From Acetobacter sicerae (lineage in GTDB: Bacteria > Pseudomonadota > Alphaproteobacteria > Acetobacterales > Acetobacteraceae): 64,000 nucleotides of DNA. This document shows, piece by piece, positions 1-64,000 of the stretch. A program made the position numbers and the translations under genes. The notes under the pieces were generated by a model. The model made no database searches. It was not told where the DNA came from and saw only the letters and a program-made list of their open reading frames with translations. The DNA lies in assembly GCF_011516765.1 (NCBI RefSeq), contig NZ_JAAABN010000013.1:1-64000 (forward strand), written 5' to 3'. Numbering within the stretch: position 1 is the stretch's first letter; each line of letters begins with the position of its first letter.

Positions 1-2
1 TC

Positions 3-101
3 AAGGAGTGGCGGGCTGTCGCGACCCGATATGAGAAAACCGCCGCATCCTTCCTCTCCGTCATCCTCATCGCTGCTACAGCAGACTATATCAAGACCTA
101 A
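3..101 (+). pseudogene. IS5-family transposase, C-terminal fragment
   Basis: An open frame runs in from the window edge and reads KEWRAVATRYEKTAASF, then a hydrophobic segment ending ADYIKT and a TAA stop. The pattern (W-R-x-[VI]-A-T-R-Y-[ED]-K-x-A-x-x-F, then a small hydrophobic tail) is the C-terminus of DDE transposases of the IS5 family. The stop codon lies inside what is probably the terminal inverted repeat (positions 92-108). Only the tail is visible, so I cannot tell whether the element is complete to the left; 'pseudogene' here means partial in this window. Confidence 0.75.
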
Positions 102-110
102 CAGGCCCTA
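86..110. repeat. Putative right end of IS5-family element
   Basis: The bases around the transposase stop codon, ending near GGCCC followed by TAG, look like the terminal inverted repeat plus a short TA-type target duplication that IS5-family elements leave. The matching left end is outside the window, so the boundary is inferred only. Confidence 0.35.
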
Positions 111-194
111 GCGTCTTTCATGCGAATGTCAGCTTTCCGATTATTCTTTCCGACAGCCAACATTCCGTTCTTCCTCCAAAAAGCACCCTCCCCC

Positions 195-3100
195 TCAATA
201 CCGATACTGCCACAACACGCCCACGCTGCTTCCCGGATCGTTTTCCGGCGTGGTGAAGCCCGTCACGTTTCCGCCGGTGCCGACCGTTGTGTTGAGTTTC
301 AGGTGCTTGGTCAGATCGACCTGCACCTGCGCCTGAGTGCCGCTACCGGAGGTCGCCTGCTTCGCGCCGACATAGACGCCTTTCATCACATACTTGCCTG
401 CTTCGACACTGGCCCCGCCGTTGCCGACACCTGAACCGCCGCCGATGGCCAGACGATCCAGACCGAGGGTTTTGCGGACGGTCCCAAGCGGATCAAAACC
501 AGCGCCGCCCGCAATGGTCGCCAGAGCCGCGCCAAGTTCCGCCATCTGCGTGGTGGACAGTGAATGCGAGTCCGTTCCGAACAGAAGCATTGCCAGAACC
601 TGATCCTGTGGCAGGGACGGAATGGATTCAAACGTGATCTTCGGGTCGCTGGCGTAACCACCCACTTTCAGCATGGCCGTCTGGCCGCTGACACTGCGTT
701 CCGCGACAAAGTCCAGCGTCGGATCGAGTTTGTGGGTCACGCCCGTGCCGTCAAACCCGACACGGCCTTTTGTAAAGTTCAGCGTGATACCGCCAAGACT
801 GAACAGACCGCGCTTCATGTTGAAGCCGCCTTCCACAACAGGCTGGGCCGCCGTGCCCTTCACGCTCAGAAGTCCGGCCATTTCGGCGTCCAGACCATGA
901 CCACGCACGAAGAACTCACCCGGCGAGGTGAGTTTCAGATCCAGCCCGATGACCCGTTCAGCAACCTTGTTTTCAGCCTCCGGCGGTTTGTCGCCGGGTC
1001 GGATAACATTCAGCGTCGCGACAGAACTCGGCATGGAATTGGGAATATTGACTTCCACATGAGGCAGCCTGATGCCGCCCACCACATCAATGCGGGTATC
1101 AGCCTGTCCTTTAACAGTGATATCCGCATCCATGATCGCGGTCAGCAGATCGCTGGCGACGGGCTGCGCCTTGCTTGCGGTCAGATGCAGATCGACCGGC
1201 ATGCCGGGTGAGAACACGCCGACCGTTCCGGTGAGAGCCAGAGAGCCTTTTCCGGCCTGAGCGGTGAAGGACTGGATGACCAGCCGGTCATTCTCAGCCA
1301 GAACGGACGCCTCGATATCCGAAAGATGCAGACCCTGCGAGAAATCCTGGATATCGCCCTTGTGCAACGTCAGTGAACCGCGCGCCGCTGGACGTGCTGC
1401 GGTCCCACCTACGGTCATGTCGAAATTGACCATCCCCAGCGCCTGTCGTCCGCTTGCGCCCAGCATGGCGTTGGCGAGGGACAGATCCAGATTGCCGCGT
1501 GTATGCAGATTGATCAGTCCGGTTCTGGATGTCGGAACGGTTCCGTCCGCCGAAAGATTGACCTTCGGACCGGCGCTGGCATGTGCGTTCAGGCGGGCCG
1601 TCGCTCCTGCCAGATCGGCTGTGGCGGCAATCTCGGCAGGTGGCAGTGAGGCCGCGTCACCGGACATCATCCTCAGGCCGTGACCATCGAGACGCACATT
1701 GCCACGGGGGGCAGCGAGCGTGCCCGTCACCTTGGCGTCAGCGGACAGGGAGCCGGTTGCGTGCAATGTCGGCGCAAAGGGTTTGGCCAGTGCAGGCGTC
1801 ACATTCCTGATCGTGGCCGTCAGATTCAGCGCGGGCTTGGCTGTGCCGGCAATGTCGATGCTGGCCGGAGCCACGCCGGGTGGCGCGACCGTGGCGCGAA
1901 GCCGGTCAACACCCAGCGTCTTGCCGTAGGAAACCCTGACGGGCGCTTCAAGTTTCAGGGATTCGCCCTTGGCGTTGGCTGTCAGACGGCTGACCCGCAC
2001 AGTCTGTTCCGGAATATCGGCTACGGCGGCGAGATCGAGAGCGGCTGGAGCGCCATACAATTCGGAAAACTTACCGTTCGCATCGACGACAATCGCGTTC
2101 TGCGGTCCCTTGACCGTCGCCCGCAGACCGCCCGCAATGGAAGGCGCCGCAACCCTGTCGAGTTGCAGGGACAGGTCCGCACTGGGCGCGCCTTCAGGAT
2201 CGTTGACGAACCCGGTCAGCTTCAGCGCGCCGATACGGTAAGGAGACATCGCCACATCGCCGGTGACGTTGATCGCGGCTTTCAGCGGACTGCTGTCGGT
2301 GGCCGCCGTGCTTTTCAGCGAGGCGGCAAGCGTGCCGCTGACAGGCTGGCCTATCAGGTTCTTCAGATCCGCCAGTCTGGCGACCTTCAGGTCAAATGTG
2401 CCGAGCGGGATCTTGCGTTTGGACGGCAGTTCCAGCGCACCATCCCCATGCACGCTGTTCCAGTCCAGTTTGGCGATCTTCAGGGTCCGGTTGCCGTCCC
2501 TGTCCTGCGTTGCGGCCAGATCGACGTTCAGCGGCGCTTTATCGAGCGTGCCCCCCGCCGTCAGGTGCGCTGTCGGCGCGGAGGGCAGATGGTCGGCGTC
2601 AAGGTCAAGTGTAATCGGACCACGTGGCATCGTGGCCGTGCCGAAGTCACTGGCGAGATGCGCCTTCGCCGAAAGATCATCCGTTGGACCGGAGGCGTCG
2701 AGATCAAGTCTGGCCGTGCCGCGCAGCATCTTCGCCGCTGCGGACAGGTCTGTCAGCGACAGGCTGGCCTGTGCGGCATCCAGCGTGGTCCTGCTATCCT
2801 TTGTATTCGCTGTGGCGTTGGCCGTGAGATGCAGCTTACGGCCATCAAGCGTGAATGTGTCGAGATGAATGGTCTGCCCGTCATCCTTCCTGGTGAGGGT
2901 CGCGTGCGCCGCCAGCTTGCCGGTCGGACCGATCAGACCGACCGCCTGTTCAAGTCCTTTAAGTGCTGCGATATTGCCGGTCAGAGCCACCGTCGTCGTG
3001 TCCCCGGAGGCTTCCGGCAACGCGAAGTTGGCTGCAAGATCGGCGTGACCTTCCAGCTTCTGCCCGCCAGCCGCCGCGAGAGGAGCCAGATCAGGCAGGT

Positions 3101-4400
3101 TGAGGGTCGCATTCCCTCTGATGGCGGGCTTCGTATCGGACTGTGCGTTGAGCTGAAGCAGCGGATGCGTCAGCGCCAGCACAACCGGAGCTGTCGGACT
3201 GTTGGGGGCGTATGTGGCGTCCAGCTGCAAGGGCGCACTGGCCAGCAGGGTGGGAGAACTGCCCGGAATGCGCAGTCCGGACGCCGCCGCATGCAGATGC
3301 AGCTGATCGAGAGTTTCACCCTGCCCCATCCCGTCGAAGTTCACATCAAGGGCTCCGACCTGCGCGCCGCCAGCCGCAAGCTGCTTCACCGTCAGCGTTC
3401 CGGTTCCGGCGGGGGCGGTATAGGGACCACTCAGTTTCGCAGCCAGAGCAATGGACTGCCAACCGATGCTGTCGCTGAGCGACATGGCGGGCGCGTTGAG
3501 AGCAGCGGCGACATCAGCCGTATTGGCGACGAGGTTGAGTTTGCCTTTCACCGTGCTGGTGATGCTCCCCGCCTGCGCGCCGAAATCGAGAGCGGCTGCG
3601 TCCGTGGGACCAGCCAGATGCAGGGTCAGAGAGACCGGCGTGACCTCCGGCATCTTGCTCAGTCCCGCAACGATGCCGTCCTTGCCGTCCTGAGCGGTCA
3701 GATCGAGCGTCAACGCGCGCGCCTGTGTCTTTGCCGCGACCTTCAAGGCTCCGTCTGCATCAAGACGTTTCAGATCGACCAGAATATCGGCCCTCGGAAG
3801 ATCCTTGAGGGACAGTCCATTGATCAGCGCATCGAGTTCCGGAGCCGCTGCATGACCTTGCAGGGAGAAGGCCGCCGCCAGTCCTGCGACAGGCGCGCCC
3901 ACCTCGATCCGTCTGGCGTCCACCGCCTTGATGTCGATCCCGAGGCCGGTTTTGGTCGGACCGCTGGAGGGCGTCGCGGGTTTGGAGCTGTCACTGACTG
4001 GCAGACGCGGCAGGGCCAGCCGGTCGCAGCTGAGCAGATCGACATGCACCGTGCGGCCGACCATACGGAGCGGCGACCAGTCGAGACGCAGATTTTCGAT
4101 GGTGAGCCAGACGCCTTTTGTATCACGCAGCTCGATATGCGCGATTTTCAGCGCGTCTGGAAAGCGTCCGCTCAAACCCGTCACGACAACCGTATTACCG
4201 GTCAGTGACGCTGCTTCCCGTTCGATGAAGTGACGCCCCGGATCAATATTCGCACCGACAAGAACAACGCCGACAACCAGCGCGGCGAGACCTGCGACGG
4301 AGGCGGCGGCGATCCCGCTTCCTCTGGCGATGCGGCGACCAAGGGAACGACGCGGCTTAGGTGGGTTTTTCGGGGGAGTATCAGGTGTCGTTTCGGACAT
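195..4400 (-). CDS. tamB: Translocation and assembly module inner-membrane protein TamB
   Basis: TamB spans the periplasm from an inner-membrane anchor to TamA and supports outer-membrane protein insertion and, in recent work on AsmA-like proteins, phospholipid transport to the outer membrane. The product is about 1401 aa. A Pro/Arg-rich start is followed by one membrane segment at about residues 27-50, then a very long, low-complexity beta-rich body typical of AsmA-like proteins, and a C-terminal DUF490/TamB domain that ends in an aromatic WQYRY terminus. The start at 4400 is preferred over an in-frame upstream codon at 4436: its ATG shares one base with the tamA stop (TGATG), and a GGGAG lies 10 bases upstream. 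This indicates translational coupling with tamA. An IS5-family fragment sits less than 100 bases beyond the stop. Confidence 0.93.
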   Translation of the reverse strand: MSETTPDTPPKNPPKPRRSLGRRIARGSGIAAASVAGLAALVVGVVLVGANIDPGRHFIEREAASLTGNTVVVTGLSGRFPDALKIAHIELRDTKGVWLTIENLRLDWSPLRMVGRTVHVDLLSCDRLALPRLPVSDSSKPATPSSGPTKTGLGIDIKAVDARRIEVGAPVAGLAAAFSLQGHAAAPELDALINGLSLKDLPRADILVDLKRLDADGALKVAAKTQARALTLDLTAQDGKDGIVAGLSKMPEVTPVSLTLHLAGPTDAAALDFGAQAGSITSTVKGKLNLVANTADVAAALNAPAMSLSDSIGWQSIALAAKLSGPYTAPAGTGTLTVKQLAAGGAQVGALDVNFDGMGQGETLDQLHLHAAASGLRIPGSSPTLLASAPLQLDATYAPNSPTAPVVLALTHPLLQLNAQSDTKPAIRGNATLNLPDLAPLAAAGGQKLEGHADLAANFALPEASGDTTTVALTGNIAALKGLEQAVGLIGPTGKLAAHATLTRKDDGQTIHLDTFTLDGRKLHLTANATANTKDSRTTLDAAQASLSLTDLSAAAKMLRGTARLDLDASGPTDDLSAKAHLASDFGTATMPRGPITLDLDADHLPSAPTAHLTAGGTLDKAPLNVDLAATQDRDGNRTLKIAKLDWNSVHGDGALELPSKRKIPLGTFDLKVARLADLKNLIGQPVSGTLAASLKSTAATDSSPLKAAINVTGDVAMSPYRIGALKLTGFVNDPEGAPSADLSLQLDRVAAPSIAGGLRATVKGPQNAIVVDANGKFSELYGAPAALDLAAVADIPEQTVRVSRLTANAKGESLKLEAPVRVSYGKTLGVDRLRATVAPPGVAPASIDIAGTAKPALNLTATIRNVTPALAKPFAPTLHATGSLSADAKVTGTLAAPRGNVRLDGHGLRMMSGDAASLPPAEIAATADLAGATARLNAHASAGPKVNLSADGTVPTSRTGLINLHTRGNLDLSLANAMLGASGRQALGMVNFDMTVGGTAARPAARGSLTLHKGDIQDFSQGLHLSDIEASVLAENDRLVIQSFTAQAGKGSLALTGTVGVFSPGMPVDLHLTASKAQPVASDLLTAIMDADITVKGQADTRIDVVGGIRLPHVEVNIPNSMPSSVATLNVIRPGDKPPEAENKVAERVIGLDLKLTSPGEFFVRGHGLDAEMAGLLSVKGTAAQPVVEGGFNMKRGLFSLGGITLNFTKGRVGFDGTGVTHKLDPTLDFVAERSVSGQTAMLKVGGYASDPKITFESIPSLPQDQVLAMLLFGTDSHSLSTTQMAELGAALATIAGGAGFDPLGTVRKTLGLDRLAIGGGSGVGNGGASVEAGKYVMKGVYVGAKQATSGSGTQAQVQVDLTKHLKLNTTVGTGGNVTGFTTPENDPGSSVGVLWQYRY

Positions 4401-6454
4401 CAGAAGGTTTCTCCCAGACCGATATAGAGTTCCCACTTGTCGCCGCGTGGCTGACGGTTAAGCGGCACGGCGATGTCGAGACGCACGGGTCCGATGGGCG
4501 TGAAATACCGTGCCCCCGCACCCGCTCCAACGCGCACGGTGCCGGTAAAGGGCGCGCTTCCCGATCCCACCTGCCCGGCGTCCATAAAGGCCGCAGCCCC
4601 CCAGCTTTTGAAAAAACGCTGCCGGAACTCGACTGTTCCGGCATCCAGCGACGTGCCGCCGATTGCATATTTGGAGTTGGGGAACTGCGGTCCTACGCCC
4701 TGATACCGGAAACCACGAATGGTCGCCGTGCCACCGCCATACAGCCGCTGATCGGGGGGAATATCGTAGGTGGAAGCCCCCTGCACGCTGCCGACAATTC
4801 CTCTAAACGCAAAGACGCTTCGACCCGGTTGTGTGAGGCCCAGTCGCGCAAGATCGAAATAGGTCGAGGCGTTGGCCTGAAGCAGGGCGAAGAAGCTGGT
4901 GCCGTGATCGAAGGAAGCGGATGGTGTTGCGCTCAGGGAGATGCGCACGCCATGCGTTGCCGGATCAAGAGGAGAAGGCAGGTCGGTACTGTCATAGTTG
5001 GCGCTGATGGGCGCAAAGATAAGCGAATAGTCACGGGTATCACCGAACTGCTCGATCTTTTCCTGTTCCGCCGCCAGTCCGTAGGAAAGATTCCAGCGCT
5101 TGCTGAGCTCCCGGACGATACCGCCTCGTAAAATGATGGCTGTCTGGCGATAGGAATAGAAAAGCTGCCGGATTCCTTCGACCCTGAAACTGGCGTTCTG
5201 ACGACGGCCGGGAAAATCCGGTTTGAAGAGATCGGCATACACATCATAGCCGAACCCCTGCTGGGCCGTGCCGCCGACACCCGTGACCAGAGCCGTCAGT
5301 TTCAGACGTTCAGCATTGCCGAAGAGGTTGTGATGCGTCCATGACGCACCAACGCGGCCACCAAGGTCCGTCGAATAGCCGGCCTCGGCTCCGACCGTGT
5401 GACGTTTGGCTTCCTTGAAACTGAAGGCCAGCGGCATGCTGCCATCAGGGGCCAGCTTGGGCGCATCCTTCACGCCCACCGTGGAGAAGATTCCAAGAGA
5501 AGCCAGATCCTGCCTTGAATCTTCAATTCTGGAAGGCTGGTAGAGCTGTCCCGGCGCAATCGTCAGACGTCTGCGGACAAATCTGGGATTGGTGTAGTCG
5601 AGCCCGTTCAGGGTGATCTTTCCGATATCGGCTTTTGGTCCGATGGTGACGGGATACATCAGATCGAGCGTTCTGGAGGTCGGCTGCAGCCATGCGGTCG
5701 GCACGTCGACCCTGGCCAGCGGATGCCCTTCCTCCCTGAGCGTATCATTCAGCTGGTTCGCGGCCTGCAACACATCGGTGGCGACCGCAGGCGCGCCAGT
5801 CTTCATCCCGAACGCCTTCTGCTCGCTTTCAGAGAGAGACACCGGCTTCTTGGTTTCCGGTTCGACGAGCTTCACGGAACCGACATGATAGAGCGGCCCG
5901 GCCTTTGCGGTGATCCTGATGGAAAGGGCCTGTCCTGACGGCATGGAGGCCAGCCAGAGCGGCAGACCGATATCCTGCCCGTCCATGGACATCTGCGGCG
6001 GCACCTGAGCGCCCTTCGGGCGGTCCACCGTGATGGTGATCTTGCCGTCATAAAAGCCGAAGCTCTCGAGCGCCGTATTTAGGCGACTGTATTCATTCCT
6101 GATTCGCCCCGCGAGGGCGAACGGTCCGACAGCATGCGTTTTCTGGAGACTCAGCAGATCGGACGAAGACGTCAGAGCGGCGTCGATATCACTATTGCCC
6201 GTCGGTTCGATCTTCGTCGTATAGGAAACCGTCGGGCCGATCGGCTCCGGCGTCTTTTCCTTCTGCTTCTTGCTGTCCCCGCTGGCTGCAAGGGTGGGTT
6301 GCGCCACGTTCAGAAGGACCACGAAAGCAGACGCCACCGTCCACCATGACCTGTCATCACGCAACCAGCGGCGGCGTGCAACTCTGGGCTCTCCGTGTCC
6401 GCACTTCTTCTTGTGCGCATGGGAGACTGGCGGAGAGGCTGCGAAGGCGGACAT
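4400..6454 (-). CDS. tamA: Outer-membrane assembly protein TamA (BamA/Omp85 family)
   Basis: TamA is the 16-stranded Omp85 barrel that partners TamB in inserting selected outer-membrane proteins. The 684-aa product has a basic N-terminus and a hydrophobic signal-like segment at about residues 36-56. POTRA-type repeats fill the first half, and a barrel domain begins around residue 340 with alternating aromatic strands, ending GLGETF with the terminal phenylalanine expected of outer-membrane barrels. The ATG at 6454 is chosen over a TTG one codon upstream because AAGGG lies four bases in front of it. The unusually long basic N-terminus before the signal core is odd, and a later start is possible. 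The gene is divergent from plsC across about 170 bases and overlaps tamB by one base. Confidence 0.93.
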   Translation of the reverse strand: MSAFAASPPVSHAHKKKCGHGEPRVARRRWLRDDRSWWTVASAFVVLLNVAQPTLAASGDSKKQKEKTPEPIGPTVSYTTKIEPTGNSDIDAALTSSSDLLSLQKTHAVGPFALAGRIRNEYSRLNTALESFGFYDGKITITVDRPKGAQVPPQMSMDGQDIGLPLWLASMPSGQALSIRITAKAGPLYHVGSVKLVEPETKKPVSLSESEQKAFGMKTGAPAVATDVLQAANQLNDTLREEGHPLARVDVPTAWLQPTSRTLDLMYPVTIGPKADIGKITLNGLDYTNPRFVRRRLTIAPGQLYQPSRIEDSRQDLASLGIFSTVGVKDAPKLAPDGSMPLAFSFKEAKRHTVGAEAGYSTDLGGRVGASWTHHNLFGNAERLKLTALVTGVGGTAQQGFGYDVYADLFKPDFPGRRQNASFRVEGIRQLFYSYRQTAIILRGGIVRELSKRWNLSYGLAAEQEKIEQFGDTRDYSLIFAPISANYDSTDLPSPLDPATHGVRISLSATPSASFDHGTSFFALLQANASTYFDLARLGLTQPGRSVFAFRGIVGSVQGASTYDIPPDQRLYGGGTATIRGFRYQGVGPQFPNSKYAIGGTSLDAGTVEFRQRFFKSWGAAAFMDAGQVGSGSAPFTGTVRVGAGAGARYFTPIGPVRLDIAVPLNRQPRGDKWELYIGLGETF

Positions 6455-6457
6455 CAA

Positions 6458-6627
6458 ACCCTTAATGACAAGATTTTCCCCAATCGACGAGGTGCATCCA
6501 GCCCTTTTTATAATGATCTATGTCGTTTTTTTGGTCCGATTGTCATCCGTTGTCGAAATTCGTGATTTGAGGGTATGGAAAGGGATGCACCCATCACTCC
6601 TTCTTTCCCTCCCGGACGGAGAGGTAT
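6458..6627. promoter_or_regulatory. Divergent intergenic region tamA / plsC
   Basis: These 170 bases separate divergent tamA and plsC, so they should hold promoters for both. A TATAAT-like hexamer lies near 6508-6516 within an AT-rich stretch, and a strong GGAGAGG ribosome site stands just before the plsC ATG. I see no clear -35 partner, so the promoter placement is tentative. Confidence 0.4.
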
Positions 6628-7686
6628 ATGCGCGCCTCCGCTAACCCCTCCTCTTCCCTGTCCCACATGAAAAGACGCGGCGCCCCGTTCCGGATCGACG
6701 CCGACGAGCTCGACCGGATCGATGCGAAAGAGCGGGAGCAGGCGCAACGCAGCCTTTTCCGGCGTATCCGCGGCGTGAGCAGACTCCTCGCCATCACGGT
6801 ATGGGTTCCTCTCTCCGTCGGGTTCGAGGCTGTGCTTCTGCTTGTCCCCGGCAACGCCAAGATCCGCTGGACACGGGTGATCTGGGGCGTCCTGTGCCGA
6901 CTGCTGTCCCTGAAGATCAACGTCATCGGACGTCGGGCGGGCGGAGTCACGGGACCGAAGTCGCGGGTCCGCGGAGAGCGGCCGATCATCTACATCTCCA
7001 ACCATTCAAGCTGGATCGACGTGCCGGTTCTCGGCACCGTCCTGCCCTCCGTTTTTGTGGCCAAGGGCGACATCGAGCACTGGCCCATCATGGGGCTGAT
7101 TTCAAAGATCGGCCGCACCATTTTCGTCAGTCGCCAGCGCAACACGACAGGCCGCGAGCGTGATGAAATGACCTCCCGTCTGGCGAATGGCGACAATCTC
7201 GTGCTGTTTCCGGAAGGCACGTCCTCCGACGGATCACGCGTTCTTCCATTCATGTCGGCCTTTTTCGCCATTGCGAAGCCGCCCCGCCTGCGGGAGCCGG
7301 AAGCGTCCCAGATGCTCCCGGACTTTCCGCCCGGCATGACGCCTCTGATCCAGCCTGTGTCACTCGTCTATGACAGACTCGATGGATTTCGCATCGGCAA
7401 GGCCCGTCGCACCGTGTTTTCCTGGTATGGCGACATGGATCTCGGCCCTCACGTCTGGCAACTGGTGAAGCGGAAATCCATGCGCGCCACCGTGCTGCTG
7501 CACCCCCCTCTCGACCCCGATGATTTCCCGAGTCGGAAGGCGCTGGCGCAGGCGACATGGCGCGCCGTAACAAACGGCGCCGCCCGTCTCCGCCAGAATG
7601 ACGAGCCCGATCCGCCGGAATGGCAGGTGCGGCTCAGGGGACCGGCCAATTCATCACGGAACCGTGAAAACAAAAGGTTTTCTTGA
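6628..7686 (+). CDS. plsC: 1-acyl-sn-glycerol-3-phosphate acyltransferase
   Basis: PlsC transfers an acyl group to the sn-2 position of lysophosphatidate to make phosphatidate in membrane phospholipid synthesis. The 352-aa product carries a hydrophobic segment at about residues 52-75 and the catalytic HX4D box as NHSSWID (His126-Asp131). It also has the FPEGTSSDG substrate-binding motif near residue 194. Its N-terminus (about 45 residues, charged) and C-terminus (Asn/Arg-rich) extend beyond the core. The start has GGAGAGG a few bases upstream. It opens the cluster plsC-miaB-phoH-ybeY-corC, an arrangement known across Alphaproteobacteria, although a 235-base gap before miaB suggests that miaB has its own promoter. 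Confidence 0.93.
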   Translation: MRASANPSSSLSHMKRRGAPFRIDADELDRIDAKEREQAQRSLFRRIRGVSRLLAITVWVPLSVGFEAVLLLVPGNAKIRWTRVIWGVLCRLLSLKINVIGRRAGGVTGPKSRVRGERPIIYISNHSSWIDVPVLGTVLPSVFVAKGDIEHWPIMGLISKIGRTIFVSRQRNTTGRERDEMTSRLANGDNLVLFPEGTSSDGSRVLPFMSAFFAIAKPPRLREPEASQMLPDFPPGMTPLIQPVSLVYDRLDGFRIGKARRTVFSWYGDMDLGPHVWQLVKRKSMRATVLLHPPLDPDDFPSRKALAQATWRAVTNGAARLRQNDEPDPPEWQVRLRGPANSSRNRENKRFS

Positions 7687-7921
7687 CAAACCCTTTGTAT
7701 CTTTCGCCTGATGGGAACTGAAGGTCTGGCCAAGTCACATTGGTCGCAACCCCAGCGTGAAGAGAGGTCCATGGCTTGATTGCCTTTCGCACTTCTTCTG
7801 CTTCTTCGTCCTTTGCCTCCGGCGTCATGAGCTTCTGCCCTTGACCCGGACGCCCGCAATCAGGATTCCTCCCCTCCGTCGCACGGAATGGTCCGGCGGC
7901 GTGCCGGAACGAGCCTGAACT

Positions 7922-9307
7922 GTGACGACTGATCTCCCCACCCGCTCCAACACCCGTGGCCTGCATATGATCACGTGGGGTTGCCAGATGAACGTGTACG
8001 ATAGCGCCCGCATGACGGATGTCCTGCGCCCGCTTGGCTATGCGCCGGTGGATGACCCCGCGCAGGCGGACATGATCATTCTCAACACCTGTCATATCCG
8101 TGACCGCGCCGCCGAGAAGGTATTTTCCGAACTCGGGCGGCTGCGTCACATCAAGGAAGAGCGCAGCACGGAAGGCCGGCAGACCGTTCTGGCCGTGGCG
8201 GGCTGTGTCGCGCAGGCGGAAGGTGAGCAGATCCTCAAGCGCGCGCCCTATGTGGACATCGTGCTCGGACCGCAGACCTATCACCGCCTGCCGGAGATGG
8301 TGGCCCGCGCCGCTCGCGCCGGTGGGTCCGTGATCGACACGGACTTCCCTGCCGAGCAGAAGTTCGACTTTCTTCCTGATAGCGAAGCGCCCCAGACGGC
8401 AGGCAATGTCACAGCCTTCCTCACGGTGCAGGAGGGCTGTGACAAGTTCTGCTCGTTCTGCGTGGTGCCTTACACACGCGGTGCGGAAGCCAGCCGTCCC
8501 GTCGCCTCCGTTCTGGCGGAAGCGCGACGCATGGTCGCCAGCGGCGTGCGCGAGCTGACCCTGCTCGGGCAGAACGTCAACGCCTATCATGGCGAAGGTC
8601 CGGACGGCGGCACATGGAGCCTCGCCCGACTGGCTTATGCGCTGGCGGAGATTCCGGGACTGGAGCGTATCCGCTACATGACCTCCCACCCACGCGACAT
8701 GGGCGATGACCTGATCATGGCCCATCGTGATCTGCCCGCGCTGATGCCGTTCCTGCATCTGCCCGTGCAGGCGGGGTCGGATAAAATCCTCAAGGCGATG
8801 AACCGGGGACATACGGCGGACGAATATCGCCACCTTGTGGATCGTCTGCGGGCCGTGCGTCCGGATCTGGCCCTGTCCTCCGATTTCATCGTCGGGCATC
8901 CGGGTGAGACCGACGAGGACTTCGAGGCGACCATGCAGCTGATCCGCGATGTCGGGTTCGCGCTGGCCTACTCGTTCAAATACTCGATCCGGCCGGGAAC
9001 GCCTGCGGCAGGTGCGCCGTTGCAGGTAGCGGAAGCCGTCAAGGACGAGCGTCTTCAGGCATTGCAGGCGCTGCTGCGCGAACAACAGGATTCCTTCAAC
9101 GAGGCTGTTGTCGATGTCGTAGCCCCAGTGCTGTTTACAGGTCGGGGCCGCAAGCCGGGCCAGATGGTCGGCCGGTCCCCATGGCTTCAGCCGGTTCATG
9201 TCGATGGACCGGATGATCTGGTCGGCAGGACTCTTCCTGTCCTGATCACAGAACGACGCAGCAATTCGCTGGTCGGAACGCTTGTCGAGGAGTGTATGCC
9301 CGCTTGA
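7922..9307 (+). CDS. miaB: tRNA-2-methylthio-N6-dimethylallyladenosine synthase MiaB
   Basis: MiaB is a radical-SAM methylthiotransferase that adds the 2-methylthio group to i6A37 of tRNAs reading UNN codons. In this 461-aa version the auxiliary-cluster cysteines are Cys21 (TWGCQMN), Cys57 (NTCHIRDRA) and Cys95 (AGCVAQ). The radical-SAM triad CxxxCxxC is at Cys173, Cys177 and Cys180, and a TRAM-type tail ends the protein. The start is a GTG at 7922. A later ATG at 7967 would cut into the conserved first strand, so GTG is preferred although its ribosome site is weak. The next gene, phoH, follows after 68 bases. Confidence 0.95.
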
Positions 9308-9375
9308 CCCAGCCCATCGCACCCGGAACCTCCCAGCCCCGTCACAAGGGCTCCTCCCCTTCTCCAGCGAGGGAC

Positions 9376-10455
9376 ATGTCGCGCACGACAACCCTTCAGT
9401 TCGGAGATAACGCCCTTCTGGCGCAGCTGGTCGGTGATCACGACCGGCATCTGCGTCACATGGCGGAAGCTCTGGGAGTGCGCATTGCCTGCAAGGGCAA
9501 CCGGATTGCGATTGTAGGTGAACCGGGTCGCACGGCGCTCGCCCACTCCGCGCTGACGACCCTCTACCGCAAGCTGGAACGCGGCACGCCGATCAACACG
9601 GATGAGATCGACGCCGCCATCCGTCTCTCCGACATTCACGCCGCCCTGCGCGATCAGGTTCCCGGACAAGCACCGGAGGCTGCCACCGAAGTCGAGACGA
9701 AGCCGAGCAACGGTCCTCGGCTGATGATCAATGATCTCCCGGCCATCCGGACCCGCCGGGGCGCCATCGAGCCGCGCTCACCGGGTCAGGCCGCCTATAT
9801 GGAGATGCTGGCCCGCAACGAGATGGTGTTCGGTGTCGGCCCTGCCGGAACCGGCAAGACATATCTTGCGGTCGCGCAGGCAGTCGCCATGTTGCAGTCC
9901 GGTCAGGTGGACCGGATCATCCTGTCACGGCCCGCTGTCGAAGCGGGTGAGCGGCTGGGCTTCCTGCCCGGCGACCTGAAAGAAAAGATCGACCCCTATC
10001 TGCGCCCGCTCTACGACGCGCTGCATGACATGATGCCCGGCGATCAGGTGACCCGGCGCATGGCGACCGGCGATATCGAGGTCGCGCCCCTCGCCTTCAT
10101 GCGTGGCCGCACGCTGGCCCATGCCTATGTGATTCTCGATGAGGCGCAGAACACGACGCCCGCGCAGATGAAGATGTTCCTGACCCGTATGGGTAATGGC
10201 ACACGCATGGTCGTGACTGGTGATCTCAGTCAGGTTGATCTGCCGTCCGGCACGACTTCCGGCCTGCAGGACGCGCTCGATACGCTGGAAGGCGTGCAGG
10301 GTATCGCCATCAATCGCTTTGACGCGAGAGACGTTGTGCGGCACAGACTGGTCGCGCGCATTGTTGATGCGTATGATGACAAGAAGACGGTGGAACGGGA
10401 GACCTCCCGCAACCAGAGATTCCGCCGGGAGCACAATGGAACCGCCAAGTACTGA
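9376..10455 (+). CDS. phoH: PhoH-family ATPase
   Basis: This is a PhoH-like P-loop NTPase (YbeZ type). Relatives partner the YbeY endoribonuclease in RNA metabolism. The 359-aa product has an N-terminal KH-like region (about residues 1-100). The PhoH ATPase core follows, with Walker A GPAGTGKT at 155-162 and Walker [10 protein letters not shown] near residue 256. The frame is open from 9292, inside miaB, but conservation starts at MSRTTTLQF and a GAGG lies close before the ATG at 9376, so I use that start. Its 3' end overlaps the ybeY start by 20 bases, implying coupled translation of partner proteins. Confidence 0.93.
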
Positions 10456-11029
10456 CAGCTGCGCTCTCCAGAGCGCGGCAGACGGCGAGCCCTCCCCTTT
10501 CGGGGCCGGGCTCTTCCCCTTCCCTCCCACCCAGTGGGAGGAGGACACCGGAACAGATGACAATGGTCCCGAGATCATTGTCGAGGACACGGGGTGGCGG
10601 GCTGCCGTCCCCCATGTAGAGCGTCTGGTGCGACGCGCCAGCGACGCCAGTCTCGTCTGGATGGAGCGCCGTTTTTCCGGAGTAGCCCTTGTGCTTCCGG
10701 AAACGATCGTCCTGTCCTCGGACAGGGTCGTGAAGAAGCTCAATGCGCGTCATCGCGGCCGCAACAAGCCGACCAATGTCCTGACATTCGAGCCGCCGCC
10801 CGGTTATCCCGGTGGTGAAATCATCCTTGCTCTGGGTGTTGTGTGCAGGGAAGCCAAGGCTGCCAGAAAACCTGTTGCGCATCATCTGGCGCATCTGATC
10901 GCGCACGGTGTCCTTCATCTCAGCGGGCATGATCACCATGAAGCCGGAGATGCGCGACGCATGGAGATGGAGGAAGCCCGCGTTCTGGCAATGATGGGCC
11001 TTCCCAACCCGTGGAAATCCCGGACATGA
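10436..11029 (+). CDS. ybeY: Endoribonuclease YbeY with unusual N-terminal extension
   Basis: YbeY is a zinc-dependent endoribonuclease needed for 16S rRNA 3'-end maturation and ribosome quality control. The metal motif [11 protein letters not shown] gives ligands His157, His161 and His167. The conserved domain begins only near residue 46 ([10 protein letters not shown]); the first 45 residues are Pro/Gly/Ser-rich and are encoded by a stretch holding three consecutive hairpins. The ATG at 10436 has GGGAG five bases upstream and is the only ordinary start I see in frame before the domain. The stop forms an ATGA overlap with corC. An alternative is that translation really begins beyond the hairpins at a non-standard codon. 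Confidence 0.92.
10461..10541 (+). repeat. Three consecutive hairpins at the phoH/ybeY junction
   Basis: Three inverted repeats lie back to back. The first is GCGCTCT/AGAGCGC (10461-10476, 2-base loop). The second is GAGCCC/GGGCTC with an inner CCCC/GGGG (10487-10513). The third is CCTCCCAC/GTGGGAGG (10523-10541, 3-base loop). They begin six bases after the phoH stop codon and fall within the poorly conserved first 45 codons of ybeY. The array could act as an RNA-processing or stability element between cistrons, or be a repeat insertion that became translated. Confidence 0.6.
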
Positions 11030-11955
11030 GCGACACAGACCATTCCAACGGCGTGAACGGGTCGCAGAAGACCCGAAAAGGGCTGTTTTCCCTTTTCGGC
11101 CGAAAGAAAGAACAGGGCGTCCGGCACTCCATTGCCGCACTGGTGCAGGAAGCGGCTGATGCTGGCGAAGGCGGTGATGAAGCGCCTGAACTGGACCGTC
11201 AGGAACGGGCGCTGATCGCCAATGTGCTGCGCCTGCGCGAAACCAGCGCTGATGACGTGATGGTGCCGCGCGCGGACATTGTGGCGATGCCCGTCGATAT
11301 CAGTCTCGACGACGCACTGGCGATGATGCGGCGTGAGAACCACTCGCGTATGCCGGTCTATCGCGGGCAGCTCGACGATATTGTCGGCATGATCCACGTG
11401 AAGGATCTGATCGCCTATGTCGGCACGAGTGAGGCGTTCAATCTTGAAACGCTGCTACGTCAGCCGCTGATGATCGCGCCGCAGATGCCGGTGCTTGATC
11501 TGTTGCTGATGATGCGGCAACGACAGGTCCATCTGGCGCTTGTGATCGACGAGTATGGCGGGATCGATGGCGTTGTCACTATTGAAGATCTGGTCGAAAC
11601 GATTGTCGGAGACATTTCCGACGAACATGACGAACCCACGGTCGCGTTGATTGTCGAACGGCCTGACGGCTCTTTTGACGTGGACGCCCGTTGCCCGGTG
11701 GAGACGTTCGAGGAACAGATCGGCCCGATCCTGACGGAAACCGAGCGGGAAGCGGAGATCGAAACCATTGGTGGTCTGGTCTTCCGGCTTGCAGGTCATG
11801 TTCCGACACGCGGTGAAGTTTTCAACCATGAAAGCGGTTTCGTTTTCCGCGTTCTGGATGCTGACGCCCGTCATATCCGCAAGGTTCGCGTCAGAAAACC
11901 GGCTGAAATTCAGACGCCTTCCGCCAGCACGGGAGCAGGCAGCAGCGAAAGCTGA
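11026..11955 (+). CDS. corC: CBS-domain transporter-associated protein, CorC/HlyC family
   Basis: This is a cytosolic CBS-pair protein of the CorC/HlyC family, implicated in magnesium and cobalt efflux or metal homeostasis. The 309-aa product has a charged N-terminus and a tandem CBS region at about residues 65-190 ([27 protein letters not shown]). A CorC/HlyC C-terminal domain lies at about 205-290 ([16 protein letters not shown]). The ATG at 11026 overlaps the ybeY stop as ATGA; a GTG at 11011 is less likely. In many Alphaproteobacteria lnt (apolipoprotein N-acyltransferase) comes next. Here the operon ends instead with a hairpin and a convergent lipoprotein gene. Confidence 0.93.
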
Positions 11956-11968
11956 CACAGGAAACGCA

Positions 11969-12025
11969 GGGACGGACGAGAACCTCATCAAGAGGCTTTC
12001 ATCCGTCCCCGCAGGATTTCTTTTT
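11969..12025 (+). terminator. Probable terminator of the plsC-corC cluster
   Basis: An 8-base perfect stem GGGACGGA/TCCGTCCC (11969-11976 with 12002-12009, loop 25 bases) is followed after eight bases by the T-rich run TTTCTTTTT. It starts 13 bases after the corC stop. The long loop makes it less than textbook. Confidence 0.5.
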
Positions 12026-12051
12026 CCGAAAGCTGATGCCTTCAGGCTTCC

Positions 12052-12714
12052 TCAATACAGGAGGTAGCCGCTGATTTCCGCTTCGGGCTCAAGGTAATAC
12101 GGCACGAAAAATTCCGGATACCCCTCGGAATAGACATGATCAATGCCGCTGGGGGGCACCGCTGGTTTTACACCATGACTGGCGAGGCAACTGTAGAGCG
12201 TGCTGCGAAGCTGGTCGGAAGACAGTCCCGTCTGCTTCGTTCCCTGAAACAGATCTTCCGCATAAGGCATGCAGGGAGCAGGCGTATGGGCCAGCTTGTT
12301 TGCAATCTGCTTTTTCTTGTAGGCCGCGATATCGGCGTCAGACGCCCAGATTTTCAGCGTATTTGGTGAGGAAGGCTGGAACCACAGATCTCGCCAGCCG
12401 ATAGGCCCACCGTGGAAACGCGTTACGGCGATACCCGGCTCTTTCGTGCCATCTGCCCGCACGAGAGTGCCGTGGCACGCCAGAACCTGATAATGAGAGC
12501 CGAAGAGATGCCCTTTGATGGCGCCATCGGTAAAGGCCGTTGCCGGACTTGCCGGTTTGTTGGTCACTACATCAGGCATTGCTGTTGGCGCATTGGCAAT
12601 CGCGACGATTGACTGGTCCACTGCCGGTTCAGCGCAATAATTCTTCAGCGGGTCAACGGTATAGGAACATCCGGCCAGAAAGACGGTCAGAACAACGGGA
12701 ATATAAGATTTCAT
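12052..12714 (-). CDS. Hypothetical lipoprotein
   Basis: I do not recognise the family. The 220-aa product begins with a short basic start and a hydrophobic core ending in a lipobox (FLAGC, Cys16), so it is predicted to be lipidated and exported. The mature part has several cysteines (NYCAEP, LACHG, APCMPY, YSCLASHG) that could form disulfides in the periplasm. A Trp/Pro-rich middle follows, and the C-terminus is tyrosine-rich and ends GYLLY. The ribosome site is weak. It is convergent with corC and stands alone. The clear signal peptide and coherent composition support a real gene. Confidence 0.8.
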   Translation of the reverse strand: MKSYIPVVLTVFLAGCSYTVDPLKNYCAEPAVDQSIVAIANAPTAMPDVVTNKPASPATAFTDGAIKGHLFGSHYQVLACHGTLVRADGTKEPGIAVTRFHGGPIGWRDLWFQPSSPNTLKIWASDADIAAYKKKQIANKLAHTPAPCMPYAEDLFQGTKQTGLSSDQLRSTLYSCLASHGVKPAVPPSGIDHVYSEGYPEFFVPYYLEPEAEISGYLLY

Positions 12715-12852
12715 CGGTTTGACTCGCGGAAATATCCCTGTCAGGCCACAGGAGAAACCCCGCCGCCTTTTGACTGCGAGGCGATAAAAACCTGTTTCTG
12801 CCTAACCTTCGGTTTCCCACTGGTCAATCACTCACAGTGTGAAGGGAGCCAT

Positions 12853-13230
12853 TCATTCTCCGGCAAGCTCCCGGAACCGCGCGAAATCCGGCTGCCCGTC
12901 AAACAGGAACAGCATGTAATAATCAAGGTAATGCCGCCGGTTGCGCGCCACCTTCGTATAAAAGGGATAGACATCAAACGGACCCAGCATGTCTTCCGGA
13001 TGAGGTTCACTCTCCAGAATACATCTTGCCCTGAACAACGGGGCGTAGGTGGCGGAATTCTCCGCGTCACGTCTGCGCACGTGATAAAGATTCTTTCGAA
13101 AATGCCTCAACCTGTCAGGAAGGATGAACACAATGCCTTTTTCGATGAAGGGGCGAGGCAGATCCTCGGCCCTCATATAACGCAGGCTTTCCGGCATATC
13201 GCAGAACCAGGGATGATCCTGAACGATCAC
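12853..13230 (-). CDS. Small hypothetical protein
   Basis: This frame encodes 125 aa from a GTG start with GGGATGAAAC just in front. The product is rich in Tyr, Phe, Arg and Asp (for example YPFYTKVARNRRHYLDYYM), with a soluble-protein composition and no signal peptide or membrane segment. I recognise no family. Its support is the length, the ribosome site and the absence of a competing frame on the other strand. It lies upstream of the lipoprotein gene on the same strand, 138 bases away. Confidence 0.5.
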   Translation of the reverse strand: MIVQDHPWFCDMPESLRYMRAEDLPRPFIEKGIVFILPDRLRHFRKNLYHVRRRDAENSATYAPLFRARCILESEPHPEDMLGPFDVYPFYTKVARNRRHYLDYYMLFLFDGQPDFARFRELAGE

Positions 13231-13507
13231 GTTTCATCCCCGGTCATTAGAACACAAGTCATATGTTAGGTAACGCATGCGGCGTAATCCAATATCCATA
13301 AAATCTGACAAAGCATAGGGTGTCGTGACAGATAAGCCGAACCTGCCCTGAAACATAATACGAGTTCACTTCGCTTACAGAAGACGGGGCAGCCATCGTC
13401 TATTTTACGGACAGTTGCATCCCCTAAAAGCGGCTTGATCTCAACCTTTATGAGACGGCCCCATAACTGCACGGTAGATGATTATACCCGGTAGGACTCT
13501 CCGTGCA

Positions 13508-14089
13508 TTACGATGCCGAGGTTCGTGATCCGGCGATGAGAATGTCCACAAGGCGCTTCGCACTGTTCTCCCAGCCCGGACCGGCCGAATAGTTCGAAAC
13601 ACCCGCCAGAGCCCTGAGCAGATCGATTGGCTCGACGTCATTACGCATGTCGCCGCTCGCGACTGCGGTCGTCATAAGCTGGTCGATTGCGTTCTGGAGA
13701 ACCGTGCTGGAGTGGGCATAAAGTGCGCTCGTTCCTCCAACCAGCCCATTGAGGGCAGGAGCGATCATCTGCTTGGCGGCTATATAATCCACAAACAACC
13801 GCATCCATGCCCGCAGGGCTTCCACCGGCGGATGCTGCGCGGCAAGGGCCGGCACAGCCTCGGCAAGACGGTCCAGTTCAATCCGATAAACCGCCTCGAT
13901 CAGCGCATCGCGATTGGGAAAGTGACGGTAAAGCGTTCCGATCCCCACCCCTGCACGACGGGCAATTTCATCCAGCGCGATATCGACTTCCCCCGCAGTG
14001 AACGCTGTCCTGGCCACTGTCAGCAGGTTTTCCCTGTTGCGTTGCCCATCGCTGCGCGGCCGGCGGGGCGGCTTTTTTTCGTCGGTCAC
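13508..14089 (-). CDS. TetR-family transcriptional regulator
   Basis: This is a repressor of the TetR family, 193 aa. The N-terminal helix-turn-helix covers about residues 20-65 (IALDEIARRAGVGIGTLYRHFPNRDALIEAVY), followed by a helical ligand-binding domain with a SBP/TetR_C-like pattern. The frame is open upstream, but the GTG at 14089 has GAGGG seven bases before it and fits the usual N-terminal length, so it is taken as the start. The gene diverges from the SDR gene at 14209, and the 119 bases between hold two copies of a 17-base palindrome-like motif. Control of both genes by this repressor is the natural inference. Confidence 0.92.
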   Translation of the reverse strand: MTDEKKPPRRPRSDGQRNRENLLTVARTAFTAGEVDIALDEIARRAGVGIGTLYRHFPNRDALIEAVYRIELDRLAEAVPALAAQHPPVEALRAWMRLFVDYIAAKQMIAPALNGLVGGTSALYAHSSTVLQNAIDQLMTTAVASGDMRNDVEPIDLLRALAGVSNYSAGPGWENSAKRLVDILIAGSRTSAS

Positions 14090-14107
14090 CAGTTTCCCTC
14101 TTGTTAA

Positions 14108-14150
14108 GCGGAGGATTCCTCCGCATATACAAAGCGGAGCCATGCTCCAT
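14108..14150. promoter_or_regulatory. Twin operator-like palindromes for the TetR regulator
   Basis: Two 17-base sites fit GCGGAG-N5-CTCCRY. The first is 14108-14124 (GCGGAGGATTCCTCCGC, a perfect inverted repeat about a central base). The second is 14134-14150 (GCGGAGCCATGCTCCAT, arms imperfect at the ends). They are 26 bases centre to centre. They start 19 bases from the TetR start codon and end 58 bases before the SDR start. Position and symmetry are typical of TetR operators, but binding is inferred. Confidence 0.7.
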
Positions 14151-14208
14151 ATAACATCCTGACTGCCGCCTCGGCAAAAACGGATGTATCCTTTCAAGGA
14201 GTCCTTCC

Positions 14209-15189
14209 ATGACACAGATTTTTGGCGCGAGTTCGACAACGGAAGATGTGCTCTCCGGCGTATCCCTGAAGGGCAAACGTGTCCTCGTGACGGGTGTTTC
14301 TGCCGGTCTGGGCGTTGAAACCGCGCGCGCTCTTGCTGCGCACGGCGCGCAGGTGGTGGGGGCCGCTCGTAACCTGACAAAGGCAGAACACGCTACCACA
14401 CAGGTTCGTGCAGACGCGGAGCGTGGAGAAGGGAGTTTTGAACTGGTCGCTCTGGATCTTGCAGACCTGACCAGTGTTCGCGCCTGCGCCGACCAATTGA
14501 ACGCCACCGGTCTCCCTTTCGATCTGGTGATCGCCAATGCGGGCGTGATGGCCACGCCGTTCGGCCATACCAGGGACGGGTTCGAGACGCAGTTCGGGAC
14601 CAATCATCTGGGACACTTCGTTCTCATCAACCGGATCGCGGGACTGATACGTACGGGCGCCCGACTGGTCAATGTCTCTTCGGCCGGACATCGCTTCGCG
14701 GATGTTGACCTGAACGATCCGAATTTTGAGCATACTCCGTACGATCCATTCATCGCCTACGGGCGCTCGAAGACAGCCAATATCCTGTCTGCCGTTGCTT
14801 TCGATGCACGACACCGTGCACGCGGCGTGCGCGCCACAGCGATCCATCCGGGTGGCATCCTGACCGAACTGACGCGCTATATGCCAGCAGGCGGCATTGA
14901 GGCGATGGTGGCCAGAATCAACGAACAGGCTGCGGCTGAAGGCAAGCCGCCGTTCCAGTTCAAAACCATTCCACAGGGGGCGGCCACCTCAGTCTGGGCT
15001 GGCGTAGTGGCGGAAGCTGACGAGGTTGGCGGTCATTACTGCGAAGACTGCCACGTAAGCCCCATCGTGCCCGATGATCAGTCAAGCAGTCTGGTCAGTG
15101 AGGGCGTGCGGGCCTACGCAGTTGATCCCGTGCATGCTGAGGCTTTATGGGCAAAAAGCGAGGAAATGGTTGGGGAAAAATTCTCCTGA
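14209..15189 (+). CDS. SDR-family oxidoreductase, retinol-dehydrogenase-like
   Basis: This is a cytosolic NAD(P)-dependent short-chain dehydrogenase of 326 aa, in the long retinol-dehydrogenase/protochlorophyllide-reductase-like branch. The cofactor motif TGVSAGLG is near residues 28-35. The NAG element is ANAGVMATPF near 109, the catalytic serine is in NVSSAGH, and the YxxxK pair appears as YGRSK near residue 184. The substrate cannot be told from sequence. AAGGAG stands seven bases before the ATG. Divergence from a TetR gene with shared operators suggests induction by a small organic compound or xenobiotic aldehyde or ketone. Confidence 0.9.
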   Translation: MTQIFGASSTTEDVLSGVSLKGKRVLVTGVSAGLGVETARALAAHGAQVVGAARNLTKAEHATTQVRADAERGEGSFELVALDLADLTSVRACADQLNATGLPFDLVIANAGVMATPFGHTRDGFETQFGTNHLGHFVLINRIAGLIRTGARLVNVSSAGHRFADVDLNDPNFEHTPYDPFIAYGRSKTANILSAVAFDARHRARGVRATAIHPGGILTELTRYMPAGGIEAMVARINEQAAAEGKPPFQFKTIPQGAATSVWAGVVAEADEVGGHYCEDCHVSPIVPDDQSSSLVSEGVRAYAVDPVHAEALWAKSEEMVGEKFS

Positions 15190-15748
15190 GACATGAGCGG
15201 CCCCTGTTTCTGGCATTGGCGATACGCCTGATATCCAGACAGATATTTACCGATTTATATGACCGGAGCGCAGGGAGACGGAAAATGTCTTCCTGCGCTT
15301 TCCTGCAATGACATGCGTGCAATAGATGACCATGCTCGAAATTTTCGCTTTCCGGGCCAGAGCTACAATTTCAAAACAGCTTACACGTTCCCGGTCTATT
15401 CTCTGGCGTCCGCTTTCGCGTTTGCGTCCAACAACATCACGCATACCTGAGTTACAAGCACAACTGAGTCACAGACAACGGTCATGCTTCCTGAAGTCAC
15501 TTTTCCATTCGTCCAGAGCGAGGTGTGCAATCAGAAAAATCCTGATCATGGCAAGAATTTATCGTGCTGGCGGGGATTAAGCTCAACCATCCTGTATGCA
15601 GATACAGGCAAGGAAAACAATAGAACAAAATCCCCTTCGCCGCCTTCCCACAAGCTGGCTAATTTTCCAGATGTCTGAAATCCAGTCGTGACCAGTAATA
15701 ATCAGCAAGGATATGAAGAATGATCGTCAGGCACCCCACCAGCCGCTC
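15190..15748. other. Gene-poor region, nothing convincing
   Basis: About 560 bases between the SDR and MFS genes. Short open frames exist on the plus strand (for example 15484-15678), but none has a good ribosome site or protein-like composition. The one clear structure is the hairpin listed at 15267-15299. The base composition is more AT-rich than the flanks, consistent with decayed sequence. Confidence 0.5.
15267..15299 (+). terminator. Hairpin after the SDR gene, possible terminator
   Basis: An 8-base stem AGCGCAGG/CCTGCGCT (15267-15274 with 15292-15299) with a possible inner GAC/GTC pairing lies 78 bases beyond the SDR stop. Only a short T run follows, so termination is uncertain. Confidence 0.4.
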
Positions 15749-16999
15749 CTAGCGTAATCCAGTCAGAGCAGGCCGCCGCGTCGAGGCAATCTCATCCTCC
15801 TGCGTTTCCGGCATCGCAAACAGGAAGAGGAAAAAGACAGCGGTCCCGCTACCTGCCAGCGCCAGAAATGCCGGATTGAACCCATAAGCGGACGTCAACC
15901 AGCCTCCGACAAAATTCGAAAGCAAGGCTCCCACGGTGCCAACAGCAAGTCCCACACCAATGAGCAGATTCCGACGTCCCCCCTTCTCCGCCAGATCCGA
16001 CATGATGGCATAAAAGAGTACCAGAATAATGCCCGAGGAGATGCCATCCAGAATCTGGGCCAGACACATGACGGGCCAGCTGGCGCTCCAGAAAACCATC
16101 AGATCACGCAATGGCTGCATCGCCAGAGCAACCAGAAAGAGCGGTTTTCGTCGGCATGATCCGGCAGTCCGTCCAACCAGAAAGGCGACCGGCACCATGG
16201 TCGCCTGCGCGACAATAATGCAGACGGCCGTCATGAAAGGCACACTGCCAAAGTGATAGACGGCATGCCGTTCAATCATGAGCGGAACGGTTGCGCCATT
16301 CGCCAGATTGAACAGCAGGAGGCAGATCAGAAAGATGAGCAATGGAGCATTGGTCAACACATGGATGACTTTCCGCCCCTTTGCGACACCCGATTCTGGA
16401 GCACCCGACGCAGCCTCCTGCGCATCGGCTCGGCCTGTAAGCCGCACCACTAGCAGGAGGCTGATTCCCGCCAGTCCTCCGATGGCCCATAAAGGTGTGA
16501 GCGGTCCCGCCATCGTGCCCACGACGCACATGAAGCAGGCGACCAGTGCGTTGCCCATATGGTTGAACGACTCATTGCGCCCCATACGCGCCATATAACC
16601 GCCGGGGCCAGCGGTCTCGCGACTGATCGCCGCCAGCAATGGCGAGAACAGGGCTCCCGCGCCGCCGGCAAGAAAATGGATGCAGACAATCTGCCAGAAG
16701 CCGGGAAACAGAGCGGCGACCGAGACCGAGAAGATTGTCACAAGGCAGCAGCCTGCCAGGATGAGCCTGCGCGAAGACAGCCTGTCGAGCGCCCATCCCC
16801 CCAGCAGACGTGCAATCACCGCTCCTGCGCCACCCGACGCAATCGCCATGCCGATATCGGACGACGGCCATCCATAGGCTGCAAGAAGGCCGGTCAGGAA
16901 CGCGCCGAGATTGTCCTGTACGTCCGCCAGCAGAAAGCTGATACCATCAAGGGCAAGATTATCCCGACGGCGAAGTGTGTCTGTCTCATGGCTGATCAT
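15749..16999 (-). CDS. Major facilitator superfamily transporter
   Basis: This is a 416-aa inner-membrane carrier with about 12 hydrophobic segments and a central cytoplasmic loop (about residues 190-215). The 2-3 loop motif A-like sequence is LLGGWALDRLSSRR. The second half repeats the fold, with Pro/Gly-rich helices such as QILDGISSGIILVLFYA. GGGGA lies four bases upstream of the ATG at 16999. The substrate is unknown. The fold and the company of TetR and SDR genes suggest efflux, but that is inference. Confidence 0.88.
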   Translation of the reverse strand: MISHETDTLRRRDNLALDGISFLLADVQDNLGAFLTGLLAAYGWPSSDIGMAIASGGAGAVIARLLGGWALDRLSSRRLILAGCCLVTIFSVSVAALFPGFWQIVCIHFLAGGAGALFSPLLAAISRETAGPGGYMARMGRNESFNHMGNALVACFMCVVGTMAGPLTPLWAIGGLAGISLLLVVRLTGRADAQEAASGAPESGVAKGRKVIHVLTNAPLLIFLICLLLFNLANGATVPLMIERHAVYHFGSVPFMTAVCIIVAQATMVPVAFLVGRTAGSCRRKPLFLVALAMQPLRDLMVFWSASWPVMCLAQILDGISSGIILVLFYAIMSDLAEKGGRRNLLIGVGLAVGTVGALLSNFVGGWLTSAYGFNPAFLALAGSGTAVFFLFLFAMPETQEDEIASTRRPALTGLR

Positions 17000-17366
17000 C
17001 GGTCCCCATCATCATTGTCTCTGGACCGCATCTGACTGCTCGATCTCAGCTTGGGCATATATCGCCATAGCGGCTGGCGCGTCGCCATGGCGGTCTGTCT
17101 CGCATAGCGAAAACAGAACCGGCAGGACTCCAGACGACCAATCAAAGTGTGTTTAGTGAAGCTGGTTGTCCGGGTCTGGAGCAGCGGTGACAACTGGTGC
17201 TGATATGGCGAAGAAACCGGTCGTTCCAGCAAGCATGAATGCTATGCCGTCAATGCAACCTCCCCTTCCCCGCTCTGGTCGAACTCATTGGGTCCGAAGG
17301 GCATGTCGTCCGACCAGCGGAGCGCACGCTCTTCGCGCTCCGCTGCTGTCCGCTGATACAGAAAGG
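17000..17366. other. Intergenic region, one hairpin only
   Basis: About 370 bases between two minus-strand genes. It should carry the MFS promoter. A minus-strand frame of 78 codons (16996-17232) overlaps the MFS start codon but has no ribosome site and an arginine- and serine-heavy composition, so I do not call it. The notable structure is the hairpin at 17315-17345. Confidence 0.45.
17315..17345 (-). terminator. Strong hairpin after the SDR gene
   Basis: An 11-base perfect stem CAGCGGAGCGC/GCGCTCCGCTG with a 9-base loop begins about 20 bases downstream of the SDR stop on the minus strand. No U tract follows, so it may be a Rho-assisted terminator or an mRNA-stabilising end rather than an intrinsic terminator. 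Confidence 0.45.
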
Positions 17367-18149
17367 TTATTGGGCCAGATATCCGCCATCGACCGGCAGC
17401 ACGGCGCCCGTGATGAAGGAAGCCTCGTCGGAAGCCAGGAACAGGATCGCGTTGGCAATCTCAACCGGCTTGCCCATCCGGCCCAGCGGGTGCATGGCGA
17501 CCACCTTTTCAATGCCTTCCTTGCCCATTTTGCCTACGGCTGGCGTGTCGATCGTGCCCGGAGCAACGGCGTTAACACGTACCCCCTTGTCAGCCAGATC
17601 AATGGCCAGATGCTTGGTCAAGCCCGAGGCGACGAACTTGGCAGGCCCATACACCGCCTGCCCTTGCTGGCCGGCGAAAGCGGAAATTGAAGACAGGCAG
17701 ACGATCGCCCCCTTCCCGGCTTTCACCATTTCAGCCGCGGCGTATTTGCAACTGAGGAACATGCCGCGTCCATCGACCGCCATCGTATGGTCCCACAGAT
17801 CGACTGTGGCGGACGCAAGATCGGCCTCAGGAATGATACCGGCATTGGCGACAAGAATATCAATTCTGCCAAAATGGGAGACGGCCTGATCCATCAGAGC
17901 CCGGACATCCGCTTCATGACTGACATCGCCTGTGACACCAATAGCCTGCCCTCCACGGCCAGTTATGTCCGCCACGAGTGTATCCAGCTTTTCCCTATCG
18001 AGATCGGCCAGCACCAGTCGCGCGCCTTCGCTCGCAAAACGTTCCGTTGTTGCGCGGCCTATGCCACTCGCCGCCCCGGTAATGACGGCGACCTTGTCCT
18101 GAATACGTCCAGAGGTCGAATGATCCGGACGTGTTTCATTTACGGACAT
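17367..18149 (-). CDS. SDR-family dehydrogenase (classical)
   Basis: This is a classical short-chain dehydrogenase of 260 aa. It carries TGAASGIG near residues 24-31, NNAG as VANAGIIPE near 98, catalytic Ser in CLSSISAFAG, and a YxxxK pair as YGPAK near residue 165. The C-terminal block DEASFITGAVLPVDGGYLAQ is characteristic of enzymes such as glucose 1-dehydrogenase and 3-oxoacyl-ACP reductase homologues. The ADLDREK acid after strand 2 favours NAD. Two ATGs lie close together; the second (18149) has AGGAG at ideal spacing, so it is taken as the start. The gene is divergent from the Tat-exported SDR at 18491. The substrate is unknown. Confidence 0.9.
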   Translation of the reverse strand: MSVNETRPDHSTSGRIQDKVAVITGAASGIGRATTERFASEGARLVLADLDREKLDTLVADITGRGGQAIGVTGDVSHEADVRALMDQAVSHFGRIDILVANAGIIPEADLASATVDLWDHTMAVDGRGMFLSCKYAAAEMVKAGKGAIVCLSSISAFAGQQGQAVYGPAKFVASGLTKHLAIDLADKGVRVNAVAPGTIDTPAVGKMGKEGIEKVVAMHPLGRMGKPVEIANAILFLASDEASFITGAVLPVDGGYLAQ

Positions 18150-18490
18150 TTTCATCTCCTGCGATGTGGGATGGGTAATGCCAATTAACGAAAGCAGGTC
18201 CCGTTAGGTTTCTTTTTCAGATGGATGTCCAGCGGCAGCCACTCCGGAAAATCGATAAAAGACAACGATCAGCCCATCAGATGCATGGCGGCTTTGCCCT
18301 GTCGGACCGGAACGAATGCCGACGCTCTGCGTATGAAAAACAGCAACAATTTTTCGGGGAGCCGCAGGCGATCACTTGCAAGCGGCTCTTTCCCACAGTG
18401 TCCCTGATACAAAGTCGGGGACGGATGTCGCTTGTTCGGGCGGTGGAATTACACCGTGAAATGGCGACACCCAACACGAAAGGAATGTCG
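18150..18490. promoter_or_regulatory. Divergent region between two SDR genes
   Basis: About 340 bases between divergently transcribed dehydrogenase genes, presumably holding both promoters. The plus-strand frame is open through most of it (from 18221), but without a ribosome site or homology. A GGAAC followed after 16 bases by CGTA (18308-18332) loosely resembles the alphaproteobacterial general-stress promoter (GGAAC-N16/17-CGTT), a weak match. Confidence 0.35.
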
Positions 18491-19519
18491 ATGACCGACG
18501 ATAGCAACAGCCGCAATCATGATTCTTCACGCCGCCAGCTGTTCAAGGCCGCTGGCATTGCGGCTGTGGCAGGAGCATCGACCTTCGGCCAGCGCACAGC
18601 AGCAGCGGCGGAACCAACCGCACCCGGCGGAACCGCCATTCCGCTTGCCGATCCCAGAAACCTTTTCCCGCACCCGCCTTTCAACGCACAGTCCCAACCC
18701 TGGCCCGGACTGGCCTCGAAAATGACACCCCGTCCCGACCATGGAGAGCAGAGCTATCGCGGTAACGGACGTCTCGCCGGACGAAAAGCCCTGATTACCG
18801 GAGGAGATTCCGGTCTTGGGCGCGCCGCCGCGATCGCATACGCACGGGAAGGAGCGGACGTCGCCATCAACTATCTGCCTGAGGAAGAAAGTGACGCGAA
18901 GGAAGTTCAGGCGCTGGTGCAACAGGCCGGTCGTAAATTTGTTGGCCTGCCCGGCGACATTCGTGACGAAGCGTTCTGCAAGGAGCTCATCTCCAGGGCT
19001 GTAACGCAGCTTGGTGGTCTCGATATCTTCGTAAACTGCGCTGGCCGACAGCATACGCATGATGACATTCTTGATGTCAGCACGGAGGATTTCGACTGGA
19101 CGCTCAAGACCAATCTCTATGCGCTTTTCTGGCTGACCAAGGCAGCGATCCCGCATATGCAGCCCGGTTCGTCCATCATCTTCACCTCGTCGACAAACGC
19201 CTATAATCCATCGACCAACATTCTCGATTATTCGATAACCAAGGCTGGAATCGCCAATTTTGCGAAAGGACTGGCGAAGCAGCTCATCAAGCGCGGCATC
19301 CGGGTCAACGCCATTGCCCCCGGTCCGTTCTGGACAGCCCTACAGGTCAGTGGCGGCCAGACGACCGCAAATGTCGAGAAAATGGGCGGAGATGTGCCAA
19401 TGGGTCGCCCGGGCCAGCCGGTCGAGATCGCGCCTGTTTACGTTCAGCTGGCTTCCACTGAGTCCAGCTATATGACGGGTCAGGTCATCGGCGTGAATGG
19501 CGGCGTCGGGCTTCCATAA
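18491..19519 (+). CDS. SDR-family oxidoreductase with Tat signal peptide
   Basis: This is a short-chain dehydrogenase of 342 aa, close in architecture to YghA/YhdF-type enzymes. The N-terminus holds a twin-arginine signal, SRRQLFK at about residues 13-19, a hydrophobic core and an Ala-rich cleavage site. A Pro-rich linker (about 40-80) follows, then the Rossmann domain: TGGDSGLG near 103, NCAGRQ near 181, serines in FTSSTNAY, and YxxxK as YSITK near 244. The C-terminus is YMTGQVIGVNGG. The ATG at 18491 has AAGGA six bases away; an ATG two codons earlier is too close to that site. Tat export implies periplasmic location of a folded enzyme with cofactor bound. Confidence 0.88.
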   Translation: MTDDSNSRNHDSSRRQLFKAAGIAAVAGASTFGQRTAAAAEPTAPGGTAIPLADPRNLFPHPPFNAQSQPWPGLASKMTPRPDHGEQSYRGNGRLAGRKALITGGDSGLGRAAAIAYAREGADVAINYLPEEESDAKEVQALVQQAGRKFVGLPGDIRDEAFCKELISRAVTQLGGLDIFVNCAGRQHTHDDILDVSTEDFDWTLKTNLYALFWLTKAAIPHMQPGSSIIFTSSTNAYNPSTNILDYSITKAGIANFAKGLAKQLIKRGIRVNAIAPGPFWTALQVSGGQTTANVEKMGGDVPMGRPGQPVEIAPVYVQLASTESSYMTGQVIGVNGGVGLP

Positions 19520-19783
19520 TCCTGACTTACATTGACACTCTGTTTCTGGAAAATCCTTGATCACACAAGACAATCCCCATAGCACCGGCATGCCGTGACA
19601 TTGGGATTCCTGTGAAATCGACAAGAGAAAAATATTGCCGTTACCGACAGCAAAGTATTCGGCAGTATTTTCTTCTACCTGAACAGTTTCAATATACACT
19701 TGCAGCTTCTGGCAGGATCGCAAAACCTCCGCGCTTGGAGCAGCATGTTCCATCACCGGGGCCCGTCACAGGAGAAACCGCCC

Positions 19784-20524
19784 ATGTCCATCCATGTCGG
19801 CGTCGCAGGCTGGTCGATCCCGTCCGCGCTTGCCGACCGGTTTCCCTCGACCGGCACACATCTTGAACGTTATGGCGCACTTTTCTCGGCTGTTGAAATT
19901 AACAGCAGTTTTTACCGACCGCATCGACGCACGACTTATGAGCGCTGGGCAGCGAGCGTACCTCCCTCGTTCCGCTTTTCCGTCAAACTGCCCAAAACAA
20001 TCACGCATGAACGTCGTCTGATCGATTGTGGAGCACTCATCGAACGCTTTGCAGAGGAAACAGGCGGCCTTGGCGAAAAGCGTGGGTCCATTCTGGTTCA
20101 GTTGCCTCCAAGTTTCGCCTATCCCGGAAATGTGGCTGAACACTTCATCGACGAATTGAAAGGCATGATTTCCAGCCCTATCGTTTTGGAACCGCGACAC
20201 GCCAGTTGGTTCCTGCCTGAGGTAGACCATATGCTGGAAACACACCACGTCTCACGGGTCGCGGCGGATCCGGCCAAACCTCTGCTTGCAGCGCAACCGG
20301 GCGGCTGGAAGGGCCTTGTCTATTTCCGGCTGCATGGCTCACCTCGTATGTATGAGTCCCCCTATGGAGAAAAGGCCATTGAAGCACAGGCGAAAGTCAC
20401 TAATTCGCTTTCCTTACTCGGCACCGATGTTTGGACAATCTACGATAATACGACCTATGGCGCTGCCCCACAGAATGCACTTCAACTGATAGAGAGGCTT
20501 GCTGGGCACACACACACACACTGA
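19784..20524 (+). CDS. DUF72 (YecE-like) domain protein
   Basis: This is a 246-aa TIM-barrel-like protein of the DUF72 family, whose function is unknown. It is recognised by the opening HVGVAGWS, by NSSFYRPHRRTTYERWAAS and FRFSVKLPKTITHERRL, by LVQLPPSF and EPRHASW, and by the closing YDNTTYGAAPQNALQL. AGGAG lies nine bases before the ATG at 19784. A frame open from 19700 adds nothing conserved. The last codons encode HTHTH from a CA dinucleotide run that could vary in length and alter the C-terminus. Confidence 0.9.
   Translation: MSIHVGVAGWSIPSALADRFPSTGTHLERYGALFSAVEINSSFYRPHRRTTYERWAASVPPSFRFSVKLPKTITHERRLIDCGALIERFAEETGGLGEKRGSILVQLPPSFAYPGNVAEHFIDELKGMISSPIVLEPRHASWFLPEVDHMLETHHVSRVAADPAKPLLAAQPGGWKGLVYFRLHGSPRMYESPYGEKAIEAQAKVTNSLSLLGTDVWTIYDNTTYGAAPQNALQLIERLAGHTHTH
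20507..20521 (+). repeat. CA dinucleotide microsatellite at a coding 3' end
   Basis: Seven CA units plus C directly precede the TGA of the DUF72 gene. A change of repeat number would shift the stop codon into another frame. Confidence 0.85.
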
Positions 20525-20588
20525 CCTCGCTCTCAACGTGCGCCAACGGTGTCTTTCGAACCACGCTGACCAGACTCAGAACTCATAG

Positions 20589-20900
20589 TCAGAACATAAC
20601 TTGGGCAGCGAGACGGATAGCCGAGAAGGAGACGACTGAGAATTTGCCATAGCGTATGACAACAAGACGCCAGTTCTTGAAATAGCTCACACCGATCAAG
20701 ATAGTGATCTGTGGTTCAGCCGCTTTACCCGTCAGACCGCTCAATCATCCGCATAAATGTCTGCATGACATTCAAGCATTTTGTGTGGGCCATACTTTCG
20801 TGATGTGTCCCACCAGCGCAAACCATCGCAGTTCACGAAAATGATCGACACCCGGCAAGCAGCGATCATTCACTGGACGGCGACCATGAATGCTTGAAAA
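20589..20900 (-). pseudogene. Decayed IS5-family transposase
   Basis: Translating the minus strand in pieces gives three fragments in the order of a DDE transposase of the IS5 family. First is NDRCLPG/IIFVNCDGLRWW...SRKYGPHKML (about 20772-20866), which matches the N-terminal GIIFVNRDGLRWRDAPxxYGPHKTLYNR pattern known in the family. After a frame change comes a piece reading FMRMIERSDG. Last is the C-terminus FKNWR...RYGKF...FSAIRLAA ending in TGA at 20589. The middle, including most catalytic positions, is missing, and frameshifts and stops separate the parts, so the element is dead. It occupies most of the 480 bases between the DUF72 gene and gyrB. Confidence 0.75.
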
Positions 20901-20953
20901 AATGACTACAGACGGGCCATCTGCCCATCCTTGAGTCAGTATAGGCCGTTCAT

Positions 20954-20979
20954 CTTCAGGCTCCTCACAGAGCCTGAAG
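20954..20979. terminator. Inverted repeat downstream of gyrB
   Basis: A perfect 10-base stem CTTCAGGCTC/GAGCCTGAAG with a 6-base loop lies about 30 bases beyond the gyrB stop. In the gyrB direction the T run comes before, not after, the stem, so this is not a textbook intrinsic terminator. It may still end or protect the transcript. Confidence 0.45.
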
Positions 20980-21006
20980 CAAAAAACCTTTTAAAACCAA
21001 TCAGAC

Positions 21007-23496
<2,490 letters not shown>

Positions 23497-23586
23497 TTAT
23501 AGCCTCTTATCGCGGTCACGACCAGCATGTGAGGTGGCCATGCACGCCTTCATCTGAGGTTTTTCCGCCTTTTCCCGGCGTATTTT

Positions 23587-24723
23587 TCAGTCAGTGTGCG
23601 CCGTGACAAGCTGGCCGTCCCGGAGCGTGACGAAACTGGCCTGATCTGTCAGTGGCGCGAAGGGAGAGCAGTCCGTTCCCGTCAACAGAACCGGCGTCTG
23701 AAAATCGAGCAGCGTCGCCAGCAAGGCCTCCCGCCGCCGCTGGTCAAGATGAACCAGAGGCTCATCAAGCAGAAGCATCGGCGCGGTTCCGCCCCCCTCA
23801 CCCATCAGGCGGGCGTGCGCCAGAATGATGCCGATCAGAAGAGCCTTCTGCTGTCCCGTACTGGCCTCCGCCGCCTGTCGTCCCGTATCGAGATCCTGGA
23901 GTGTGAAATCGCTGCGATGCGCTCCGACAATCGCATGACCACGTTGCCTGTCCGCTGCGCGGCCTTCCCGCAGAACGCTCCGCAACCAGTCTTCCACCGC
24001 AAGCGCCGGTTCATTATCGAGCCGGACAGCGATGGGACAGAGCAATGAAAGGTGAGCAGAAGGAAAGGCTCCCTGCGGATCAGCACCCATGAGGTTCAGG
24101 CGCGACACCATCTCCCGCCTTGCCGCGACAACGGCCACGCCATGTCGCGCCATGGCGTCCTCGATCCCCGACAGCCAGACATCATCCGTCCGTCCTTCGG
24201 ACAGAAAACGATTCCGCTGCGCCGTCGCCCGTTCGCAGGCGGCCAGTTCAGGCGCGTGTTGCGGCACCATCGCCACCACAAGACGATCGAGAAAGCGGCG
24301 GCGTCCGCTCGCGCTCTCACCAAACAGCCGGTCCATCTGCGGGGTGAGCCAGACAGCGGAAAGGTTGGCCGCTGCAACGTCTCGTGCGCGCATCTGCACG
24401 CCGTCGAGCAGAAATTTGCGCGCACCGGACTGCCCGGCCTCCATACCGGTGGAGACCTCGAAATCGCTGGTGTTATCTGAAAAACGGGCGGTGACGCCCC
24501 AGCCGGGCAGAACTGGCTCATCGGATGCTTCCCGCAAGGGGAGATCGGCATTTCTGGCCCCGCGCAGGCCACGTCCGGGAACCAGCAGCGACAATGCTTC
24601 CAGAAGATTGGTCTTGCCGCTGCCGTTCTCACCGGTGATCACAACCGGTGAGCGCTCAGGTTCCCATACAAACCTTCGATAATTCCGGAAACCGGCCAGA
24701 ACGAGACGATCAAGAGACGTCAT
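23587..24723 (-). CDS. recF: DNA replication and repair protein RecF
   Basis: RecF is an SMC-like ATPase that directs RecA loading at single-strand gaps with RecO and RecR. The 378-aa product starts LDRLVLAGFRNYRRF and has Walker A GENGSGKTN at about residues 31-39. The ABC signature region is in STGQQKALLIGIILAHA, and Walker B/D-loop is LLLDEPLVHLDQRRR. The start ATG at 24723 follows the dnaN stop by 31 bases. Co-direction with dnaN and gyrB is the ancestral arrangement. Confidence 0.95.
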   Translation of the reverse strand: MTSLDRLVLAGFRNYRRFVWEPERSPVVITGENGSGKTNLLEALSLLVPGRGLRGARNADLPLREASDEPVLPGWGVTARFSDNTSDFEVSTGMEAGQSGARKFLLDGVQMRARDVAAANLSAVWLTPQMDRLFGESASGRRRFLDRLVVAMVPQHAPELAACERATAQRNRFLSEGRTDDVWLSGIEDAMARHGVAVVAARREMVSRLNLMGADPQGAFPSAHLSLLCPIAVRLDNEPALAVEDWLRSVLREGRAADRQRGHAIVGAHRSDFTLQDLDTGRQAAEASTGQQKALLIGIILAHARLMGEGGGTAPMLLLDEPLVHLDQRRREALLATLLDFQTPVLLTGTDCSPFAPLTDQASFVTLRDGQLVTAHTD

Positions 24724-24754
24724 GGCTGCGACCGGTCAGAAGAAATGGTCCAGA

Positions 24755-25879
24755 TCAGACCCGCATGGGCATCAGAACGTAAAGCGCCGAGGGGCTGTCC
24801 ACGTCGCGTACGATGGTCGGAGCCGAACTGTCGGCGAAGACAAACTCGACATCCTTGCTCACCTGATCGGTGATGTCGTTCAGGTAGCGGGCCTGAAACC
24901 CGATCTCCATGTCGTCGCCGTCATAGGTGACACGGGTATCGTCCAGCTCTTCCTTCGCCGTGCCCTGATCGGCGCTTGTGGCGGAGAGGATGAGCAGATC
25001 ACGTGACAGCACCAGCTTCACGGGACGCGAGCGTTCCTGACTGATGGCCGCGACACGACCGACCGCATCCGAGAAATCCTTCTTGCCGACGCGCAGGGTG
25101 CGATTGTTCCCAGAGGGAATGACACGCTGATATTCCGGGAACGTGCCGTCGATCAGCTTGGAGGTCAGTGTTATGGACCCTACCCCGAACTGGATACGGG
25201 TATCAGAGACGGAAACATCCACCTCATCCGGCGCTTCGTCCAGCAGCTTGCGGATTTCACCAATGGTCTTACGCGGGATGATCACGCCCGGCATGCCGGA
25301 AGCCCCGGCAGGAACCTCGGTCTCGACACGAGCCAGACGGTGTCCGTCTGTAGCCACGGCGCGCAGCAGACCGCCCGCCTCACCCTCTGTGACGTGCATG
25401 TAGATGCCGTTCAGGTAGTAACGGGTTTCTTCCGTGGAAATGGCGAAGCGGGAACGGTCGATCAGGGATTTCAGCACGCCGCTGTTCAGCTTGAACTGAT
25501 GCGGGAGATCACCGGCCACCATGGAGGGGAAATCATCCACCGGCAGCGCGTTCATACGCGTCGTATAGCGACCGGCGCGGAGGTCAAGCTGCGCTTCACC
25601 ACCGGGATGGCTCAGTTCAACTTCGACGCCGTCCGGCAGCTTGCGGACGATTTCGTACAGCACGGCCGCAGGAGCTGTGACCGCGCCCGGTGTGTGGATT
25701 TCAGCAGGCACTTCCTCAACGACCGCAATTTCCATGTCTGTGGCTGTCAGACTCAGATGGCCGTTGTTGGCGTCAATCAGCACGTTGGCGAGGATGGGAA
25801 TTGTGTTCCGCTTCTCGGCAACGCTCTGAATATGTGCAAGAGCCTTGAGCAGCGTTGCGCGATCGGCCGTAAACTTCAT
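24755..25879 (-). CDS. dnaN: DNA polymerase III beta subunit (sliding clamp)
   Basis: DnaN forms the dimeric ring that tethers DNA polymerase III to DNA. The 374-aa product begins MKFTADRATLLKALAHIQ and contains three similar clamp domains, with the typical VATDGHRLA element in the middle domain and the C-terminal VLMPMRV that completes the protein-binding pocket. The frame is open 45 bases further upstream, but MKF is the conserved start, so 25879 is used. It lies between dnaA and recF. Confidence 0.96.
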   Translation of the reverse strand: MKFTADRATLLKALAHIQSVAEKRNTIPILANVLIDANNGHLSLTATDMEIAVVEEVPAEIHTPGAVTAPAAVLYEIVRKLPDGVEVELSHPGGEAQLDLRAGRYTTRMNALPVDDFPSMVAGDLPHQFKLNSGVLKSLIDRSRFAISTEETRYYLNGIYMHVTEGEAGGLLRAVATDGHRLARVETEVPAGASGMPGVIIPRKTIGEIRKLLDEAPDEVDVSVSDTRIQFGVGSITLTSKLIDGTFPEYQRVIPSGNNRTLRVGKKDFSDAVGRVAAISQERSRPVKLVLSRDLLILSATSADQGTAKEELDDTRVTYDGDDMEIGFQARYLNDITDQVSKDVEFVFADSSAPTIVRDVDSPSALYVLMPMRV

Positions 25880-26032
25880 CGACACCAGTTCCCCTGTCCT
25901 GCGGACATTGTTTCCGCGTTCCAACCCTGATCAAGCAGATCGGAAATCAAGGCGGGCAATCTAGCAGGGGACACGCCCGGGGCAAAGAGTCGGAGTCCGG
26001 TTTTCTTTATGGAACAGCGTGTTTTCTGCCCG

Positions 26033-27514
26033 TCAGCTCTCAAGCATCCGGCGCAGAAGCTCGACATCCTCGGCGAACGCCGTATCCCGCTCCATCAGTT
26101 CCTGCACGCGTGAGACAGCATGCATGACGGTGGTGTGGTCACGGTTACCGAATTTACGTCCGATTTCCGGTAGGGAACGACTGGTCAGCTGCTTGGCCAG
26201 ATACATGGCGACCTGCCGGGGACGCGCCACCGCACGGGCACGACGGGCGGAAGACATGTCGGTCAGACGGATGTTCCAGTGCTCGGAAACCTTGCGCTGG
26301 ATTTCCTCGATCGTCACCCGGCGATCATGGGCCTTGAGGATATCGTGCAGAACGTCCTGCGTGGATTCCAGCGTGATCGGGCGTCCGAACAGGTTGGCAT
26401 GAGCGATCAGGCGGTTCAGCGCACCCTCAAGCTCACGCACGTTGGTCGTGATCTTGTGCGCAAGGAACTCAAGCACCTTACCCGGAACAACTACGCCGGA
26501 GGCGGTGGCTTTCGCCTCCAGAATGGAGATGCGCAGTTCAAATGTCGTCGCGTGAATATCCGCGACCATGCCACAGCCAAGCCGCGTCCGCAGACGATCC
26601 TCCAGACCGGATAGATCGGACGGCGATTTGTCCGCGGACACGACGATCTGTCGCCCCGCATCGACCAGCGCATTGAAGGTGTGGAAGAATTCTTCCTGCG
26701 TATTGTCCTTGCCGATCAGGAACTGAAGATCGTCGATCATCAGCACATCAACAGAGCGCAGGTGGTCCTTGAACTCGACAGTCGACTGGGAGCGGATGGC
26801 GGCGATGAAGCGGTACATGAACTTCTCGGCCGACATATACGCCACCGAAATACCACCCCGACGCAACAGCTCAGCACCGATGGAATGCATGAGATGCGTC
26901 TTACCGAGGCCAACGCCACCATACAGAAACAGCGGATTAAAGCCGACACTGGACGGTTTCTCGGCCACGCGGCGCGCGCAGGCGTAAGCGAATTCGTTGG
27001 GCTTTCCGACGATAAACGTATCAAACGTGAAACGCTGGTCGAGCGGAGCAGCGAGGTCGGCTCTCGTATCGGAAACACGTTCGGCTGGGGCAGACGACCG
27101 GGCCGCCGGAGCGGGCGTCACTTCAGCAGCAGCAGGTTTGTCCCCTTCCCCATCCACCGGAGCAGCAGACGGCGCGGCGGCATCACCCGGACGCATGACC
27201 TGAAGCTCGACACGGCGGATGGCCGGGATTTCCTGATTCCACAGCGTGCTCAGCCGGTCACCATACTGACTCCGGACCCAGTCACGCAGAAAGCGTGTGG
27301 GGAGCATGAGGGTGACTTCATCACCATCGACAGGTCCAAGAACGATCTGCTGAAGCCAGGTCCGATACTCAACGTCCCCGACCTCCGATCTCATACGACC
27401 GGAAATTCTGTCCCATGCTTCTGTGAGCAGACCGGACATACCAGTTGAAGCAGACTGCAATCCGGCACCTTCATCTGAACTCAACGGCATTTCGGAGGAT
27501 GGGGTTACCGGCAT
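26033..27514 (-). CDS. dnaA: Chromosomal replication initiator DnaA
   Basis: DnaA binds DnaA boxes and melts the origin. The 493-aa product has domain I (WDRISGRMRSEVGDVEYRTWLQQI), then an Ala/Pro-rich domain II linker at about residues 110-155. The AAA+ core has Walker A GGVGLGKTH near 198-206 and sensor DDLQFLIGK. Domain IV ends the protein with the DNA-binding signature GNRDHTTVMHAVSRV. The ATG at 27514 is kept, but the ribosome site is weak and ATGs at 27490 and 27439 are possible. The gene lies downstream of rpsT across 466 bases. Confidence 0.95.
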   Translation of the reverse strand: MPVTPSSEMPLSSDEGAGLQSASTGMSGLLTEAWDRISGRMRSEVGDVEYRTWLQQIVLGPVDGDEVTLMLPTRFLRDWVRSQYGDRLSTLWNQEIPAIRRVELQVMRPGDAAAPSAAPVDGEGDKPAAAEVTPAPAARSSAPAERVSDTRADLAAPLDQRFTFDTFIVGKPNEFAYACARRVAEKPSSVGFNPLFLYGGVGLGKTHLMHSIGAELLRRGGISVAYMSAEKFMYRFIAAIRSQSTVEFKDHLRSVDVLMIDDLQFLIGKDNTQEEFFHTFNALVDAGRQIVVSADKSPSDLSGLEDRLRTRLGCGMVADIHATTFELRISILEAKATASGVVVPGKVLEFLAHKITTNVRELEGALNRLIAHANLFGRPITLESTQDVLHDILKAHDRRVTIEEIQRKVSEHWNIRLTDMSSARRARAVARPRQVAMYLAKQLTSRSLPEIGRKFGNRDHTTVMHAVSRVQELMERDTAFAEDVELLRRMLES

Positions 27515-27980
27515 TGTTTCTGCACACTCACTTCCCCGATCATTGCCGGATCAGAGCGGCCCGGCAGGACCATTCCAGCAACTTCGGCGATCAAACATAA
27601 AGACACGCCCGCATCATGCGGCAAAGCACACCTTCGGGGACAATCCCGAGGTTTATTTCGGACAAAAACAGCCGTTTGACGGCAGGATACCGAGTTCGCG
27701 AACAGCCTTCCCGTTTCAAGGGAAGGACGGACATCCGCGGCCCCAGCGAAGTTGCCAGACTAGGCAAACGCGCCCGTGAAAGCAACGCATTTATGCCCGC
27801 AAACCTGCATACAAAATCACCATTTATTCTGAAACCATTCCTCACTCAGCAACAATGCGCGACCTGACGATAAAGCAAAAATAAGCCGGACTCCTTTTAC
27901 GGAAATCCGGCTTATTTCTCAGGCATCGAAGATGCTGAAAGAAGAGCAGACTGCTTCAGGAAAACGGCTGATGCAGGTCT
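27515..27980. promoter_or_regulatory. dnaA upstream region
   Basis: These 466 bases between rpsT and dnaA contain the rpsT terminator and presumably the dnaA promoter. I searched by eye for TTATCCACA-like boxes and found none here, so there is no visible support for an origin in this gap. Open frames on both strands (for example 27591-27845) look random. Confidence 0.45.
27873..27917 (-). terminator. Intrinsic terminator of rpsT
   Basis: A perfect 12-base stem AAATAAGCCGGA/TCCGGCTTATTT (27879-27890 with 27906-27917, 15-base loop) lies about 64 bases after the rpsT stop. In the minus direction the stem is followed by TTTTGCTTTA, giving a good Rho-independent terminator. Confidence 0.8.
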
Positions 27981-28250
27981 TCAGGCCGTTGCGATGGCCT
28001 TGATACGGGCAGACAGACGGGAGATCTTGCGAGCCGCAAGGTTGTGGTGCACCACGCCCTTGGTTGCTGCGCGCTGGATTTCCGGCTGAGCGACCTTCAG
28101 GGCTGCGTTCGCCTCTTCCTTGTTACCGCTTGCAATGGCCGTCTCGACCTTCTTGAGGAAGGTGCGCATGCGGGACATGCGAGCTGTGTTGCGGGCAGTG
28201 CGGCGCTCCGTCTGACGGATGCGCTTACGGGCAGATGCGATGTTCGCCAT
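27981..28250 (-). CDS. rpsT: 30S ribosomal protein S20
   Basis: S20 is a primary 16S rRNA binding protein of the small subunit. The 89-aa, strongly basic helical product begins [17 protein letters not shown] and carries the conserved block [16 protein letters not shown] near the C-terminus. Length is normal. It lies between mutM and dnaA on the same strand and is closed by a clear terminator, so it is probably its own transcript. Confidence 0.97.
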
Positions 28251-28352
28251 TGTGTCTATCTGATCCAGAAGTCGATATGGTTATACGCGCTCCACCCGAA
28301 AGCGGCCGCGCTGAATTAGGTGCGGTTCTCTAAGCCAACGAAAGCCCGCGCG

Positions 28353-29288
28353 TCAAGCAGAGTTCTTGCTTTTCCGCGAGATTCTGCCCTGCCTGTTGCC
28401 TGCAGTCACACTCACCGGAGCCGGATTATCCACAGCGGGCTGCTGTTGTGGACAAAAAAACGTGGAGCGTCCGGCCTGCGTGATCTGCGCCACACCCGGA
28501 CAACCTGACTTGCCCCTGCAGTCCGGACATGGCTGTCCGGCACGACCGTAAACACGCCAGGCATGCTGAAAATATCCCAGTTCACCATCGGGCTGGACAT
28601 AATCCCGCAAACTGGAACCGCCAGCGTCGATAGCTTCCTGCAACACCGCACGGATAGCCACGACCAGCCGCTTCAGTACTGGCCGCCCCAGCAGACCGGC
28701 GGGCGTTTCCGGATGGATACGCGCACGGAACAGGGCTTCACACACATAGATATTACCCAGCCCCGCCACGATCCGCTGATCCAGTAGCATCACTTTCACC
28801 GGACTGCGCCGGCCCGAGAAGGCTCTTAGCAGAGTATCAGCGGTGAAGGCGGGATCGAACGGCTCCGGTCCCATGGCCGCAACCAGAGGGTGCTCATCCT
28901 CGGCGTCCGTCTCGACAAGATCGAGCGCGCCGAACCGACGCGGATCGACCAGCCCGAAACGCTGCCCGCCCTCCGTGGTGAAGGCGACGTGCTCGTGACG
29001 CAGTTTGCCCTCCCCCACTTCCAGCGTTGCATCGGCGTCATCCAACATCACCCGGCCAGACATGCCGAGATGCAGCAGGACTGACTGGCCACCGGAAACA
29101 CGGATGAAAATATATTTCCCCCGCCGACGGAAACTTTCGATTGTCCGGCCTTTAAGTGCCTGTCCCAGACCCGGGGGCAGAGGCCAGCGGAGATCTGGAC
29201 GACGCACGACGATGGCGTGGATACGTTCGCCAAGAAGGCGTCCCATCATTCCACGCATCACGGTTTCTACTTCGGGGAGTTCTGGCAT
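28353..29288 (-). CDS. mutM: Formamidopyrimidine-DNA glycosylase with atypical zinc finger
   Basis: MutM (Fpg) removes 8-oxoguanine and other oxidised purines. The start at 29288 gives the mandatory [10 protein letters not shown], in which Pro2 is the nucleophile and Glu3 the acid. The H2TH region ([20 protein letters not shown]) and the loop [11 protein letters not shown] are present. The C-terminal zinc finger normally reads CxxC-X16-CxxC. Here it is CPDC, then an insertion with an extra Cys (KSGCPG), then FFCPQQQ, so the fourth normal Cys is Gln. A tail of about 29 residues follows, making 311 aa against the usual 270-290. The tail DNA contains two DnaA-box-like sites. Confidence 0.94.
28426..28455. 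promoter_or_regulatory. Inverted pair of DnaA boxes inside mutM
   Basis: TTATCCACA (28426-28434), identical to the consensus box, faces TGTGGACAA (28447-28455, one mismatch in its complement TTGTCCACA), with 12 bases between. They sit within the last codons of mutM, about 0.9 kb upstream of dnaA and just beyond rpsT. Function as origin, dnaA-titration or autoregulation site is inferred only. Confidence 0.5.
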
Positions 29289-29316
29289 GACGCTAAACAC
29301 GCTATAGAGTGCAGCC

Positions 29317-30135
29317 ATGACCGACAATGCCCCCCCCAGCCCCCTTCATGACCTCCACGCCGCACCGCATTCCACCGGGACTACCCCCGGGACTGCTGGC
29401 GACGACACCGCCGATTTCGGCTTCCGCGCTGTGCCCAGAGAAGAGAAGAAACCTCTCGTCCGGGCGGTCTTCGACAGTGTGGCGAGTCGCTATGATGTGA
29501 TGAACGACCTCATGTCTCTGGGGGTCCATCGAGTCTGGAAACGGATTTTCAACGCCGAGCTCGCGCCGCAACCCGGCCTGAAGCTGCTTGATCTTGCTGG
29601 CGGCACCGGCGACGTGACGTTCGGCTGGCTTGCCGGCGGTGGTGGGCCAGCCATCATGACAGACATCAACGAGAGCATGCTGTCTGTAGGTCGGGATCGC
29701 GCCATCTCGCGCGGCTATGTGTCCGACCTGTCCTTCTGCGTGGTGGACGCGGAACAGATTCCGCTTCCCGACCGCTGCATGGATCGCGTGACCATCTCTT
29801 TCGGCCTGCGCAACTGTACGGATAAACTGGCCGTTCTCCGGGAAGCACGTCGCGTGCTCAAGCCGGGCGGGCGCTTCCTGTGCCTCGAATTCTCCCGCGT
29901 GCAGGTGGCCGCTCTGGCGCCAATTTACGACGCCTGGTCGTTCAAGGTTCTCCCCACAATGGGATCGCTGATCGCCAAGGATCGTGACAGCTACCAGTAT
30001 CTGGCCGAGAGCATCCGCATGTTCCCCGATCAGGAAACGCTGGCCGACATGTTCCGGGAAGCCGGTTTCTCCCATGTCCGCTACCAGTCGCTCTCAGGCG
30101 GGATTGCCGCCATCCATTCCGGCTGGAGACTCTGA
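29317..30135 (+). CDS. ubiE: Ubiquinone/menaquinone C-methyltransferase UbiE
   Basis: UbiE is the SAM-dependent C-methyltransferase acting on the benzoquinol ring in ubiquinone synthesis. In acetic acid bacteria ubiquinone carries electrons from the periplasmic alcohol and sugar dehydrogenases. The 272-aa product has a Ser/Pro/Thr-rich start, then [33 protein letters not shown] motif [14 protein letters not shown] near residue 90, and the C-terminal [12 protein letters not shown]. It diverges from mutM by only 28 bases. coaBC begins three bases after its stop, with no ubiB between. Confidence 0.96.
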
Positions 30136-30138
30136 TCG

Positions 30139-31548
30139 ATGGCCGCCGCGACGACCCAGACGCAACCGCCCCGGCGGGTTCTGCTCATCGTCAGCGGCGG
30201 GATCGCGGCTTATAAAGCGCTCGAACTGGTTCGCCTTCTCAAAACGGCGGGGGTTGGAGTCCGATGTGTCCTTACCCGCGCTGCGAGTGAGTTTGTCACA
30301 CCGCTCTCGCTACAGGCGCTGAGTGGTGAACCCGTCCATCAGGACCTGTTCTCCCTGACCGATGAGCAGGAAATGGGGCACATCGCCCTCTCCCGTTCGG
30401 CGGATCTTGTGGTTGTCGCGCCTGCCACGGCCAACATTCTGGCCAAAATGGCGTCCGGCCTCGCTGACGATCTGGCCAGTACCCTGCTGCTGGCGACCGA
30501 TACCCCCGTCATGGTGGCGCCAGCCATGAATGTGCGGATGTGGGAGCACCCGGCAACGCGCGCGAACATACACACGTTGCAGCAGCGGGGCGTAATTGTC
30601 GTAGGCCCCGACGACGGCCAAATGGCGTGCGGCGAATACGGACCTGGTCGTCTGGTGGAACCGACGGTCCTGTGTGACGCCATTCTCGCCCAGCTTGAGA
30701 CGGCTTCCTCCAGCCCTTCCGGTGAGCCCCCTTCTTCGTCTGTTTCGTGTTCTCAGACTCCGCCCATGCAGGCTTCCTGTGCCTCCGTTGTCAACCTGCG
30801 CAACGGGTCTCTGTCTCACCGTGAACAGGGGGCATCCCCCGAAACTTCGTCACACTGGCATCCTCTGGTCGGCAAACATGCGCTGGTGACGGCCGGACCG
30901 ACGTATGAGCCGATTGATCCGGTGCGCTATCTCGGCAATCGCTCATCCGGCCTGCAGGGCTACGCAATCGCCAGTGCGCTTGCCGATCTGGGCGCGCAGG
31001 TGACGCTCATCAGCGGGCCAACCTCTCTGCTTGCTCCCTCCAGCGTCTCCCTGATCCGGGTTGAAACGGCGCAGCAGATGGAAGCGGCCGTCATGAGCTC
31101 GCTTCCGGCTGACATCGCTGTCTGCACGGCGGCTGTGGCCGACTGGCGTGTGGCGGACCCGGTTTCGTCCAAGATCAAGAAGCAGGCCGGCTCGCCCCCA
31201 CCGTCCCTCGTCCTCGAACCGAATCCGGATATCCTCGCCCGCATTTCCCGACCGGGCCAGACCCGCCCCACGCTGGTGGTCGGCTTTGCCGCCGAAACCG
31301 ATGATGTCGAGGCCAACGCCATCGCCAAGCGTCAGCGCAAGGGCTGCGACTGGATCGTCGCCAATGACGTTTCGGCAGGCACGAATGTCATGGGCGGAAC
31401 GGAAAACAGGGTTATCCTGATCACTGAAGATGGCGTGGAGCACTGGCCGCTGATGGCCAAAACGACTCTCGCGCTCAATCTGGCCCGACGTATCGCCCTC
31501 CGTTTCGGGGCTCCAGCTCTTGCAACCACGGAAGAAGCCCGTCAATGA
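30139..31548 (+). CDS. coaBC: Bifunctional CoaBC (4'-phosphopantothenoylcysteine synthetase/decarboxylase)
   Basis: CoaBC joins cysteine to 4'-phosphopantothenate and decarboxylates the product in coenzyme A synthesis. The N-terminal flavin decarboxylase (about residues 10-190) has GGIAAYKALELVR and the PAMNVRMWEHP motif. The C-terminal synthetase (about 245-455) has GPTYEPIDPVRYLGNRSSG and a dimer-region NDVS. Between them is a linker of about 55 residues, Ser/Pro-rich, longer than I expect for the family. The gene follows ubiE by three bases, and its stop is overlapped by the tiny ORF leading to dut. Confidence 0.96.
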   Translation: MAAATTQTQPPRRVLLIVSGGIAAYKALELVRLLKTAGVGVRCVLTRAASEFVTPLSLQALSGEPVHQDLFSLTDEQEMGHIALSRSADLVVVAPATANILAKMASGLADDLASTLLLATDTPVMVAPAMNVRMWEHPATRANIHTLQQRGVIVVGPDDGQMACGEYGPGRLVEPTVLCDAILAQLETASSSPSGEPPSSSVSCSQTPPMQASCASVVNLRNGSLSHREQGASPETSSHWHPLVGKHALVTAGPTYEPIDPVRYLGNRSSGLQGYAIASALADLGAQVTLISGPTSLLAPSSVSLIRVETAQQMEAAVMSSLPADIAVCTAAVADWRVADPVSSKIKKQAGSPPPSLVLEPNPDILARISRPGQTRPTLVVGFAAETDDVEANAIAKRQRKGCDWIVANDVSAGTNVMGGTENRVILITEDGVEHWPLMAKTTLALNLARRIALRFGAPALATTEEARQ

Positions 31549-31592
31549 CGCAACCTTCTCCACCACTCTTTGAAACGGATCTCTTTTTGTGA
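31545..31592 (+). CDS. Tiny 15-codon coupling ORF between coaBC and dut
   Basis: ATG at 31545 overlaps the coaBC stop as ATGA. The frame runs 15 codons ([15 protein letters not shown]), and its TGA overlaps the dut GTG. Such an arrangement could pass ribosomes from coaBC to dut, which has no clear ribosome site. It may equally be chance. Confidence 0.25.
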
Positions 31593-32053
31593 ACGCACCG
31601 GTTGTTCAGGTCGCCGTCCGGCGTCTGCCCCGCTCGGAAGGGCTTCCCCTGCCATCCTATGCCACCGCCGGTGCCGCGGGCATGGATCTTCTCGCCGCTG
31701 TCGACAGCACGGTCACTGTGCCTCCCGGGGAACGGACCCTGATTCCAACGGGGCTCTGCATCGCCCTGCCGGCCGGTTACGAGTTGCAGATCCGTCCCCG
31801 CTCCGGCCTTGCCCTGAAGCACGGTATCACCCTGCCGAATTCACCCGGCACGATAGACGAAGATTATCGTGGTGAATTATGCGTTATTCTGATGAACACC
31901 GGACAGGAAGCCTTTACGGTGGAACGGGGCATGCGGATCGCACAGGCGGTCGTTGCTCCTGTTTTTCGGGTTGCATGGAATGAGGTTGATGACCTTGAGG
32001 CGACGGAACGTGGCGCTGGTGGCTTTGGCAGCACAGGCACGCACTCTTCCTGA
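31589..32053 (+). CDS. dut: Deoxyuridine 5'-triphosphate nucleotidohydrolase (dUTPase)
   Basis: Dut hydrolyses dUTP to dUMP and pyrophosphate, keeping uracil out of DNA and supplying thymidylate synthesis. The 154-aa homotrimeric-type sequence has motif 1 [13 protein letters not shown], motif 2 PRSGLALK, motif 3 [11 protein letters not shown] with the catalytic Asp, and motif 5 [10 protein letters not shown] near the C-terminus. The start is a GTG at 31589 whose GTGA overlaps the TGA of a 15-codon ORF. Confidence 0.95.
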
Positions 32054-32113
32054 CAATGACATGAAACGACCCTGTCCCACCGGACGATACCGCGTCAGAC
32101 GCCGCATATTCCG

Positions 32114-33838
32114 ATGAGCAGCACCTCCTTTTTCGCCGATGCGGCAGGATTTACCAGAAGAGTCAGTCACGACTCTCCTCGTCTGGCGATGATTGTGGCG
32201 ATGCTCTGTGTTGTGGGCGTCATGCTGGGCTTCGGCTCCAACGCCACGACATGGTTCGGCATCGTCTTTTCCGGAACGCAGCAACCCTCGCAGGCTTTAC
32301 CGCTTACCGCGTTACCTTTCGCACTGGCCGTAACAGCTGCGCGCGCCGTGATGTGGTTCGCTGTTTCCTTTCTGTGTGCGCTCGCCGGTGCGGCGCTGGT
32401 CTTTGGACGGGAAAAACCCGGACGGGTGGCGCTCGCACTCCTTGAAATCGTGCAGGCGGTCCCGATTCCAGCATTCATGGTGCTCGTCCTGCCTGTCTGT
32501 TTCGGCGTCCATGGCTGGCTTACCGGACATGCGCTCGCAGGCGAGGTTCTGATCGGGGCTCCCGCCTTCGCCGCACTCACCTTTCCCATGATGGACGCAG
32601 CCATCCGCGCCCATCAGGAGGTGCCGTCTCACCTTGTGCTGGCGGCGCGCAGCTTCGGCCTCCGGCCCTGGCCGCTTTTCTGGAGGCTTTACGCGCCGTT
32701 CGGCCTGCCTGCGGTTGTCCGCAGCATCGGGCGCGCCATGCCGAATGTCTGGCTGGGCCTGACTTTCGCCGAAGTCTATGCGGGCATGAAGGACCTGCCT
32801 CTCCCACCGGGACTGGGCGGCTACGCGGTGTCCTCCATCAGAAACCATGCCTCCATGGGTTTCACGCTGACACTTCTGGTCACGGGATGCCTTGTCATGG
32901 TCACGGACCTTCTGATTGTCCGTCCCATGAAAAAATGGGGGCAGCGTTTTGACAAAAACTCTCCCGGACGTTCCGCGTCCGCTCTTTTCGGAGATGTTCC
33001 TCTGATCGGACGCATGCTCACCGATGGGTCACGATTTCTGAGGATTGTCGGCAACCTGCCGCTTGGTCCCAAACCACGGGCCACAGTGCTGGATGATCCC
33101 GAGAAAACCCCACGGATCATCGCGCTGATTATCCCGGCTTTTCTGGGTGTTGCAGGTCTTCTGGCCTGTGCAGCTTCGCCAGACGGCCTTCCCGATCCCG
33201 ACGAATGGCTGCGAGCCGGACTCCTCGGGATCGGCGAGATGCTGACGCTGCTTGTGCCGCTGGGCATCTGCTCCGTTGTTCTGCTTCCCATCGCCGTTGG
33301 TCTGAAGCGCTGGGCTGATCCGATCCTACCGGTTTTCCGGTTTTTGACGCTTTTTCCTGCGGTTCTTCTGTTTCCGCTTGTTGTCGCTCTGGTCGGACCT
33401 GAATCTGCGCTGTCACCTCTGCTGTTTGTCGGACTGCCGTTTTTCCTCGCCTTCCATCTGCTCATCGGCGTCCGGGATTTCCCGCGGAACCTACAGGAAG
33501 TTACACGCGCCTATCGCATACGGGGATGGCTCAGATGGAGGACCATCCTGTTGCCCGGTCTGGCGCAGTCATGGCTCAAAGGCGTCCACAGGGCGTTCTT
33601 CTGGGGCTGGAACGCCGTCATTGCTGCCGACATGACGTTATGGGGCAGTCATATTTCCGAACACGGTCTGATCGGCCGGTCCATCATCGACGCCACCAGC
33701 AGAGGCGACATGGCGCAGGCCTCGCTTGGCGTCATGGTCATGACGCTGCTGGCCATGGCGAGTGAAGCGCTGATCTGGCGACCTCTGGGTCTTTACGTCA
33801 GACGCCGCACCGCCGGACAGGCGATGGAGATGCCCTGA
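32114..33838 (+). CDS. ABC transporter permease, double-length (nitrate/sulfonate/taurine type)
   Basis: This is a 574-aa inner-membrane permease made of two consecutive BPD_transp_1-type units, each with an EAA-like loop: SFGLRPWPLFWRLYAPFGLPAVVRSIGRA near residue 185, and YRIRGWLRWRTILLPGLAQSWLKGVHRAF near 475. I count roughly 10-12 hydrophobic segments. One chain thus supplies both halves of the channel. The next gene is its ATPase. The family transports oxyanions or alkylsulfonates, but no periplasmic binding protein is encoded next to it, so the substrate is unknown. Confidence 0.88.
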   Translation: MSSTSFFADAAGFTRRVSHDSPRLAMIVAMLCVVGVMLGFGSNATTWFGIVFSGTQQPSQALPLTALPFALAVTAARAVMWFAVSFLCALAGAALVFGREKPGRVALALLEIVQAVPIPAFMVLVLPVCFGVHGWLTGHALAGEVLIGAPAFAALTFPMMDAAIRAHQEVPSHLVLAARSFGLRPWPLFWRLYAPFGLPAVVRSIGRAMPNVWLGLTFAEVYAGMKDLPLPPGLGGYAVSSIRNHASMGFTLTLLVTGCLVMVTDLLIVRPMKKWGQRFDKNSPGRSASALFGDVPLIGRMLTDGSRFLRIVGNLPLGPKPRATVLDDPEKTPRIIALIIPAFLGVAGLLACAASPDGLPDPDEWLRAGLLGIGEMLTLLVPLGICSVVLLPIAVGLKRWADPILPVFRFLTLFPAVLLFPLVVALVGPESALSPLLFVGLPFFLAFHLLIGVRDFPRNLQEVTRAYRIRGWLRWRTILLPGLAQSWLKGVHRAFFWGWNAVIAADMTLWGSHISEHGLIGRSIIDATSRGDMAQASLGVMVMTLLAMASEALIWRPLGLYVRRRTAGQAMEMP

Positions 33839-33935
33839 TCATGCGCTCTCACTGTATTCGGGGTTTTTCTACCCCAGATGACTTGTTAGGCTGCCATCAG
33901 ATGATTTCCAGACATCAATGTGCAGGATAAGCACC

Positions 33936-35309
33936 ATGTTTTCCGCTGACGCGCTGCCCTCTCTGGAAGAAAAACCTTCCTCTGCACCGAAGTCTGAGAC
34001 GCCGCTGCTATCGCTGCGCGACGTGGGACAGTCCTATCATCGGGATTCCTCAACGGACGTTCAGATTCTCGATGGGGTTTCTCTGGATGTGAAACCCGGT
34101 GAAATCGTCGGGCTTCTCGGTCGCTCCGGATCGGGGAAGTCGATGCTGCTGCGCATCATGGCCGGTCTTCTCATTCCCAGCAGCGGCACAGTGCTCTGGC
34201 GCGGCACTCCGCTGAAACGTCCCATAGCCGGACTGGCGATGGTGTTTCAGTCCCCCTCCCTGTTTCCATGGCTGAACCTGCAGGACAATGTCGAACTGGC
34301 GCTGGAAGCCGATGGCATGAAGGGAAAAGACCGGGAACTGCGGGCGGAAGAAGCCATCGATCTGATCGGTCTTGGCGGTTATGAAAACGCATGGCCGCAC
34401 GAACTGTCCGGCGGCCTTTCCCAGCGGGCCGGACTGGCGCGCGCTCTTGCGGTTCATCCCGATCTTCTCCTGATGGATGAGCCTTTTTCCTCGCTTGATG
34501 TTCTGACAGCAGAAAATCTTCGCACGGATCTTGTCGAACTGTGGTGCGAGAAAAAACTGCCAGTTCAATCGATACTGATGGTGACACACAGTATCGAGGA
34601 AGCCGTGCTGATGTGTGACCGCATCCTTGTCTTTGCGGCCAACCCCGGCCGCATTGAGCATGAAGTTATCGTTCCTCTTGCTCACCCCCGCCTGCGCGAT
34701 GATCCTTCGTTTCTGGAAATCGTTGATTATATCTACACATTGATGACACGTCGCACGCCAGTCATCTCGGAAGCCGATCTGCCTGACATGACGGTCGTGC
34801 AGACTGTCCAGCCACAGCATCTCCCGATTGCGGCTGTTTCAGTAGGCAGTATGGTGGGGCTGATCGAGGCGCTGGCCGCCCCTCCCGTAAACGGTCGGGC
34901 CGATCTTCCACTTCTTGCCGCAAAAGCGCATCTAGAACTCGACGATCTGTTTCCTCTTGTCGAGGCGCTGCAAATCCTCGAACTCGCAGAAGTTGAAGAC
35001 GGTGATCTGCTGCTGACACATGAAGCCCAGCGTTTTGCGGAAAGCGATTTTGACGAGCGCAAAACGATCCTGCGTCACGCCCTGCTCAACGCCGTGCCTC
35101 TGGTCAAAACCATCTGCGCCGTTCTGGATGAACGTCCAAGCCATACGGTCGGCGCAGATCGGTTCCGGGATGAACTGGGCGAAAGCATGTCCGCCGCTTA
35201 TGCGCAGCAGACCCTGCAAACCATTATCTCATGGGCACGCTACGCGGAGCTGTTTGATTACAACGAAGAATCTGACCAGCTTTTTCTGAACAAGGGCAGC
35301 GCGACCTGA
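33936..35309 (+). CDS. ABC transporter ATPase with C-terminal AAA-associated domain
   Basis: This 457-aa protein has an N-terminal ABC ATPase of the nitrate/sulfonate/taurine class: Walker A GRSGSGKS at 62-69, Q-loop VFQSPSLFPWL, variant signature LSGGLSQR, Walker B LLLMDEPFSSLD and H-loop VTHSIEEA. The ATPase ends near residue 265. A helical region of about 180 residues follows that fits the C-terminal AAA-associated domain known on some of these ATPases, probably regulatory. The ATG at 33936 has AGGA eight bases upstream and is preferred over one at 33918. It belongs with the upstream double permease. Confidence 0.9.
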   Translation: MFSADALPSLEEKPSSAPKSETPLLSLRDVGQSYHRDSSTDVQILDGVSLDVKPGEIVGLLGRSGSGKSMLLRIMAGLLIPSSGTVLWRGTPLKRPIAGLAMVFQSPSLFPWLNLQDNVELALEADGMKGKDRELRAEEAIDLIGLGGYENAWPHELSGGLSQRAGLARALAVHPDLLLMDEPFSSLDVLTAENLRTDLVELWCEKKLPVQSILMVTHSIEEAVLMCDRILVFAANPGRIEHEVIVPLAHPRLRDDPSFLEIVDYIYTLMTRRTPVISEADLPDMTVVQTVQPQHLPIAAVSVGSMVGLIEALAAPPVNGRADLPLLAAKAHLELDDLFPLVEALQILELAEVEDGDLLLTHEAQRFAESDFDERKTILRHALLNAVPLVKTICAVLDERPSHTVGADRFRDELGESMSAAYAQQTLQTIISWARYAELFDYNEESDQLFLNKGSAT

Positions 35310-35359
35310 AACTTAAGGAAAGTGCTGCTCAAAACAGGCAGTGACACGTCCTGCACAAT

Positions 35360-35404
35360 TGATCAGAGCGTGCTGCGCAGTCCAGACGCGGCACGCCCTG
35401 ATCA
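35360..35404. terminator. Convergent terminator hairpin
   Basis: A 14-base stem with one mismatch (TGATCAGaGCGTGC with GCACGCcCTGATCA, 17-base loop) sits between convergent genes. In the plus direction it is followed by TCGCTTTTC. It probably ends the ABC operon and may also serve the methyltransferase gene. Confidence 0.65.
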
Positions 35405-35427
35405 TCGCTTTTCACAAGATACCTATT

Positions 35428-36219
35428 TTATCGCGCAGGCTTGCGAAACTTGTAAACAACCTGATCCGTGTGTCCTTTTATGGTCTCATCGAAGACCGAA
35501 GCGGAATGTGTATCCTGTGCATTCCGCAGGGCGCTGCTCTCACTTTCAAAAACAAAGCCAGCCTTTTCCACCTGAGAACGGATCAGGGCGGGATCAATAC
35601 GATGTAATGTCTTTGCGGTATCCGGCGTGCTACCGGAGGCCGCCACGTGATCAATCACGATATACACGCCACCGGGCCGCAGAAGATTGAAGACAGACCG
35701 GTCGAAAGCCAGCGCAGCTTCAGCGCCCCGACCGTAAACATCGTGATAGTTCTGGGAAGTCCAGGCCATATCGACGGATGTAGGAAGCGACAGGGCCTGC
35801 ATTGACTCCGTCAGAACCGAGACGTTGGGGAATGCGGGATCTGCTGCGATCGCTTTCACCGCATCGGCGGCATCGGGTTTTTCAGCGACCCGCTCTGCTG
35901 CGACAAGTGCATAGACATGCCCTGACTTCCCAACAACATTACTGAAAATACGGGTAAAATAACCTTGTCCGGGCATGAGATCCGCAACTTTCATGCCCGG
36001 TCCCATTCCGGCAAACGCCAGTAGTTCAGCCGGCTTGCGGACCTTGTCCCGTGCTCGATCAGAAGCAGGACGATCCCTGTCAGAAAGCGCTGCTGCAATC
36101 GGCAATGTTCTGACCTGACTTCCCTTGAAGGCAGGCTGTGCCTGTAGAGTATGCGAGACGCTCAGGCCCGTTCCAGCCAGCAGCCCCATGAGTGAGCACA
36201 TGATGATTTTTCTGCGCAT
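35428..36219 (-). CDS. Exported methyltransferase-like protein
   Basis: This 263-aa protein has a typical Sec signal peptide (basic start RRK, hydrophobic core, QAQ cleavage near residue 28) and a Rossmann methyltransferase fold. The SAM motif I appears as KVADLMPGQGYFTRIF near residue 82, and LLRPGGVYIVIDH follows motif III-IV. It belongs to a family of predicted periplasmic methyltransferases (COG4798 type). The methyl donor in that compartment is unclear, so function is not assigned. The upstream M16 gene on the same strand is separated by a terminator, suggesting its own promoter. Confidence 0.85.
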   Translation of the reverse strand: MRRKIIMCSLMGLLAGTGLSVSHTLQAQPAFKGSQVRTLPIAAALSDRDRPASDRARDKVRKPAELLAFAGMGPGMKVADLMPGQGYFTRIFSNVVGKSGHVYALVAAERVAEKPDAADAVKAIAADPAFPNVSVLTESMQALSLPTSVDMAWTSQNYHDVYGRGAEAALAFDRSVFNLLRPGGVYIVIDHVAASGSTPDTAKTLHRIDPALIRSQVEKAGFVFESESSALRNAQDTHSASVFDETIKGHTDQVVYKFRKPAR

Positions 36220-36240
36220 TTTTTATCTCCTCCCGAACAG

Positions 36241-36269
36241 AAAAGCCCCGCTTCAACGTGAAGCAGGGC
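36241..36269 (-). terminator. Intrinsic terminator after the M16 peptidase gene
   Basis: In the minus direction the sequence reads GCCC-T-GCTTCA, a 3-base loop, TGAAGC-G-GGGC, then TTTTCTG. The stem has 10 paired bases with one mismatch, and the U tract follows at once. It lies 14 bases after the peptidase stop. Confidence 0.75.
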
Positions 36270-36282
36270 CATTTCCTTAAAC

Positions 36283-39027
36283 TTACCAGCGTGGCTCAGG
36301 TCCTTTGACAATCTCGGACAGATCGTCAGGTCTGACCCACTTGCTGAAGGCCGCCTGCACATCGGCGGCTGTCGCCTTGTAATAGGCATGCGCGGCAATA
36401 TCGGGTGTATCGAGAGGCAGACCCAGTTCGATCAGACGCAGATATTCGCCTGCGATCGCTGCAAGACTGGCGCGGCCCAGCGGAATACCACGCAGAAGCG
36501 AGGATTTGGCGACAGTCAGTTCATCATCGGTCACCGGAGCGACCTGCATGGCGTGAATGTCCCGCAGCGCCGCTTTCCGCGCATCGCCGACCTTGTCCGG
36601 ATCAGCGCCGTAGGACACCGAATAGGCGCCACGATTGCGGCTCCAGTCAAAGCTGCTGCTGACGGAATAGACATAGCCCGTTTTCACACGCAGATCGCGA
36701 TACAGGCGGGATGAGAAACCGCCACCCAGCACTTCATTCCCCAGCGTCAGCAGGAAATGATCCGGATTGGTGGGCGTCAGTCCGAGGCTTTCCGGCAGAA
36801 CAACCGTATCCTGCACGTTGCTCTTGTCCGGGACATGGGAACGCGAAGTCCTGCTGTCCGGCCTTGCCGACAGATCGACAACGGGCTTCGGACCCGTCGC
36901 CTTCCATGACCCGAATGTCTTCTCCACGACGGTCCGCGCCTGTCCCGGCGTCACATCGCCGGTTACGACAATGGTCGTCATATCCGGCCGCCAGACAGCG
37001 CCGTAATAGGCTTTCACGTCATCGAGCGAGAGACCCATCAATGTTTTCGGAGTGGCTTCACGCAGGCTCGGGTCACCCTTTGGCGAGACTGCGCCCATGA
37101 TGGCGCGACTGAAGAGATAGCCGGGTGACTGCAACTGCCCGGCCTGTTCCTGCGCCGCCTGCTGCCTGACGATCTGGAAGGCCTGATCCGGGAAGGCTGG
37201 CTGAAGTTCATTTTCAGCAAGCAGGCTCATGCCCTGTTCGAATCTGTTCGATGGCACACGCAGCGAAAATTCCGCTCCGGCGCTTTCCCACGCAGGCACA
37301 TCGTCGAGCGCCTTGCGGAACGCCAGACGGTCATGTTTCTGCGTGCCGTAGCCGAACAGTTCCTCCGTAACGTCGGAGACCCCTTCCTTGCCCTGAGGTT
37401 CCTGAAGGTCCGAATTATGGCGGATCAGACCAGCAACCTCGATTGTCTGACTGACGTGCGATGGATGCACGATCAGGGTCAGACCATTCGGGAGCGTCTG
37501 CACTACCGGCGCTTTCGCCGGTTCCGGAATATCGAGACGGGCCAGCGCTTTTTCAGCCCAGTCTGGCAGTTTGACCGGTTTGTCAGGAGCCGAGGCGAAC
37601 GATTCAGCCCCGCCAAACCCTTTGCCTTCGATCGGCTTGCCGGAATTTTCCGGCGTCAGGATGGCCGTCACGGCACGATCCGGGTCCAGCAGTTGTGCGG
37701 CCAGCCGGTTGACATCTTCCGGCGTGACGGCGCGATAGGCCGCGATCATGTCGTCAGGTGACTGAAGATTTTTGAAGGCCAGCGCTTCCGACCAGCTTTC
37801 GGCAAGCCCGCTTACGGAATTGGCCGAGAAACCGAGCTGGGCGATTTCCTTGGTCTTCGCCGCTTCAACAAGTTCGGCTGGAACACCGTTTTTCCGGATG
37901 TCCGCCAGAATGGTACGAACATCCGTCAGAACCTTGCTGGAATCGCCACCTTTCGGGAACGCGGCAAGAGCCAGTCCGAAACCGGCAGATTTCTTCGGCG
38001 CAAATTCAAATCCGGCGAAAAGCGCCTTACCCGCAGGCACAAGCTGGTAGAGCGCACCACGCTGACTGGCCAGAACATCGGAAAGAATATCAGCAGCAGC
38101 GAAGTCTTTCGCATTCTGACCCGGCATCGGGAAAGCGATTGTCGCAAAACCTACTGGATAATCCGTGGGGAAGGTCAGTGTCTGCGCGGGCGCCGGTGCG
38201 GGCTTTACTGGCGTGCGCTCGGGCAATGTCTTGCTGGGGATGGTACCGAAAATATCCCGGATCCTGGCGATCGTCGCTTCCGGATCAACATCACCCGCAA
38301 TCACGAGGATGGCGTTGTTCGGCGCATACCACTGTTCGTAAAACTTCCTGAGCAGCGCTGCATCCGTCTTGTTGAAGGACGGACGCGTTCCCAGCGCGTC
38401 ATGTTCGTATGGCGTTCCCTTGAACAGGATCGACTGCAACTGCGAGATATACCGATAAGCCGGGCTGGAGAGATCGCGGGATACTTCCTGCTCGATCGCG
38501 CCACGCTCCTTGTCCCAGTCAGCCTCGGACAGGGTCAGACCCTTCATGCGCAGGGCTTCAATCCGCAGCAGTACGTCCAGATCCTCGGCGGGCGCCGTGT
38601 AGTAATATTGTGTGACGTCTTCCGTCGTGTCGGCGTTATAACTACCGCCAATACGCGCACCGAGAGCAGCGAGCTGATCCTTGTCCAGCCCATTGCTGCC
38701 ACGGAACATCATGTGTTCCAGCGCATGCGCTGTACCCGGGAAACCGGCTGGCGCTTCGGACGAACCCACCAGATAATTCAGCTCAGTCGTCACGACCGGC
38801 GCGAGCCTGTCCTGCACGACGACGACACGCAGTCCGTTCGGCAGAGTGGCTCTGGTGACTGACGGCGCCTGCCTGATGGGGGCTTCCGGCGCACGGGCGA
38901 GCGCCTGAGGGAACAGCGCAACCCCGCTCACCATACCGGCTTCCGTCATACAGCCGCCGAGTGTGGTTCCGGCGAGCAGCGCAGCGCAGAAGAATGGACG
39001 AAATGAGCCGAAGGTCTTGAAAAACAT
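36283..39027 (-). CDS. M16-family zinc peptidase, predicted lipoprotein
   Basis: This is a PqqL/insulinase-type metalloprotease of 914 aa with two M16 halves. The zinc motif HxxEH is HALEH (His101, Glu104, His105), with the downstream Glu in NADTTEDVTQYYYTAP. The C-terminal half (from about residue 500) lacks a second motif, as usual. The start at 39027 gives a compact signal peptide with a lipobox LGGC (Cys26), so the enzyme is predicted to be anchored in the cell envelope. A start eight codons upstream is possible. It may degrade peptides in the periplasm. A palindrome lies about 95 bases upstream. Confidence 0.9.
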   Translation of the reverse strand: MFFKTFGSFRPFFCAALLAGTTLGGCMTEAGMVSGVALFPQALARAPEAPIRQAPSVTRATLPNGLRVVVVQDRLAPVVTTELNYLVGSSEAPAGFPGTAHALEHMMFRGSNGLDKDQLAALGARIGGSYNADTTEDVTQYYYTAPAEDLDVLLRIEALRMKGLTLSEADWDKERGAIEQEVSRDLSSPAYRYISQLQSILFKGTPYEHDALGTRPSFNKTDAALLRKFYEQWYAPNNAILVIAGDVDPEATIARIRDIFGTIPSKTLPERTPVKPAPAPAQTLTFPTDYPVGFATIAFPMPGQNAKDFAAADILSDVLASQRGALYQLVPAGKALFAGFEFAPKKSAGFGLALAAFPKGGDSSKVLTDVRTILADIRKNGVPAELVEAAKTKEIAQLGFSANSVSGLAESWSEALAFKNLQSPDDMIAAYRAVTPEDVNRLAAQLLDPDRAVTAILTPENSGKPIEGKGFGGAESFASAPDKPVKLPDWAEKALARLDIPEPAKAPVVQTLPNGLTLIVHPSHVSQTIEVAGLIRHNSDLQEPQGKEGVSDVTEELFGYGTQKHDRLAFRKALDDVPAWESAGAEFSLRVPSNRFEQGMSLLAENELQPAFPDQAFQIVRQQAAQEQAGQLQSPGYLFSRAIMGAVSPKGDPSLREATPKTLMGLSLDDVKAYYGAVWRPDMTTIVVTGDVTPGQARTVVEKTFGSWKATGPKPVVDLSARPDSRTSRSHVPDKSNVQDTVVLPESLGLTPTNPDHFLLTLGNEVLGGGFSSRLYRDLRVKTGYVYSVSSSFDWSRNRGAYSVSYGADPDKVGDARKAALRDIHAMQVAPVTDDELTVAKSSLLRGIPLGRASLAAIAGEYLRLIELGLPLDTPDIAAHAYYKATAADVQAAFSKWVRPDDLSEIVKGPEPRW

Positions 39028-39117
39028 CGTGCAGTTGCAATCCCATAGCATCTAACTGCGCGGGATCATGCAGGCTGCGGACTGATCTGTCACCTCTTGG
39101 AGTCTTCTAAAATCCGG

Positions 39118-39137
39118 TCATGAAATATTCTTCATGA
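39118..39137. repeat. Palindrome between SDR and M16 genes
   Basis: TCATGAA-ATATTC-TTCATGA, a 7-base perfect inverted repeat with a 6-base centre, AT-rich and operator-like. It lies about 20 bases after the SDR stop and 91 bases before the M16 start. No regulator gene adjoins it. Confidence 0.4.
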
Positions 39138-39157
39138 AGAGAAAAAAGCAGCCCCCG

Positions 39158-39997
39158 TCAGCAGCCGGACCTTCTTTTGAAGCGTTCATGCTTTTTCACG
39201 CCCCTTTTTCCGATCCAGGTAAAGAGAGGCAGCACGAAACGTAAAAGTTCCGGCCAGCACATGCAGATCCGTCCGAATATTCCGTCAATCGCGGGCCGGA
39301 AATATTCCCCTCCATGAGAGCGGCTGATTGCTCTGATGACCGTCGCCGCTACGCTTTCGGGCGTTGCAGGCGGATTGACGAAGTTCAGGACCGAGCCGCC
39401 GCTTTGCATCTCCTGCTCAAGCATCGGCGTGTCCACAGCACCGGGAAAGACCGACGACACAGAAATTTTCCGTGGCTTGACCTCGATCGTCAGCGCCAGC
39501 GCAAAACTGCGCAGGGCCGCTTTCGCCGCAGCATAAACAGAACTCTCGGGGAGCGGATAAACTGCCGCCAACGAGTTGACGAACGCGATATGCCCTCCCC
39601 GTTTCATGACTGGCAGCAGAAGAGAAGTCAGAAAAACAGGCGCCGTGAGATTGACGGCGAGCTGTCTCTGAAGGGCATCCGCCTTCAGACCTTCAATGGC
39701 TCCCGGCTCAATGATTCCAGCACAGTGAACCAGAGCCGCAATGGGCACGTTTGCCTTCACGATTTCCGAACCGGCGCGCTCAATGTCGGCCGTATCAGCC
39801 AGATCGCAGACAATGTGGGACAGATGTGGATCAGACAGCGGCGGCGCACGACGACTGAGCGCCACGACTTCATAACCAAGCCCGAGCAGGTCACGAACGA
39901 CAAGATGCCCGATTCCCCCTGATCCTCCGGTCACAACCGCACGGGGCAGTTGCGCCCCGGAGCGCGGTGTTTCGCAGAAATCAGTCGCCTTGGTCAT
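39158..39997 (-). CDS. SDR-family oxidoreductase with hydrophobic C-terminal extension
   Basis: This is a short-chain dehydrogenase of 279 aa. It has TGGSGGIG near residue 25, HCAG in ALVHCAGIIEPG, the catalytic serine in VNSLAAVYP, and YxxxK as YAAAK near residue 155. The C-terminus departs from classical enzymes, with a hydrophobic stretch (ICMCWPELLRFVLPLFTW) followed by a very basic tail, which could lie against the membrane. The ATG at 39997 has AGGGACGG three bases upstream and is preferred over a start 15 codons earlier. The stop of the mscS-like gene is about 45 bases upstream. Substrate unknown. Confidence 0.87.
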   Translation of the reverse strand: MTKATDFCETPRSGAQLPRAVVTGGSGGIGHLVVRDLLGLGYEVVALSRRAPPLSDPHLSHIVCDLADTADIERAGSEIVKANVPIAALVHCAGIIEPGAIEGLKADALQRQLAVNLTAPVFLTSLLLPVMKRGGHIAFVNSLAAVYPLPESSVYAAAKAALRSFALALTIEVKPRKISVSSVFPGAVDTPMLEQEMQSGGSVLNFVNPPATPESVAATVIRAISRSHGGEYFRPAIDGIFGRICMCWPELLRFVLPLFTWIGKRGVKKHERFKRRSGC

Positions 39998-40043
39998 AAT
40001 CCGTCCCTGAAAAACCGGGCTGTATGTCCGGTCGGAGCACACC

Positions 40044-42464
40044 TTAGCCGCTGCTTTCCTGACTGGCGACTATTCCATTTTTCTCAAGCGCATCCCACAC
40101 CGCAAGACGGGCCTTGTTTGCAATACCATCGACACTCCGGGGGGAGGAAGTCGTGCCGGAAATCTTCACGACCACCTTGTCAAACTGGATGTCCGCAATC
40201 GTGACGGAAGGAGCCGGACTCGTCAGCAGCCCATCCACCTTTTCCAGCACTGCGGCCATCATGGGAATGATCTTCGAAAGATCCGTGCCTACAGGAAGAC
40301 CGACGGTGAACGACATGGCTCCGGTGGGACGACCGAACGTGGCGTTTCTGACCGCGGAGGTGATGAACTGCGAGTTCGGCACGATCAGGGTCGAGCCGTC
40401 AGACAGTCCGATGTCCGTCGAACGCACGCTGATCCGACGAATATCGCCGGTCTTGCCTCCGATCTCCACCAGATCACCAATGGTCACAGGACGCTCGGCC
40501 AGAAGAATGATGCCGGACACGAAATTCTGCACAATCGACTGAAGACCAAAACCGATACCGACCGACAGGGCGCTGACGACCCATGTCATGCTGCTGACCG
40601 TCACGCCGATGGACGACATGACAATCAGAATGATCCCGATCCATGAAGCATAGGTGAAAATTGTCAGGATCGACGTCTGTCCGCCTTTATCCAGCGCAGT
40701 GGTGGGAAAAAGGCGTTTCGTCAGCCAGCGTCTTACAATTTTGATGAAATAGTGTCCGGCAATCGGAATCACGAGGCATTTCAGCAAAACATCGAACGAG
40801 AGCGTGACACCACCGATGCTCTGCCCAAGCACGACCTTGCCGATATTCCCGAAAATCACGTTGAAATCGAAATCGCCGCCGGACTGCGCCACGGCAACGG
40901 CGACGAAAAGCAGAAAGACGCTGAACAGGCCGGACATGACGGTCATCATCTGATCAATGATCCGATCCGGCAGGCCCATTGAAACGAAATAGCGACCGAT
41001 CCGGCCGGTGCTCAGCAGTTCTGTCTTGGAGAAATCGTTGACCAGCAAATAGACCAGCGCGAGGCCAAAAAGCGTGATGACCATGGAGCAGACCCATGAC
41101 AGGATCGTATAGCCCAACGGAATATAGCCGATCAGCATGGCGATGATGCTGAAAACAGAGACAAGGGCCAGCAGCACCCGCGTCACCCGCCCCAGCATGC
41201 CCTGACGCACAACACCACCTTCCGCGATCGGAGCGGGATGGCGTTCGATCTGGAGCGGGATCGACAGCAGCAGCGGGGCGGCGAGGAGGATGAAGCCGGC
41301 GTCCAGCAACTGCACCGTCGTCTGGCCCAGCCCAGCTTCCATATCAAAATACCGTAGCGCGCCCCGGAAGAAGATCAGCAGCGCGAACCACACCACATGC
41401 CAGCGGAGCGCTTTCGCCGCATTGTCGCTGATCGGGAGCACCCGCCAGTCCGGGTTGGTGGGAGAAAGCGTGGCGAACCCAGCCCCCAGAATGAAGCCAA
41501 CCAGCGGAATCTGCGTGCTGATCATGCTCGCCATACTGGAGAGGGCGCTTCCATCCGGCATGTCCCCGTCTGTCGCGCCCAGCCACAGAACAGCAGCGGA
41601 CAGCGTGGCGCAAATGAGGCAGAGCGGCGCGAAAATGGCGGCAGCCGTGACGCGACGCAACCTTCCGTCAGGCAACATTCTGGCGGCGGCCCGTCTGACC
41701 TGACGCAAAAGAAAAAACGGCGCCGTGATCAGACTGCCAATGGCGACTAAAGCCCCAAGCAGAGCGGCGATCCTCCAACCGCGCAAATCCTGAAAAACCG
41801 TTCTGAGGGTTTCCGAGTAGAGAGTCATGACGCTCTGTTCGGTCGCCGGAAATTCGTTCGACACATGTCCCCAGAATGTCGGTGTGACAGGAGATGCGAA
41901 GCTCTGGAACAGCAGGGCCTGCTGCACCGCATCCGTCCGCTGGCTGAGGATTTCCGCAAGGGCATGCGCCTCCAGCGCATAAAGGCGCGCGCGCATAAGG
42001 CGGCTATGCAGATCATTCTGAGCCTGCAGGATCAGCTGACGTTGCCGGGTGATTGAAGCCGGTTCCGCCGGTGCGTCTTTCGCGGGAGCCGTCCCGAGAA
42101 CATCCAGAAGATTTTTGTAGGTTTTCTCGTATGGTTCGAGTTTGGTCACCATGCCCTGCGCAGCAACCTCGTCCGCCGCCGCCTGCTGCGCCAGTTCGTT
42201 CACGGTGATCCTGTGAACACCGGTCGCTTTCTTCACATCGATTCGGGCCTGATAAACATTCCGAATGGATGTTTCCAGACCGTTCAGGGCGTTGTCAGAG
42301 ACAACGGTCGCAGGCACGGCAATGAGGGAGTCCTGATCCGGAGCGTTATCCGCAAATGCCGGAGACATCATGAACAGCGCCATCAGCCACAGGATGAGAC
42401 TCAGAAACAGACCATTTTTCAACCGAAAGAGTTCACCATCCCGCTGCGTACGTATCCCAAACAT
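40044..42464 (-). CDS. MscS-family mechanosensitive channel with large periplasmic domain
   Basis: This is a large mechanosensitive channel protein, 806 aa, of the DUF3772/KefA-like type. A signal or first helix at about residues 18-40 is followed by a helical, probably periplasmic region (to about 200). About ten membrane segments come next. The MscS core has the pore helix region SALSVGIGFGLQSIVQNFVSGIILLAERPVTIGD near residue 665, then the beta domain GDIRRISVRSTDIG and a C-terminal cytoplasmic vestibule. AGGG lies seven bases before the ATG at 42464. It should relieve osmotic pressure at the inner membrane. Confidence 0.9.
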   Translation of the reverse strand: MFGIRTQRDGELFRLKNGLFLSLILWLMALFMMSPAFADNAPDQDSLIAVPATVVSDNALNGLETSIRNVYQARIDVKKATGVHRITVNELAQQAAADEVAAQGMVTKLEPYEKTYKNLLDVLGTAPAKDAPAEPASITRQRQLILQAQNDLHSRLMRARLYALEAHALAEILSQRTDAVQQALLFQSFASPVTPTFWGHVSNEFPATEQSVMTLYSETLRTVFQDLRGWRIAALLGALVAIGSLITAPFFLLRQVRRAAARMLPDGRLRRVTAAAIFAPLCLICATLSAAVLWLGATDGDMPDGSALSSMASMISTQIPLVGFILGAGFATLSPTNPDWRVLPISDNAAKALRWHVVWFALLIFFRGALRYFDMEAGLGQTTVQLLDAGFILLAAPLLLSIPLQIERHPAPIAEGGVVRQGMLGRVTRVLLALVSVFSIIAMLIGYIPLGYTILSWVCSMVITLFGLALVYLLVNDFSKTELLSTGRIGRYFVSMGLPDRIIDQMMTVMSGLFSVFLLFVAVAVAQSGGDFDFNVIFGNIGKVVLGQSIGGVTLSFDVLLKCLVIPIAGHYFIKIVRRWLTKRLFPTTALDKGGQTSILTIFTYASWIGIILIVMSSIGVTVSSMTWVVSALSVGIGFGLQSIVQNFVSGIILLAERPVTIGDLVEIGGKTGDIRRISVRSTDIGLSDGSTLIVPNSQFITSAVRNATFGRPTGAMSFTVGLPVGTDLSKIIPMMAAVLEKVDGLLTSPAPSVTIADIQFDKVVVKISGTTSSPRSVDGIANKARLAVWDALEKNGIVASQESSG

Positions 42465-42696
42465 CAATAACCCTGCCTGCCCGTTCCCACTCGCACCGAT
42501 GTCGCAGACCATGGGTCACACACATCAGATGATCTCATTGATAACTCACAGAAAGCATTTTCGTTCGCTTCGAGCCATCGGTCATTCCCACAGGTTCGTC
42601 TTTTCGCCATGATGAGACAGTCTCACGATGACCGTTGCGACGTGCGCACAAGCGCCTTTGGGCGCTGATTTTCCTTCTGTCTGGCTGGGAGGCCCG

Positions 42697-44640
42697 ATGC
42701 CGCATTCCGATACGTCGCGCGAACTGACTGTGCGTGGCCTTGTTCTGGGCGCTCTGATCACCGTCGTCTTCACTGCCTCCAACACCTATCTGGGCCTGAA
42801 AATCGGGCTGACCTTCGCCTCCTCAATCCCGGCCGCCGTGATTTCCATGGCCGTCCTGAGGTTGCTGGGAGGCGGGAGCATCCTTGAGAACAACATGGTC
42901 CAGAGTCAGGCCTCCGCCGCCGGGACCATCTCGACCGTCTTCGCCGTGTTCCCTGCCCTGATCCTGATCGGGCACTGGAACCATTTTCCTTTTCTGGAAA
43001 CGGCGGGTCTGACGGCTGTCGGCGGAATGGCCGGCGTTCTGTTCACCATTCCGCTGCGTCGGGCTCTCGTGAACGACAGTCCTCTCCCCTACCCTGAGGG
43101 TGTCGCTGCCGCTGAAATCCTGCGCGCCGGCCATGAAAGCGCTTCCGGTGAGACGTCACATCGCGGTCTGACCGCCCTGATCAGTGGCGCTGCCGTATCC
43201 GGCGCAGTTTCCTTTGCATCGGGAGGACTGCGTCTCCTCGCCGACAGCGCGACCACCACCTTCGCTCTGGGATCTGGTGTTTTCCGCCTGTCCACCGGCT
43301 TTTCCCTCGCACTTCTGGGCGCGGGTTATCTTGTCGGCGCGGCGGGAGGGCTGGCGATGCTGTTCGGCTACGTGCTGTCGTGGATCGTGGCCGTTCCCTG
43401 GCTGACCTCCATCACGCCCAACACGGACCATCTTGACGCCGCATCCTTCGCAACATCGGTCTGGGTGCACAAGGTCAGATTCATCGGTGCCGGAGCCATC
43501 GCCACAGCCTCCCTCTGGACGCTTGGAGAACTCGCTCTTCCGGTATTCCGAGGCATCACAGGCGCTCTCGGGAACGCTGCGATCAGCGAAGATGGCGGGA
43601 AAGATCTGTCTCCCCGCACAATCATGGTGACAGGCACGCTGCTATCAGTCGCCCTGTTTCTGCTGCTCAGCCTCTTTCTCTATCCCTTCACCTCGCATTT
43701 TGTCGTGCCTGCGTTGTTCGGCACGGCCTTTCTCGGCGTGTTCGGTTTTCTGACGGCCGCGACCTGCGGCTATATGGCGGGACTGGTCGGATCATCGTCC
43801 TCTCCCATCTCCGGCATTGTGCTGCTGGCGACCGTGCTGGTCTGCTCGCTCCTCATGCTGATGGAACATCTCGCACTGCTTCCGTCGGTCTTTGCCGCCG
43901 ACAATCACCATCTGGCCATCGCCTTTGCGATGGTCATCCTGTCAGCAATTGTGGCGGCGGCTTCCATCTCCAATGACAATTTGCAGGATCTGAAAACGGG
44001 GCAACTGGTCGGCGCATCCCCGTGGCGACAGGAAGGCGTCCTCCTGCTGGGATGCGCCGTTGGCGCGCTTGTCGTGCCTCCCGTGCTGAACCTGCTTTAT
44101 CAGGCCTATGGCTTTACCGGAGCCATGCCACGGGCGGAAATGGATCCGACGCATGTTCTCGCGGCTCCTCAGCCCGCCATCGTCACCATGATCGCTTCTG
44201 GAATTTTCAGGCAGAATCTCGACTGGAGCATGCTCTCGATCGGAGCCGCCATCGGCATGGCGCTGGTGGCGCTGGACCGGATACTGCGTTTCCGCAGGCT
44301 GGCCCTGCCGCCGCTGGCCGTCGGGATCGGCATCTATCTGCCTCCCTCCGTCTCGACAACGCTCGCTGTCGGGGCCTGTCTCGGGTGGGTTGTGAAAAAG
44401 GCCGCTTCCCGTCGGACAGAACAGTCAGACGAAGGCACCATGATCGCCTCCGGACTGATTGTGGGAGAAAGCCTGACGGGCGTTGCTCTTGCCGCCGTGT
44501 CCGGTCTGAGCGGGAATGATGGAGTCCTGGCGATCGGCGGAGGCCTGTCTGCTCCCTGGAATGGGATTGCCGGTCTGCTGGTTTTTAGCGTTGTCTGTCT
44601 GTGGTTTGCCCGCCGCATTCTGAAATCTGCGACTTTGTGA
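42697..44640 (+). CDS. OPT-family oligopeptide (or metal-chelate) transporter
   Basis: This is a 647-aa inner-membrane carrier of the OPT superfamily with about 15 hydrophobic segments. Family marks are SNTYLGLKIGLTFASSIPAAVIS near residue 30, NNMVQSQASAAGTIS near 68, PLPYPEGVAAAEILRAGH near 130 and SNDNLQDLKTGQLVGA near 427. GGGAGG lies four bases before the ATG at 42697, so this start is preferred over 42628. Bacterial OPT proteins take up peptides or siderophore-metal chelates; which applies here is not visible. It converges with the TadE-like pair across 22 bases. Confidence 0.9.
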   Translation: MPHSDTSRELTVRGLVLGALITVVFTASNTYLGLKIGLTFASSIPAAVISMAVLRLLGGGSILENNMVQSQASAAGTISTVFAVFPALILIGHWNHFPFLETAGLTAVGGMAGVLFTIPLRRALVNDSPLPYPEGVAAAEILRAGHESASGETSHRGLTALISGAAVSGAVSFASGGLRLLADSATTTFALGSGVFRLSTGFSLALLGAGYLVGAAGGLAMLFGYVLSWIVAVPWLTSITPNTDHLDAASFATSVWVHKVRFIGAGAIATASLWTLGELALPVFRGITGALGNAAISEDGGKDLSPRTIMVTGTLLSVALFLLLSLFLYPFTSHFVVPALFGTAFLGVFGFLTAATCGYMAGLVGSSSSPISGIVLLATVLVCSLLMLMEHLALLPSVFAADNHHLAIAFAMVILSAIVAAASISNDNLQDLKTGQLVGASPWRQEGVLLLGCAVGALVVPPVLNLLYQAYGFTGAMPRAEMDPTHVLAAPQPAIVTMIASGIFRQNLDWSMLSIGAAIGMALVALDRILRFRRLALPPLAVGIGIYLPPSVSTTLAVGACLGWVVKKAASRRTEQSDEGTMIASGLIVGESLTGVALAAVSGLSGNDGVLAIGGGLSAPWNGIAGLLVFSVVCLWFARRILKSATL

Positions 44641-44662
44641 GAACGCCTTTCTCCTGAAACCA

Positions 44663-45214
44663 TCAATCTGACGACGACGATTCCAAGGGAATTGACGTGG
44701 AGCGCCGGGGCACCATGAAAAGACTTTGGTAGAAAGTAATGCCCGGCACGATGTTGTTTGCGACACGGGGGGTATAATTGTACGAGACCTCCCCCAGAAT
44801 CAGATATGTACCGCTGGAAGTTGCCGTGGTGGAACCACTCGGAATCGAAACACTCGAGCCTACGGCACGCGGATCTGTGTTGAGGGCCTGACTCCAGACC
44901 ACCGTCCCGCTGCCTCCGCCTGACGCCACCATGATTTCCGAGACCGTCATTTTGGCGGAGGCAGAGGGATATGGCTCCAGCACCAGCGTGGATGCCTGCA
45001 GCACCAGAGCCAGATCCGTCTCCGCCACAGTGGTATACTGCGTCGTCACGTCGGCAAGGGAGTGAGATGCGGCCGTCACTTTACGCGACACCACGACCGC
45101 TTCCTCCAGAGCGGTGCCACCAATCAGCATGATCAGCAGAATGGGCGCCATGAGAGCGAACTCAACGGCTGCGACGCCCTCCCGCGCCCGAAGGAATAGA
45201 GCCCGGAACCTCAC
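44663..45214 (-). CDS. TadE/TadG-like protein (second of pair)
   Basis: This 183-aa protein has the TadE signature at the N-terminus: basic start, then EGVAAVEFALMAPILLIMLIGG (residues 12-33), a pilin-like segment processed by a TadV-type peptidase in known systems. The rest is Ser/Thr-rich and probably extracytoplasmic. The start is a GTG that overlaps the stop of the upstream TadE-like gene as GTGA, with GGAGCC ahead of it. No other tad gene (ATPase, platform, secretin) lies in the window, so its assembly machine must be elsewhere or absent. Confidence 0.82.
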   Translation of the reverse strand: MRFRALFLRAREGVAAVEFALMAPILLIMLIGGTALEEAVVVSRKVTAASHSLADVTTQYTTVAETDLALVLQASTLVLEPYPSASAKMTVSEIMVASGGGSGTVVWSQALNTDPRAVGSSVSIPSGSTTATSSGTYLILGEVSYNYTPRVANNIVPGITFYQSLFMVPRRSTSIPLESSSSD

Positions 45215-45795
45215 GAAGAAGGCTCCACCTTGATCACGGACGTCGAAATGATCAGCCGCGATCCGTTGTTGAGCGTTGCCGCAGCAAATCCATCGAAATT
45301 TTTCAGGACAGGCAGCATGTACATCAGTTCAAACACGACAACGCTGCCGGCGGTGCCCGGATCATAACTCATGGAGTTCGTCACCGCCCCGGAGGAATCA
45401 AACGACAGCTGCGGCGCTGTCGTGCTGGCGTCTGCAAAACTGCTGACGGAACGCACGTTCACCAGAAGATTGGAACAGCTCATGTATGCTGGCAGAATCG
45501 CACAGGCCTGATTTTTGAATTCGCCCGCATTCCCCGATGCTGGAGCCTGTCCCGTCAGAAGCTCTCGTGACATCTCATCGGAAACGGCGTCGAGTGCGCT
45601 TTGCGTAAAATAGACGACGCTCATGACCAGCGCGGACAGCATCAGTGCGAAAAGAGGCACGCAGATGAGAGCAAACTCAACTGCCACAACCCCTTTCTGA
45701 TCGGATATCCCTCTTTTCATCTGACCAGACAGCAGCAGGTGGCGAGCCTCTCTGTGATCTGATTTGCGAGAGGGAGATTCTGTCTGGCTGTTCAT
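45211..45795 (-). CDS. TadE/TadG-like protein (first of pair)
   Basis: This 194-aa protein has the TadE motif GVVAVEFALICVPLFALMLSALV at about residues 35-57 after a polar N-terminal region. The extracytoplasmic part contains two cysteines (NQACAILP, SCSNLL) and ends in a hydrophobic stretch. The start is uncertain. ATG at 45795 is used; ATG at 45720 (MKRGISDQKG) would give a more typical short leader but has no ribosome site. It is divergent from copA across about 154 bases and is translationally coupled to the second TadE-like gene. Confidence 0.78.
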   Translation of the reverse strand: MNSQTESPSRKSDHREARHLLLSGQMKRGISDQKGVVAVEFALICVPLFALMLSALVMSVVYFTQSALDAVSDEMSRELLTGQAPASGNAGEFKNQACAILPAYMSCSNLLVNVRSVSSFADASTTAPQLSFDSSGAVTNSMSYDPGTAGSVVVFELMYMLPVLKNFDGFAAATLNNGSRLIISTSVIKVEPSS

Positions 45796-45916
45796 GCAGC
45801 ATTCCAGACAATGACCCTGTGAAAGCGCACGGGATAAGACTACCGTTTTATTGAAAGCAGAGCGTTTATAAGCCCCATATCCCTTAACAATGGGTTTACG
45901 ACCGCCAGACAGTCTG

Positions 45917-45932
45917 CATTCCGAAAGGAATG
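45917..45932. promoter_or_regulatory. Inverted repeat upstream of copA
   Basis: CATTCC-GAAA-GGAATG, flanked on both sides by the direct repeat AGTCTG, lies 17 bases before the copA ATG. It resembles MerR/CueR-type dyads in having a CC...GG core, but sits closer to the start codon than expected and may instead be an mRNA hairpin that controls translation. Confidence 0.4.
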
Positions 45933-45949
45933 AGTCTGAGGACACACAT

Positions 45950-48388
45950 ATGACCAATGCCCCGGACACTTCGCAGGACACAGTGAAACCGATGACAACA
46001 GCGTTCGCCCTGTCAGTGGAAGGCATGACCTGCGCGGCCTGCGCGGCTCGGCTGGAAAAGGTCCTGAATCGCCTTCCGGGCGTGGCCGCTCACGTCAGTT
46101 TCGCGACGCACAGGGCAGCACTCACGCTCGCTCCAGACCACGCGGCTCTGAAAGATGTGACGGACGCCGTGGCGCGGGCCGGATTCAGCGTCGTTCCTGA
46201 ACACGTGACCCTCGCAATCGAGGGCATGACCTGCGCCTCCTGCAGCGCCCGCCTCACCAGGGTTCTTGAGCGTCAGGAAGGCGTGTCCGCCAACATCAAT
46301 CTGGCGACAGGAAAGGCCGAGATCGACTTCATCCCCGGCGCTGTCTCGGTCAATGATCTGATCGGCACCGTTACAAAAGCCGGATTCAGCGCCACAGTCG
46401 CCGGGACCGACGACACGGCCCGCAAGGCGCGACGTGAGCAGGAAAAACGCCGCCTGCAACTGGAACTGGCTGCTGGCATCCTACTGACCGCGCCACTGCT
46501 GCTGGACATGGTGGGCGGTATGCATCTCATGCTGCCGCGATGGATACAGCTTGTGCTGGCCACGCTGGTCCAGTTCGGCCTCGGTGCAAAATTCTACCGG
46601 GGAGCCTGGGCGGCGCTGCGCGGCGGTGGCGCAAACATGGATGTCCTCGTCGCCCTCGGTACAACGGTCGCGTGGTTCGCAAGCGCCGTCATCACCGTGT
46701 TCGGACTGCCCGAGCAGGTCTGGTTCGAGTCCGGTGCGACCGTTCTGACGCTGGTGACAGCAGGGCGACTGATGGAAGCAGGGGCTCGCAACCGGGCAGC
46801 GGCAGGTGTGGAGCGGCTTGCCCGTCTCCAGCCGGTCACGGCTCATGTCGAAACGCCGCAGGGCGTGCAGGATCGACCGGCGGCTTCTCTCGCTGTTGGC
46901 GATGTATTCGTCATTCGCCCCGGTGAGGCCGTGCCGACAGACGGTGTGATCCTGACCGGTGAATCCAGCCTCGATGAAGCGATGCTGACCGGGGAAAGCA
47001 TGCCGGTCGGACGCGGCCCCGATGATCCGGTGCGGGGCGGCACGATTAACGGCGCCGGGGTGCTGCGAGTCCGGGCCACAGCGGTCGGCGCGGATACGGC
47101 GCTGGCGCGGATCACCCGCATGGTGGATGAGGCCGAGGGCTCGAAAGCGCCGATAGAACGGCTGGTTGATCGGGTCTCCGGAATTTTCGTGCCGGTCATC
47201 CTTGTCATCGCCCTGCTGACGCTGGCAGGCGGCTGGCTCGTCACCGGATCGTTCGACCGCAGCCTGATCAACACCGTGGCCGTGCTGGTGGTGGCCTGCC
47301 CGTGTGCGCTGGGTCTCGCCACACCGACGGCGATCATGGTGGGAGCCGGTCGTGGGGCGGCGGCGGGTCTGCTGTTCCGTTCCGCCGAAGCGCTGGAACA
47401 GACGGGACGTATCGGCGTCCTGCTGATGGACAAGACCGGCACCCTGACGGAAGGACGACCGCAGGTTGCAGGCGTATTTCCGCAAGGTGACGCGACAGAG
47501 ATTTCGCTGCTCGCCCTGGCGGCAGGGCTGGAAGGCGATTCCTCACATCCGTTGGCCAGAGCCGTGCGGGAGACCGCGACTGCACGGCAGATCGCGCCTG
47601 AAGTGATTGAGGGAAACAGGGCCGTCGCCGGACATGGTCTGGAAGGTCTTCATGAAGGCGTTGTCGTCCGACTGGGCTCGGCACGTTTCCTTGAGAAAAC
47701 ACCGTCCGGTGCAGCCGAGGAAGCAATGTTGTCAGGACAAACGCTGATCGGCGTCGAAAGAGATGGCCAGCTTCTGGGCTGGATTGCTGTTGCCGATACC
47801 ATCCGGCCCGACGCGGCTCAGGCTATTGGCCTGCTGAAACGATACGGCATTCTCCCCATCATGGTGACCGGTGACACACAGGCAGCCGCACGCCGGGTCG
47901 CGGAAGCCGTGGGAATTTCCGACATACGGGCCGAGGTGCTCCCCGGCGACAAGGCGGACGCCGTGAAACAGGCACGGGCTGACGCCGCCTCCGGCACGCT
48001 GATCGGTATGGTTGGCGATGGGATCAACGACGCCCCTGCCCTTGCCAGCGCCGATGTGGGCATCGCGATGGGCGGCGGCACTGATGTCGCACTGGAAACG
48101 GCGGATGTCGTACTGATGCGCTCCCGTCTTCTGGCGCTGGTGGATGCCGTCAGTCTCTCGCGGGCGACGTCGCTCAAGATACGTCAGAATCTCTTTTTCG
48201 CCTGTATCTACAATGCGTTGGGCGTTCCCCTCGCCGCCTTCGGTGTCCTGCCTCCCATGCTTTCGGGAGCCGCCATGGCGATGAGTTCCGTTTCTGTCGT
48301 AACCAGCGCGCTGCTTCTGAACCGATGGAAGCCGCTTCCCAACCCTGAATACGGACCACCGGGAATGACGGGTCACGCTCAGGAGTAG
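45950..48388 (+). CDS. copA: Copper-exporting P1B-type ATPase
   Basis: CopA pumps Cu(I) out of the cytoplasm. The 812-aa product has two N-terminal metal-binding domains (GMTCAACAARL near residue 25 and GMTCASCSARL near 92). The transmembrane copper motif CPC is in VVACPCALGLATP, the phosphorylation site in DKTGTLTEG, the TGES loop in MLTGESMPV, the HP motif in SSHPLARA, and the hinge in VGDGINDAPALA. The ATG at 45950 has GAGGA eight bases upstream; the frame is open further. copZ follows 77 bases later. Both copper export and delivery to the periplasm are plausible; export is the default call. Confidence 0.95.
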   Translation: MTNAPDTSQDTVKPMTTAFALSVEGMTCAACAARLEKVLNRLPGVAAHVSFATHRAALTLAPDHAALKDVTDAVARAGFSVVPEHVTLAIEGMTCASCSARLTRVLERQEGVSANINLATGKAEIDFIPGAVSVNDLIGTVTKAGFSATVAGTDDTARKARREQEKRRLQLELAAGILLTAPLLLDMVGGMHLMLPRWIQLVLATLVQFGLGAKFYRGAWAALRGGGANMDVLVALGTTVAWFASAVITVFGLPEQVWFESGATVLTLVTAGRLMEAGARNRAAAGVERLARLQPVTAHVETPQGVQDRPAASLAVGDVFVIRPGEAVPTDGVILTGESSLDEAMLTGESMPVGRGPDDPVRGGTINGAGVLRVRATAVGADTALARITRMVDEAEGSKAPIERLVDRVSGIFVPVILVIALLTLAGGWLVTGSFDRSLINTVAVLVVACPCALGLATPTAIMVGAGRGAAAGLLFRSAEALEQTGRIGVLLMDKTGTLTEGRPQVAGVFPQGDATEISLLALAAGLEGDSSHPLARAVRETATARQIAPEVIEGNRAVAGHGLEGLHEGVVVRLGSARFLEKTPSGAAEEAMLSGQTLIGVERDGQLLGWIAVADTIRPDAAQAIGLLKRYGILPIMVTGDTQAAARRVAEAVGISDIRAEVLPGDKADAVKQARADAASGTLIGMVGDGINDAPALASADVGIAMGGGTDVALETADVVLMRSRLLALVDAVSLSRATSLKIRQNLFFACIYNALGVPLAAFGVLPPMLSGAAMAMSSVSVVTSALLLNRWKPLPNPEYGPPGMTGHAQE

Positions 48389-48464
48389 ACAAGCCCGCCC
48401 TGTCTGTGGATGCTTGCAGAAAGCTGATCGGAAGATCGGACGCCAGTTTTCAGGGAGAACGACC

Positions 48465-48674
48465 ATGGAATCCACAACACTCATGGTGGAAGGCATGACC
48501 TGCGAGGGATGTGTGTCATCCATCAAACATGCGCTGGAAGGTATTCCCGGTGTGAAATCGGCCGTGCCGTCTCTGGAAAAAGGCACTGTGAAGATTGACT
48601 ATGATCCCAAGGAAACGGGGCCACGCAATTTCGCGCCTTCCATCGAAGCCGCAGGGTTCGAAGTGGTCGGCTGA
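48465..48674 (+). CDS. copZ: Copper chaperone, heavy-metal-associated domain
   Basis: This 69-aa ferredoxin-like HMA protein binds Cu(I) through GMTCEGC and hands it to CopA. It has the family's closing AAGFEVVG. AGGGAG lies eight bases before the ATG. It follows copA and is probably cotranscribed. Its binding motif CEGC differs from CAAC and CASC in the CopA domains. Confidence 0.9.
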   Translation: MESTTLMVEGMTCEGCVSSIKHALEGIPGVKSAVPSLEKGTVKIDYDPKETGPRNFAPSIEAAGFEVVG

Positions 48675-48793
48675 TTTCCGGGCGTATCACGCTGCGATAT
48701 CATGCGGGCGTCATGCGGACAGCACGCGGGGGGAATGCCGTCATCCGTCTTCCCCGATGCTGGTAGTCATGGCAGAAGCCGTGAGAGGATGGC

Positions 48794-49162
48794 ATGAACG
48801 CAAGTCCGATCTGCCTGACCAGAATTCGAGACGAACGAGGAATGACTGTGGCGTCTTCAACCAGTTCCAGCCTGCGCAGAAACGTCAGAAAGTGGCTTGT
48901 TCCAGGCGTAATTCTCTGTCTTTCGGGCTGTGCCGCCGAGACCGGGCGGATGTGGAACGACACAGACGTGTCATGCCTTCGCAAGCAGATGGGCAGCGCC
49001 GTCCATCTGTCATTCCCACTGGCTGCGAACACCTGCCAGCGGATGACCAATCATGGCTTCATGTTTGGTGAGGCGACCGCGAAACCCATTCCGCTTGAGC
49101 TGCACAATGCGCCAGATCTGCAGGCGTTGGCGGAAGAATATAACTACAGCTACAAGAAGTAA
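48794..49162 (+). CDS. Small predicted lipoprotein
   Basis: The product is 122 aa with no family I recognise. A hydrophobic segment ends in the lipobox CLSGC (Cys46), after an unusually long polar leader. An ATG at 48842 would give a more normal signal peptide (Cys30), but its GAGGA abuts the ATG, whereas the ATG at 48794 has GAGAGGA at good spacing. The mature part is about 75 residues with two more cysteines (VSCLRKQ, NTCQRM) and a Tyr/Lys-rich end. It is downstream of copZ and convergent with the HNH gene. Confidence 0.65.
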   Translation: MNASPICLTRIRDERGMTVASSTSSSLRRNVRKWLVPGVILCLSGCAAETGRMWNDTDVSCLRKQMGSAVHLSFPLAANTCQRMTNHGFMFGEATAKPIPLELHNAPDLQALAEEYNYSYKK

Positions 49163-49168
49163 GCGGCC

Positions 49169-49729
49169 TCAGCTTTCCAGTTCGACATCCCAATAGAGAT
49201 AGTCGCGCCAGCTATCGTGCAGATAGTTTGGCGGGAAAGCGCGTCCGTTATCCTGTAATTCCCATGAAGACGGCTGTGCAGGCTGCCTGCGGGGAAACAT
49301 GCGGATTTCATGTGGCATCCGCGATCCTTTGAGCAGATTGCAGGAACTGCACGCGGTCACGATATTTTCCCACGTTGTTCGTCCGCCGCGACTGCGGGGG
49401 ATGACATGATCGAATGTCAGGTCATGGGTGGGAAGCTGGTCATGGCAATACTGGCAGGAGAAATTGTCCCGCAGAAAAAGATTGAAGCGGGTAAAGGCCG
49501 GCCTGCGCGCTGTCGGAACATATTCCTTTAGTGCGATGACGCTCGGAAGCCGCATGCTACAGCTTGGAGAATGTACTTCCTCATCATATTCGCTCAGAAC
49601 CGATACACGGTCGAGGCAGACAGCCTTGATCGTGTCCTGCCATGACCAGAGCGAAAGCGGAAAGTAGGAAAGTGGTCTGAAATCTGCGTTCAAAACGAGC
49701 GATGGATAGTGCATACTGCCAGCCGACAA
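49169..49729 (-). CDS. HNH endonuclease domain protein
   Basis: This is a 186-aa HNH nuclease of the group common and usually single-copy in Alphaproteobacteria. It opens LVLNADFRPLSYFPLSLWSWQDTIKAV. The zinc pair is CQYC, the ββα-metal core is LTFDHVIPRSRGGRTTWENIV, and the second zinc pair is CSSC, followed by NLLKGSR. The start is either a TTG at 49729 with GGAAG six bases away, or the ATG at 49714 (MHYPSLVL) where conservation begins. Role unknown; no restriction or toxin partner lies beside it. Confidence 0.9.
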   Translation of the reverse strand: MSAGSMHYPSLVLNADFRPLSYFPLSLWSWQDTIKAVCLDRVSVLSEYDEEVHSPSCSMRLPSVIALKEYVPTARRPAFTRFNLFLRDNFSCQYCHDQLPTHDLTFDHVIPRSRGGRTTWENIVTACSSCNLLKGSRMPHEIRMFPRRQPAQPSSWELQDNGRAFPPNYLHDSWRDYLYWDVELES

Positions 49730-49932
49730 GGCGCGCTTCCTTTTCCCGGAGACGGCTCATGATCCGCTTTTGGCAAACTCGAAACTGCACACCAAAGGGT
49801 CACGCGTCGTCGAGAAGTGTTATTAAAATATAAGCGCAGCTTTTTTCAGACTGCAAGGAAAGTTCGCGCGACAAAACATGAGGTTTCCGTGACAGTCGGT
49901 CGGAACACCCTTTTTCCGTTCAGTGCCGGAGC

Positions 49933-50811
49933 ATGACAACGCCAGCTTTTTGCAAGCAGGACCATTGGGTTACGCGCTTTGCGCCAAGTCCCACCGGCCC
50001 CCTGCACCTCGGTCATATTGCCGCTGCTTTTTTTGCCCGGCGCCATGCGGATCACGGCGGGCAGTTCCTGCTGCGTATCGAAGACATCGATACGGTGCGC
50101 TGTCGCGAGACTTTCATTCAGGAAGCACTGGACGATCTGGCGTGGACCGGACTGCACTGGGAAAAAGAGGTTCTCCGCCAGTCGGAACGCATGCCGCTCT
50201 ATCAGGAAACCCTTGATACCCTCCGGCACAAGGGACTGGTCTATCCCTGCTTCTGCACACGGGCGGATGTAGCGCGGGAAGCGGCGGCGGCATTTTCCGC
50301 TCCCCATCATGCCCCGGACGGCAGCCTGCTTTACCCCGGCACATGCCGTCTGCTGGATGACGCCGAGCGCGCCCGACGGATCGCGGCCGGCACGCCTTAC
50401 GCTTTGCGGCTCGACGTGCAGAAGGCGTTAGACAGGCTGGGCACGCCGTCCCTCTCCTATCATGAACTGGGTCGCGGGCCTGTCACCTGTCATCCCGGCC
50501 TGTTCGGAGATGTGGTGCTGGCGCGGAAAGATATTCCCGCATCCTACCATCTGTGCGTCACACATGATGACGCCGCTCAGGGCGTGACACTCGTAACCCG
50601 AGGGGAAGAACTTCGGGATGTCACGGCCATTCATCGCCTGTTGCAGGAACTGATGAAATGGCCGGAACCCGTTTACGCCTTTCACCCGCTTCTCGTGGAT
50701 TCGACAGGTAAAAAACTGTCCAAACGCGATGGCGCTCTGTCCATCAGGGCCATGCGTGAGAGCGGCATGAGCCCTGAGGAAGTGCGCAAGGCAGCAGGCG
50801 TTACGCTCTGA
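49933..50811 (+). CDS. gluQ: Glutamyl-Q tRNA(Asp) synthetase
   Basis: GluQ-RS attaches glutamate to the queuosine base of tRNA(Asp), a GluRS paralogue without the anticodon-binding domain. The 292-aa product shows the HIGH-like motif PTGPLHLGHIAAA, IEDIDTVRC, a zinc site CFCTR...YPGTC, and the KMSKS equivalent KKLSKRDG near residue 255. The short length with no C-terminal anticodon domain separates it from GltX. No dksA gene accompanies it, unlike in many Gammaproteobacteria. Confidence 0.93.
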   Translation: MTTPAFCKQDHWVTRFAPSPTGPLHLGHIAAAFFARRHADHGGQFLLRIEDIDTVRCRETFIQEALDDLAWTGLHWEKEVLRQSERMPLYQETLDTLRHKGLVYPCFCTRADVAREAAAAFSAPHHAPDGSLLYPGTCRLLDDAERARRIAAGTPYALRLDVQKALDRLGTPSLSYHELGRGPVTCHPGLFGDVVLARKDIPASYHLCVTHDDAAQGVTLVTRGEELRDVTAIHRLLQELMKWPEPVYAFHPLLVDSTGKKLSKRDGALSIRAMRESGMSPEEVRKAAGVTL

Positions 50812-50916
50812 GGGGCCAGGACCTGTTACACAGAAACACTGAAATCGCTCGTAAGGACAGTCATTCTCCGCCGTGTCGTAACCCGACATGATTTAATACG
50901 GAGATTTAAGAGTTAA

Positions 50917-52224
50917 ATGACTTCTTACACGTCACGCTGGACCATTGCAGACGCCCTCAAGGTACACGCGGACGACCCGACTACCACCATGCCCGTGATT
51001 GACCAGAACTTCCCGACAATGGATGAGTCGGTGATGATCTGGGACACAGGCGCACTTCGCAACATTCACGGCCAGACCGTCACATTTAAGGGGTGGCACG
51101 TTATCTGGTCGCTCGCGGTCGACAAGATCGACCTGAACAATGATGACATTTATGACGAATGGCATTCCCGCAACGACCGCGCCTATATCGGTTACTGGTA
51201 TTCCCGTACGGGCAATGGCGCTGACTGGCAGTGGGGCGGCCGCCTCCTGAACACCTCCGCCGATCTCCGTCCGCATGAATGGTCCGGTGGACTGGTCATG
51301 CGCGAAGGCACGGGCAATGTCGTCGACATGTTCTATACATCAGAAGCGGATTCCCCGATCAACCAGTCCGTTCCGTCTGTTTCCACGGGACAGATCTTCG
51401 CTGATGCAAACGGCGTCTGGTTCGGAGGCTTCAAGACCACGACGGAAATGTTCTCGGCTGACGGCATTCACAACGCCAATTCCCAGCAGGACGAATATTT
51501 TGACTTCCGCGACCCGCATCCGTTCGTAAATCCGGCAGATGGCCGCGTCTATTGCCTCTATGAGAGCAATGTCGCCGGTATGCGCGGTGAATTTACAATT
51601 GGCAGCGAAGAACAGGGTGTTCTCCCTCCCGGTTTTGCTGTCGATGCCGGCGCACAGTATGGCGCTGCCTCCATCGGCATCGCGGTGCTGGATGACGGCG
51701 CTTACAAGAGTGGTGATTTTTCCGCCACACGCTGGACACAGCTTGACCCGCTGGTCACGGCTCTGGGTGTGAACGATCAGATGGAACGTCCGCATATCGT
51801 GTTCCGTGACAACCTGACCTATCTGTTCACGATCAGTCATCACAGCACTTACAGCGGTGGTCTGTCCGGCCCGGACGGCGTTTACGGCTTTGTCTCCGAA
51901 GACGGTCTCTTCGGTCCCTACAAGCCGCTGAACTCCTCCGGTCTGGTTCTGGGCAATCCGTCGAGCGCACCTTACGAAACCTATTCCCACTTCGTGGACC
52001 CGGATGGTTACGTGCAGGCGTTCATCGACACACTCCCGGCTCCGGGAGAAGACCCCAACACCCCCTCGACTTTCCGGATTGGCGCGACCCTTTCACCAAC
52101 CGTGAAACTCGAACTCGACGGTGACCGCACCTTCATCTCGGAAGTTCACGGTTATGGTCAGGTCTATGCGCAGGCTGCGTGGCCGGTAGGCAATGCGTGG
52201 GATCATCGTCCGGCAACGGTCTGA
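50917..52224 (+). CDS. Levansucrase, glycoside hydrolase family 68
   Basis: GH68 enzymes split sucrose and transfer fructose to make levan or fructo-oligosaccharides, releasing glucose. The 435-aa product has the nucleophile in IWDTGALRN (Asp43), the transition-state stabiliser in FRDPHPF (Asp199), and the acid/base Glu290 in QMERPHIVF, with FTISHH downstream. It begins directly with polar sequence and no signal peptide, as in Zymomonas levansucrase and unlike LsdA-type enzymes of acetic acid bacteria, so release would need a non-Sec route. AAGAG precedes the ATG. No levanase or sucrose transporter lies beside it; a strong terminator follows. Confidence 0.93.
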   Translation: MTSYTSRWTIADALKVHADDPTTTMPVIDQNFPTMDESVMIWDTGALRNIHGQTVTFKGWHVIWSLAVDKIDLNNDDIYDEWHSRNDRAYIGYWYSRTGNGADWQWGGRLLNTSADLRPHEWSGGLVMREGTGNVVDMFYTSEADSPINQSVPSVSTGQIFADANGVWFGGFKTTTEMFSADGIHNANSQQDEYFDFRDPHPFVNPADGRVYCLYESNVAGMRGEFTIGSEEQGVLPPGFAVDAGAQYGAASIGIAVLDDGAYKSGDFSATRWTQLDPLVTALGVNDQMERPHIVFRDNLTYLFTISHHSTYSGGLSGPDGVYGFVSEDGLFGPYKPLNSSGLVLGNPSSAPYETYSHFVDPDGYVQAFIDTLPAPGEDPNTPSTFRIGATLSPTVKLELDGDRTFISEVHGYGQVYAQAAWPVGNAWDHRPATV

Positions 52225-52290
52225 TCTTCCTGCATCGCTGCAGCGGGTCATGATTCCGTGATCTGACTGTGTTTTTTACAGGAACCGGAG

Positions 52291-52320
52291 ACCGGCGTTG
52301 CCATGCAGCGCCGGTTTTCT
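52291..52320 (+). terminator. Intrinsic terminator of the levansucrase gene
   Basis: ACCGGCG (52291-52297) pairs with CGCCGGT (52309-52315) across an 11-base loop, followed by TTTCT. It lies 67 bases after the stop codon. Confidence 0.8.
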
Positions 52321-52339
52321 GGTGTCTGTTGAATCCTGA

Positions 52340-53692
<1,353 letters not shown>

Positions 53693-53709
53693 AAGGAGAC
53701 AGGCTCGCC

Positions 53710-54930
53710 ATGACTGCTACTGCCTCGGGGCCGACGCTTGCCCATCGTCTTGAAGGACTTCCCGCTCCCGCGACCATCGAAATGGCGCGACGGGCCAGAG
53801 AACTGAGAGCCGAAGGGCACGGGGTTATTTCGCTGGCGCTCGGCGAGCCTGATTTTCCAACGCCTGCCGTTGCTATTGAGGCAGCGCATCAGGCCGCGCT
53901 GGCGGGCAAGACAAAATACCCGCCAGTGGACGGCACGCCGGAACTGAAAGCCGCCGTCGCCCGCAAGTTCAGCCGTGAAAACGGGCTGGACTTCGCCGCC
54001 GACGAACTGATGGTCTCAAACGGCGGCAAACAGGTGATCTTCAACGCCTTCATGGCGACGATCAATCCCGGTGACGAAGTCGTGGTCCCTGCCCCTTACT
54101 GGGTGAGCTATCCCCTGATCGCCAGAATGTTCGGTGGCGTACCGGTCCATCCAGTCTGCGACGAAGCGGATGGTTTCAGTCTGAAGCCTGAGCGTCTCGC
54201 TGCTGTCATGACGCCGCGCACCAAATGGCTGGTGCTAAATTTTCCGAACAACCCAACGGGAGGGCTGTGTTCGGAAGACGACCTGCGCGGGATTGCCGAA
54301 GTCCTGCGCGCTTATCCAGCTGTCTGGATTCTGTCTGACGAGATCTATGAGCATCTCGTCTTCGACAATAATCGTTTCACTTCTTTCGCCGCGATTGCAC
54401 CTGACCTGAAAGACCGCATCGTCACCATGAATGGTGTCGCCAAGGCCTATGCCATGACCGGCTGGCGCGTGGGTTATGCTGGTGGTCCCAAGCGTCTGAT
54501 CGCCGCGATGCGCAGCGTCCAGAGCAACGCAACATCAGGCGTCTGTACGGTCGCGCAGGCGGCCGCGGCGGCGGCGCTGGACAGTGCGCCGGATCTGATC
54601 CGGGACATGGTCGCTACCTATGAACGTCGGCGGAACCTGATGGTCGCCGCCCTGCGCGACATTCCCGGTCTGACCTGCGCCAATCCTGCGGGCGCTTTCT
54701 ATGTCTATCCGGGTATCGCCGGGTGCCTCGGCCGCGTTACTGCCGGAGGACGCAGGCTGGACACCGATACCGATTTCGCCATGGCGTTACTGGAAGAAGC
54801 ACATGTCGCCACTGTGCCGGGCAGCGCCTTCGGGCTGGCGCCGTATCTGCGGTTGTCCTGTGCGACGGCGGATGCTGCACTGAAAGAAGCGTGTAAGCGG
54901 GTAGAAGGGTTTGTTGGGGCGTTGCGCTAG
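53710..54930 (+). CDS. Aspartate aminotransferase (class I), copy 2
   Basis: This 406-aa PLP transaminase is a close paralogue of the gene before it, sharing ISLALGEPDFPTP, the SNGGKQVIFNA and PAPYWVSYP blocks, DEIYEHLVF and the PLP-lysine motif [17 protein letters not shown]. It differs at substrate-pocket flanks (CWVSYP becomes YWVSYP; SPCNPTG becomes FPNNPTG) and in its longer N-terminus, suggesting a changed amino-acid preference, for example aromatic or prephenate. AAGGAGA lies ahead of the ATG. The pair is likely cotranscribed. Confidence 0.93.
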   Translation: MTATASGPTLAHRLEGLPAPATIEMARRARELRAEGHGVISLALGEPDFPTPAVAIEAAHQAALAGKTKYPPVDGTPELKAAVARKFSRENGLDFAADELMVSNGGKQVIFNAFMATINPGDEVVVPAPYWVSYPLIARMFGGVPVHPVCDEADGFSLKPERLAAVMTPRTKWLVLNFPNNPTGGLCSEDDLRGIAEVLRAYPAVWILSDEIYEHLVFDNNRFTSFAAIAPDLKDRIVTMNGVAKAYAMTGWRVGYAGGPKRLIAAMRSVQSNATSGVCTVAQAAAAAALDSAPDLIRDMVATYERRRNLMVAALRDIPGLTCANPAGAFYVYPGIAGCLGRVTAGGRRLDTDTDFAMALLEEAHVATVPGSAFGLAPYLRLSCATADAALKEACKRVEGFVGALR

Positions 54931-55001
54931 GGGCCGGTTTGGGGGGAGAGCGGCATGTCGGCTATCAGAATAAACCATGACAAAGCCTGCCAGCTTCGTG
55001 T

Positions 55002-55814
55002 TCACATTGAAGCCGTTGCTCCACTGCGGCAGCGTTGTGCATAGGCGCTGGGGCTGTATCCAGTGCCTTTTCTAAAAGCCGCAGCAAACGCGCCCAGACT
55101 TTCGTAACCGACTGCGGCGGCGACATCGGTCACACGCTCGCGTCGCGCCAGCCTTTCCTGCGCATTAAGAATACGCAGGCGCTGTCGCCAGACTGAAAAC
55201 TGCATGCCCGTATCGGCGGTAAAATGCCGAATGAACGACCGCAAAGACATTCCTGCCATATCCGCCCACTCCTGCTGCCCTCGTGAATCAGAGGGAGTGA
55301 CGCTCAGGGCTTCTGCGACCCGCTTTAGCCGGGCATCTTCGGGAAAAGGCAGTGAAACAGAATGACGCGGAATGGACAGGAATTCATCCCAGAAGCTTTC
55401 GGCCAGCCTTGTAAAACTGTCCTGCCATGCTTCCTCTTTGGCATTTTGCGACAGACGTTCAACCTGAGCCATCAGTAATCGCGTGCAGTCCGCCAGAAAA
55501 GGCCTGTGTGCAACTGAAGAATACCTCTCAGCAGCAATATACAGACTCCAGCCTGCAATAGCGCCGTGGGAGCGCGCCTCATGAAAAAAGCCGGGAGGCA
55601 GCCAGAGAAGCTGCCCCGGCCCGATCAGCCAATAGGAATTTTGAATCATCACGGCCATAACACCGCTTTTCACAACGAATATCTGCCCCTTTTCGTGAAC
55701 ATGCAGGTCAGTGGTCCGGCGGTTCGTCTGTCTTACGGGACTTCCAGATAGCCAGGGAGCGCCACATGACGGAGCAGGATTTTCTGATAAAAAGGAAAAC
55801 GATTTGGCGTGCAT
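55002..55814 (-). CDS. AraC-family transcriptional regulator
   Basis: The product is 270 aa: an N-terminal cupin-type sensor (about residues 20-110; LHVHEKGQIFVVKSG, LWLPPGFFHEARSHG) and a C-terminal double helix-turn-helix (about 180-265; MAGMSLRSFIRHFTADTGMQFSVWRQRLRI, VTDVAAAVGYESLGAFAAAFRKGTGYSP). It diverges from the small SnoaL-like gene across about 93 bases, which makes that gene its probable target. The ligand is unknown. Confidence 0.92.
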   Translation of the reverse strand: MHAKSFSFLSENPAPSCGAPWLSGSPVRQTNRRTTDLHVHEKGQIFVVKSGVMAVMIQNSYWLIGPGQLLWLPPGFFHEARSHGAIAGWSLYIAAERYSSVAHRPFLADCTRLLMAQVERLSQNAKEEAWQDSFTRLAESFWDEFLSIPRHSVSLPFPEDARLKRVAEALSVTPSDSRGQQEWADMAGMSLRSFIRHFTADTGMQFSVWRQRLRILNAQERLARRERVTDVAAAVGYESLGAFAAAFRKGTGYSPSAYAQRCRSGATASM

Positions 55815-55907
55815 GAGTCGAATTATGGCCTACAGTCGACAGAATGCCAAAAGCATCTCCTTTAAAATCTTCTGGTCCACTCAATCCACAAGATTAAAAG
55901 GTGTCCC

Positions 55908-56303
55908 ATGTCCTCCACACACCACGAGCAGATCATCCGGGAAATGTTCGCCACATTTACGGATTTTGGCTCAACTCCGGATAGGCTGTTTGATTTCATG
56001 ACGTCGGATTATCGGCAATATGTCGATGGACGTGAAATGACGTTGGGCGATTTCCAGGCCCATACACATGCCTTGCGCAACACTCTTAGCGCGTTGGAAA
56101 TAGATATTCAGCATATTGTATGTGAAGGCGATAAAGCAGCCACCGTTCACATGGCGCGTGCAACACGTCGCTCCGGCGAGCAAAGTCTGATCAAGGTCGT
56201 TGCCTTTTATCAGTTCCGAGAAGGACGCATCTGTCTTGTGGATGAACTGACGCACGTTCTGGAAGGAAGTGAAAGCGATCAGGCGCTTGGAGCATTACAA
56301 TGA
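55908..56303 (+). CDS. SnoaL/NTF2-like small protein
   Basis: This 131-aa protein has the α+β cone fold pattern of the SnoaL-like/NTF2 group: an N-terminal helix pair ending in MTSDYRQYVDGREMTLGDF, then HMARATRRSGEQSLIKVVAFYQFREGRICLVDELTHVLEG. Members are isomerases, dehydratases or ligand-binding proteins, so no reaction is assigned. AAAGGTG stands before the ATG. It is divergent from the AraC regulator and convergent with the 2OG oxygenase. Confidence 0.82.
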   Translation: MSSTHHEQIIREMFATFTDFGSTPDRLFDFMTSDYRQYVDGREMTLGDFQAHTHALRNTLSALEIDIQHIVCEGDKAATVHMARATRRSGEQSLIKVVAFYQFREGRICLVDELTHVLEGSESDQALGALQ

Positions 56304-56420
56304 GGGAACCCGGTCAATACGAGTAGATGTTCTCTTTCCGGATATGGAGTGTCAGCTTTCGGAAAACGCAAACGAACCGCTGAACGGCAGACAGGATACG
56401 CCCCGCAGAAAGCTCCTGCG

Positions 56421-57263
56421 TTATTTCTGCCTGAGGTAGACAAGACGCGACCGGAGACGACGGAGCGCGGACACAGCAGGATTCGGCAGATAATCCCTGA
56501 GCGTCATCTGTAAACGCCGGTCTGCGGGCAGGCCCGGTCGCCGCAGGTAATGTGTGTTCTCGAACTGCTGTTCAAACACCTGCAAGTCATGTCTATAAAA
56601 ATAGGTGATCAGGGCGCGTCGTGATCCGGTGACAAGCGGGCGCGGATACCCATGAAGCGCAATTTCTGACTGCTCCATGATCAGCGTACGACCGAACAGA
56701 GGAGCAACCTGAACCTCCGGCTTACAGGCCAAGGCGTCCCAAAGCTCCAGTTCTCCGCCATCTCCTTCCTGCCACCCTTCGTTGAGATAGGTAATCACCA
56801 CCAGCGCATTCCGCAGCTTCGTGTCCGGATGCTTCTGAAAATCGACGTGAATTTCGAAATGTCCATCATGGCGGGCTTCATGAAGGCCGCCACCATATAA
56901 CGTCAGGTCCGGCTGAAGGGCGGAAAGACCAGTCAGCGATTCCAGAAAAGAGACAAAGGCGGTAGAATGGAGAGTCTCGAAATACGCCAGAAGCGCAGGC
57001 GGCATATCTTCAAGGCTGTTCAGAATTCTCTTGCTCTGCAGACGCGTATAATGAGGTTTCCACGCTTCGTGCCGGATGTCCGGACTTTCCTTCAGGATGT
57101 CTGACAGATGGACCGGATCAAACAGGCGCTCCATCACGAGATGAGGGTAAGGCCGGGCTGACCGAAACTGTTTCGCAAGTTCAGCCACTGAATCCGGATC
57201 AGGGGGTGTCCACAGCCCGTCCCTGATCTTGCCACACTCTGCTGCGGATAGAATTGTATTCAT
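56421..57263 (-). CDS. 2-oxoglutarate/Fe(II)-dependent oxygenase (prolyl 4-hydroxylase-like)
   Basis: This 280-aa protein carries a double-stranded beta-helix dioxygenase domain. The iron triad is His139, Asp141 (EIHVDF) and His204 (ALHGYP), and the 2-oxoglutarate-binding arginine is in GSRRALITYFY (215 or 216). Supporting blocks are LVVITYLNEGW and GGELELWD. It resembles bacterial P4H-like hydroxylases associated with proline or cell-surface modification. The substrate is unknown. It stands alone, divergent from the M3 peptidase gene. Confidence 0.87.
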   Translation of the reverse strand: MNTILSAAECGKIRDGLWTPPDPDSVAELAKQFRSARPYPHLVMERLFDPVHLSDILKESPDIRHEAWKPHYTRLQSKRILNSLEDMPPALLAYFETLHSTAFVSFLESLTGLSALQPDLTLYGGGLHEARHDGHFEIHVDFQKHPDTKLRNALVVITYLNEGWQEGDGGELELWDALACKPEVQVAPLFGRTLIMEQSEIALHGYPRPLVTGSRRALITYFYRHDLQVFEQQFENTHYLRRPGLPADRRLQMTLRDYLPNPAVSALRRLRSRLVYLRQK

Positions 57264-57452
57264 CTGCGTCCGCCTCTCGGCCTCATCGTTTTCTGCACGG
57301 GCTTTCCTTCAGAGACGAACGTACGACCCTGACCCGCATCACCACGAACATTTTTTAGACGGCAGATGTTAAGAGAGAACGTAAATGCTCCCATTCGGTT
57401 GCCTTTAAAAATCAGGATGGACGTCGGATCGTCATCCATGCACGATCATACC

Positions 57453-59135
57453 ATGACCCAAAGTTTCACATCCCTGTCCTTTCCCCGTCCCACTGAAGCC
57501 AGTCTCGCAGATGGTTTCGGCGCAGTCGCTGATCTGCTCGATAGAAATGACCTTGAAGGCGCTCTGTCACGCTTTGATCGCGAACGCCGCAGCTTTGAAA
57601 GCTGGGCAGCGCTTGTCTATCTGCGTTTTGCCCAGGACACGACAAGCGAAAAAGCAAAGCAGGATCGCGATTACGCGGATCGCCTGACTCCCAAGGCCAC
57701 GGCTCACGAAGTCACCCTGAAAAAGCGCTTTCTCTCCGAGCAGTTTCATAACGCGACAACCGCCGCTGTCGGTCCACATGTCACGGCTCTCTGGACAAGC
57801 GATGTCACGACATTCGATCCACGGATAGAGAATGCTCTCGAAGAAGAAGCGCGTCTGACGAGCGAATACACCGCCCTGCTCGCCTCGGCCCGAATCGAAA
57901 TCGAAGGTCACACGGTCAACCTGTCCGGCCTTGCGCCATGGATGGAGCATCCTGACCGCGCCATACGCCACGCTGCCGAGCAGGCCAGATGGGCGTTCTT
58001 TGCCGAACATGGAAAGACGCTCGACACTCTCTTCGGGCGACTGGTCGAACTGCGTACGGACATGGCCCGCACGCTCGGGTTCGAGACCTATACGCCGCTT
58101 GGCTACCGTCGCCTGCGCCGCGTCGATTACAATCCCGAAGAAGTGGCGCGCTTCCGTGAGGAAGTTGTCACGCATGTCACACCGCTGGTCGCCTCCCTCC
58201 TCGAACAGCGGCGCGAAGAGATGGGCTGGCCCACCCTGCATTACTGGGATGAGAGCTTTGTCGATCCCCGAGGCAACCCGAAGCCCGCCGGGGATTATGA
58301 CCTGCTCATCGAACGCGCCCAGACAATGTTCGACCGTATGTCAGGCGATCTCGGACCATTCTTCAAAAGCATGGTCTCGGGAGGTTATGTCGATCTCAAG
58401 AACAGGGACGGCAAGGCCGGTGGCGGCTTCTGCACCGCCTTTCCTGACGTCGGCATGCCGTTCATCTTCGCCAATTTCAACGGCACGCATGGCGACATCA
58501 ACGTCTTCACCCATGAGATGGGACACGCCTATCAGAACTGGCGCAGCCGCGACCTGCCGACCATCGATGAACTGTGGCCAACCATGGAGGCGGCGGAAAT
58601 CGACTCCATGGGCCTGGAGTTCCTGACATGGCCGCATATGGAACTGATGGTTGAAGAGGGCGCTGCTGACCGCTTCCGTCGGATGCATCTGATCGGCTCA
58701 TTGAGCTTCCTGCCCTATGGCGTGTGCGTCGATCACTTCCAGCATGAAGTGTACGCCAATCCGACCATGACAGCGCAGGAGCGCCACGAAACCTGGCGGC
58801 GTCTTGAGCGCCATTACATGCCGTGGCGTGACTATGGCGACCTGTCCTACCCGGCGCACGGCGGACGCTGGCAGGCGCAGGGCCATATCTACCGCAATCC
58901 GTTCTATTACATCGATTATACGCTGGCGCTCTGCTGCGCGATGCAGTTGTGGCTTCAGTCCCGGCGCGACGAACCGGCGGCGATGAAAGCCTATGAGGGG
59001 CTGTGCGCACACGGAGGATCCGCCCCATTCACCGGACTGATCGCCAAGGCGGGCCTTGTTTCACCGTTCGCTTCCGGCGTGCTGGCTGACGTTGTTAAGG
59101 AAGCGGCGGATTTTCTGGAAAATGGTCCCCGTTAA
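57453..59135 (+). CDS. M3-family oligoendopeptidase (PepF-like)
   Basis: This is a cytoplasmic zinc metallopeptidase of about 560 aa that cuts short peptides. The zinc site HExxH is HEMGH in NVFTHEMGHAYQNW, with the third ligand in the EIDSMGLEFLTWPHMEL helix. The N-terminal helical part has the typical SLSFPRPTEA start and FDRERRSFESW. The start is unsettled: ATGs at 57366, 57417, 57438 and 57453 are in frame and none has a good ribosome site. I use the one nearest the conserved region. Confidence 0.9.
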   Translation: MTQSFTSLSFPRPTEASLADGFGAVADLLDRNDLEGALSRFDRERRSFESWAALVYLRFAQDTTSEKAKQDRDYADRLTPKATAHEVTLKKRFLSEQFHNATTAAVGPHVTALWTSDVTTFDPRIENALEEEARLTSEYTALLASARIEIEGHTVNLSGLAPWMEHPDRAIRHAAEQARWAFFAEHGKTLDTLFGRLVELRTDMARTLGFETYTPLGYRRLRRVDYNPEEVARFREEVVTHVTPLVASLLEQRREEMGWPTLHYWDESFVDPRGNPKPAGDYDLLIERAQTMFDRMSGDLGPFFKSMVSGGYVDLKNRDGKAGGGFCTAFPDVGMPFIFANFNGTHGDINVFTHEMGHAYQNWRSRDLPTIDELWPTMEAAEIDSMGLEFLTWPHMELMVEEGAADRFRRMHLIGSLSFLPYGVCVDHFQHEVYANPTMTAQERHETWRRLERHYMPWRDYGDLSYPAHGGRWQAQGHIYRNPFYYIDYTLALCCAMQLWLQSRRDEPAAMKAYEGLCAHGGSAPFTGLIAKAGLVSPFASGVLADVVKEAADFLENGPR

Positions 59136-59159
59136 GGGATACGCTACCAATCAACCGTA

Positions 59160-59199
59160 CCTGCGTCAGAGCAAAGGCATCCTTCGCTTCTGACGCAGG
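59160..59199. terminator. Bidirectional hairpin between M3 peptidase and DUF3108 genes
   Basis: An 11-base perfect stem CCTGCGTCAGA/TCTGACGCAGG with an 18-base loop lies between convergent genes, 25 bases after one stop and 13 bases after the other. There is no long T run on either side, but position and strength suggest shared termination. Confidence 0.6.
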
Positions 59200-59211
59200 G
59201 AAGCGCAGATC

Positions 59212-60030
59212 TCAGCCTGCATCTTTTTCAAGCTTGTCCAGTTTGACGGTCAGATGTCCCACCTTGGGATGGTCGATCTCCGTCCGCACTGGCACCGGTC
59301 CATACCCGTCCACATTGATAAACCATACCGTCCCGCCGTGGGGCTCACGCAAGGCTTTCGCCTGATGCCCCTTGATGAATCCTGCGGTCTGATATCCGGA
59401 AAATTCGCAACGCATCGCAGGAACCTTCCGGTCCTGAAAGACATCCGGTTTCATGTCCTGTCCGGTCGTCTTCAGAGTGAAATGTGACACCCTGATCCCG
59501 TCGAACACGTCATAGACGCCATCACAATGGCCTGTCTTCCGGACCGTCAGAATGACCTTCGCCATGGTGCTCAGGATATCCATTCCGTGCTGCCGCAACT
59601 CATCCGGCACCGGCTCACGGTCTGTCTCTTTCGGCTCCTGCAAGGTGACGACAGGCTGGCCCTGCTGATAATCCAGCACAACATGACGCTGAGCCGACCG
59701 GCTCAATCCCTGACTGTCATAGCGTGTCGGCATCACAACATTGTCCCGGATGGTTCCGGTCGCCACGGACTGGATACGCAATCTGGTGAAGATACTGAGC
59801 AGTCCTTCCGCCCGCGCCTGCATGGCAACATTATAGCGCGTCTGTTCAAGCAGAAAGCTGGTCTCCAGCTTCATCACCGGCAGCCAGTGCGTATAAATCG
59901 TGTATTTGATGTGAATCGCAGCGTTAGCCGGAGGAGAACTGACCTGAGGCGTCTCTTCCGCATGAACAGAACCACCTGTCAGAAAAAACAGACAGCACGC
60001 GGGCAGCAACAGCAGTCGCCTCACCGCCAT
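59212..60030 (-). CDS. Exported DUF3108 protein
   Basis: This 272-aa protein has a Sec signal peptide (MAVRRLLLLP, hydrophobic core, VHAEE junction near residue 24) and a DUF3108 fold: KYTIYTHWLPVMKLETSF, RYNVAMQARAEGLLSIFTRL, then RYDSQG, with strand-rich C-terminal half ending VDGYGPVPVRTEI. Relatives are periplasmic proteins of unknown function. The frame is open upstream to 60207, but those 59 codons are not protein-like and overlap the IclR gene, so the start at 60030 is used. AGG abuts the ATG, a weak ribosome site. Confidence 0.83.
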   Translation of the reverse strand: MAVRRLLLLPACCLFFLTGGSVHAEETPQVSSPPANAAIHIKYTIYTHWLPVMKLETSFLLEQTRYNVAMQARAEGLLSIFTRLRIQSVATGTIRDNVVMPTRYDSQGLSRSAQRHVVLDYQQGQPVVTLQEPKETDREPVPDELRQHGMDILSTMAKVILTVRKTGHCDGVYDVFDGIRVSHFTLKTTGQDMKPDVFQDRKVPAMRCEFSGYQTAGFIKGHQAKALREPHGGTVWFINVDGYGPVPVRTEIDHPKVGHLTVKLDKLEKDAG

Positions 60031-60133
60031 CCTGTTTCGCAGGCAAAGACTGCCGGTTCGGGGATGATTGTCGCTCAAGCTGCTCACCCAATGCTGTGAT
60101 GGAAAACTCTCCTTTACATAGAACCAGAGTCTT

Positions 60134-60940
60134 TCACTCGCCAAGTGCGCCCCAGCGTCCACGGTATCCCAGCCGCCCTGACAGGGTCTGGGCAATCGAA
60201 ACCACAAGCCGTCCCATCGCCTCTGCCTGTTTCAGAGTGTCTTTCGGTTTTGGCTGACTGATTCCCAGTCCCGCCACGACGTGTCCGGCAAGATCGTGAA
60301 CGGGCGCGGCAAAGCACCAGACCCCGACCTGCACCTGTTCGTCATCAACCGCATATCCCCGACGCCGCACACTGGCGATCTCGTCCATCACGGCGACAGG
60401 GGCAGAAGCGCCTGTCGTGGTTGGTGGGGTCGGCCACGAGGACATCGGGTAAAGCGTGAGCCACTTTCTGAGTCCGGTTCCCTCCATGGCTCCAAGCTGG
60501 GCCATGCCTGTCGCGGTATACATGGCGGGCAGACGAAGCCCGACATTGTAGTGGATTCCAAAGCCCTTCTCGTTTGCCCGGCTGGCGACATACACGACAT
60601 CCTCGCCTTCAAGCGTGCTCAGACTGACGGTATAGGCGCCCAGTTCCGGCCTTTCTCCAATCAGTTGATGAAACGCATTCAGGAGATCCTGTCTGGGGCT
60701 GACCTGCACCGCCCAGTCAAGCAATCTGGAACCAAGTCTGAAACCGCCTCCACCTGATCCCCCTGTCGTCTCCAGAAGCCCCAGTTCCGCCATCACCGTC
60801 ACCAGACCATGTGCCGAACTGCGAGGAAGATCGAGCAAACGGGCAATTGTAGCGGCGTTGGGGGGTGTATCCTGCGAACTGACAAGGTCCAGAATTTTCA
60901 CTGCACGCCGAAGAGCCGGAACCGACTCACTATCTTTCAT
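60134..60940 (-). CDS. IclR-family transcriptional regulator
   Basis: The product is 268 aa. A winged helix-turn-helix lies at about residues 8-70 (RRAVKILDLVSSQDTPPNAATIARLLDLPRSSAHGLVTVMAELGLLE), and an IclR ligand-binding domain at about 85-260 (RLPAMYTATGMAQLGAM, VRRRGYAVDDEQVQVGVWCFAAPV, GLGISQP). Three candidate starts lie at 60949, 60943 and 60940; the last has GGGTGG at the best spacing. The upstream 100 bases hold three palindromic elements that suit autoregulation. No catabolic operon adjoins it, so the effector is unknown. Confidence 0.92.
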   Translation of the reverse strand: MKDSESVPALRRAVKILDLVSSQDTPPNAATIARLLDLPRSSAHGLVTVMAELGLLETTGGSGGGGFRLGSRLLDWAVQVSPRQDLLNAFHQLIGERPELGAYTVSLSTLEGEDVVYVASRANEKGFGIHYNVGLRLPAMYTATGMAQLGAMEGTGLRKWLTLYPMSSWPTPPTTTGASAPVAVMDEIASVRRRGYAVDDEQVQVGVWCFAAPVHDLAGHVVAGLGISQPKPKDTLKQAEAMGRLVVSIAQTLSGRLGYRGRWGALGE

Positions 60941-60980
60941 CATTACCACCCATGAGTGTCCTTGACGTCGCTCCCAAGAA

Positions 60981-61041
60981 TCGGATATATCCGAGATACG
61001 GGATCGTGTTCAATATAATGAACAATAAAAAACTGAACACG
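60981..61041. promoter_or_regulatory. Palindrome array upstream of the IclR regulator
   Basis: Three nested or adjacent dyads lie 40-100 bases before the IclR start. They are TCGGATATATCCGA (60981-60994, perfect 14-base palindrome), GTTCA-N6-TGAAC (61008-61023), and CGTGTTCA (61005-61012) with TGAACACG (61034-61041). They overlap an AT-rich promoter-like stretch. Binding by the adjacent IclR protein is inferred. Confidence 0.6.
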
Positions 61042-61248
61042 GTCTCGTCTGATAGAGCCTGACAGGCACCTGAAAAGCCCTTCTGTGCATCAGCGCCGCC
61101 TCACCAGATGACCAAAAAATTCCCGTATGATAGAAGCGGCTCGCCATCCTGCTCCTTGCACGGATCGAAAAATCCGGTTTCGCAATAAGTCTATCTCAAT
61201 ACGTTTCAAGCAACGCTGTTCCATTGTTTCTTGGAAGCTGAGGTTGTT

Positions 61249-61362
61249 TTGAAAATAGTAAAAAAGTTCTGGGAATGGCTCTCCTGCGGAGAAGAGATCA
61301 AAGCTATTCAGGATGGGAAAGATCCCGAAGATCTCTTGGTCAGCAGAACTCCTCCGCGCTGA
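61249..61362 (+). CDS. Putative small protein, 37 aa
   Basis: A TTG start with GAGG about six bases upstream opens a 37-codon frame rich in Trp, Lys, Glu and Asp (KKFWEWLSCGEEIKAIQDGKDPEDLL), ending TPPR and TGA. The composition is that of an amphipathic helical protein, not random sequence in a high-GC genome, and it lies in an otherwise empty 515-base gap. A TTG at 61231 is also in frame. I recognise no family. It may be missed by gene finders because of size and start codon. Confidence 0.4.
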   Translation: MKIVKKFWEWLSCGEEIKAIQDGKDPEDLLVSRTPPR

Positions 61363-61464
61363 AAAACCCTTTCAGTCTTCAGTATAGCCGCCTCAGGACA
61401 GAGGAGCGTCTCCCCTCATTGAAGAGTTCCTCCCCTGCGCCGGAAACCATACAGCGGCTCCGTC

Positions 61465-63027
61465 CTATCCGATTTCAATCCCGATCTGTTTGACGTCATG
61501 GAACGCCAGATCCGGGTTCATCTCCTCGGTACGGCGCATCATGAAGCCAGAACTGGCCAGAAACACCGGATCGCCGTCAAGATCATCCGCCATCGACGAA
61601 CGGTTCGCCATCATGAAGGTCTCAAGTTTCGTCCGGTCCCCCGTCACCCAGCGCGCCAGTGAGAACGGTGTGGAATCGAACCCGATGGCCACGCCATATT
61701 CGCCTTTCAGGCGCTCCTGAAGCACATCCAGCTGAAGCGTTCCGACCACACCGACAATAGGCTGCGCACCGTCCTGCGGTCTGAAGAGCTGCACGACGCC
61801 CTCTTCCGCCAGTTCGGTCAGAGCCTGCCTCAGCTTCTTGGCCTTCATCGCATCATCAAGCCGAACGCGCCGCAGGATTTCCGGCGCAAAATACGGAACG
61901 CCGGTGAAGCGGATGGCTTCGCCTTCCGTCAGCGTGTCACCGATGCGCAGGGTGCCATGGTTGGGAATACCCACCACGTCGCCAGCAAACGCTTCCTCGG
62001 CAAGCTGACGATCACGGGCGAAGAAGAACTGCGGCGTGTGCAGCACGAAGCTCTTACCCGTCCGCGTATTCAGCAGCCGCATCCCGCGGGTCAGTCTGCC
62101 TGAACAGACACGGGCGAAGGCGATACGATCCCGGTGATTGGGGTCCATGTTCGCCTGAATCTTGAATACGAGCGCCGTCATCTGCGCCTCATCTGCCGTG
62201 ACCGTCCGACTTTCAGTGTTCTGGGCACGCGGCGCGGGGCCGAAGGCGACCAGCGCATCCAGCAGGTCCGTAACGCCGATTTCTTTCATGGCGCTACCGA
62301 AAAACACCGGCGTCAGATGCCCCTCATCGAACGACTCACGGTCGAATTCCGGAAGAGCGGCTTCCACGAGTTCAAGCTCTTCCCGTACCTGCACCATGCG
62401 CGGATCACTCTCCTCGACCGGCACCGTCGTATGGACCTCGCCATTTCGGATGTCATACGTGCCGATAAAGGTCGCGGCCCGACCGATCGGCCATGTCAGC
62501 GGGGTCGTGTCCAGCGCCAGTGAGGAAGAAATCTCGTCCAGTATCTCGAACGGATCCCTCGACTCACGATCCATCTTGTTGATGAACGTAACGATGGGAA
62601 TGTCGCGGAGACGGCAGATCTCGAACAGCTTGCGTGTCCGGTCCTCAATACCCTTGGCGGCGTCAATCACCATCACGGCGGAATCAACAGCCGTCAGCGT
62701 CCGGTAGGTATCTTCCGAGAAGTCTTCATGGCCCGGCGTATCCAGCAGGTTGAAGACGCAGCCGCCATATTCAAAGGTCATCACGGACGTGACGACAGAA
62801 ATGCCACGATCACGCTCAATGCCCATCCAGTCGGAACGTGTCCGACGTCGCTCCCCTTTCGCCCTGACATTTCCCGCCAGCTGAATGGCGCCACCCGCTC
62901 GCAGAATACGTTCTGTCAGCGTCGTCTTACCGGCGTCAGGATGGGAAATGATGGCAAAGGTACGTCGCCGACTGATGGCTCCGGCAAGAGAAGACTGGGT
63001 TGCGGGGCCGTCATTGATGTCTGTCAT
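61465..63027 (-). CDS. prfC: Peptide chain release factor 3
   Basis: RF3 is the GTPase that recycles RF1 and RF2 from the ribosome after peptide release. The 520-aa product has G1 SHPDAGKTT, the switch region RRTRSDWMGIERDRGISV, G3 DTPGHEDF, G4 NKMD, and the EF-G-like domain II. The C-terminal domain has FRPQDGAQPIVGVVGTLQLDVLQERL. The frame continues upstream to 63108, but conservation begins after 63027. A rpsD terminator lies just upstream, so prfC likely has its own promoter. Confidence 0.96.
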   Translation of the reverse strand: MTDINDGPATQSSLAGAISRRRTFAIISHPDAGKTTLTERILRAGGAIQLAGNVRAKGERRRTRSDWMGIERDRGISVVTSVMTFEYGGCVFNLLDTPGHEDFSEDTYRTLTAVDSAVMVIDAAKGIEDRTRKLFEICRLRDIPIVTFINKMDRESRDPFEILDEISSSLALDTTPLTWPIGRAATFIGTYDIRNGEVHTTVPVEESDPRMVQVREELELVEAALPEFDRESFDEGHLTPVFFGSAMKEIGVTDLLDALVAFGPAPRAQNTESRTVTADEAQMTALVFKIQANMDPNHRDRIAFARVCSGRLTRGMRLLNTRTGKSFVLHTPQFFFARDRQLAEEAFAGDVVGIPNHGTLRIGDTLTEGEAIRFTGVPYFAPEILRRVRLDDAMKAKKLRQALTELAEEGVVQLFRPQDGAQPIVGVVGTLQLDVLQERLKGEYGVAIGFDSTPFSLARWVTGDRTKLETFMMANRSSMADDLDGDPVFLASSGFMMRRTEEMNPDLAFHDVKQIGIEIG

Positions 63028-63053
63028 GGCGAAAGAGGCTCTGAACTGGGGAA

Positions 63054-63096
63054 GAAAAAACAGGAACGCCGGACAGAGAGTGTCTCCGCCCGGCGT
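63054..63096 (-). terminator. Intrinsic terminator of rpsD
   Basis: In the minus direction ACGCCGG pairs with CCGGCGT across a 17-base loop (63066-63096), followed by TCCTG and a six-base T run. It lies about 43 bases after the rpsD stop and ends just upstream of the prfC start. Confidence 0.75.
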
Positions 63097-63138
63097 CTGA
63101 AAAAGCACCTGGCCCGCAAGAGCCAGAGCGTCCTGAAA

Positions 63139-63756
63139 TCAGCGAGAGTAGAACTCGACCACCAGGTTCGGTTCCATCTGCACCGGATATGGCACATCGG
63201 ACAGCTTCGGAGCGCGCAGGAACGAGCCCTTCATCTGGCGGTGGTCCACTTCCATGTATTCCGGAACATCGCGCTCGCCGCTCTGCGAGGCGTCCAGAAC
63301 GGCAGCAAGCTGCTTGGACTTTTCGCGAACTTCGATCACGTCACCTTCGCGAACGAGGTAGGACGGGATGTTCACTTTCTTGCCGTTAACCAGCACATGA
63401 CCGTGGTTCACGAACTGACGGGCAGCAAACGGGGTTACTGCGAACTTCAGGCGGTAAACAACGGCGTCCAGACGACGCTCCAGCAGGCCGATCAGGTTCT
63501 CGGAGGTATCGCCCTTACGACGGACAGCCTCTTCGTAATATTTACGGAACTGCTTTTCGCTGATGTTACCGTAGTAACCCTTCAGCTTCTGCTTCGCCAT
63601 CAACTGGACGGAGAAGTCGGAAGGCTTGCCCTTACGACGCTGGCCATGCTGACCCGGACCATATTCCCGCTTGTTGACCGGCGACTTGGCGCGGCCCCAC
63701 AGGTTTACGCCAAGGCGGCGGTTAATCTTGTACTTGCTCTCAAGGCGCTTGCTCAT
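63139..63756 (-). CDS. rpsD: 30S ribosomal protein S4
   Basis: S4 nucleates 30S assembly on the 5' domain of 16S rRNA. The 205-aa product opens [22 protein letters not shown], has [13 protein letters not shown], and the S4 RNA-binding domain ([40 protein letters not shown]). It ends [10 protein letters not shown]. It is monocistronic here, as in many Alphaproteobacteria, and is not in the S13-S11-rpoA operon. Confidence 0.97.
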
Positions 63757-63885
63757 GTGCGCGCTCTACTTTCATAAAACAGCCACACCCGGCCTTGCGG
63801 CCTGATATGGCTTGTGACGCCGATAGTCCCCAGTCCGGAACAGACTGAAGCGGGCGCGTCCCGTATTACTGACCCGGGGGAGCAT

Positions 63886-63962
63886 ACACCCCATCGGCCA
63901 GCCGGTCCGTCCACTTTCCCGGCAATGGGGTGTCGCCTAAGTGAAAACAGCTTCATTGTCAA
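63886..63962 (-). promoter_or_regulatory. rpsD upstream promoter and dyad
   Basis: In the minus direction TTGACA (63957-63962) and a poor -10 TAGGCG (63934-63939) are 17 bases apart. Directly downstream lies a long dyad: ACACCCCAT with ATGGGGTGT (63925-63933 and 63886-63894) enclosing GCCGG/CCGGC. The dyad could be part of the 5' leader or an operator. It is about 130 bases before the rpsD start, and the remaining leader shows no other gene. Confidence 0.4.
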
Positions 63963-64000
63963 TCAGATTGCCGTTTTCCTCAGGACCGTCCCGGATTTTA

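Follow-up and report, generated by a model that had tools for sequence, protein, structure and literature searches.

Where does YbeY begin in Acetobacter sicerae, and what is the run of inverted repeats that separates the end of phoH from the conserved part of ybeY? A preliminary description of this locus posed the matter as a choice: either YbeY carries a leader encoded by a repeat-like element, or translation starts later, at an unusual codon, and the hairpins form a non-coding element between the two genes. Our analysis of the window (the whole stretch of 64,000 nucleotides) and of related loci leaves a translated leader and an RNA element both standing; what falls is their mutual exclusion, as both halves look true. 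The leader is very probably translated and constrained as RNA at the same time.

Architecture of the phoH–ybeY junction

A MiaB-like ORF (recognised by eye), phoH and ybeY follow one another on the + strand. phoH, which encodes a PhoH-like ATPase (PF02562, E = 3e-93), occupies positions 9292–10455, 9292 being only the start of the longest ORF. Its stop codon, TGA at 10453–10455, is located inside the ybeY frame: ybeY (10436–11029, + strand) starts 20 nt within phoH and encodes a protein of 197 amino acids that matches PF02130 (E = 4.3e-21; 75.6 bits against a curated cut-off of 25) and TIGR00043 (E = 5.5e-24; 84.5 bits against 45). The ybeY ATG is preceded by a Shine-Dalgarno-like GGGAG at 10427–10431 on the + strand (read from the sequence). 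The YbeY core can be aligned to relatives from residue 46 (10571), which bears out the N-terminal extension of 45 residues described earlier; its codons (10436–10570, + strand) begin with MEPP, and the remainder evolves fast.

From the ATG at 10436, the next ordinary in-frame start is the GTG at 10628 (residue 65). The ATG had been called the only ordinary ybeY start, in front of the hairpins; no other follows it until that GTG, but further in-frame ATGs are found upstream, within phoH, at 10367, 10373 and 10376. These upstream ATGs are not kept: in 5 of 45 loci of the genus, the open frame holds no ordinary start before the ATG that overlaps phoH.

The leader is most likely translated

Counted from the end of the phoH stop codon, 45 of 48 loci of the same genus (window included) have an overlapping ATG in the ybeY frame at −13 to −22. 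Each of these 45 begins with MEP and then P or R, and each carries GGGAG or AGGAG within the 12 nt before the ATG. The other three fall outside this count, as well as those of hairpin position and start accessibility: L051 and L052 have no PhoH match in the stretch, and the YbeY match of L050 is broken. L051, though it lacks the PhoH match, has an in-frame MEPP start. In L050, from a draft Acetobacter genome, the YbeY match is split over two frames near the border between extension and core (about 840–960), probably through an assembly or sequencing error.

The distance from the phoH stop to the core takes eight values between 55 and 118 nt, all of them 1 mod 3, in 45 of 46 loci; insertions and deletions therefore came as whole codons. 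Between the overlapping ATG and the core, 10 of 45 loci, the window among them, have no ordinary start. Since the ATG, the Shine-Dalgarno sequence and the MEP(P/R) start are kept in 45 of the 48 loci, translation most likely begins at the ATG at 10436 and includes the leader. A late, non-canonical start with non-coding hairpins, the second arm of the original choice, is very unlikely, given that both the frame and the overlapping ATG are conserved.

Beyond MEP(P/R), the leader drifts in sequence and in length (26–45 amino acids), and AlphaFold models residues 1–41 as disordered (pLDDT <50; eight sequences).

A row of hairpins within the first ybeY codons

Three strong inverted repeats had been reported directly after the phoH stop, and all three are present there; together they cover 84 bases (10458–10541) rather than the 81 given. 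Hairpin 1 (10458–10479, + strand) is formed by an inverted repeat at 10458–10467/10470–10479, with stem arms at 10458–10466/10471–10479; counted from the A of the ybeY ATG its base lies at +23, and counted from the phoH stop at +3. Hairpin 2 (10487–10513, + strand; repeat 10487–10497/10503–10513) has two stems, 10487–10492/10508–10513 and 10494–10497/10502–10505, and is followed by a pyrimidine-rich stretch without a U-tract. Hairpin 3 (10523–10541, + strand) pairs CCTCCCAC with GTGGGAGG in an inverted repeat at 10523–10530/10534–10541. A further hairpin, hairpin 4 (10559–10582, + strand; repeat 10559–10568/10573–10582), extends into the first core codons; it is predicted in the nearest relatives (the L004 fold lacks it) and in L007–L011, and was not seen in the folds of the remaining groups, which were read by eye.

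Two out-of-frame ATGs, at 10557 and 10563, trail a GGAGGAGG-like stretch (formed by the 3′ arm of hairpin 3) and would open a frame of about 20 codons (10557–10619). This frame is probably not a gene, because L002 and L003 lack the ATG at 10557 and L004 lacks the one at 10563.

The segment 10456–10545 has a minimum free energy (MFE) of −54.5 kcal/mol (z = −4.2), and none of 200 dinucleotide shuffles was as stable. It is the strongest fold of the 64 kb: none of the 6,391 segments of 90 nt per strand (step 10) was as stable. The next strongest 90-nt folds of the + strand are found at 8381–8470 (−50.4 kcal/mol) and 52241–52330 (−49.7 kcal/mol). Gene starts were compared using 295 crudely called starts, 47 in the window (ybeY included) and 248 from a 300-kb stretch of another contig in this genome. 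No other of the 295 reaches so low an MFE downstream of its start, and ybeY ranks second in hairpin score at +18 to +27; of 59 close tandem pairs, phoH–ybeY among them, this junction has the strongest hairpin behind the stop of the first gene. The sole start that scores above ybeY at +18 to +27 (27 versus 24) is located at about 2405 (+) of L111.

In the predicted fold of 10430–10600, the ybeY AUG is unpaired and outside the hairpins. Opening the start region is calculated to cost 11.4 kcal/mol in the window, about equal to synonymous versions, so that this region is predicted to pair in part with sequence before or after it. Across loci, the ybeY start is slightly more accessible than under synonymous resampling (median z −0.32; below 0 in 31 of 45 loci), too weak a signal for protection of the start from mispairing to be retained as an explanation.

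Hairpin position across the genus

Folding of the extension was compared with synonymous resampling, local background and GC content; loci with too short an extension or without a PhoH match are excluded from the counts for hairpins next to the stop, for terminators and for total energy. In 28 of 45 loci, at most 5 of 100 synonymous versions reached the folding energy of the natural sequence (0 of 100 in the window; median z −2.06), and the GC-adjusted folding z is below −1.64 in 24 of 46. Compared with stretches of equal length from its own locus, total folding energy falls in the lowest 5% for only 13 of 46 loci, and we discarded it as a weak genus-wide signal. In 34 of 46 loci, a hairpin that starts no more than 12 nt from the phoH stop ranks in the top 5% of the local background, and in 27 of 46 it beats synonymous resampling at 0.05; the gap-free score used here is blind to bulged stems, which some of the misses have. 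A covariance model of hairpins 1–3 built from the six sequences of the window's closest group recovered the same spot in 10 of the 42 other loci of the genus (E < 0.03); on iteration of the model, the palindromes matched the opposite strand too, and the iterated version was discarded for that reason.

In 38 of 45 loci, hairpin 1 has its base at +22 or +23 relative to the A of the ybeY AUG (range over the loci 19–26); relative to the phoH stop, the base lies at +2 to +9. In loci with a displaced phoH stop, the spacing between AUG and hairpin 1 stays at +23 in L016 and in the group of the window, and is +26 in L014. This constancy may simply mean that nothing was inserted there. The footprint of an initiating ribosome reaches to about +15 to +19, which puts the base of hairpin 1 just outside it.

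Stems are kept while amino acids drift

The preliminary description had proposed to compare the junction among relatives, and took conserved amino acids with unconserved stems as the pattern that would speak against it. The comparison gave the reverse: the stems are held, with compensatory changes in hairpin 1 of one subgroup, and the amino acids drift. In the six closest sequences, pN/pS is 0.60 for the codons after the phoH stop and 0.16 for the 30 codons that open the core.

The clearest case is a group of loci with a leader of 36 residues (19 loci, 18 of them distinct), which are of equal length and were aligned without gaps and without reference to structure. In hairpin 1 of this group, 94.4% of cells are paired, versus 29–42% when the partners are slid, a control in which hairpin 1 is favoured because its stem was chosen from folds of these same sequences. 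Double-sided changes are observed in 7 of 10 pairs (18 sequences), and four of five measures beat almost all shuffles. The fifth, the count of further pair types, does not exceed the shuffles (11 versus 11.1). On a tree of the flanking sequence, seven double changes from one pair to another fall on single branches, versus 0 or 1 for each of 12 slides, and none of 5,000 permuted pairings matched this covariation.

In this group, most pairs of hairpin 1 match a third codon position in one arm with a first codon position in the opposite arm, so that a Val/Met swap tracks a silent change in a His codon. Val/Met, Asp/Asn and Ala/Thr changes all accompany silent changes in the opposite arm, a pattern for which coevolution within the protein would not readily account.

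In the six-sequence group of the window and in a group of seven sequences, double-sided changes are near shuffle level, because few pairs vary; the case from covariation thus rests on the 36-residue group. Compensatory changes in excess of what relatedness and column composition would give, as expected of a cis-acting structured RNA, are found in hairpin 1 of the 36-residue group and not in the two smaller groups. For hairpin 2, the case for RNA lies in suppression of synonymous change rather than in covariation: all 10 pairs are invariant in the six-sequence group, and pS is 0.109, versus 0.451 in the core and 0.389 in phoH, the latter compared by distance from the stop without realignment, so that any indel may inflate it. 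Hairpin 3 has 95.8% of cells paired in the six close sequences and no double-sided change.

Over the three alignments, G.U exceeds A.C (48 versus 14 cells; 19 versus 9 distinct pair types), and in the 36-residue group alone the cells number 14 versus 8, with four pair types each; these cells are not independent. The excess of G.U favours the RNA of the ybeY strand as the selected molecule. Together, the comparisons support the view that selection keeps a series of hairpins in the ybeY codons that follow the phoH stop, while the amino acids these codons specify drift.

Distribution of the element

A scan for close relatives of this YbeY returned 11 named records, all 11 from Acetobacter (A. conturbans, A. 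fallax, A. oeni, A. musti, A. syzygii, A. fabarum and others). The overlapping ATG is also common among the other genera of the family. Together with a first predicted hairpin, it occurs in 25 of 40 fetched loci; that hairpin lies at +18 to +24 in 16 of these 25 usable loci. A hairpin adjacent to the stop beats synonymous resampling at 0.05 in only 8 of 36 loci tested (L050, which is of the same genus, is excluded from this count). GC-rich sequence nearly always folds somehow, and we regard a family-wide hairpin at the same place as only partly borne out. L089 and L090 have neither extension nor overlapping start. In other families, a PhoH match lies upstream of the YbeY match in 17 of 20 fetched loci, and folds read by eye gave no consistent hairpin after the phoH stop. 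One of the loci from another family, L138, in which the PhoH match is far upstream, has a strong A+T-rich palindrome after the stop of the PhoH-matching ORF, with the projected YbeY core 713 nt further on.

The repeat-like element proposed in the preliminary description did not turn up a second time in the genome by either BLAST or covariance model. BLAST with the element found itself and three matches of 16–26 bases at E = 0.58, and the covariance search gave the element at 3.1e-24 and the next two hits at E of about 3 (150 of 867 candidates scored). With one copy found in a genome of 4.03 Mb, a dispersed palindromic repeat of the REP or RPE type, or a mobile palindrome, is rejected. Like the Rickettsia palindromic elements, the ybeY palindromes appear as part of a protein; the Rickettsia elements are dispersed repeats, whereas the ybeY element was found as a single copy and covaries at one locus across species.

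A search of 9200–11400 against Rfam to E = 10 gave seven matches, none at its gathering score; the single match that overlaps the element is Pab91, at 19.1 bits versus a gathering score of 71. No paper was found on YbeY together with PhoH in Acetobacter. Titles and abstract openings on overlap in the ybeZ/ybeY operon and on an N-terminal extension of YbeY contained no description of the element, nor did those among the matches listed for conserved RNA motifs of alphaproteobacteria. Neither phoH nor ybeY occurs as a word in the main text of PMC5756330 or PMC6191907, two transcriptome papers on Gluconobacter oxydans.

A model for the ybeY start

As far as sequence comparison can indicate, the element would most likely act in cis on the mRNA and set ybeY translation relative to phoH. 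That the start of ybeY serves two purposes, as protein code and as a cis-acting mRNA element at the phoH–ybeY junction, seems to us to have an about even chance of being right; that the hairpins act at translation, rather than at transcription or mRNA decay, we put a little short of even.

In the model, the hairpins would act in cis at the junction, where hairpin 1 would meet both ribosomes that finish phoH and ribosomes in the first few ybeY codons. The most likely effect would be a weaker carry-over of terminating phoH ribosomes and a slower early elongation of ybeY. Because its base lies beyond the initiation footprint (+22/+23), hairpin 1 need not block initiation from the Shine-Dalgarno sequence of ybeY; ybeY would start on this site of its own, shielded from phoH ribosomes and with slow first codons. 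YbeY output would be set separately from PhoH, in a direction that is uncertain.

The junction resembles translational coupling of overlapping genes in its same-strand overlap of stop and start and in the RNA structure located there. A review (PMC12548453) reports that, in a random library, the efficiency of coupling correlates negatively with predicted structure directly behind the upstream stop. The same review describes the usual 'RNA unfolding' type of coupling, in which structure hides the downstream ribosome site (PMC12548453); unlike in that type, the ybeY hairpins begin 19–26 nt past the AUG and would probably not hold the start site.

Alternatively, the hairpins may serve mRNA processing or segmental stability: they would shield the 3′ end of (miaB-)phoH from exonucleases or be cut by RNase III or RNase E, and the two halves of the operon would decay differently. 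The hairpins begin right after the phoH stop, and the structure is kept while loop and stem sequences vary between groups, which fits a physical barrier. Intercistronic puf hairpins in Rhodobacter, the textbook stabilising case, likewise follow directly on the upstream stop, with structure kept more than sequence. The ybeY hairpins, however, are part of the translated sequence of the downstream gene, so that passing ribosomes would unfold them, and hairpin 1 would begin within the expected footprint of a ribosome terminating phoH; we hold this explanation to be possible but unlikely. Transcription attenuation would make hairpin 2 a leaky terminator or pause site, active when no ribosomes follow closely, and would so tie ybeY and the genes behind it to translation. 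A hairpin with a T-rich tail does occur somewhere in the extension in 22 of 46 loci, versus 12.5 expected from synonymous resampling, and some of these, L026 and L037 among them, resemble real terminators. Yet 24 of the 46 loci lack one. The window is without it; of the four relatives closest to the window, L002, L003 and L004 are without it too and L005 has a weak one, and no U-tract is conserved after the hairpins among loci of the genus. For the window itself, an intrinsic terminator is rejected, as hairpin 2 has no U-tract behind it and a scan of 7500–14000 found no terminator at the element. Attenuation is doubtful.

YbeY is itself an RNase, and the hairpins could be an operator on its own message, bound or cut by YbeY alone or with RNase III or ribosomal proteins. 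The RNase genes rne, rnc and pnp control their own messages through 5′ hairpins, and the only copy of the element found in the genome is at ybeY, likewise at the 5′ end of an RNase gene. The rne, rnc and pnp hairpins belong to untranslated leaders and their regulation is demonstrated, whereas the ybeY hairpins are putative regulators. The folds, read by eye, share no loop or stem sequence that would provide specificity, there is no known YbeY site for comparison, and ybeY autoregulation is not described in the titles and abstract openings of papers matching YbeY, autoregulation and hairpins, PMC8625941 among them; such autoregulation would be quite improbable. At the other extreme, the hairpins may have no function as RNA, GC-rich coding sequence folding by chance and the covariation being coincidental. 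The modest showing of total folding energy (outstanding in 13 of 46 loci only) and the scarcity of covariation in two of three alignments would be in keeping with this. Chance folding would leave aside the tree covariation that 0 of 5,000 permuted pairings match, the suppressed synonymous change in hairpin 2 and the recovery of the same spot by the covariance model in 10 of 42 other loci, and we judge it very improbable.

Implications for YbeY in acetic acid bacteria

To return to the preferred reading, a cis-acting element that sets ybeY translation, the locus appears to place an RNA control element within the coding start of a ribosome-maturation RNase, with compensatory mutations that go against the amino-acid sequence. 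A further step, which we regard as speculative and rather unlikely, is that the disordered YbeY leader is a translated operator, gained to accommodate an RNA switch at a fixed spacing from the start codon; if so, YbeY, RNase III or the state of the ribosome would set the dose of an rRNA-maturing RNase. The element would offer a simple system in which to test how a hairpin located just beyond the footprint of the ribosome tunes a downstream overlapping gene. It also advises against treating the YbeY leader as a protein domain, and it would account for the long and variable YbeY leader in acetic acid bacteria.
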